37,713 nucleotides of DNA from Komagataeibacter europaeus LMG 18890 (GTDB lineage Bacteria > Pseudomonadota > Alphaproteobacteria > Acetobacterales > Acetobacteraceae): positions 5,037-42,749 of the forward strand of contig NZ_CADP01000023.1 of the NCBI RefSeq assembly GCF_000285295.1, given 5' to 3'. This document shows, in pieces, positions 1-37,713 of this stretch. The notes under the pieces are model-generated. The model was not told the origin of the DNA, ran no database searches, and saw only the letters and a list, made by a program, of their open reading frames with translations. The number at the start of each line of letters is the position of its first letter. Position 1 is the first letter of the stretch. The position numbers and the translations under genes are program-made.

Positions 1-911
1 GCCGCCACGACCGCAGGCGGCAGCGCGGTGGTGAAGATGAAGCCCGAAGCCGAAAGGCGCAGATATTCGACAATATCGCTGGTCGCGGTGATGTAGCCGC
101 CATGCACGCCAAACCCCTTGGCCAGCGTGCCTTCGATAATGTCCACCTGGTCGGCCACGCCGTCGCGTTCGGACACGCCGCCGCCCTGATCCCCGTACAG
201 GCCCACGGCATGCACTTCGTCCAGATAGGTGATGGCACCATACTTGCGCGCCAGCGCGCATGTCCCGGCGATGTCGGAAATGTCGCCGTCCATGGAATAC
301 ACGCTTTCAAACGCGATCAGCTTGGGCACGTCCCTGGGTGCCGCGGCCAGCTTGGCTTCCAGGTCGGCAAGGTCATTATGTTCGTAAATGACGGTGGTCG
401 AACCGCGCGCGCCCTTGATCCCCGCGATCATGGAGGCATGGTTCAGCCGGTCGGAAAAGCAGATCCAGCCGGGCATGCTGCTCAGGATCGTCTGCAGGGT
501 CGCCTGGTTGGAGACATAGCCGGACACGAACAGGAGGCCCGCTTCCTTGCCATGCAGGTCGGCCATTTCGGCTTCCAGCGCGGTATGGACCGGGCTGGTG
601 CCCGCGATGTTGCGCGTGCCGCCGGCGCCCGCGCCATGTTCGTGTATGGCCTGGATCGCGGCTTCGACCACTACGGGATCGACACCCATGCCCAGATAGT
701 CGTTGGAGGACCAGACCACGACCTCCCGGTCCTGCGGGCAGGCCGGCGTTGACGGAGTGGCCTGTGTTTCCGGCTGGTCATACAGGGGATAACGTTCGGC
801 CTGGCGTGCCAGTGGGGTGAACTGCCGGTATCGACCCTGCGCGCGGATATTCTCCAGCGCCGTCCGGCAGAACCGGAAGAACGGATGCCCATCCACTTGA
901 TTACTGGACAC
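1..911 (-). CDS. hemA: 5-aminolevulinate synthase (HemA), 3' end outside window
   Basis: Condenses glycine and succinyl-CoA to 5-aminolevulinate with pyridoxal phosphate, the first step of the Shemin (C4) heme pathway typical of alphaproteobacteria. The first 303 codons are visible. The frame reads SSNDYLGMG near the N-terminus, then GAGAGGTRNIAGT, the HASMIAGI segment, and DEVHAVGLYG with the cofactor-ring aspartate; it ends near TLAKGFGVHGGYI, the region of the PLP lysine. I place the start at a GTG (909-911) because GGAG lies about 10 bases upstream; a second in-frame GTG five codons later is possible. Upstream (912-1097) there is a 7-bp hairpin at 966-987 and no gene. The lipoprotein gene before it is on the same strand, 186 bases away, so hemA probably has its own promoter. 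Family assignment is firm; only the end is missing. Confidence 0.93.
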   Translation of the reverse strand, partial: MSSNQVDGHPFFRFCRTALENIRAQGRYRQFTPLARQAERYPLYDQPETQATPSTPACPQDREVVVWSSNDYLGMGVDPVVVEAAIQAIHEHGAGAGGTRNIAGTSPVHTALEAEMADLHGKEAGLLFVSGYVSNQATLQTILSSMPGWICFSDRLNHASMIAGIKGARGSTTVIYEHNDLADLEAKLAAAPRDVPKLIAFESVYSMDGDISDIAGTCALARKYGAITYLDEVHAVGLYGDQGGGVSERDGVADQVDIIEGTLAKGFGVHGGYITATSDIVEYLRLSASGFIFTTALPPAVVA

Positions 912-1097
912 TGCTGCTTTTCTCCATGCACACCCCGGATCGTTCACGGGGTCTTCATTCATGATGGTCACCATGCGTTGGGTGACCCGCGCCGGGGGGA
1001 TGATGTTCCCCTCACGCGGCGCTATCGCCGGGGGTTAACCGCCAGCGGACCACTCTTTATGGCATGATGGAGGCGGGAATTGCAAAACCGCATTGGA

Positions 1098-1562
1098 CTA
1101 CTCCGCGTAAATGCAGACCTGGGTTGCGCTGTTCGCGGGCACGCTGCGGGCATCCATTTCCGTCTGGCTGCCCCCTGCCCCCGCATCCATCACTGCCTGC
1201 AACACGGGCTGGCCATTGGCGTCCACCACTTTCTGCATGTCCGGCACGCTGCCATCGGCCCGGTCGGGCACGCTGACCACAATGGTGAACAGCGCATTGG
1301 GCTTGCGCGACAGGGCATCGGCCACGGCGGCGCGGACGGCGGGCTTCCACTGCGTATCGGGTGTTCCGGCCACGATCGTGACCAGCGCCGGGCGGTCCAT
1401 GCCGGGCACCGGCGGCGGCGGGTGCTGCGGCAGGTTCGGCGGATCGCCCGCATGGCGGTTGAATGTCTTCTGGCTGACCAGCTTGCACCCGGCCATGACC
1501 GGCAGGCAGGCGACTGCGACAAGGACGGCACGGCGGACAGGGCGCGGATACGGACGGGACAT
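1098..1562 (-). CDS. small hypothetical lipoprotein
   Basis: A 154-residue protein with a basic N-terminus (MSRPYPRPVRR), a short hydrophobic stretch and a lipobox LPVMAGC, so it should be cleaved before Cys25 and lipidated. The mature part begins with a proline-rich linker (NLPQHPPPPVPG), followed by a mixed domain with TIVAGTP and FTIVVSVPD strands that I do not recognise. It ends CIYAE with a TAG stop. It is transcribed away from the transketolase-like gene; the 129 bases between them (1563-1691) must hold divergent promoters, but no clear -35/-10 pair stands out. A role in the envelope follows from the lipobox only; the function is unknown. Confidence 0.75.
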   Translation of the reverse strand: MSRPYPRPVRRAVLVAVACLPVMAGCKLVSQKTFNRHAGDPPNLPQHPPPPVPGMDRPALVTIVAGTPDTQWKPAVRAAVADALSRKPNALFTIVVSVPDRADGSVPDMQKVVDANGQPVLQAVMDAGAGGSQTEMDARSVPANSATQVCIYAE

Positions 1563-1691
1563 GACCCCCTACCGATACAGTATCCCCCACCCGTGGCATA
1601 GTGGAACAATACCGCAATTGTTGCCGCCATCCGCGCGGCGCAGTAGTCATGCAGAAGCGGCCCCGACCGATCATACCCCGCCCCATGGACG

Positions 1692-3626
1692 ATGCCGATG
1701 CCAGAAGACCAAGCCATTACGCTTCCCCTCGCGCCGCCGCATGCCGCCCCCGGCATGCCCCAGCGGCTGGCGACGGCGATCCGCCATGCCATTGGCACCC
1801 ATGAACCCGATCCCCGCTACGCCCCGCATGCGCAGGTCATGGCCGATTTCTGCGCGGTGTTGTGGAGTCGCTTCCTGCGCTTCGACCCCGCCAGCCCCGA
1901 ATGGCCGGACCGGGACCGCTTCGTGGTCTCCTCCCCACGATATCGTGTCCTGCCGCGCATCATGGCCGAACTGTCAGGCCAGACACCGCTGCCGCCGCGC
2001 ATGGACGGACATGCCGCCGCCCACCATGACCGGCAGGCCTGCGGCCCCAGCGGACAGGGGCTGGGGGCCGCGATCGGCATGGCGCTGGCGGAACAGCACC
2101 TTGCGGCGCGGTTTGGCCGTTCGCTGGTCAATCACCGTATCTGGGGGCTGGGCTGCTGGACGGAACTTTCCACCGGTGTGGCGCTGGAAAGTGCGGCACT
2201 TGCGGGCCAGATGGGGCTGGACCGCGTCACGCTGGTCGTCGGCCTGTGGTCAGGCGAGCGCGAAGCCGTGGACGCCATCCTGCCGCGCTACAGCGCATCG
2301 GGCTGGTCGGTCAGGAAGGTGAACGCAGGTAGCCCCGAACAGATCGCGGCCGCCATCACGTCATCGCAGCGAACGCACAAGCCCTGCCTGATCGCCTGTA
2401 TCGCGGCGCCCGAAACCGATCCGCCACCGCCCTTCGTCGATGATCCGGGCCTGTGGGCGGGGGCCGCGCGCCGGGGGGCCAGTGCGCGGCGTTCGTGGCT
2501 GCGCAGGCTGCTCAAAGACCGGCAGAAAGCCGAATTCGAACGCATGGCCCGCAACCAGCGTCCCGCCTTCTGGCAACCCGACTGGCAGCGGTCATGGCGG
2601 GAACACGGCAGCGCGGTCGCACGTGTCTCCACCACCTTCGCGGCACGGCGGGGGCTCGAGACGCTGCATGAACTCCTGCCCGAACTGACATGCCTGCGTT
2701 CACGTCGCGGCATGCTGGCCGACCTGCCCGCCAGCCGCCGCAGTAGCGGCGAAATGGATCTGTCATGCGGGACGCAGGTGCATGGCATGGCGGCACTGCT
2801 CAATGGCATTGCCATGCATGACGGGCGGCTGGCGTTCGGCACATCGACCATCATCGCGGTGGACCGCATGCGTCCCGCCCTGCGCTATGCCGCCATGACG
2901 GACCTGCAGGTGATCTACCTGCTGACCGATGACGACCTGCGACGCGGCGACGGGGGCGGCGGCCAGCCGGTGGAACAGCTGGCCAGCCTGCGCGCCATGC
3001 CCAATGTCGCGGTTTTCCGCCCCGCCGACCACCGCGAGACCATGGAATGCATGGAACTGGCATTGCGGCGGACCAGCGGGCCAAGCCTGCTGACGCTGGA
3101 ATCGGCCCCCGCGCTGGCAACTTCCACGGCACCCGAACGTGAACAGCACGGGCTGACCAACCTGTGCGCGCGGGGCGGGTATGTGCTGGCCGAAGCCGAA
3201 GGCGCGCGGCAGGTCACGCTGATCGCCACGGGGCATGAGGCGATACTGGCGCTGGCGGCGCGCAAACTGCTGCGGGAGGCGGGAATTGCCGCGGCTGTCG
3301 TCTCCCTTCCGTGCTGGGAACTGTTCGCCGTGCAAAAAATGACGTATCGTGCCGCCGTGCTGGGAACGGCACCCCGGATCGGAATAGAGGCCGCTTCAGG
3401 GTTTGGATGGGAACGATGGCTTGGAACGGACGGGCTGTTTGTCGGCATTGATGGATTCGGGGCGCCTTCCACCCCCGACCAGCCGGACAGCGCGGCCGAC
3501 ATCACGCCAGAACGGATCTGCCGCGACGCATTGCGTCTGGTCCGCCCCCCATCCGACGCCCTGGTTGAAACCACGGGAGGAAACGGCGCGCCGTCCGGGA
3601 TGGCATCGGTCGATGCCAGTGTGTGA
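1692..3626 (+). CDS. transketolase-like protein, probably catalytically inactive
   Basis: A 644-residue protein that aligns end to end with transketolase. Recognisable blocks are DRDRFVVS (74), CGPSGQGLGAAIGMALAE (117), VHGMAALLNGIAMH (363), QPVEQLASLR (425) and LCARGGYVL (491). Key positions are altered. The first GHP histidine region reads PRYAPHAQ; the GHGSM block after DRDRFV reads PRYRV; the thiamine-diphosphate GDG motif reads GLG (152-154) and its downstream Asn is absent; the catalytic Glu of the REHGM/REFGM motif is Val363; the THDS histidine is Asp413 and the GPTHQP histidine is Gly424. I infer a pseudoenzyme or a protein with a different role. It lies 30 bases ahead of gap in the same direction, so it is probably cotranscribed with gap-pgk. 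A standard automatic label would be transketolase, which the residues do not support. Start: ATG 1692, with another ATG two codons later and no strong ribosome-binding site. Confidence 0.85.
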   Translation: MPMPEDQAITLPLAPPHAAPGMPQRLATAIRHAIGTHEPDPRYAPHAQVMADFCAVLWSRFLRFDPASPEWPDRDRFVVSSPRYRVLPRIMAELSGQTPLPPRMDGHAAAHHDRQACGPSGQGLGAAIGMALAEQHLAARFGRSLVNHRIWGLGCWTELSTGVALESAALAGQMGLDRVTLVVGLWSGEREAVDAILPRYSASGWSVRKVNAGSPEQIAAAITSSQRTHKPCLIACIAAPETDPPPPFVDDPGLWAGAARRGASARRSWLRRLLKDRQKAEFERMARNQRPAFWQPDWQRSWREHGSAVARVSTTFAARRGLETLHELLPELTCLRSRRGMLADLPASRRSSGEMDLSCGTQVHGMAALLNGIAMHDGRLAFGTSTIIAVDRMRPALRYAAMTDLQVIYLLTDDDLRRGDGGGGQPVEQLASLRAMPNVAVFRPADHRETMECMELALRRTSGPSLLTLESAPALATSTAPEREQHGLTNLCARGGYVLAEAEGARQVTLIATGHEAILALAARKLLREAGIAAAVVSLPCWELFAVQKMTYRAAVLGTAPRIGIEAASGFGWERWLGTDGLFVGIDGFGAPSTPDQPDSAADITPERICRDALRLVRPPSDALVETTGGNGAPSGMASVDASV

Positions 3627-3656
3627 AATGTCTGACCTTACGGAGAAAATAAGAAA

Positions 3657-4679
3657 ATGGCTGTCAAAGTCGCAATAAACGGTTTCGGTCGCATTGGTCG
3701 CCTTGTACTGCGTGGCATTATCGAAAGCGGGCGCACCGATGTCGTGCCCGTGGCCATCAATGACCTCGGCAGCGTGGCAGACAACGCACACCTGCTGTCG
3801 TATGACAGCGTGCATGGCCGCTTTCCCGCCGATGTAAAGGTGGATGGCAACCAGATCATCATCACCGCCAATGGCCGCACCTATGATCCCATCACCGTCT
3901 CGGCCGAGGCCGACCCGACGAAGGTGCCCTTCCGGGGCGTGGACGTGGCGCTGGAATGCACGGGCCGCTTCACCGACAAGGAAAAGGCCACCCAACTGAT
4001 CAAGGCGGGCGCGCGCAAGGTGATCGTGTCCGCCCCCGCGTCGGGCGTGGACGCCACCATCGTGTTCGGCGTGAACCAGGATGTGCTGACACCCGACATG
4101 ACCGTCATTTCCAACGCGTCATGCACCACCAACTGCCTGGCCCCGGTGGCCAAGGTGCTGGACGACACGTTCGGCATCGAATGCGGCTACATGGTCACCA
4201 TCCATTCCTATACCGGCGACCAGCGCACGGTGGACACGCTGCACAAGGACCTGCGCCGCGCACGCGGGGCGGCGCTGAACATGATCCCGACCTCCACCGG
4301 GGCCGCGCGCGCCGTGGGGCTGGTGCTGCCGCACCTGAAGGGCCGGCTGGACGGCACCGCCATTCGCGTGCCCACGCCCAATGTCTCGCTCGTCTCGCTG
4401 GATTTCGTGCCCAAAAAAGCCCCGGCCTCGGTCGAGGAAGTGAACGAGGCCCTGCTCAGGGCATCCGAGTCCGGGCCGCTGAAGGGCATCCTCGCCTACA
4501 ACACCGCGCCGCTGGTCAGCACGGATTTCAACCACTCCCCCGCGTCTTCCACCTTTGACGCGACCCAGACCGCCGTGATCGACGGTGGCAGGCTGGTGCG
4601 CATCTGCAGCTGGTATGACAATGAATGGGGCTTCTCCAACCGCATGGCCGACACGGCTGCCGTATTCGGGGCACTGTAA
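3657..4679 (+). CDS. gap: glyceraldehyde-3-phosphate dehydrogenase
   Basis: Oxidises glyceraldehyde-3-phosphate to 1,3-bisphosphoglycerate with reduction of a nicotinamide cofactor. The 340-residue protein has the N-terminal nucleotide-binding motif INGFGRIGR (7-15), the acidic residue of INDLG (34-38) usually linked to NAD preference, the catalytic [10 protein letters not shown] with Cys156, the base His183 in TIHSYTGDQ, and the C-terminal [11 protein letters not shown]. The start has GGAG at 3642-3645, about 11 bases upstream. It follows the transketolase-like gene by 30 bases, and its TAA stop overlaps the pgk ATG by one base (TAATG), which suggests translational coupling. In acetic acid bacteria, where the upper Embden-Meyerhof route is usually incomplete, gap and pgk serve the lower route fed by Entner-Doudoroff products; edd and eda are also in this window. 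Confidence 0.97.
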
Positions 4680-5902
4680 TGGGCGCAACATCCTTCAGGA
4701 CGCTGGATGACCTTGATGCCACGGGCAAGAAGGTTCTCCTGCGCGCCGATCTGAACGTTCCGGTCAGGAACGCCCAGATCGCCGATGCAACCCGCATCCT
4801 GCGCCTGCTGCCCACCATACAGGAACTGGCGCAGAAGGGGGCGAAGGTGATTGTCGTCAGTCACTTCGACCGCCCCAAGGGCAAGCCCGTGCCGGAAATG
4901 TCGCTTGGCCCGATCGCCGATGCGCTGGGCGATGCGCTGGGCCGTCCGGTCACCTTTGTCGATGACTGTATCGGCCCGAAGGTGCAGCAGGCGGTGGACG
5001 CGATGCAGGACGGGGATGTCGTGGTGCTGGAAAACACCCGCTTCTACCCCGGTGAGGAACAGAACGATCCCGCGCTGGCGAAGGAATTCGCATCACTGGC
5101 CGACTATTACGTCAACGATGCGTTTTCCGCCGCCCATCGCGCCCATGCCTCGACCGAGGGGGTGGCCCGCCTGCTGCCATCCTTTGCCGGGCGGTTGATG
5201 GAAACGGAACTCAACGCGCTTAACATCGCGCTGGAAAACCCCGCCCGTCCGGTTGGGGCCATCGTGGGCGGGTCCAAGATTTCCACCAAGCTGGACCTGA
5301 TCGGCAACCTGCTGGCCAAGGTGGACATGCTGATCATCGGTGGCGCGATGGCCAACACGTTCCTTGCGGCACAGGGGGTGAATGTGGGCCGGTCGCTGCA
5401 GGAAGCGGACATGCACGACACCGCGCGCGACATCCTTGCGAAAGCAAAGGAAAAGGGTTGCGAGATCGTGCTGCCGGTTGACGCCGTGACCGCAACGGAC
5501 TTCAGGGCCGATGTGCCGACCCGCACCGTGCCCGTCACCGCCATTCCCGATGATGCGATGATGCTGGATGTCGGGCCGGAAACGGTCAGGCTGATCGAGC
5601 AGAAGATCGCGACGCTGAAAACACTGGTCTGGAACGGCCCGCTGGGCGCGTTCGAGATCACGCCGTTTGACGCCGCGACCAATGCGGTGGCGCGCGACGT
5701 GGCGCGCCTGACCGATTCCGGCGCGCTGAAAAGCATCGCGGGTGGCGGGGATACGGTTTCCGCCCTGCGTCATGCGGGGGTGGAGAAGCATATCTCCTAC
5801 ATTTCCAGCGCGGGCGGGGCCTTCCTTGAATGGATGGAAGGCAAGACGCTGCCGGGCATCATGGCGCTGGAAAACATCTTTGAACGCGCGCTGCCGATCT
5901 GA
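4679..5902 (+). CDS. pgk: phosphoglycerate kinase
   Basis: Transfers the acyl phosphate of 1,3-bisphosphoglycerate to ADP. The 407-residue protein begins [11 protein letters not shown] and has the substrate-binding block LRADLNVP, the hinge-region VGGSKISTK, the nucleotide-binding [10 protein letters not shown] and GGGDTVSAL segments, and ends near [16 protein letters not shown]. The length is normal for the family. The ATG at 4679 overlaps the last base of the gap stop. Longer reading from 4625 would run inside gap and is not needed. The gene is followed by a repeat element and a clear hairpin plus T tract at 5977-6006. Confidence 0.97.
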
Positions 5903-5914
5903 GGAAAAGTAACC

Positions 5915-5978
5915 AAAGTTTCCGGGTGCCGCCTTTTTTCAAAAAGGCGGCGTTCCCTGAGGCTTTTTTCAGGTCAGG
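5915..5978 (+). repeat. dispersed palindromic element, copy A (degenerate right end)
   Basis: Starts AAAGTTTCCGGGTG, then a near-perfect hairpin with arms GCCGCC and GGCGGC (5928-5951) around a T-rich/A-rich middle, then CGTTCCCTGA and a decayed second arm (GGCTTTTTTCAGG). It matches copies B (12851-12928), C (15860-15938, inverted) and D (37318-37346). It sits between the convergent ends of pgk and ftsY. The right terminal repeat seen in B and C is missing or replaced here by an ordinary terminator. Confidence 0.7.
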
Positions 5979-6006
5979 GACCATCCCGTGGGGTGGTCCC
6001 TTTTTT
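5977..6006 (+). terminator. rho-independent terminator of gap-pgk
   Basis: GGGACCA (5977-5983) pairs perfectly with TGGTCCC (5994-6000) across a 10-base loop, followed by six T residues (6001-6006). It lies 75 bases past the pgk stop and just before the convergent end of ftsY. Confidence 0.85.
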
Positions 6007-6029
6007 CATGCCGGGATGGTTCTGCGAAA

Positions 6030-7046
6030 TCAGCCCTGCTGTTGCGGGTGTTCCGCCCCGGACGGAGGCGCTTCGGCATCTTCCGCCTGATCTTCGACGG
6101 GCCTGTCGTCGCGTTCGATGACCTTGATCGAATCGCCAACCAGCCCTTTGGCGAACGCCTCGGCAGAGAACGGGCGCAGGTCATCGGCCTGTTCGCCCAC
6201 GCCCACCAGATGCACCGGCAGGCCGAACGCATCGGCCAGTGCAACCACGATCCCGCCACGGGCCGAACCGTCCAGCTTGGTCACGACCAGCCCGGTCACA
6301 TTGACCAGTTCCTTGAATACCCGCACCTGTTCCACCGCGTTCTGCCCCGTGGTGGCGTCCAGCACCAGCAGCACGGAATGGGGTGCGGTTTCGTCAAACT
6401 TGCGCATGACGCGGATGATCTTGGCCAGTTCCTCCATCAGCGCGCTCTTGTTATGCAGGCGGCCCGCCGTGTCGACCAGCAGCAGGTCGGCCTTTTCCGC
6501 CGTGGCGCGCTTCAGCGCCTCGAACGCCAGTCCCGCCGCATCGGCGTTGGGCTTTCCCGCAATGACGGGCGCACCCGTGCGCTCGCCCCATACCTGCAAC
6601 TGTTCGACGGCTGCGGCGCGGAAGGTATCGCCCGCGACCATCATCACCTTCTTGCCCTGTTCACCATAGAAACGGGCCATCTTGCCGATGGTGGTGGTCT
6701 TGCCGGTGCCATTCACCCCCACCACCAGCACCACATGCGGCCGGTGCTTCGGGTCGGGTTCAAACGGGATGGCGACGGGCTGAAGGATGGTGGCGATTTC
6801 TTCCGCCAATGCCTGGCGCACTTCCTCATCCGTCACTTCCTTGCCGAACTTGGAACGGCGGAAGGATTCAATCACCTTTTCCGCCACGCTGGGCCCAAGG
6901 TCGGCGGAGATCAGCAGGTCCTCAAGATCCTCCAGCGCCTGGTCATCCAGCTTGCGCCGGGTAAAGACCGCGCTCAGCCCGCCGCTGAGTTTCTGTGTGG
7001 AGCGCGACAGCCCCGCCTTGAGACGTGAGAAAAAACCAAGTGCCAT
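6030..7046 (-). CDS. ftsY: signal recognition particle receptor FtsY
   Basis: SRP receptor GTPase that docks ribosome-nascent chain-SRP complexes at the membrane translocon. The 338-residue protein starts MALGFFSRLK, an amphipathic membrane-association segment, followed by a short N domain and the G domain: VVGVNGTGKTTTIGK (G1, about 109), the DTFRAAA block, LLVDTAGR (G3), TKLDGSARGG (G4) and GVGEQADDLRPF. The acidic N-terminal A domain of enteric FtsY is absent, as is common in alphaproteobacteria. The C-terminal 25 residues or so form an acidic, proline-containing tail after the fold. The ATG at 7046 is one base after the mtaB stop, so it is the last gene of dapF-mtaB-ftsY. Confidence 0.95.
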   Translation of the reverse strand: MALGFFSRLKAGLSRSTQKLSGGLSAVFTRRKLDDQALEDLEDLLISADLGPSVAEKVIESFRRSKFGKEVTDEEVRQALAEEIATILQPVAIPFEPDPKHRPHVVLVVGVNGTGKTTTIGKMARFYGEQGKKVMMVAGDTFRAAAVEQLQVWGERTGAPVIAGKPNADAAGLAFEALKRATAEKADLLLVDTAGRLHNKSALMEELAKIIRVMRKFDETAPHSVLLVLDATTGQNAVEQVRVFKELVNVTGLVVTKLDGSARGGIVVALADAFGLPVHLVGVGEQADDLRPFSAEAFAKGLVGDSIKVIERDDRPVEDQAEDAEAPPSGAEHPQQQG

Positions 7047-7047
7047 G

Positions 7048-8295
7048 TCAGAGAATTTCCGCAACCAGTCCGTTATCGTCAACCGCCACCGGGCGCACCG
7101 TTTCAATGCGTCCGGCCACGGACACCGCGCCATCCACCAGCCTTACCGGGGCGAATTCCTCGCTATGTCCCGCCGTGTCCGTTTCCATCAGCACCCGTAG
7201 TGCGCGGCCCACAAGGCGCGCATGGAAATCACGCGCCGCCCGTGCGCCCGCCGCCCGCAGGCGGGCCGCGCGCGCCTTGCGTTGTGGCACGGCAATGGCG
7301 GGCATGCGGGCCGCCGGCGTGCCCGGTCGCTCACTATAGGGAAAGACGTGCAGGTAAGGCAGGGCGTTCGCACGCACGAAATCAAGTGTCTGTTCAAACA
7401 GTTCCTCGTCCTCGGTCGGGAAACCGGCGATGATGTCCGCCCCGATGCCGATATCGGGCCGCAGCGCCCGCGCCCGCGCCACCACGGCCTGCGCATCCGC
7501 CGTCAGGTGGCGGCGCTTCATGCGCTTGAGGATGATGTCACTCCCCGCCTGCAGCGACAGGTGCAGGTAAGGCATGAAACGCGGTTCGTTTTCCAGCAGT
7601 TTCCATATATCCGCGTCAATCTCCACCGGATCGACCGAGGACAGGCGCAGCCGCTCCAGTTCGGGCACCAGGGCCAGCAGCCTGCGGCACAACTGCCCCA
7701 GCGGCGGCCTGCCCGGCAGGTCATCCCCCCAAGAGGTAATGTCCACGCCCGTCAGCACCACCTCCCGGTAGCCCGATTGCACCAGCGCGCGCACCTGTTC
7801 CACTACCGCGCCAACGGGGACCGAACGCGATGGCCCGCGCCCGAAGGGAATGATGCAGAAGGTACAACGGTGGTCACAGCCCTGCTGCACTTCCACGAAC
7901 GCGCGGGTGCGACCGGCGAATTCGGTCACAAGGTGCGGCGCGGTTTCACGCGCGGCCATGATGTCGGACACGGCATTGCCCTGCCCCAGCGCCATCTCGC
8001 TCCAGCTTGCGGCGTCCAGCTTTTCGCGATTGCCCAGCACGCGGGTCACGCCGGGCAATGCCGCCCAGCGGTCCGGATCGATCTGGGCGGCGCAGCCCGT
8101 GACCACGATGCGCGCGTCGGGCCGGTCACGATGGGCGCGGCGCACGGCCTGCCGGGCCTGGCGCTCGGCCTCCCCCGTGACCGCGCAGGTGTTCACGATC
8201 ACCACATTATCCAGCGCGGCGGCGTGATTGCGCATCACCTCGCTTTCATATGTATTGAGGCGACAGCCGAAGGTCAGGATTTCCGGCTTCTTCAT
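7048..8295 (-). CDS. mtaB: tRNA t6A37 methylthiotransferase MtaB-like (radical SAM)
   Basis: A 415-residue methylthiotransferase that should add a methylthio group to N6-threonylcarbamoyladenosine at position 37 of ANN-decoding tRNAs. The N-terminal UPF0004 domain supplies cluster cysteines C11 (FGCRLNTYES), C37 (NTCAVT) and C68 (TGCAAQ). The radical SAM triad is C140-x3-C144-x2-C147 in QGCDHRCTFCIIPFGRG. A C-terminal TRAM-like region starts near GRALRVLMET. The FGCRLN N-terminus and IPFGRG context favour MtaB over MiaB. Its ATG shares four bases with the dapF stop (ATGA), so translation is coupled. Confidence 0.9.
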   Translation of the reverse strand: MKKPEILTFGCRLNTYESEVMRNHAAALDNVVIVNTCAVTGEAERQARQAVRRAHRDRPDARIVVTGCAAQIDPDRWAALPGVTRVLGNREKLDAASWSEMALGQGNAVSDIMAARETAPHLVTEFAGRTRAFVEVQQGCDHRCTFCIIPFGRGPSRSVPVGAVVEQVRALVQSGYREVVLTGVDITSWGDDLPGRPPLGQLCRRLLALVPELERLRLSSVDPVEIDADIWKLLENEPRFMPYLHLSLQAGSDIILKRMKRRHLTADAQAVVARARALRPDIGIGADIIAGFPTEDEELFEQTLDFVRANALPYLHVFPYSERPGTPAARMPAIAVPQRKARAARLRAAGARAARDFHARLVGRALRVLMETDTAGHSEEFAPVRLVDGAVSVAGRIETVRPVAVDDNGLVAEIL

Positions 8296-9113
8296 CGGGG
8301 GTAGTCTTCCGGGTTGAACGTGCCCGTGAAACTGGTTTCCGCGGGGCCGGTCATCAACACATGGCCATCGCTTTCGCGCCACGTAATGGTCAGTTCGCCG
8401 CCATCCATCGCCACGGTACAGGTCCGGTCCACCAGCCCGCGCCGCACGGCATTGACCACGGCGGCACACGCGCCCGACCCGCAGGCCCGCGTCAGGCCGC
8501 TGCCACGTTCCCATACCCGCAGCCGCATGGCGTCACGGCCCGTCACATGGGCAAACCCGATATTGGCGCGTTCAGGGAACAGGGGATGATGTTCCAGTTC
8601 CGGCCCCGCCACGCATGGATCCATCGCATCGGCACCGGACATGAAAAAGGTCGCATGCGGGTTGCCCATGGACACGGCCGCCGGATCACCCGCAATGGGC
8701 AGGTGCAGCGTGTCCATCGGTCCGGACAGCGGCACATCCGCCCAGTCCGGCGCGGGTGTTCCCATATCCACCGTGACCAGGCCGGGGCGGATAATGGTGG
8801 CATGCAGCACGCCCGCGCGGGTCTGCAGCCCGACGTGATCCTGCCCCGTCTCATGCGCCACAAGATCGGCAATGCAGCGCGAGGCATTGCCGCACGCCCC
8901 CGATTCCGTGCCGTCGGCGTTGAAGAAGCGCACGAATACATCCGCGCCTTCCGCACAGGCGGGGCGCAGGGTCACGAACTGATCGCAGCCGATGCCGGTA
9001 TGGCGGTCGGATAATGCGGCAATGCGGGCAGGTGTCAGGTCATGGCGGTGGACACGTTCATCCACCACCACAAAATCATTGCCCAGCCCATGCATCTTGA
9101 GAAAACCGGTCAT
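8292..9113 (-). CDS. dapF: diaminopimelate epimerase
   Basis: Converts LL- to meso-diaminopimelate for lysine and peptidoglycan synthesis. The 273-residue protein begins MTGFLKMHGLGNDFVVVD. It has both catalytic cysteines, C74 in SGACGNASRC and C211 in RACGSGACA, and the WERGSGLTRACG block that closes the active site. I chose the second of two adjacent ATGs (9113) because AGGA is then six bases away. The TGA overlaps the mtaB start. It heads a compact dapF-mtaB-ftsY set. Confidence 0.95.
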   Translation of the reverse strand: MTGFLKMHGLGNDFVVVDERVHRHDLTPARIAALSDRHTGIGCDQFVTLRPACAEGADVFVRFFNADGTESGACGNASRCIADLVAHETGQDHVGLQTRAGVLHATIIRPGLVTVDMGTPAPDWADVPLSGPMDTLHLPIAGDPAAVSMGNPHATFFMSGADAMDPCVAGPELEHHPLFPERANIGFAHVTGRDAMRLRVWERGSGLTRACGSGACAAVVNAVRRGLVDRTCTVAMDGGELTITWRESDGHVLMTGPAETSFTGTFNPEDYPR

Positions 9114-9189
9114 CATCCGTCCTGTATAGGGCCAACCCATCCATATATGCGAGCGGGATGGCACCCCGCGCCAGGCCTTGCAAGCCCGA

Positions 9190-9591
9190 TCAGAGAAAAC
9201 GCCCCGGCCGGCCGCGCTGCAGCACCTCGATCCTGTAGCCATCCGGGTCGGTAATGAAGAAGAACCGCCCCACGAACCGCTCCCCGCACGACATGTCCTT
9301 TACCGCCAGCGGCGACAGGCCCGCAGCCGCAAGACGGGCATGTTCCGCGTCCACATCCGCAACCGACACCGCCAGGTGGCCATAGCCATCACCCAGGTCA
9401 TAGGGCGTCGTGCGATCGTGGTTGACGGTCAGTTCCAGCTCGAACGTCTGTTCGTCATTGGACAGGTAGATAAGGGTGAAAGTATCGAAAACAAGCCGGT
9501 CGGCCACCTTCAGGCCAAAAGCCGTATCATAGAATGCAAGGCTCGCGGCTTCATCACGCACGCGGATCATCGAATGGATCATACGGGCCAT
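9190..9591 (-). CDS. gloA: lactoylglutathione lyase (glyoxalase I)
   Basis: A 133-residue single-domain vicinal-oxygen-chelate protein that isomerises the hemithioacetal of methylglyoxal and glutathione. Candidate metal ligands fall where expected: His6 (MARMIHSMIRV), Glu in FELELTVNH, His in YGHLAVSV and Glu in GYRIEVLQ. The start ATG (9591) follows AGGAG by nine bases. It lies 76 bases upstream of dapF on the same strand and is divergent from the methyltransferase-like gene that follows. Confidence 0.92.
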   Translation of the reverse strand: MARMIHSMIRVRDEAASLAFYDTAFGLKVADRLVFDTFTLIYLSNDEQTFELELTVNHDRTTPYDLGDGYGHLAVSVADVDAEHARLAAAGLSPLAVKDMSCGERFVGRFFFITDPDGYRIEVLQRGRPGRFL

Positions 9592-9680
9592 TCTGCTTTT
9601 CTCCTGTTCCCCATGGCGGAGCGCGTGATAATACGCCCACCGCACATGGCGTTGTTACTTCCGTACTGTCTGGCACATTC

Positions 9681-10325
9681 ATGAACGACCTGCACGGGTT
9701 CCACCCGCATTCCTTCACAGTCGCCTCGACTGAATCCGATACGGCATTCCATTCCCGCAGGCCGGCCGGACCCATGCTGGACCAGGGGGCGCTTACGGCC
9801 ATTACCGCGCTGTACCGCACGCTGCTGCCCGAAGATGGCAATATCCTCGACATCATGGCCGGACCGGACAGCCACCTGCCGCCCGACATGGAATTCGACA
9901 GCGTGATCGGCATAGGCGTCAACACGCAGGCGCTGGACAGCAATCCGCGCCTGACCGACCGTGTGGTGGAAGACATAAACGAAACGCCCGACCTGCCACT
10001 GGCGGATGAAAGCATGGATGCCGCCCTGCTGTGCGACGTGGTGCCCTATCTGCGCCAGCCGACGCAGGTCTTTCGCGACATTGCCCGCGTGCTGCAACCC
10101 GGCGGCCTGATCATCATTACATTCGGTGACCGCTTCATCCCGCAGAAGGCCACGGCCCTGTGGCAGGCGCTTGATGAAGGGGACCGCCGCCGCATGCTGT
10201 CAATCCTGCTGCAGCGCGCCGGTTTTGGCCCGGTGGACAATGGCAATGTCACCCCTGCGCCCGAGGACCTGTTCTGGCATGACGCCGTTCACGCCATGAC
10301 GGCGCGCCGTCCTGACATTTTGTAA
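9681..10325 (+). CDS. divergent class I SAM-dependent methyltransferase-like protein
   Basis: A 214-residue protein starting MNDLHGFHPHSF. It has the order of a class I methyltransferase: motif I-like ILDIMAGPDSHLP, an acidic-loop region FDSVIGIGVN, then FPL-type text LPLADESMDAALLCDVVPYL and the helix-strand VFRDIARVLQPGGLIIITFGDR typical of methyltransferase type 11. Motif I lacks the usual GxG, so SAM binding may be altered. The C-terminal part has a helix LLQRAGFGPVDNGNV common in these proteins. The substrate is unknown. It is divergent from gloA with about 90 bases between starts. Confidence 0.7.
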   Translation: MNDLHGFHPHSFTVASTESDTAFHSRRPAGPMLDQGALTAITALYRTLLPEDGNILDIMAGPDSHLPPDMEFDSVIGIGVNTQALDSNPRLTDRVVEDINETPDLPLADESMDAALLCDVVPYLRQPTQVFRDIARVLQPGGLIIITFGDRFIPQKATALWQALDEGDRRRMLSILLQRAGFGPVDNGNVTPAPEDLFWHDAVHAMTARRPDIL

Positions 10326-10488
10326 CATTAGATCAATAATACGACCCTGTGCCGTTATATTATCATGCTGATACACAGCGCAGGCCAGTGGGTGGGCCGA
10401 TATTAAAAGAAATTATCATTTACCCCTTTATCTGGAAATGTTTTGACATATATTCTGTGAAACCTGATTTGGGGCCCCCTGACAATAC

Positions 10489-12369
10489 ATGCGGATTCCG
10501 TCCTTTTCCATAACCCGGCATGTGCGTCTGTCGCACGTGCTGTTGGTGTGTTCCGTTCTGGCCCCCCTGCCCGTCTGGGCCGATGAAGATCCAGAATCAC
10601 TGGATATCATGGAACGCCAGATGGAACAGTTGCAGCAGCAGCAGATGGCGCTACAGAAAAGCCTGCAGGCCATGCGCCAGCAGATCATCCAGCACCGCGC
10701 CCAGATGGGTGGCACGGCGGCCCATGGCGGCCACCCGCTGGAGGTCACGGGGTCGGGCGGGCATGTACACGGCGGCTGGACGCCGGTGGAAGGGCACAGC
10801 CCCGCACCGTCCCAGACGGCGGGGATCGCCTCCATGGCGCGCCCGCATATCGGCGGCCATTCCGACCCGGTATCCGAACTGGGCGACCAGCCGACCTATG
10901 AATCGGTCGTGGCGCACCGTGAGGAAGACCTGATTTCCCACATGGCCAACAATAATGTCGGCCCGCATAACCGCGAAACGGTGGGCGCGCAGTCGGCAGG
11001 CGCGCTGGGCAGCAAGGTGTTCCACCTTGGTCCCGTGTCCATCATCCTTGGCGGTTTCTTCGATGCGGCAGCGATGGTGGAAAACCGGCAGGTTTCATCG
11101 GGCATCTTCAATTACTGGAACGCGATCCCCTTCCGCGACAGCTCGAATTTCCACACCACCAACTTCAATGGGGATGCGCGGTATTCGCGCTTCTCGCTCA
11201 TGGCGCGGGGACAGCTCAACCCGCACCTGACGGTGGCGGGGTTCGTGGAAACGGATTTTGGCGCGAGTGCCGAAACCACCAACCCGTATGAAAGCAATTC
11301 CTACGTGCCCCGGCTGCGGCAGGCTTACCTGACGCTGGATGATTCGCACGCCAACATGCATTTCCTGATCGGTCAGGCCTGGACCATGCTGACGCCTGAC
11401 CGCGTGGGCATCGTGCCGCGACAGGAAAGCCTGCCCGAAACAATCGAATCCTCCATCCTCGCCGGACAGACATGGTCGCGGCAGTGGCAGGTGCGCGTGG
11501 TCAAGGATTTCATGAACCATCGCGTCTGGACGGGTTTCTCGATTGAAAACCCGGCCACCATCTATGACACGACCGGCTTCTCCGCTTCGGGGGATAACGG
11601 GGAATACAGCCTGCCGGGCAGCGGCAACTATGCCAAGGTCGGCTCGAACGGTGTGGGGCTGACCAGTTCCACCACCAACTATTCCAACGAAATCGCCCCC
11701 GACATCATCGGCAAGGTGGCATGGGACCCGACATGGGGCCATTACGAAATCGAGGGACTGCTGCACTTCCCCCACGACCGTTCCGTCATCAATGGCACGG
11801 GCCAGAACCATACCGCCATTGCATGGGGGGCTGGTGGGTCGATGATCCTGCCAGTCATTCCGCACAAGCTGGAAGTGCGGCTGGCGGGACTGGCGGGCCG
11901 GGGCATTGGCCGCTACGGCTCGGTCCTGCTGCCTGACGCCACGTTGCGGGCCAATGGCGCGCCGGCCCTGCTGTCCAGCGCGCAGACAACCGCGGGCGTG
12001 ATCGCGCACCCGAACAAGGTCCTGGACGTCTATGGCTATTTCGGCATGCAGCGTTCAGGCCGCAGCTATTTTGATTCGGATGGGCAGGCCTATGGCTATG
12101 GCAACCCCATGGCGAACAATACCGGGTGCGAGACGGAAACCTCCGATGCGGTCAGCGCCGCCCTGGGCAACTGCACCGCCAACATCCGTTCGGTGGAGGA
12201 ATTCACCATCGGCGCATGGTACCGCTTCATCCACGGCCAGTACGGCACGGTGCAGGCGGGCACGCAGCTGGCCTATTCGCGCGTGCATACATGGGGCGGC
12301 ATGGGTGGCGCGCCGACAACCAGCCTGAGCGAAATCTTCTTTGACTTCCGCTACCTGCCATTCCAGTAA
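10489..12369 (+). CDS. outer-membrane porin (DcaP-like) with coiled coil and His-rich linker
   Basis: A 626-residue exported protein. Residues 1-31 are a signal peptide ending VWA. Residues 34-72 form a Gln-rich coiled coil (MEQLQQQQMALQKSLQAMR), as in trimeric porins whose N-terminus projects into the periplasm. Residues 76-125 are a Gly/His/Pro linker with seven histidines. From about 180 the sequence alternates in beta-barrel fashion: LGGFFDAAAMVENR, ARYSRFSLMARGQL, VAGFVETDFGA, RLRQAYLTLDD and LIGQAWTMLTP resemble the DcaP and related porins, and the C-terminus is a beta strand FFDFRYLPFQ. The final residue is Gln rather than Phe. Substrate unknown. TTGACA at 10443-10448 could be a -35, but no good -10 follows. 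The 163 bases upstream hold no other gene. Confidence 0.8.
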   Translation: MRIPSFSITRHVRLSHVLLVCSVLAPLPVWADEDPESLDIMERQMEQLQQQQMALQKSLQAMRQQIIQHRAQMGGTAAHGGHPLEVTGSGGHVHGGWTPVEGHSPAPSQTAGIASMARPHIGGHSDPVSELGDQPTYESVVAHREEDLISHMANNNVGPHNRETVGAQSAGALGSKVFHLGPVSIILGGFFDAAAMVENRQVSSGIFNYWNAIPFRDSSNFHTTNFNGDARYSRFSLMARGQLNPHLTVAGFVETDFGASAETTNPYESNSYVPRLRQAYLTLDDSHANMHFLIGQAWTMLTPDRVGIVPRQESLPETIESSILAGQTWSRQWQVRVVKDFMNHRVWTGFSIENPATIYDTTGFSASGDNGEYSLPGSGNYAKVGSNGVGLTSSTTNYSNEIAPDIIGKVAWDPTWGHYEIEGLLHFPHDRSVINGTGQNHTAIAWGAGGSMILPVIPHKLEVRLAGLAGRGIGRYGSVLLPDATLRANGAPALLSSAQTTAGVIAHPNKVLDVYGYFGMQRSGRSYFDSDGQAYGYGNPMANNTGCETETSDAVSAALGNCTANIRSVEEFTIGAWYRFIHGQYGTVQAGTQLAYSRVHTWGGMGGAPTTSLSEIFFDFRYLPFQ

Positions 12370-12371
12370 TC

Positions 12372-12388
12372 CCCCCTTGCGGTGGGGG
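12372..12388 (+). terminator. short hairpin after porin gene
   Basis: CCCCC (12372-12376) and GGGGG (12384-12388) flank a seven-base loop directly behind the porin stop. There is no T tract, so it may slow or attenuate rather than end transcription into the next gene. Confidence 0.3.
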
Positions 12389-12456
12389 ATATTGCGTCCG
12401 GCATGGAAAAGGAGGATGGTGGCCCGCAATCAGGAATGATGGAAAGGCCAGCGCTC

Positions 12457-12828
12457 ATGTCAATCAGGTTACGGCACTTGGTTCTGCTGGGCGTATTATG
12501 TGCCCCTGTCGTGCCGGGTGTGGCAATGGCCGACGGGGGACATGCCGACGCTGGCAACGAAGACCCCGGCGAGGCCTCGCAGCGCCATTTTTCCATGCAT
12601 CAGCTTTCCAAGAAGCCGCCGCTGCCACGGCTGCACATGGATTACAGCCAGTACCGCTACATCCCGCCGGGTGACAAGATCAAGGAACAGCCGGACCTGA
12701 ACCGCCTGCTGTTCTGGACCCCCACGGGGGAACCGGACGGCTATGCGGAACGACGCGGCACCGCCGTCCTGTATTATGACCGGACCGGCAAGGCCGTGCG
12801 TGTCGATACCAACCCGTACGGCCGCTAA
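12457..12828 (+). CDS. small exported hypothetical protein
   Basis: A 123-residue protein with a good signal peptide (MSIRLRHLVLLGVLCAPVVPGVAMA, cleavage before DGGH). The mature part has HADAGNEDP, a proline-rich patch KKPPLPRLHMDYSQYRYIPPG and a C-terminal beta-like region RRGTAVLYYDRTGKAVRVD. I do not recognise the family. Several in-frame ATGs precede 12457; I chose the one that gives a clean signal peptide, with AAAGG about nine bases upstream. It follows the porin gene by 87 bases and is probably cotranscribed, so it may act with the porin in the periplasm or on the outer membrane. That link is inference. Confidence 0.65.
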   Translation: MSIRLRHLVLLGVLCAPVVPGVAMADGGHADAGNEDPGEASQRHFSMHQLSKKPPLPRLHMDYSQYRYIPPGDKIKEQPDLNRLLFWTPTGEPDGYAERRGTAVLYYDRTGKAVRVDTNPYGR

Positions 12829-12850
12829 AAGACTGTCTGGAAAACAATAA

Positions 12851-12928
12851 ACGTTTTTGGGCGCCACCTTTTTTCAAACAGGTGACGTTTCCCGAAGCGT
12901 TTTGAAAAAAGCTTCACCAGAAACTTTC
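12851..12928 (+). repeat. dispersed palindromic element, copy B
   Basis: Outer arms GTTTTTGG and CCAGAAAC enclose two hairpins: CACCT/AGGTG around TTTTTTCAAAC, and GAAGC/GCTTC around GTTTTGAAAAAA. The element could fold as a cloverleaf or three-way junction. It lies between the convergent ends of the small exported gene and the ABC ATPase gene, where it may also act as a bidirectional terminator. Confidence 0.75.
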
Positions 12929-12929
12929 T

Positions 12930-13676
12930 TCAGTTTTTTTCCCGCTCCTGTGGCGCATAAAGCTGATCCAGCATGGGCGGCGCCAGCAGGGATGCGGCCG
13001 GTCCATCCGCCATGACCCGGCCATGACGCAGCAGGATGGCCCGATCGAATATGCCCGCAGCCTGAACCGGGTCATGCGTGGTGGCGACAATGGCGCGGCC
13101 CTGTGCCGACAGCCGGCGCAGCAGGGCGTACAGCCGCTGTTTCTGCCCGTAATCAAGACCGGTTTCCGGTTCATCCAGAATCAGGACCTGCCCCCCCTGC
13201 GCCAGCGCACGGGCCAGCAGCACGGCCTGCCGTTCCCCGCCGGACAGTTCGGTATAGGGCCGCGCGGCAAGATGGGTGATCGACAGTTGCGCCAGCGCAT
13301 GCGCTACCGCTTCACGATCGCGTTCATGCAGCGTGGGCGCAAACGGCGTTTCCGCCAGTCGTCCCATGCCCACGATATCACGCACGCTATAGGGGAACAG
13401 CGGCACATGCCCCTGCGGTACATAGGCGATGCGGCGCGCGATGTCCCGCCGGGACCAGTCCGCCATGGGCCTGCCATCCAGCCAGACCCGGCCTGAATCC
13501 GGGCGGGCAAGACCCAGCAGCAGGCGCAGCAGCGTGGTCTTGCCCGCGCCATTTGGCCCCAGCAGGGCCGTCATCTCACCCGTGCGGATATCCAGCGAGA
13601 CATCATGCAGCACCGTGCGATGTCCCCGGTGGAAACCCGCATGGTCCACCCGCAGGATGGCGCTGCCCCCACTCAT
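12930..13676 (-). CDS. ABC transporter ATP-binding protein, FecE/BtuD type
   Basis: A 248-residue ATPase that powers the FecCD-type permease encoded before it. Motifs in order: Walker A LLGPNGAGKTT, Q-loop YVPQG, signature LSGGERQ, Walker B VLILDEPETGLD and the switch histidine in TTHD. The start is an ATG at 13676 that overlaps the permease stop (ATGA), preferred over an ATG nine bases earlier. The three genes run substrate-binding protein, permease, ATPase, each overlapping the next by about four bases. The cluster belongs to the iron-siderophore/cobalamin/heme class of importers; the substrate cannot be read from this subunit. Confidence 0.92.
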   Translation of the reverse strand: MSGGSAILRVDHAGFHRGHRTVLHDVSLDIRTGEMTALLGPNGAGKTTLLRLLLGLARPDSGRVWLDGRPMADWSRRDIARRIAYVPQGHVPLFPYSVRDIVGMGRLAETPFAPTLHERDREAVAHALAQLSITHLAARPYTELSGGERQAVLLARALAQGGQVLILDEPETGLDYGQKQRLYALLRRLSAQGRAIVATTHDPVQAAGIFDRAILLRHGRVMADGPAASLLAPPMLDQLYAPQEREKN

Positions 13677-14680
13677 GCCCGCCACCCGCGCCGCAACAGC
13701 GGCAGCACCGCGACAAACACCACCACCCCCAGCAGGTCGGCAATCAGGCCCACGGGAATTTCCTCCGCCGACAGGGTGCGCGCCAGGTCATCACAGACCA
13801 GCAGGAACATCGCCCCCACGCAGGCACTGACCGGCAGCACGCGCATGTTGCATGGCCCGACCAGCAGGCGCGCGACATGGGGCACAACCAGCCCGACCCA
13901 GCCAATCATGCCCGCGACCGCGACCGTCATGGCCGCCAGCACCGTAGCCCCGCCAATCACCCCGTATCGCAGCGCCATGACCGGTATGCCCAGCGTGCGC
14001 GCTTCCTCATCGCCCATGGCAAGCCCGTCCAGCATCCGCCCACATGCCGACAGCAGTACGATCCCCATCACCACCGGCCCCACCAGCACGACCAGCGCCT
14101 GCGGTGTCACCTGCGTCAGGCTGCCCAGCAGCCAGAATACGATATCGGGCAACTGGTTCTGCGGGTCCGCCACGTATTTGAGCAGCGACAGCAGCGCCGT
14201 AAACAGCGCCGAACTGATCAGCCCGCCGAATATCAGCATCAGCATGGACGTCGCATCAAACATCTGCGCCACCCCCACCCCGAACGCCACCGCCGCCAGA
14301 CCGCCAAGGAAGGACAGGGCGGCCACACCGGCATGGCCCATGCCCCATACAATACCCAGCGCCGCCCCCATGCCGGCACCCGCCAGCACGCCAAGCAGGC
14401 CGGGAGAGACCAGCGGATTACGAAACACCGCCTGGTACGCAGCCCCCGCCACCGACAGCGCCGCCCCCACGCACATCGCCCCCCCGATCCGGGGCAGGCG
14501 CGCGCCAAACAGGACGGTATGCACCATATCGCCCTGCGCCGGGACATGCCCCACCGTCAGCAGGGCATGCAGCACCTGCCCCGGCTGCAACGGGAAGCGC
14601 CCGATACATGCCGACAGCAGCGCCAGCACCAGCAGGCCCACCACACACAGGCACCCGACCACGCGCGCGCGCAGGTTCAC
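13673..14680 (-). CDS. FecCD-family ABC transporter permease
   Basis: A 335-residue inner-membrane permease with about ten hydrophobic helices. Typical FecCD/BtuC features are RLPRIGGAMCVGAALSVAGA near helix 2, FRNPLVSPGLLGVLAGAGMGA, the ATPase-coupling region around ARTLGIP, and GMIGWVGLVVPHVARLLVG. The start is a GTG (14678-14680) overlapping the TGA of the binding-protein gene, so translation is probably coupled. It transports an iron chelate, a corrinoid or a related metal complex; which one is not evident. Confidence 0.92.
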   Translation of the reverse strand: MNLRARVVGCLCVVGLLVLALLSACIGRFPLQPGQVLHALLTVGHVPAQGDMVHTVLFGARLPRIGGAMCVGAALSVAGAAYQAVFRNPLVSPGLLGVLAGAGMGAALGIVWGMGHAGVAALSFLGGLAAVAFGVGVAQMFDATSMLMLIFGGLISSALFTALLSLLKYVADPQNQLPDIVFWLLGSLTQVTPQALVVLVGPVVMGIVLLSACGRMLDGLAMGDEEARTLGIPVMALRYGVIGGATVLAAMTVAVAGMIGWVGLVVPHVARLLVGPCNMRVLPVSACVGAMFLLVCDDLARTLSAEEIPVGLIADLLGVVVFVAVLPLLRRGWRA

Positions 14681-15732
14681 GGCGTCCTGTCCGCCACGGG
14701 TTCGGGTGGCTGCCCCGCAAGAATGCGGGCCGCGTCCTGTGCACTCAGGGCATAATGGAAATAGGTATCGTAGAATTCACGTGTCAGGGTCAGCGGGTCC
14801 ACATCGGCAAACCGGTCGGGGTGCAGGGTCCTGGCAGCCCAGCTGATCTGCAGCGGCAGTTCGCTGCCATACCGGTCCCACGGGAAAACACCCGACGGGT
14901 TGTTATGCACCCTGCCCTCCCGCACCGCGCGCAGGCGCTGCCACACGCCGCCATTGGCCGCCGGGTCCAGCGTGCCGCAATCCGGGCCAAGGATGATGAC
15001 ATCCGGGTCCCATGCCGCCACCTGCTCGACCGAAACCGGCTTCATGTTGCCGCTTACGCCCTGCGCGGCGTTGCGGCCACCGGCAAGGGTGATCCATTCA
15101 TCGACAATGCTGTCCGCACCATCAACCTTCAGCGGGTGCAGCGACTGGATATGCAGCACGCGCGGGCGCTGGGCGTCGGACAGGCCGGACAGCCTGTCGC
15201 GCGCGTCATTGACGGTCTGCAGCATCATGGTGCGGTAACGGGTGGCAGTCACATGCGCCTGTTCCGTGCCCAGGGCGGCCGCCGTCATGTCCATGACCCG
15301 CAGCAATCCGTCCACGTCATGGAATGCGGAAACAAGGGTTGGCACCCCGACCCCACGGAACGCCGCGATGGCAGCCGAGGCATCTGGCATGAATACAAGG
15401 TCCACCCGGTCCCGCAGCAGGGTTTCGGCATTGACCTGCGGGCCATTGACCACCTGTGCCTGATACAGGGTGGGAAAGACCTTGTACATCCACGGGCGTG
15501 CCTGCGGGCGGTCCACGGTCATGACAATCTGCCGTGCGCCGCCCAGCATCAGCACCAGTTCGTTATGGGCGAACCACAGGTCGGCAATCCGCGCGGGATG
15601 GTCGGGCACGGACTGGGCAACGCCCGCCATGTCCGTCACCTCGCGCGCCATGGCGGGCGACAGGATGGGGCCACCTGCCGCAATCATGCACGCCAGTGCC
15701 CCGATGCCCAGCCTGCGTCTGCCAATCTTCAC
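14677..15732 (-). CDS. periplasmic substrate-binding protein of metal-chelate ABC importer
   Basis: A 351-residue COG0614-type binding protein. It has an N-terminal signal (VKIGRRRLGIGALACMIAAG, cleavage after SPAMA) without a lipobox cysteine. The first lobe reads RIADLWFAHNELVLMLGGA and TVDRPQARPWMYKVFP; the hinge region is followed by VDLVFMPDAS and the second lobe WDPDVIILGPDCG. The LADLW-type opening with RPWM resembles binding proteins of the MolA/CeuE sort, so molybdate, nickel-chelate or iron-siderophore are all possible. I chose the GTG at 15730-15732 because GGAAGGGG sits about eight bases upstream; an ATG at 15750 overlaps that site. A TATAAT-like box lies just upstream (about 15760). 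No TonB-dependent receptor gene is nearby. Confidence 0.85.
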   Translation of the reverse strand: MKIGRRRLGIGALACMIAAGGPILSPAMAREVTDMAGVAQSVPDHPARIADLWFAHNELVLMLGGARQIVMTVDRPQARPWMYKVFPTLYQAQVVNGPQVNAETLLRDRVDLVFMPDASAAIAAFRGVGVPTLVSAFHDVDGLLRVMDMTAAALGTEQAHVTATRYRTMMLQTVNDARDRLSGLSDAQRPRVLHIQSLHPLKVDGADSIVDEWITLAGGRNAAQGVSGNMKPVSVEQVAAWDPDVIILGPDCGTLDPAANGGVWQRLRAVREGRVHNNPSGVFPWDRYGSELPLQISWAARTLHPDRFADVDPLTLTREFYDTYFHYALSAQDAARILAGQPPEPVADRTP

Positions 15733-15859
15733 CGTGCTGTCCCCTTCCATGGTCCAACGTATTATATCGAAACAGATATATACATGAACCACCGGGACGC
15801 AATCAGCCCCGGGGGCAGGCCTGCCGACAGACCACCCCGAAAGAAGGCTGAAAATAACG

Positions 15860-15938
15860 GAAGTTTTCGGATGACGTTTTTTGCAAAAAGCTTCCGGGAA
15901 CGCCGCCTTCCTGAAAAAAAGACGGCACCCGAAAACTT
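15860..15938 (-). repeat. dispersed palindromic element, copy C (inverted)
   Basis: On the minus strand it opens AAGTTTTCGGGTGCCG and closes CCGAAAACTT; the outer 10-base arms AAGTTTTCGG/CCGAAAACTT are perfect. Inside are a GCCGTC/GGCGGC hairpin and a GAAGCTTTTT-type hairpin. It lies downstream of gcvP and upstream of the binding-protein gene, both on the minus strand. Confidence 0.75.
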
Positions 15939-15975
15939 CTTTTATTTCCGGTCAACCCATTATCCTGAAATGCCC

Positions 15976-18861
<2,886 letters not shown>

Positions 18862-18902
18862 GGCCAGCGTACTCCGTAAAGACAAGGGGACGGTCAGGAA
18901 AA

Positions 18903-19268
18903 TCAGCCAACCAGCGCGATATAGGTGGCCCTGTCCATCAGGCCCTCAAGCTGGGATGCATCCGCAATGGTCATGCGCACGATCCAGCCCTCGCCTTCGG
19001 GATCGCGGTTGACCAGGGCGGCGTCATCGCCCAGCTCATCGTTGAACGCCAGCACGTCACCCGTCACGGGCGCGTAGATGTCGGATGCCGCCTTGACCGA
19101 TTCCACCACGGCCACGCTGTCGCCCTGTTCCACCGTCGTGCCGGGGTCGCGGGCTTCGGCAAACACCAGTTCGCCCAGTTCGTTCGCCGCATGGGCGGTA
19201 ATGCCGACAACCGCGACATCACCGTCAACGCGCAGCCATTCATGTTCCCGGGTGTAATAAACGGTCAT
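18903..19268 (-). CDS. gcvH: glycine cleavage system H protein
   Basis: The 121-residue lipoyl carrier of the glycine cleavage system. It starts [16 protein letters not shown], reads [16 protein letters not shown], and carries the lipoylation lysine K59 in [13 protein letters not shown], with the C-terminal WIVRMTI strand. I chose ATG 19268, seven bases from GGAG; an ATG two codons earlier would be too close. Middle gene of gcvT-gcvH-gcvP. Confidence 0.97.
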
Positions 19269-19316
19269 GTCCATGCTCCATTGATCTGAAATATGTTTGA
19301 AAAAACAGCGGGAAAC

Positions 19317-20450
19317 CTAGCGTTTGAACGTCGCCGCCACGAAGGGCAGCGCCGTCACCGCCACCGGCAGCAACCGGCCCCGCACGCTGGCGAACAGCGA
19401 TGTGCCGACGGTGGCATGGTCAGCCGCCACGTAGCCCATGGCGACGGGACCACCTACGCTGGGGCCAAACGCGCCCGACGTCACGCGGCCCGCGGGCTGC
19501 GTGCCCGCTTCGTCAGCAAACAGTTCGGCCCCTGCGCGCACCGGCGCGCGGCCCTGCGCACGCAGGCCCACGCGGCGGCGCGTCGTGCCATCAGCCAGCT
19601 GGTCGGCCACGACCTGCGCCCCGGGATAGCCACCGGCCCGCGCGCCACCGGGCTTGCGGCTTTTCTGGATGGACCATTCAAGGGCGGCCTCAACCGGGGT
19701 CGTGGTCAGGTCGATATCGGAACCGTACAGGCACAGCCCGGCTTCCAGCCGCAGGCTGTCGCGCGCGCCAAGGCCCACGGGCGCGACATCGGGATGGGCC
19801 AGCAGGGCGCGGGCCACGGTGAGGGCACCATCATTCGCCATGCCGATTTCAAATCCGTCCTCGCCCGTATAGCCGGAACGCGAGACGATGCAGGGCACGC
19901 CCGCCAGTTCCATCTCAGCCACATCCATGAAGCGCATCCCGGCGGCCCTGGGGTCAAGGGCAACAAGGGCGGCCTCGGCTGCGGGCCCCTGCACCGCGAT
20001 CAGGGCGCGGTCAGCCAGCATGTCCACATCACAGGTCGCCCCCAGCGCGTCACGCACATGCGCGAAATCGGCATCCTTGCACGCGGCATTGACCACCAGC
20101 AGCAGCCAGTCGCCCATGTTGGTGACCATCAGGTCGTCGCTGATGCCGCCATCCGCCGTGGTGAACACCGCATAACGCTGGCGACCGGGTTTCAGGCCGA
20201 CGATATCGGCGGGCACCAGTGCCTCCAGCGCATGGGCGGCATCCGCGACCTGGCCGGATTTCGGGCGGATGCGCACCTGCCCCATGTGCGAGACATCAAA
20301 CAGCCCCGCCTTTGCCCGGGTATGCAGGTGTTCGGCCATGACCCCGGCAGGATACTGCACCGGCATGTCATAGCCCGCGAATGGCACCATCCGCGCGCCG
20401 AGTTCAAGATGAAGGTCATAAAGCGGGGTTCGCAGCAGCGGCTGGGTCAT
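19317..20450 (-). CDS. gcvT: glycine cleavage system T protein (aminomethyltransferase)
   Basis: Transfers the methylene group from lipoyl GcvH to tetrahydrofolate and releases ammonia. The 377-residue protein starts MTQPLLRTPLYDLHLELGARMVPFAGYDMPVQYPAGV and has LFDVSHMGQVRI, the folate-site segment SRSGYTGEDGFEI, LEAGLCLYG and the C-terminal GPVAMGYV. There is only a weak AAGG upstream, but the ATG overlaps the stop of the preceding 49-codon ORF (ATGA). Translation of gcvT is therefore likely to depend on ribosomes finishing that leader ORF. Confidence 0.96.
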   Translation of the reverse strand: MTQPLLRTPLYDLHLELGARMVPFAGYDMPVQYPAGVMAEHLHTRAKAGLFDVSHMGQVRIRPKSGQVADAAHALEALVPADIVGLKPGRQRYAVFTTADGGISDDLMVTNMGDWLLLVVNAACKDADFAHVRDALGATCDVDMLADRALIAVQGPAAEAALVALDPRAAGMRFMDVAEMELAGVPCIVSRSGYTGEDGFEIGMANDGALTVARALLAHPDVAPVGLGARDSLRLEAGLCLYGSDIDLTTTPVEAALEWSIQKSRKPGGARAGGYPGAQVVADQLADGTTRRRVGLRAQGRAPVRAGAELFADEAGTQPAGRVTSGAFGPSVGGPVAMGYVAADHATVGTSLFASVRGRLLPVAVTALPFVAATFKR

Positions 20451-20596
20451 GCGGGCTGGGCCTTGTGCATGTCCGCATGCGCGCAGGCACCCCCACATGC
20501 ACGGCATGCGGGCGACATGGCACGATACGCGCCAGCGGAACGGGGAATGGGAAGCCAGGACCGGGAAAAAACACGGGCGGGCGATGGCGTGGACAT
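20447..20596 (-). CDS. 49-residue leader ORF coupled to gcvT
   Basis: An open frame of 49 codons (MSTPSPARVFSRS to MHKAQPA) between the glycine riboswitch and gcvT. It has an AGGAG ribosome-binding site (20603-20607 on the complement) six bases before its ATG, and its TGA overlaps the gcvT ATG by four bases. The peptide is rich in Ala, Pro, Arg and Cys (CRACGGAC) and resembles no family I know. The value of the frame may lie in its translation rather than its product: gcvT has no strong site of its own. If gcvT instead initiates independently, the frame could be chance; the RBS and exact overlap argue against that. Confidence 0.55.
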   Translation of the reverse strand: MSTPSPARVFSRSWLPIPRSAGAYRAMSPACRACGGACAHADMHKAQPA

Positions 20597-20637
20597 GAGG
20601 CACTCCTATCGAATCCGGATGGATTCAAAAGTGCCCC
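20597..20637 (-). promoter_or_regulatory. expression-platform hairpin over leader-ORF start
   Basis: GGGGCACT pairs with AGTGCCTC (8 pairs, one G-U), and inside it GAATCC pairs with GGATTC around ATCC. The AGGAG of the leader ORF lies in the right arm and inner loop, and the ATG follows the stem by no base. Folding would hide the ribosome-binding site. There is no T tract, so translational rather than transcriptional control is more likely. Confidence 0.6.
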
Positions 20638-20796
20638 TTCTGTCGCATGTGCCTGAGATCGCTATCCCGTCGGCGGGTGCCCGGATCAGGGCGCCTCTTT
20701 CCAGAATTCTCGGCCGACCGGTCCTTTGGCCTGAGAGTTTCCGGGGCGGTTGCTCCTTCGGCGCTGGCGCGGGGCCAGTCTCTCCCGTGTCGACAA
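20638..20796 (-). ncRNA. tandem glycine riboswitch
   Basis: On the minus strand the first aptamer reads GGGAGAGAC, CGCCGAAGGAGCAA and AACTCTCAGGCCAAAGGACC, the standard core of the gcvT glycine riboswitch. A second, more divergent aptamer follows with TTCTGGAAAGAG, CGCCGACGGGA and ATCTCAGGCACATGCGACAG. The pair lies 5' of the leader ORF and gcvT-gcvH-gcvP and should switch the operon on when glycine is abundant. A possible -35 (TTGACT, complement of 20825-20830) lies upstream, without a clear -10. Confidence 0.92.
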
Positions 20797-20923
20797 AGCT
20801 GACTTGACATGACCGGACGCGCCAAGTCAATCCATGAAAACCATCCCATCTTCCGGACACCGTGACACCACGGCATTCAGGCATTACGTTCTGAGTCCGT
20901 AATATAAAAAAGGATCCACCCGC

Positions 20924-21235
20924 ATGACCACAAGCCCGCTGACCGTCGTGGCCGAATTCCGCGTTCCTGCTGAAAACCGTGACCACTTCCTCGAACTGTG
21001 CACCTATGACAGCGCGCATTCCGTGGCGGATGAAAGCGGCTGCCAGCGCTTTGAGGCCATAAGCCCGATGGATGACCCGCAGACCGTCATCCTGATGGAA
21101 GTCTATGATGACGAGGACGCGTTCGAGACCCATCTCGCCACCCCCCACTTCAAGGTCTTCGAAGTGGGCGTGAAGGAACTGGGCGTGGACCTGGTCAGCC
21201 TGCGCAAGACCGCGCGCATTGCGCCCAGGTCCTGA
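20924..21235 (+). CDS. antibiotic biosynthesis monooxygenase (ABM) domain protein
   Basis: A 103-residue single ABM-domain protein of the YgiN/LsrG type: LTVVAEFRVPAENRDHFLELC, ESGCQRFEAI, VILMEVYDDEDAFETHLATPHFK. Family members act on quinols, aldehydes or signalling molecules as small dimers without cofactor; the substrate here is not evident. AAGGA lies about 11 bases before the ATG. It is divergent from the glycine cleavage operon and ends at a bidirectional terminator shared with speE. Confidence 0.85.
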   Translation: MTTSPLTVVAEFRVPAENRDHFLELCTYDSAHSVADESGCQRFEAISPMDDPQTVILMEVYDDEDAFETHLATPHFKVFEVGVKELGVDLVSLRKTARIAPRS

Positions 21236-21261
21236 CGACCGGCCTGACGCCGCAACAAAAC

Positions 21262-21298
21262 AAAAAAGGCCGGGGGGACATGCCCTCCGGCCTTTTTT
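21262..21298. terminator. bidirectional terminator between ABM gene and speE
   Basis: AAAAAAGGCCGG at the left and CCGGCCTTTTTT at the right form a long stem around GGGGACATGCCCT. With A and T tracts on both sides it can end transcripts from the plus-strand gene and from the convergent speE. Confidence 0.9.
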
Positions 21299-21319
21299 CA
21301 TTTCATCCGCACCACAGCG

Positions 21320-22180
21320 TTAGCGCGGCAGGTTCTGCGCGATATAGGGCGGCAGGGTGAAGGATGCGACGTGCATTTCAGGCGTCCAGTACCGCGTGCC
21401 CCTGATACCGGCCTTCTGCGCGCGCGCGCAGATCACATCGACCGGCTGGCGACCCGGCACGCTGCCCTTGGCCGCGACACCCAGCGTCATGAACCCGCCG
21501 ACATAGGTGGGAACCGCCGCGACATAGGCCGACACATGATCAAAGAACTGTGCCCGCCGCGCGCTGGTGTCACGCAGTTCATCCGCCTGCATGAACGGCA
21601 CGCCGCACTGGTTCACGATAATGCCGTTGGCCGTCAGGATGCGTGCGCAGTGTTTGTAGAACGAATCGGTAAACAGCACTTCGCCCACACCGATCGGGTC
21701 GGTGCTGTCCACGATGATGACATCAAACGACCCATCCGCCGCATTGGTCACGTATTCGATTCCGTCGCCCACGATCACCTCGGCGCGCGGGTCATTCCAT
21801 GCATTCCCCGCGATGGAGGGCAGGAATTCCTTGGACAGCGCGATCACGTCGCCATCGATCTCGACCATCACGGCCTTTTCCACGGTGCCGTGTTCCAGCA
21901 CGCGGCGCAGCACGCCGCCATCGCCCGCGCCAATGATCAGCACGCGCTTCGCATCGCCATGTTCCAGCAGCGGCACGTGGGTCAGCATTTCCTGATAGAC
22001 GAATTCATCGCGTTCCGTGATCTGGACCACGCCATCAAGCATCAGCACACGGCCAAGATCGACGTTCTCGAACACGGCGATATCCTGGAACGCGCTTTTT
22101 TTGCGCGCCAGCATCCGGTCCACACGCAGTTCCTGCCGCCAGCCTTCGTACAGGCCTTCGCTGATCCACTCACGGGACAT
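21320..22180 (-). CDS. speE: spermidine synthase
   Basis: Transfers aminopropyl from decarboxylated SAM to putrescine. The 286-residue protein starts MSREWISEGLYEGWRQELRV and contains VQITERDEFVYQEMLTH, the nucleotide-binding VLIIGAGDGGVLR, VEIDGDVI, and the active-site loop IVDSTDPIGVGEVLF. ATG 22180 has GGGGG six bases upstream. It follows speD (which makes its co-substrate) on the same strand, although a terminator-like hairpin lies between them. Confidence 0.96.
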   Translation of the reverse strand: MSREWISEGLYEGWRQELRVDRMLARKKSAFQDIAVFENVDLGRVLMLDGVVQITERDEFVYQEMLTHVPLLEHGDAKRVLIIGAGDGGVLRRVLEHGTVEKAVMVEIDGDVIALSKEFLPSIAGNAWNDPRAEVIVGDGIEYVTNAADGSFDVIIVDSTDPIGVGEVLFTDSFYKHCARILTANGIIVNQCGVPFMQADELRDTSARRAQFFDHVSAYVAAVPTYVGGFMTLGVAAKGSVPGRQPVDVICARAQKAGIRGTRYWTPEMHVASFTLPPYIAQNLPR

Positions 22181-22215
22181 TGCGATCCCCCTTTCCGTCC
22201 TAATCAATGCACATG

Positions 22216-22246
22216 AAAAAGCACGGGCCGGAAATCAATCCGGCCC
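22216..22246 (-). terminator. terminator-like hairpin between speD and speE
   Basis: On the minus strand GGGCCGG pairs with CCGGCCC across an eight-base loop, followed by GTGC and five T. Read in the direction of speD, it may end part of the transcripts before speE. Confidence 0.65.
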
Positions 22247-22313
22247 GGCACTTCCGTTTTTTCGTGAAAGTCACATCGGGACACGGAGGAAACCCCGCCC
22301 CGACCGCAGCCGG

Positions 22314-22778
22314 TTAAAGCTGCACGCGCCCGCGGCGCTGCTCATCCACTTCGATCCGGCCGGCCTGGAACAGGCGCTGCATGACCGGGATCGCAAGATG
22401 CGGATCGCATGCCCCGCACATAAAAATATCCACGGCGGCGAAATTCCGCTCGGGCCATGTGTGGATCGAGATATGGCTTTCCGCCAGCACGACCACGCCC
22501 GACACGCCGCCATTGGGCGTGAAGTGATGGAAGTGACTGTGCAAAATCGTAGCCCCGGCCGTCACGGCGGCTTCGCACAGGGTACGGTCGATCTGCTCGG
22601 GATCATCAAGATTCCGGGCATCCCAAAGATCGACAAGAAGGTGCGTTCCCGCAAACTTCATTCCGTCTTTCTCGACGAAATAATCCTTCCGGTCGTCCTC
22701 GGACGAAAACGGCGCTGAAGAGATCTGGTTATCGCTCGGGTGTTCCGAGACCATCCCCAGTTGAGCAAGTGCGTTCAT
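22314..22778 (-). CDS. speD: S-adenosylmethionine decarboxylase proenzyme
   Basis: A 154-residue proenzyme that cleaves itself to create a pyruvoyl cofactor and makes decarboxylated SAM for spermidine synthesis. The self-cleavage site is between E100 and S101 in VVLAESHISIHTWPE. Also present are GTHLLVDLW and the cysteine of DIFMCGACDP used in proton donation. The N-terminus (to about residue 40) is longer than in the minimal bacterial enzyme. ATG 22778 has GGGGG about seven bases upstream. Pairs with speE. Confidence 0.95.
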   Translation of the reverse strand: MNALAQLGMVSEHPSDNQISSAPFSSEDDRKDYFVEKDGMKFAGTHLLVDLWDARNLDDPEQIDRTLCEAAVTAGATILHSHFHHFTPNGGVSGVVVLAESHISIHTWPERNFAAVDIFMCGACDPHLAIPVMQRLFQAGRIEVDEQRRGRVQL

Positions 22779-22926
22779 CACGTACCCCCAAACCAGTAGA
22801 CAGCCTGTTGGGCAAGATTGCCCCCTTGGGCCAAGAGAGGCGCTGATAGGGCCTGCGGGCCTTATGGCGCAAGTGTTTTTCGCACCCCCGCCAAAGTTTT
22901 TTTCCGCCCAGCCATCAGCACCCACG

Positions 22927-22944
22927 AAAATAGACGTCTATTTT
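22927..22944. other. 18-bp perfect palindrome at uvrA stop codon
   Basis: AAAATAGACGTCTATTTT is its own reverse complement and contains the uvrA TAG. It may be a protein-binding site or a short terminator stem; nothing else identifies it. Confidence 0.5.
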
Positions 22945-25900
22945 ACAGATTTACGACCGGTTTTTGCCGGTTTCCCCTTCTTTTTGACGGTATCGGGCGC
23001 CTTGGCCGCTGTGGCTTTTTTGCCGCGTGCCTTTGTCTTGCCCGCAGGCTTCCCGTCCGGTTCGGGAACCGGCACCAGCGGCCTGTGTTCCAGCAGCGGG
23101 CGCAGGAATCGTCCCGTATGGCTGTCGGGGCTGGCCGCCACCTGTTCGGGCGTGCCGCAGGCCACGATCCGGCCGCCGCCATCACCGCCCTCCGGCCCCA
23201 TGTCGATCACCCAGTCGGCGGTCTTGATGACCTCCAGGTTATGTTCGATCACCACGACCGTGTTGCCCTGGTCCACCAGTGCGTGCAGCACCTCCAGCAG
23301 CTTGCGCACGTCCTCGGTATGCAGGCCGGTGGTGGGTTCATCAAGGATGTACAGCGTGCGGCCCGTGGCCCGGCGCGCCAGTTCCTTGGACAGCTTGACG
23401 CGCTGCGCCTCACCACCTGAAAGGGTGGTCGCCTGCTGGCCCAGGGCGACATAACCCAGCCCCACCTTCTGCAATATGGCCAGACGGTCACGGATGCGCG
23501 GCACGGCGGAGAAGTAGGGCAGCGCTTCATCCACCGACATGGCCAGCACGTCGGCAATCGACTTGCCCCGGAACTTTACGTCCAGCGTCTCGCGGTTGTA
23601 GCGGGCGCCCTTGCAGGTATCGCAGGTGACGAACACGTCGGGCAGGAAGTGCATCTCGATCTTCAGCACCCCATCGCCCTGACAGGCCTCGCACCGCCCG
23701 CCCTTGACGTTGAACGAGAAACGGCCCGGCTTGTAGCCCCGCGCCTTGCTTTCGGGCAGTTCGGCGAACCAGTCGCGGATGGGGCCGAACAGGTCGGTAT
23801 AGGTCGCCGGGTTGGAACGCGGCGTGCGGCCGATGGGGGACTGGTCGATATCGATGATCTTGTCGAGCTGGTCCAGCCCGTCAATGGCCGTATAGGGCGC
23901 CGGATTCTGCCCTGACCCCATAAGCCTGCGCGACAGGGCCTTGTACAGCGTGTCGATCACCAGCGTGGACTTGCCGCCACCCGATACCCCGGTCACACAG
24001 GTAAAGGTGCCCAGCGGGAACCTTGCCGTCACGTCCTTGAGGTTGTTGCCCGTCGCCCCACGCAGCACCAGTTCCCGCTTCGGGTCGATTTTCCGGCGTT
24101 CTGCCGGCACGGGAATGCACTTGCGCCCCGAAAGATACGCCCCCGTCAGGCTGTTGGGGTTTTCGGCCACTTCCTGCGGCGTGCCGGCGGCAACCACCGT
24201 GCCGCCATTCACGCCAGCACCCGGCCCCATGTCGATCAGCCAGTCGGCGGCGCGGATCGCGTCCTCGTCATGCTCGACCACGATCAGGGTGTTGCCCAGT
24301 TTCTTGAGCCGGTCCAGCGTGCCCAGCAGGCGTTCATTATCGCGCTGGTGCAGCCCGATGGACGGTTCATCGAGCACATACAGCACGCCCGTAAGCCCCG
24401 AGCCGATCTGGCTGGCCAGCCGGATGCGCTGGCTTTCCCCGCCCGACAGCGTGGCCGATCCGCGTGACAGGGTCAGGTAGTCCAGCCCCACATCATCAAG
24501 AAAACGCAGGCGATCGAGAATTTCACGCAATATGCGGTGCGCGATCTCGGCCCGCTGGGGCGTCAGCGTCGCCTCCACCGTGCCGAACCAGTCCAGCGCC
24601 TTGCGGATGGGCATGTCCGATGCCTGCGCGATGTTCAGCCCCGCCACCCGGACCGACAGGGCTTCGGGCCGCAGGCGTGCGCCATCACACACATGGCATG
24701 GCTTTTCGGACTGGTAGCGCGACAGTTCCTCGCGCACCCATACGCTGTCGGTTTCCGCCATGCGGCGGCGCAGGTTCCTGACCACGCCCTCGAACGGCTT
24801 GGTCAGGCTATAGGCGCGACGGTCATCGCGATACGTGAATTCGATCGGGTCTTTTCCGCCCTCCAGGATCACGTCGCGCACGCCTTCGGGCAGGTCTTCC
24901 CACGGCGTGTCCATCGACACGCCATAATGTTTGGCAATGGAGGCCAGCGTCTGGGTGTAATAGGGGCTCTGGCTGTTGCGCCAGGGCGCAATGGCGCCCG
25001 CAGCCAGCGAAAGCGATTCGTCGGGCACGATCAGGCGCGGGTCGAAAAATGTTTCCTGCCCGATGCCATCGCACGCCGGGCACGCACCCTGCGGCGCGTT
25101 GAAGGAGAACAGGCGCGGTTCGACCTCCTCCAGCGTGAAGCCGCTGACGGGACACGCGAAGCGCGATGAGAACACCGTGCGCGGGGCTTCCTCGCCTTCC
25201 GGCAGGGTCTTCACCACTTCCTCCGCATAGACCAGACCGTCGGACAGGCCGAGTGCGGTCTCGAAACTGTCGGCCAGACGGCTTTCGATGCCTTCCTTGA
25301 CCACGATGCGGTCCACCACCGCTTCGACCGTATGGCGCAGGCGGCGGTTGAGTTCCGGCACTTCGTCAATCGTGTACAGCGTGCCGTCCACCTTCACGCG
25401 GGTGAAGCCCTTGCGCTGCAGTTCGGCCAGTTCCTTCTTGCATTCGCCCTTGCGGTCGCGCAGCACCGGGGCCAGCAGCATGAGGCGCGTGCCCTCTGGC
25501 ATGGCCATGACGCGATCGACCATCTGGCTGATCGTCTGCGCCTCGATCGGCAGGCCGGTGGCGGGCGAATACGGCACGCCCGCACGCGCCCACAAAAGGC
25601 GCATGTAATCATGCACTTCCGTTACTGTGCCGACGGTGGAGCGGGGATTCTTCGATGTCGTCTTCTGTTCGATGGAAATCGCGGGCGACAGCCCCTCGAT
25701 CGAATCGACATCCGGCTTGCCCATGAGTTCCAGGAACTGCCGCGCGTAGGCCGACAGGCTTTCCACGTACCGCCGCTGCCCTTCGGCATAGATGGTGTCA
25801 AACGCCAGTGACGACTTGCCGGACCCCGACAGCCCGGTCATGACCGTCAGCGCGTCACGGGGTATGTCGATATCGACATTTTTCAGGTTATGTGCCCGTG

Positions 25901-25976
25901 CCCCGCGTACACGGATGGATTGCGGGCTGACATGCTGTGCCGCCGGAACCTGTTCCGGACGCGAAGAAACGCTCAT
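22938..25976 (-). CDS. uvrA: excinuclease ABC subunit A
   Basis: The damage-sensing ATPase of nucleotide excision repair, 1012 residues. Two ABC modules are visible: Walker [10 protein letters not shown] near residue 50 and GVSGGGKST in the second half, signatures LSGGESQR and LSGGEAQR, Walker [13 protein letters not shown] and [12 protein letters not shown]. Zinc-finger cysteines lie in [17 protein letters not shown] and [16 protein letters not shown]. The C-terminus carries a Lys/Ala-rich tail of about 40 residues ([15 protein letters not shown]), as in other alphaproteobacterial UvrA. ATG 25976 has GGGAG five bases upstream. It is divergent from ssb. Confidence 0.97.
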
Positions 25977-25987
25977 GAACTCTCCCT

Positions 25988-26002
25988 GTTCCGTTCCCGT
26001 GC
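25988..26002 (-). promoter_or_regulatory. possible LexA (SOS) box before uvrA
   Basis: The plus strand reads GTTC, seven bases, GTGC, one mismatch from the alphaproteobacterial LexA site GTTC-N7-GTTC. It ends 11 bases before the uvrA start codon. uvrA is often SOS-controlled, but a single near match is weak. Confidence 0.3.
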
Positions 26003-26271
26003 GGGAAAGCGGATACCGGCCGCCATCTTGGGCCATCCCATATCTGGTCCCGACGGTCCATTACGACAAGGGCAGCAATGCACGGGCCTGCATGCGCGCA
26101 GGGCAGACTGCGGCACGATAGCGATCTCCTTCGCGCACTCGCAATTCAAAGTCGTATCCGGTAGGATCGCCGCATCTATTCGCCACGACCGCCATCCGGC
26201 GGCCGGTGGCGGCATCCGGCAGGGGGCAGGCCCGCTGCCGGTCCCATACTCGAACTGCAGCAGGACAGCAT

Positions 26272-26811
26272 ATGGCGGGCAGCGTCAACAAGGTCATTCT
26301 GGTCGGCAACCTGGGCAAGGACCCCGAAGTCCGCACCAGCCAGAGCGGGGCGAAGATCGTCTCGCTGACATTGGCCACAAGCGACACATGGAATGACCGC
26401 GCGTCGGGTGAGCGGCGCGAGCGGACGGAATGGCACCGTGTCGTCATCTTCAACGAACGCATTGGCGACGTGGCCGAGCGTTTCCTGCGCAAGGGCCGCA
26501 AGGTCTATCTGGAAGGTTCGCTCCAGACCCGCAAATGGACCGACCAGAGCGGCCAGGACCGCTACACCACCGAGGTGGTGGTGGACCGTTTCCGTGGCGA
26601 CCTCGTGCTGCTGGACAGCAACCGCGGCGGTGACGCCGGGGGTGGCGATGACATGGGCGGCGGCTATGGCGGCGGTGGCGGTGGCGGCTACAGCGCGCCC
26701 GCGCGCCAGCAGCCCCAGCGTAACGAACGCCCCGCCACGGGCGGCGGCGGTGGCGGCGGCTGGGACGCGCCCGCCGGCGGCAGCGACCTGGACGACGAAA
26801 TCCCCTTCTAG
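26272..26811 (+). CDS. ssb: single-stranded DNA-binding protein
   Basis: A 179-residue SSB with an N-terminal OB fold ([48 protein letters not shown]), a disordered Gly-rich linker with (G)n runs, and the conserved acidic tip DLDDEIPF that binds partner repair and replication proteins. ATG 26272 has AGGA six bases upstream. Divergent from uvrA, a common arrangement. Confidence 0.97.
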
Positions 26812-26822
26812 GCCCGCACTTA

Positions 26823-26851
26823 TCCCCCGCGTGGCGCTTCGCGCCGGGGGA
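26823..26851 (+). terminator. hairpin after ssb
   Basis: TCCCCC (26823-26828) pairs with GGGGGA (26846-26851), with an inner GGCGC/GCGCC stem around TTC. It lies 11 bases past the ssb stop. No T tract follows, so termination is uncertain. Confidence 0.4.
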
Positions 26852-26919
26852 CAGGACATGCTATACACACGCAGGGACATGGTGGCCGCGCCCCGGCCAT
26901 AGCCTTGCCTTCCGTTCCA

Positions 26920-26946
26920 CCCCCATGGCCACCACGACCATGGGGG
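26920..26946 (+). promoter_or_regulatory. leader hairpin upstream of gyrA
   Basis: CCCCCATGG (26920-26928) and CCATGGGGG (26938-26946) form a perfect 9-bp stem with a nine-base loop, ending 28 bases before the gyrA TTG. Between them a five-codon frame (ATG at 26961, MTELP) ends with a TGA that overlaps the TTG start. Confidence 0.45.
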
Positions 26947-26974
26947 CGGATAACCCTGACATGACGGAACTGCC

Positions 26975-29765
<2,791 letters not shown>

Positions 29766-29773
<8 letters not shown>

Positions 29774-30278
29774 GGCCACGACCATCCGCACGGGGTTCTA
29801 TCCCGGCACGTTCGATCCCGTGACCAGCGGGCACATGGATATCATCGAACGTGCGGCAGCCCTGGTTGACCGGCTGGTGATCGGGGTTGCGGAAAACCGG
29901 GACAAGCATCCCCTCCTCCCGCTGGAGGAACGGCTTTTGTGCCTGCGCACCGATATCGAACCGCTGAATGCCGGGCGCGCCATTCCCATCACCGTGGTCG
30001 GTTTTACCGGGCTGGTGGTGCATGCCGCGCGTACGCATGGGGCGCATGCAATCATTCGCGGGCTGCGGGCGGTTGCGGATTTCGAATACGAGAACCAGAT
30101 GTTTGGTATGAACCAGCATATGGCACCGGACATTGACGCACTGTTCCTGATGGCGCGGGAGGGGCACCAGTACATCTCCTCCCGGCTGATCAAGGAAATC
30201 GCCCGGCTGGATGGGGACATTTCCGGTTTTGTCCCGCCCTTTACCCGCAGGCACATCCTCGGCCGCCTGCGTGGCTGA
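29766..30278 (+). CDS. coaD: phosphopantetheine adenylyltransferase
   Basis: Adenylates 4'-phosphopantetheine in coenzyme A synthesis. The 170-residue protein has the nucleotidyl-transferase TxGH motif (T20 to H23 in [14 protein letters not shown]), [12 protein letters not shown], and the C-terminal block [16 protein letters not shown]. The ATG overlaps the end of gyrA by eight bases, so it is cotranslated with gyrA. Confidence 0.97.
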
Positions 30279-30340
30279 TGGACCGGGGCCGCCTGTCTGG
30301 TCCCGTTCCTCCCACCCTTCACTTTACGAAACGGATCACG

Positions 30341-30832
30341 ATGTCTGCTACAGAAAACAAGTCCGACCTGATCAACATGGATCTCAAGACAGGACGGGTG
30401 GTGATCCGCCTGCGTCCCGACCTTGCCCCGCTGGCCGCCGAACGCATCCGTACGCTGTCGGCGGAAGGGTTTTATGACAACACGCCCTTCCACCGCGTGA
30501 TCCACGGCTTCATGGCGCAGGGCGGTGACCCGACGGGCACCGGCACGTCAGGCAGCAAGCTGCCGGACCTGAAGGCCGAATTCACCAACAAGGCCAAGTT
30601 CGAACGCGGCACGGTCGGCATGGCCCGCACCATGAACCCCGACAGCGCGAACAGCCAGTTCTTCATCATGTTCGAACCCTCCCCGCACCTTGATGGCCAG
30701 TACACCATCGTGGGCCAGGTAATCGAAGGCATGGACCACATTGACAAGGTCAAGCGTGGCGCGGGCCAGAGCGGCATGGTCCAGGATCCCGACCGCATCA
30801 TCAAGATGCGCCCGGCCGACGCCGAAGCCTGA
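30341..30832 (+). CDS. ppiB: peptidyl-prolyl cis-trans isomerase, cyclophilin type
   Basis: A 163-residue cytoplasmic cyclophilin (no signal peptide). Active-site residues are in FYDNTPFHRVIHGFMAQGGDPTGTG (Arg and Phe) and NSQFFIMF; the tryptophan of human CypA is replaced by His in SPHLDGQYTIVGQV, as in many bacterial forms. The start at 30341 has no strong ribosome-binding site. It is 62 bases after coaD and ends at two hairpins. Confidence 0.94.
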   Translation: MSATENKSDLINMDLKTGRVVIRLRPDLAPLAAERIRTLSAEGFYDNTPFHRVIHGFMAQGGDPTGTGTSGSKLPDLKAEFTNKAKFERGTVGMARTMNPDSANSQFFIMFEPSPHLDGQYTIVGQVIEGMDHIDKVKRGAGQSGMVQDPDRIIKMRPADAEA

Positions 30833-30841
30833 TTATCCTGC

Positions 30842-30941
30842 CTGACCGGACGGCCCCCACAGGATGCGGGCTGTCCGGTCAGTGGCCGGGATACGGGTGG
30901 CCCGTTTCACGCGGGCCCCTGGTGTCCCGGCCTGTTTTTTT
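30842..30941 (+). terminator. double hairpin terminator after ppiB
   Basis: First stem: CTGACCGGAC (30842-30851) with GTCCGGTCAG (30873-30882), perfect 10 bp. Second: GGCCGGGATAC (30884-30894) with GTGTCCCGGCC (30922-30932), followed by eight T in 30934-30941. The second is a strong rho-independent terminator. Confidence 0.88.
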
Positions 30942-30967
30942 GCGGGCCTTATGCGGTCACGCACAGG

Positions 30968-30994
30968 TTGACACCCCCGCCGGGGATGTTTAGA
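30968..30994 (+). promoter_or_regulatory. possible promoter of tRNA-Lys
   Basis: TTGACA (30968-30973) is a consensus -35, but the best -10 (TTTAGA) is only 15 bases on. It is the only candidate between the ppiB terminator and the tRNA. Confidence 0.4.
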
Positions 30995-31057
30995 GACCTG
31001 CCCAAGGTGTAACGCCACGGTTTCCGACCATGGCCAGCCCCTTCATACAGATGATGT

Positions 31058-31130
31058 GAGCCGGTAGCTCAGTCGGTAGAGCATTCGACTTTTAATCGAA
31101 TGGTCGTGGGTTCGAGCCCCACCCGGCTCA
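31058..31130 (+). tRNA. tRNA-Lys (anticodon UUU)
   Basis: A full 73-base cloverleaf: acceptor GAGCCGG/CCGGCTC plus discriminator A, D arm GCTC..GAGC, anticodon stem TTCGA/TCGAA with loop CTTTTAA (anticodon TTT at 31091-31093), T arm GTGGG TTCGAGC CCCAC. CCA is not encoded. Its 3' 43 bases recur at 34277-34319 as the far border of an integrated element, so this 3' half was brought by the element. Confidence 0.97.
31088..31130 (+). repeat. left attachment site (inside tRNA-Lys)
   Basis: 43 bases from the last anticodon-stem base through the discriminator. They match 34277-34319 with one difference (G31116 versus A34305, T loop). The repeat starts at the anticodon loop, a usual crossover place for tyrosine integrases. 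Confidence 0.9.
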
Positions 31131-31137
31131 TAATTTT

Positions 31138-31183
31138 CCCCTTTGTTATCAAGCGGTTAGCGTTTTGCTTGATAGCAAAGGGG
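31138..31183 (+). repeat. 17-bp inverted repeat just past the tRNA
   Basis: CCCCTTTGTTATCAAGC and GCTTGATAGCAAAGGGG pair at 16 of 17 positions across a 12-base loop, starting about seven bases after the tRNA. There is no T tract. It may end the tRNA transcript or bind recombination proteins at attL. Confidence 0.6.
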
Positions 31184-31185
31184 CC

Positions 31186-31267
31186 CTAGCATAGCCTTAG
31201 CATAGCCAAATCGGCTTATGTGAAATCAAGGGGTTATGGGGTGGATCAGCATAGTTCTAGCATAGCC
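31186..31267 (+). repeat. four 11-bp direct repeats, probable integrase arm sites
   Basis: CTAGCATAGCC (31186), TTAGCATAGCC (31197), TCAGCATAGTT (31246) and CTAGCATAGCC (31257): two tandem pairs exactly 60 bases apart. TTAGCATA also occurs at 34217-34224 near the right border. The layout fits arm-type binding sites of a tyrosine integrase; the second pair lies inside the first codons of the integrase gene. Confidence 0.6.
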
Positions 31268-32479
31268 AAGGGAGCTTTCCTTCGTTCTCCTTGGACTGTC
31301 TTCCGCCAGAAACATTCTCAAAATTGGTTTATCCGATTTTCGATTCGGGGGCAGGGACAGATTCGCAAATCCCTTCAGACACCCGATGAACACGAAGCCC
31401 ATGCCATTGCCCCGAGAGTTTACTACTCCGCCCTCTTGAGAGCCGAACAGGGCTTAGAGGCCCGTGACAAGGCCGTAAGCGTGCTGGTGGAGGAATGGAA
31501 GGAGGAGGGAAAGCTAACAGCCCCTGAACTATCTGCCCTCCGTTATGTGATTGAGTTCTTCGGGGACATGAAACCTGCCGAAATCACATACAAAACATTA
31601 ACGGAATTTACGGATTGGCGGGTATCCTATTGGACCAAGGGACCGGGCAAGGACATTGAGTTCATTACCTACCAGCGAGATGGTAGAACCATAAGACGAC
31701 CGCCCACCCGTAAGGTTCCAAGTTCATCCACGCTCAAAAGTGAGCAGGTGGTCCTAAAGAAGTTCCTGACCTGGTGTCAGAACCACGGGCAAATCAAGAC
31801 AATCCCCAAATTCGAAAAGATAAAGGGGGAGGTCCATAACAGACCCGGATTCTCAAAGGCCGAACTGGATTTGCTTATCAGCACGCTCCGCAAAAGGATG
31901 TTGGCTCCAAGCCTGACCCCGATAGAACGTTACCCGCATATGCTCTTGTTCGCATACGTGGGGATCATGTGGGGAAGCGGTATGCGTCCCCTTGAATGTC
32001 AGAAGCTAACTTGGGCTGACTTACTTGGATTTGAGCAATGCCGGACCTCTCCCATTGGAAAAGGGGAACTGACCATCCGGGTTCATGGCAAATCCAAGTC
32101 CCGTGAATTTGTGCCACTTGATGGAGTTATTGCTGATTTCCTGTCCATCTGGAACGCACAGACAACCCTATGGGGCAAACAACCCCTGCCCTCTGATCTT
32201 ATCTTTCGGAATGTCCATCAGAAGCCCATTGTGACCTTTAACCCGGAAGTCGTGGCCCTTCTCAATGAGTGTCATCTTCGTATGGATTACCGGGGAGCAA
32301 AGAGGACGGCGTATTCTTTCAGACATTACTATATCACATACCTGCTAAACGCTAAGGTGGACATATATGATGTGGCAAGGAACTGCGGGACATCCGTCCA
32401 GATGATCGAAAAATTTTATTCTCATGTGACATTAGGGGCCATGCGGGATCGCCTACGCCCCGAAGGTTCCCGGCTATGA
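31241..32479 (+). CDS. tyrosine-type site-specific integrase
   Basis: A 412-residue tyrosine recombinase that should integrate the element at tRNA-Lys. The N-terminal arm-binding region reads RSPWTVFRQKHSQNWFIRF; a SAM-like core-binding domain covers about 80-180. Catalytic residues: Arg249 (GSGMRPLE), Lys284 (HGKSKSREFVPL), Arg361 (YSFRHYYITYLL, where the first box-II His is Tyr) and the nucleophile Tyr393 (MIEKFYSHVT). I chose the GTG at 31241 because AGGGG lies eight bases upstream; another GTG at 31220 is less well placed. It is next to attL and reads inward. Confidence 0.93.
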   Translation: MDQHSSSIAKGAFLRSPWTVFRQKHSQNWFIRFSIRGQGQIRKSLQTPDEHEAHAIAPRVYYSALLRAEQGLEARDKAVSVLVEEWKEEGKLTAPELSALRYVIEFFGDMKPAEITYKTLTEFTDWRVSYWTKGPGKDIEFITYQRDGRTIRRPPTRKVPSSSTLKSEQVVLKKFLTWCQNHGQIKTIPKFEKIKGEVHNRPGFSKAELDLLISTLRKRMLAPSLTPIERYPHMLLFAYVGIMWGSGMRPLECQKLTWADLLGFEQCRTSPIGKGELTIRVHGKSKSREFVPLDGVIADFLSIWNAQTTLWGKQPLPSDLIFRNVHQKPIVTFNPEVVALLNECHLRMDYRGAKRTAYSFRHYYITYLLNAKVDIYDVARNCGTSVQMIEKFYSHVTLGAMRDRLRPEGSRL

Positions 32480-32546
32480 CATTTCTTGAATCCATGCGTG
32501 AGGATTTGAGACCTCGGGCAACCTCATATTGAAGTCGGGGACTGGA

Positions 32547-32741
32547 ATGAAGATGACACGCATACGCTTCACTATAGAGCGTGAGACCAAGGAACAGGCT
32601 AAAGCCATCCTCAAGGAAAACGGTTGGACCATGAGCGGATATCTAGCAACCGCCTTGGCTCTGATTACCGAAGACCCGGTTAAGAACTACCCCTTGCTCA
32701 CTGGCAAGCCATGGCCTGGGACATCCCCGGCTGGCACATGA
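32547..32741 (+). CDS. small ribbon-helix-helix-like protein
   Basis: A 64-residue protein. RIRFTIERETKEQAKAILKENGWTMSGYLATALALI has the strand-helix-helix pattern of RelB/DinJ-type antitoxins and related DNA-binding proteins, including the GWTMS turn. The C-terminus (DPVKNYPLLTGKPWPGTS) could be a partner-binding tail, but no toxin gene is adjacent. It might regulate integrase or excision. Two starts are possible, 32547 and 32553. It is 67 bases after the integrase gene. Confidence 0.55.
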   Translation: MKMTRIRFTIERETKEQAKAILKENGWTMSGYLATALALITEDPVKNYPLLTGKPWPGTSPAGT

Positions 32742-33057
32742 GCCACAGACATATGGCAGGATTGGCTTTAGTCTTGGCCCGTCGATTCATTCCCGGATAA
32801 CTGCCAAGAAACCACTTTTCAAAAAAACCCGCGCGCAAAAAAATAAGGGGTTGTTGCGTTAGGTAGGCATGCCTTTTTGAAAATGACCCCTGTAGGGGGG
32901 GGGTATGAGCGTTCATATACCCAGGACCTTACCTCCAAACTCCTAAAACATACGGGATGGGCCTTGCCAAAAATTTAGCGAAATACCTATTATATAATAG
33001 GGTTTTCGCTAAAATTTTGGCAGATTAAGAGAGGTAACACCTTAAAAAGTGAATGCT
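32742..33057. other. noncoding stretch of the integrated element
   Basis: No convincing gene. It has a run of nine G at 32896-32904, a GGGTATGA/TTCATATACCC hairpin (about 32904-32929), and a 58-bp palindrome at 32965-33022. It is the most structured part of the element and could be an origin, a recombination enhancer or a regulatory region. Confidence 0.6.
32965..33022. repeat. 58-bp near-perfect palindrome
   Basis: Left arm TGCCAAAAATTTAGCGAAA, centre CCTATTATATAATAGG, right arm TTTCGCTAAAATTTTGGCA. The centre is a perfect 16-bp palindrome and the arms match at 18 of 19 positions. It is very AT-rich and could extrude as a cruciform. Confidence 0.85.
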
Positions 33058-33092
33058 CAAAAAAGAGCCGGGTTCATTCCCCGGCTCTTTTT
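33058..33092. terminator. bidirectional terminator after the 80-residue gene
   Basis: GAGCCGGG (33065-33072) pairs with CCCGGCTC (33080-33087), with A tract before and T tract after. It directly follows the stop of the minus-strand gene. Confidence 0.85.
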
Positions 33093-33093
33093 G

Positions 33094-33336
33094 TTATCCA
33101 ATCACGAATGTGCGGAACTTCCCGATATGTTCAGGTGTCCAGTCATACAGGTTGTAGGGCAATCCCTCATTGCTGGCCCATATCTGGTAGCACTCATCCA
33201 CCAGATTCGCTGAATAGGGGCCACAGCAGATAGTGGCCCCATCCCACTCATCCAGTTCATAATCGCTTTTAATGGCCGCATATTCGATTGCGCTATGTGT
33301 GGACATGAAATGTAATAATTTTTCTTCTGATGTCAT
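33094..33336 (-). CDS. orphan 80-residue acidic protein
   Basis: Starts MTSEEKLLHFMSTHSAIEYAA with AGGAG five bases before the ATG and ends at a strong terminator, so it is very likely a real gene. It is acidic and rich in Tyr, Trp and Cys (YELDEWDGATICCGPYSA, YNLYDWTPEHIGKF), with no signal peptide or membrane segment. I do not recognise a family. It is the only candidate cargo of the element, and small acidic proteins of mobile elements include inhibitors of host defence, but nothing here proves that. Confidence 0.7.
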   Translation of the reverse strand: MTSEEKLLHFMSTHSAIEYAAIKSDYELDEWDGATICCGPYSANLVDECYQIWASNEGLPYNLYDWTPEHIGKFRTFVIG

Positions 33337-33480
33337 TCAGTCTCCTTTTTAAACATGCTGAAGCCCCGACAGGTGCGGGTGGATTTGTCTTCAGTTTTGG
33401 GGTTAGACGCGGTATGCGTCCGCTCATGGATTTATCAAAACAAATGGGGAAGCCAAATTAAAAAGGGGTAAGGCTCAATC

Positions 33481-33600
33481 TGTAACTTTAGACCTTGCTC
33501 TAAAGTTACCTTTCGGATGTGACACTTTTATGTAACTTTAGGGTTGTTTTTAGATTTATGTGACATATATTCGTCAGGGTCTTAAATCCTAAAGTTACAC
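33481..33600 (+). promoter_or_regulatory. res-like resolvase site
   Basis: A 28-bp inverted repeat GTAACTTTAGA/TCTAAAGTTAC with six central bases (33482-33509) resembles res subsite I. Then TGTGACAC (33518), TGTAACTTTAGG (33531-33542), TGTGACAT (33560) and CCTAAAGTTACA (33588-33599) give further half-sites. The total of about 120 bp directly before the resolvase gene matches the size of a Tn3-type res site. The 144 bases before it (33337-33480) show nothing else. Confidence 0.6.
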
Positions 33601-33615
33601 ATTCGGAGGTGGCGC

Positions 33616-34173
33616 ATGCTTATCGGTTACGCACGGACCAGCACAACGGATCAGGTGGCCGGTTTGGAAGGTCAGGTTAGGGAGCTGAAAGCCAAGGGCT
33701 GTGCCAAGGTGTATGCGGAGCAGATATCAGCTACCTCCGCCCGTAGGCCAGAATTGACAGCTTGTATGGATAACCTACGGGCCGGTGATGTGCTGGTGGT
33801 TGCCAAGCCTGATCGTCTGGCACGTTCGACGGCGGATTTGTTGGCTCTGGTTAAAGATATTGAAGCCAAAGACGCTGCCCTGTTGATCCTTTCAATGGGA
33901 GGTCAGGAATTGGATACCCGCAATCCGACCAGCAAACTGATGCTAACCATGCTTGCCGCTGTGGCGGAATTTGAACGCGATCTTATGAAGGAAAGGCAGG
34001 CGGAAGGGATCGCCAAGGCAAAGGCAGATGGCCGCTATAAAGGGCGCAAGCCCTTGGCTGAATCTATCCGTAAACAGGTTATGGAACGACATCAGGCGGG
34101 TATGGGGGCAACAGCCATTGCCCGTGAATTGGATATCAGCCGCATGACAGTTTATCGCATCACGGAAAAGTGA
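33616..34173 (+). CDS. serine recombinase (resolvase/invertase family)
   Basis: A 185-residue small serine recombinase. The nucleophile is Ser9 (MLIGYARTST), with catalytic Arg67 and Arg70 in AKPDRLARST, the E helix AVAEFERDLMKERQAEGI, and a C-terminal helix-turn-helix HQAGMGATAIARELDISRMTVYRI. GGAGG is six bases before the ATG. The res-like array before it suggests it resolves cointegrates or dimers and represses its own promoter. Its GC content is lower than the chromosome. Confidence 0.94.
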   Translation: MLIGYARTSTTDQVAGLEGQVRELKAKGCAKVYAEQISATSARRPELTACMDNLRAGDVLVVAKPDRLARSTADLLALVKDIEAKDAALLILSMGGQELDTRNPTSKLMLTMLAAVAEFERDLMKERQAEGIAKAKADGRYKGRKPLAESIRKQVMERHQAGMGATAIARELDISRMTVYRITEK

Positions 34174-34276
34174 TTGTAGAGCCTATCTACATTTTATTTT
34201 GTGGAATGTAGCAGATTTAGCATATTTTCATATGTGTTTTCGTTTGTTTTCAAATGATTATACGTAATCCATTTCC

Positions 34277-34319
34277 ACTTTTAATCGAATGGTCGTGGGT
34301 TCGAACCCCACCCGGCTCA
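34277..34319 (+). repeat. right attachment site, tRNA-Lys 3' fragment
   Basis: The displaced original 3' end of the tRNA, 42 of 43 identical to 31088-31130. It cannot form a tRNA: the bases before it (ATCCATTTCC) do not provide a 5' half. Confidence 0.9.
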
Positions 34320-34791
34320 CCATTCCTGTCTTCCCTTTTCCAATGCCATGCAGACCGTCCCCTTCGGGCCACGCGTCCTTTCCGGGCGTTCGAACCCGTT
34401 GCCGGACCCGTTCGCGCACCGCGATGCGAACCGGCCGGGTTCATGGCCCGGTTCACCAGAACATAATATTTCATGGGCTATCCTCCCTCTGGCATCGGGG
34501 GAAACCGTCGCCTGTCTCCGCCCCATCAGGGCGGGAGCGGTGGGGCGATCATGCGCGCCCACGGGCATATGGATGTTCGATTTAATAATTAAGTTATCTG
34601 TTTTTGATTGTTTTTATAATTTTATGTCTTGATTTGCGCTTATTTTTTCAAATAAATCACCATTCGCCGTGCGGTCACAGGATATTCGCACATTCCGGCC
34701 GCTTTTAAACCCGCTGTCGTTGCCGGTGCAATGGATGGCGAACCTGCCCACCCTGCTTTCGGGGCAGGTCTATCAATGTCTGTGAGAGCCC
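34320..34791 (+). other. intergenic region before edd
   Basis: No gene seen. The first 250 bases are GC-rich chromosomal sequence; 34575-34670 is sharply AT-rich with TATAAT at 34615-34620 and no good -35. A CTGCCC/GGGCAG hairpin lies about 34745-34770. The AT-rich part is the likeliest promoter of edd-eda. Confidence 0.5.
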
Positions 34792-36630
34792 ATGACCCTG
34801 CACCCCGTCCTGACCGCCGTGACCGAACGGGTCATTTCCCGTTCGGCCCGTAGCCGCAGCGCCTACCTGGACCTGATCGCGCGTGAGCGTGAAAACGGCA
34901 TAAGCCGCCCCCGCCTCGCCTGCGGCAACCTTGCGCACGCCATCGCGGCATCGGGCGATGACAAGACGGGGCTGCGATCGGCGCGCGGCATGAATATCGG
35001 GATCATCACGTCATACAACGACATGCTGTCCGCCCATCAGCCCTATGGCCGCTATCCCGACCAGATCAAGCTGTTCGCGCGCGAAGTGGGCGGCACGGCG
35101 CAGGTCGCGGGGGCAACACCCGCCATGTGCGATGGCGTGACGCAGGGGCAGCCGGGGATGGAAATCTCCCTGTTCAGCCGCGACGTGATCGCCATGTCCA
35201 CGGCGGTGGGGCTGAGTCATGGCATGTACGAAGGCGTCGCCATGCTGGGCATCTGTGACAAGATCGTGCCCGGCCTGCTGATCGGCGCGCTGCGCTTTGG
35301 CCATCTGCCCACCATCCTGATCCCGTCGGGGCCAATGCCATCGGGCCTGCCCAACAGCGAAAAGCAGCGCATCCGCCAGCTTTACGCCGAAGGCAAGGTG
35401 GACAAGGAACGCCTGATGGATGCGGAATCCGATTCCTATCATGCGGCGGGCACCTGCACGTTCTATGGCACGGCCAACACCAACCAGATGCTGATGGAAG
35501 TGATGGGGCTGCACCTGCCCGGTTCCTCCTTCGTGCCGCCCAATACGAAACTGCGGCAGGAACTGACGCGGGCCGCCATCCACCGGCTAAGCGAAATCGG
35601 CGCACGCGGCGAGGACTATCGCCCGCTGGGCCAGTGCGTGGATGAACGCGCCATCGTCAATGCCGCCGTCGGGCTGCTGGCCACGGGCGGATCGACCAAC
35701 CTTGCCATTCACCTGCCCGCCATGGCGCGGGCGGCGGGCATCGTGATCGACTGGGACGATCTGGATCAGCTTTCCTCCGTCGTGCCGCAACTGACCCGTG
35801 TCTATCCCAACGGATCGGCGGACGTGAACGCCTTCCATGCGGTGGGCGGCATGCCCAGCCTGATCGGCTCCCTGCTGGATGCCGGGCTGCTGCATCCCGA
35901 CATCATGACCGTGGCCCGTGGTGGCTTTGCCGAATACCGCAGGAAACCCTGCATGAAGGACGATGCGCTGACATGGGAAGAGGCTGGCCCCTCCACCGAC
36001 GACACCATCCTGCGCGCGCCCGCCAACCCCTTTCGCGCCGATGGCGGCATGAAGGTCATGGACGGCAATCTGGGCCGCGGCATTTACAAGACCAGTTCCG
36101 TCGCCCCCGAACGCTGGACGATCGAAGCCCCGGCCGCCGTGTTCGACCATCAGGAAGACGTGCTGACGGCCTTCCGTGATGGAAAGCTGGACCGGGACGT
36201 GGTTGTCGTCGTGCGCTTCCAGGGTCCCGCCGCCAACGGCATGCCCGAACTGCACAAGCTGACGCCGACGCTGGCGGTGCTGCAGGATCGTGGGCACAAG
36301 GTGGCGCTGGTGACCGATGGCCGCATGTCGGGCGCAAGCGGCAAGGTGCCCGCCGCCATCCACATCGGCCCCGAAGCCTATGTCGGCGGCCCGCTGTCGC
36401 TGCTGCGCGATGGCGACATGGTGCGCGTATGCGCGCGGACGGGTCAGATCGATACGCTGGTGTCGGCCACGGAACTGGCAAACCGCACGCCGTCGCGCCC
36501 GCCCGCGCCGCAGTTTGGCACGGGGCGTGAACTGTTCGCGCTCATGCGCGCAAATGTGGACATGCCAGAACAGGGGGCGTCGGCCATCCTTGCCTCCATG
36601 GACCACATGGCGGCACAAGAAGACGCCTGA
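34792..36630 (+). CDS. edd: phosphogluconate dehydratase
   Basis: Dehydrates 6-phosphogluconate to KDPG, first dedicated step of the Entner-Doudoroff route. The 612-residue IlvD/Edd-family protein has iron-sulfur cysteines C113 ([14 protein letters not shown]), C155 ([10 protein letters not shown]) and C222 ([14 protein letters not shown]), plus [12 protein letters not shown] and the C-terminal [17 protein letters not shown]. The length of about 610 separates it from dihydroxyacid dehydratase. It has a weak ribosome-binding site and precedes eda by 46 bases. Confidence 0.96.
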
Positions 36631-36676
36631 ACCCCGGCGCACGCGCCGCGAAACGTTGTGAAAAAGGGAAGCCGAC

Positions 36677-37291
36677 ATGGCCCGCATTGAAGACATCATG
36701 ACCCTTGCCCCGGTTATTCCGGTGCTGGTCATTCACGATCCCGCCCATGCCCGCCCGGTGGCCGAGGCCCTTGTGGCCGGTGGCCTGCGTGCGCTGGAAG
36801 TAACGCTGCGCACCGAATGCGCGCTGGACGTCATTGCCGATATGGCCAAGGTGGAAGGCGCCGTGGTGGGCGCTGGCACCGTGCTGAATGGCGATGACCT
36901 GAAAAGTTCGGTTGACGCGGGCGCCCGCTTTATCGTCAGCCCCGGCCTGACCGCCAATGTCGCCCATGCCGCGAATGCGTGCGAAGTCCCGCTGCTGCCC
37001 GGCACGGCCAATGCCAGCGACATCATGCGCGGGCTGGACCTGGGGCTTACGCATTTCAAGTTCTTCCCCGCCGTCGCTGCGGGTGGCATCCCGGCGCTGA
37101 AGGCCCTGTCCGCCCCGTTTGGCCAAGCGCGTTTCTGCCCCACCGGCGGCATCAAGGCCGATACGGCAGCGGACTGGCTGGGCCTGCCCTCCGTTCTGTG
37201 CGTGGGTGGGTCATGGCTGGTACCTGCGGGCACGCCCGATGTCGCGGCGATTACGGCGCGCGCAAAGCAGGCAGCCGCCCTGAAAGCCTGA
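36677..37291 (+). CDS. eda: KDPG aldolase
   Basis: Splits 2-keto-3-deoxy-6-phosphogluconate into pyruvate and glyceraldehyde-3-phosphate. The 204-residue class I aldolase has the general acid-base Glu41 (ALEVTLRT), GAGTVLN, FIVSPG, and the Schiff-base Lys128 (LTHFKFFPA), followed by PTGGIKADTA. AGGGA lies about eight bases before the ATG. Forms an operon with edd; its product feeds gap and pgk. Confidence 0.97.
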   Translation: MARIEDIMTLAPVIPVLVIHDPAHARPVAEALVAGGLRALEVTLRTECALDVIADMAKVEGAVVGAGTVLNGDDLKSSVDAGARFIVSPGLTANVAHAANACEVPLLPGTANASDIMRGLDLGLTHFKFFPAVAAGGIPALKALSAPFGQARFCPTGGIKADTAADWLGLPSVLCVGGSWLVPAGTPDVAAITARAKQAAALKA

Positions 37292-37317
37292 TTTCCTCAT
37301 AACTCATTGATAAAAAT

Positions 37318-37346
37318 AAAAGTTTACCGGGTGCCGCCTTTTTTCA
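37318..37346 (+). repeat. dispersed palindromic element, copy D, interrupted
   Basis: AAAGTTTACCGGGTGCC followed by GCCTTTTTTCA matches copy A for nearly the whole left half, then stops where the insertion sequence begins. It lies 26 bases past eda. Confidence 0.65.
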
Positions 37347-37713
37347 GGGCCTGTTGGGAATTAACGCGAATTGATGATTGCGGCGGTAAGATAAATCATC
37401 GCTGCGAATGATCTGTCGGTCTTGTCGCTTCGCATGGCGATGCGCTTGAACTCCTTGAGCTTGCAGAAGAAGTTCTCGATGAGATGGCGTGCCTTGAACA
37501 GGGCTCCATCGAAGGGTCGCCTGTCGAGGCGGTTCCGACGCTGGGGAATGACCACGCGGGCCCCTTGCGCGCGTATGGTGTCCACGATCCAGTGGACATC
37601 GAACGCCTTGTCAGCAAGAAGTCCCTCAAAATCAGCCGGTTCAAGGAGAGGCGCCACCCCGACCGTATCGTAATGCTGGCCGGGGATAAGCGTAAAGCGG
37701 ACCAGATTGCCCA
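37347..37713 (-). mobile_element. IS5-like insertion sequence, partial
   Basis: Starts GGGCCTGTTGGGAATTAACG, just after TTTTTTCA of repeat copy D, and runs off the window. The boundary is placed where similarity to the repeat ends. TCA at the junction would fit the TNA target duplication of IS5 relatives such as IS1031. Confidence 0.75.
37361..37713 (-). CDS. IS5-family transposase, C-terminal part
   Basis: The 117 visible codons start within GNLVRFTLIPGQHYDTVGVAP and continue LLADKAFDVHWIVDTIRAQGARVVIPQRRNR, with the C-terminal catalytic Glu in the Y/R-x3-E-x6-K signature region RHLIENFFCKLKEFKR, ending TAAIINSR. The frame continues past the window edge, so the N-terminal part with the two catalytic Asp (one may be in LADKAFD) is incomplete. 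Members are often split by a frameshift into two frames; this cannot be judged here. Confidence 0.88.
   Translation of the reverse strand, partial: GNLVRFTLIPGQHYDTVGVAPLLEPADFEGLLADKAFDVHWIVDTIRAQGARVVIPQRRNRLDRRPFDGALFKARHLIENFFCKLKEFKRIAMRSDKTDRSFAAMIYLTAAIINSR

Follow-up and report, generated by a model that had tools for sequence, protein, structure and literature searches.

The question raised by this locus is why an uninterrupted open reading frame that resembles transketolase (TKT) over its full length, and from which the active-site residues are gone, is kept directly in front of gap and pgk. The window, i.e. the whole stretch of DNA analysed, comprises 37,713 nucleotides from the draft genome (4.2 Mb) of Komagataeibacter europaeus LMG 18890. 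The frame (positions 1692–3626, plus strand) has 644 codons and no internal stops; gap, encoding glyceraldehyde-3-phosphate dehydrogenase (3657–4679, plus strand), starts 30 nt past it, and pgk, encoding phosphoglycerate kinase (4679–5902, plus strand), has an inferred start sharing one base with the gap stop codon. Scanning of the region revealed no terminator-like site between the degenerate gene and gap, and a terminator-like hairpin 3′ of pgk (5976–6001, plus strand), one of three such sites where 3.4 are expected by chance. The two promoter-like matches in the region both lie on the minus strand, with 0.8 expected by chance. It was also noticed that a divergent gene, named lipoprotein-like by its look (1098–1562, minus strand; no Pfam match), is tied to the locus in many Acetobacteraceae, including genomes without a tkt-like gene.

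An earlier note, made from the letters of the window alone, had described the product as a full-length TKT homologue stripped of its active site, and its domain make-up agrees with this. All TKT domains exceeded their Pfam cut-offs, namely Transketolase_N (90.7 bits, cut-off 22), Transket_pyr (59.6, cut-off 27) and the C-terminal Transketolase_C_1 (103.2, cut-off 27) and Transketolase_C (28.6, cut-off 25.9), and only TKT domains appeared in the Pfam scan. Solved structures related to the protein by sequence were named transketolases, with ordinary ones at the top, and the score against NCBIfam TIGR00232 was 278 bits, below the curated equivalog cut-off of 682. A structure predicted from 14 Komagataeibacter sequences had a mean pLDDT of 43 and a pTM of 0.40 and was set aside as a basis.

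For residue scoring we used 16 catalytic or substrate positions, among them the ThDP/Mg ligands (D155 and N185), the catalytic residue (E411) and the active-site histidines and substrate residues (H26, H66, H261, H461, H473, R358 and R520; E. coli TktA positions). When aligned by MAFFT to E. coli TktA from NC_000913, the window protein kept none of the 16 upon recounting, whereas the three further TKTs of the same genome (L099, L100 and L101) kept 16/16 each. The changes from E. coli to the window protein were H26 to Y43, H66 to R83, D155 to W156, E160 to T161, R358 to T315, D381 to R338, E411 to V363, F434 to T386, F437 to A389, Y440 to R392 and H461 to D413; D469, H473 and R520 were also lost, in a part where the alignment register is less sure, and H261 fell inside a deletion. 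The partner of N185 depended on the alignment, being Trp in two and a gap in another, and was never Asn. Among the acetic-acid-bacterium copies compared, the deleted columns correspond to approximately E. coli 90–95, 189–191 and 252–279, the last including H261. An alternative alignment built mostly from catalytic TKTs gave the window protein 5/16, with ambiguous loops placed differently, and left W156, T161, V363 and D413 unchanged. The earlier assignments of Val363 to the catalytic Glu and of Asp413 and Gly424 to two histidines were all correct in the TktA alignments, but the GLG that the note had matched to GDG lies three residues off: the alignments place GDG on C155-W156-T157 (CWT).

From the alignments and substitution rates, the protein was divided into a former diphosphate-binding (PP) domain (residues 45–237; 1824–2402, plus strand) that has lost D155, E160 and N185, a basic linker (residues 250–303; 2439–2600, plus strand), a former Pyr domain (residues 306–480; 2607–3131, plus strand) with V363 and D413 in place of E411 and H461, and a C-terminal domain (residues 481–616; 3132–3539, plus strand) that is well retained, with 25 of the 33 columns near-invariant among catalytic TKTs still present. 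The residue features of a catalytic transketolase (D155, N185, E411 and the histidine/substrate set) are thus missing from the window protein; although it descends from transketolases, it is without the catalytic hallmarks of the family and should not be classified as a member.

Within Komagataeibacter, a homologue was present in all 19 genomes, at 79–100% identity over nearly the whole length or in two pieces, being uninterrupted in 18 and split over two contigs in the remaining one. The possibilities raised in the note, that close relatives have restored the catalytic residues or that sister genomes show mere decay by frameshift, were not borne out: besides these 18 intact frames, the genus sequences scored each keep at most one of the 16 positions. 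Conservation of the altered residues held in part, since they are largely fixed in the genus (C155, W156, T161, V363, T386, A389, R392 and D413 are invariant in 14 sequences, the position matching TktA 26 varying among Y, H and Q) but former pocket positions hold different residues in different degenerate lineages of the family. The pooled Nei-Gojobori dN/dS of 18 sequences was 0.196 in frame. As controls, the two remaining forward frames gave 1.71 and 2.62 and those of the reverse strand 1.61, 0.30 and 2.43; we attribute the 0.30 to shared third positions. When single sequences were compared with the window gene, the values were 0.10–0.22. For comparison, dN/dS in the genus was 0.051 for gap (18 sequences), 0.088 for pgk (13 sequences) and 0.070 for a catalytic TKT paralogue (8 sequences). 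Neither the disrupted frame nor the neutral rates that mark a pseudogene were found; the catalytic residues are gone and the frame is under purifying selection, as the note had surmised for this member of the gap-pgk operon, and the product is a probable pseudoenzyme.

The constraint is unevenly distributed. Regional dN/dS in the degenerate protein (18 sequences) was 0.152–0.155 for PP, 0.033–0.034 for the linker, 0.240–0.244 for Pyr and 0.132–0.134 for the C-terminal domain, and the corresponding values for the catalytic paralogue (8 sequences) were 0.067, 0.110, 0.045 and 0.066. In the genus, the linker is therefore the most constrained region of the degenerate protein and the least constrained of the catalytic paralogue, while Pyr has the highest dN/dS of the four regions in the degenerate protein; bootstrap ranges for the latter protein, from at most 60 sequence pairs, were 0.008–0.047 for the linker and 0.174–0.315 for Pyr. 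Synonymous rates were not lowered in the linker (0.54 versus 0.43–0.54 in the other regions), so the constraint acts on the protein. As far as sequences can show, selection on the degenerate gene operates at the protein level.

The linker contains RRGASARRSWLRRLLKDRQKAEFERMARNQRP and conforms roughly to RGAxxRRxWLKRLxRHxxRxEFERxxxGRLP, a motif that marks the TKTs of this locus in both the catalytic and the degenerate state. Its core, R.W[LR][KR]R, was found in 48/55 catalytic and 60/64 degenerate copies of the locus (47/51 of the latter when one Komagataeibacter row was kept), strict matches being missing from seven and four copies, respectively. The core was missing from all 56 TKTs compared from elsewhere in the family, a set in which a few genes are present twice, and from all eight non-operonic Komagataeibacter TKTs. 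Among 30 TKTs of other alphaproteobacterial families, these being the best-scoring loci and no random draw, it occurred once, in L304. Degenerate copies have a mean linker net charge of +6.2, catalytic operonic copies one of +4.1 and the eight non-operonic copies one of −3.4. Among 33 hand-picked degenerate representatives, W269, R272 and R284 were identical and position 271 was always basic. Class retention across representatives was 0.82 for the C-terminal domain, 0.75 for the linker, 0.60 for Pyr and 0.58 for PP; the C-terminal domain thus slightly outdoes the linker, which can be only part of the explanation. Furthermore, the linker was not unusually constrained in four catalytic operonic pairs (dN/dS 0.14–0.62), and in several degenerate pairs some other region was more tightly constrained than the linker (L073/L114, 0.66; L195/L196, 0.30; L083/L088, 0.20; L090/L092, 0.23). 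Past the basic segment, residues 291–303 (2562–2600) form a Trp-rich stretch (PAFWQPDWQRSWR), and similar W-rich forms were seen in other degenerate copies. In the sequences compared, a basic linker specific to this locus is thus common to catalytic and dead copies, and its occurrence in the catalytic operonic copies suggests a non-catalytic role older than the loss of catalysis.

Three arrangements were seen upstream of gap in the Acetobacteraceae sampled: a catalytic TKT, a degenerate TKT with an unbroken frame, or no such gene. Of 110 genomes of the family, 107 had a gap match at E 1e-80; the neighbourhoods of gap were collected for most genus codes, and 128 TKT sequences were scored. Fifty-five of these were catalytic TKTs from the locus, counting L080 whose contig lacks gap (52 scoring 16, two 15 and one 14), and 64 were degenerate TKTs from the locus, counting L102 of genome G134 that does not adjoin gap (61 scoring 0–6 and three 10); the remaining nine came from other loci, E. 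coli included. The distance from the end of the TKT to gap exceeds 1 kb in L145 and L181. Uninterrupted degenerate copies were tallied by hand in 21 genus codes, outside which stands L161 (genome G110, 79% complete), a copy with 24 unknown residues, matches in two frames and 10/16 that is included in the 64. The residue counts were subject to a 450-residue filter, which excluded the contig-end-cut operonic copies L109, L166, L171 and L183 and would also have dropped strongly truncated ones. Both states occur within genus codes g99 and g97, with L170 and L186 being catalytic and L079, L089, L093 and L094 degenerate. Outside Komagataeibacter, dN/dS was 0.03–0.38 in 16 degenerate pairs, 0.45 for L077/L082 and 0.17 for the degenerate-catalytic pair L079/L170; four catalytic operonic pairs gave 0.21–0.35.

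The gene was absent from sixteen genomes, one each from 16 genus codes, indicating that a lineage can do without it. No tkt remnant was detected upstream of gap in these genomes (best E 0.64), and a search for linker remnants gave a best match of only E 0.03; all 16 had a homologue of the divergent lipoprotein-like gene 0.2–0.7 kb upstream of gap. Among 18 loci examined that lack a TKT before gap, this homologue lay within 0.7 kb in 16 and at 1.6 kb in L140, and none was seen in L138. In G134, the degenerate gene (L102, 4010–5890) is intact, encodes 626 aa with the motif, and adjoins a lipoprotein homologue and an ORF named aconitase-like by its look, gap and pgk being on another contig.

A quick tree of gap plus pgk from 93 loci (38 degenerate, 38 catalytic and 17 gene-less) required 11 changes between the catalytic and degenerate states, and its starred branches forced at least six changes for the catalytic group and at least eight for the degenerate group; eight of its rows cover less than half of the columns, and vertical inheritance of gap and pgk is assumed. 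Constraining all degenerate and gene-less loci to one clade was rejected with a p-AU of 4.1e-9, a value that is optimistic because the group was picked after inspecting a gap tree. A FastTree phylogeny of the 128 TKTs speaks against many origins by bringing most degenerate copies together, on long branches, in a single group, and it also pairs L079 (6/16) with the catalytic L170 (support 0.998). We suspect long-branch attraction behind the grouping and therefore prefer the gap plus pgk tree for the matter of recurrence, by which the active site appears to have been lost several times independently in Acetobacteraceae.

A strong TKT elsewhere in the genome, defined as a match to E. coli TktA at E 1e-110 or better, was tallied by hand in all 23 genomes with a degenerate operonic copy (including G027 and G091, in which that copy is cut by contig ends) versus 12 of 54 with a catalytic one, the operonic TKT being the sole strong one in the other 42. 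G110, outside this tally, had no match at the threshold and a split TKT elsewhere in another search. Fisher's exact test gave p 3e-11 with relatedness ignored; with relatedness respected, about four pairs were for the association, none against and two tied (median p 0.125), so that the direction holds over few independent pairs. In a separate set of 46 genomes, mostly carriers of degenerate copies, at least one strong TKT was found in 46/46. When further TKT copies were fetched, 47 of 48 scored 16/16 and one was a split frame. The type of the other TKT differed by lineage, with approximately 57–85% or 46–49% identity to the query TKT. In passing, Glu was seen to replace the metal-ligand Asp155 in otherwise complete TKTs (15/16; L027, L028 and L267–L270) from two genomes of the window's genus (G014 and G008) and from genus codes g9 and g85.

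These data are best read as the window gene product being a pseudoenzyme that keeps an ancestral non-catalytic, probably binding, function. Several alternatives were considered. The protein may be a nucleic-acid-binding regulator whose basic linker binds RNA or DNA, e.g., the mRNA of its own operon, with the dead TKT fold as carrier. The positive linker charge of operonic copies in both states, as against the negative one of the eight non-operonic copies, and the motif's accompanying the operonic gene are in keeping with this, but the Pfam scan gave TKT domains only, the synonymous rates of the linker reveal no RNA-level constraint there, and no Rfam family reached its gathering threshold within 900–6200; we regard such a regulator as unlikely. 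Less likely still is a dominant-negative subunit that pairs with the catalytic TKT and switches it off. The active sites of TKT sit at the dimer interface, so a mixed dimer would have none, and both the retained TKT fold and the co-occurrence of degenerate copies with another TKT would be expected of such a subunit. However, the motif is present in 48/55 catalytic copies and the operonic TKT is the sole strong one in 42/54 catalytic genomes, and its occurrence in single-TKT genomes weakens the mixed-dimer idea; moreover, with the other TKT being of different types across lineages, no single interface explains the retention.

The frame could also be a relic serving as a translated spacer, held open since a stop would reduce gap and pgk expression, with the protein itself irrelevant. 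The short distance to gap in most loci, together with the lack of a terminator-like site before gap in the window, fits this explanation, which is already disfavoured and appears very improbable: amino-acid constraint (dN/dS 0.20 overall and 0.03 in the linker) and the separation from gap in G134, where the gene is nevertheless intact, speak against it, and in 16 genomes the gene has gone without a detectable remnant. The earlier note had left two options, a non-catalytic pseudoenzyme or an enzyme with changed chemistry, and the former fits better. A remodelled pocket would account for the consistent set of replacements within Komagataeibacter (W156, T161, V363 and D413), but the replacements differ among lineages, the stretch with H261 is deleted and Pyr, of the four regions, is under the weakest constraint, leaving changed chemistry as the least probable of these alternatives.

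Returning to the pseudoenzyme with an ancestral function, we propose that the operonic TKT of Acetobacteraceae would combine catalysis with a non-catalytic job borne by the basic linker that joins PP to Pyr and supported by the TKT fold and the C-terminal domain. Where another TKT supplies catalysis, the operonic protein could shed its active site and survive with the non-catalytic job alone, and the window gene would represent the extreme state of this process. That the operonic TKT had two jobs, and that catalysis was lost where another TKT covers it, seems to us somewhat better than an even prospect. The linker, with the fold and the C-terminal domain, would carry a binding function predating the loss of catalysis and would dock a partner, for which we favour the co-encoded Gap and/or Pgk because the linker motif accompanies this operon; nucleic acid and the catalytic TKT rank behind them. 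Taken alone, even this most likely partner is a doubtful candidate; if correct, the protein would serve lower glycolysis as a scaffold or as a regulatory subunit.

The window protein resembles the TktA-type bacterial transketolase (EC 2.2.1.1) in domain make-up and full-length similarity, and a catalytic homologue in sister genera occupies the same operon position; it differs in that ThDP/Mg ligands, catalytic Glu, active-site His and substrate residues are replaced or deleted and in that constraint has shifted to the linker. By analogy only, it is like human TKTL1, a TKT paralogue without an active-site segment. A TKTL1 model with a 38-residue deletion is reported to have no specific thiamin binding and no TKT activity (PMC3485151), and a modelling study disputes the inactivity of TKTL1 (PMC6334435). 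Unlike TKTL1, the window protein lacks all 16 scored residues, and the loss is bacterial, has been repeated independently and took place in a conserved operon slot. By title and start of abstract, no description of a degenerate operonic TKT in Acetobacteraceae was found in the open-licence PMC literature; a K. xylinus genome paper gives four 'tkt' loci (PMC5908849).

Pseudoenzymes are well known, but one operonic enzyme converted time and again, its catalytic, intermediate and dead forms occurring across sister genera and in two cases inside one genus code, is an unusually good natural experiment. For models of cellulose- and vinegar-producing bacteria, it serves as a warning that not every 'tkt' equals flux capacity. 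It is tentatively suggested, at a little short of even confidence, that the basic linker of operonic TKTs holds an unrecognised second function older than the loss of catalysis, the enzyme around it having been stripped several times independently. If so, the family would offer a series of naturally occurring separation-of-function variants for an enzyme of central metabolism, whose second, non-catalytic job would be directly testable through the short linker.
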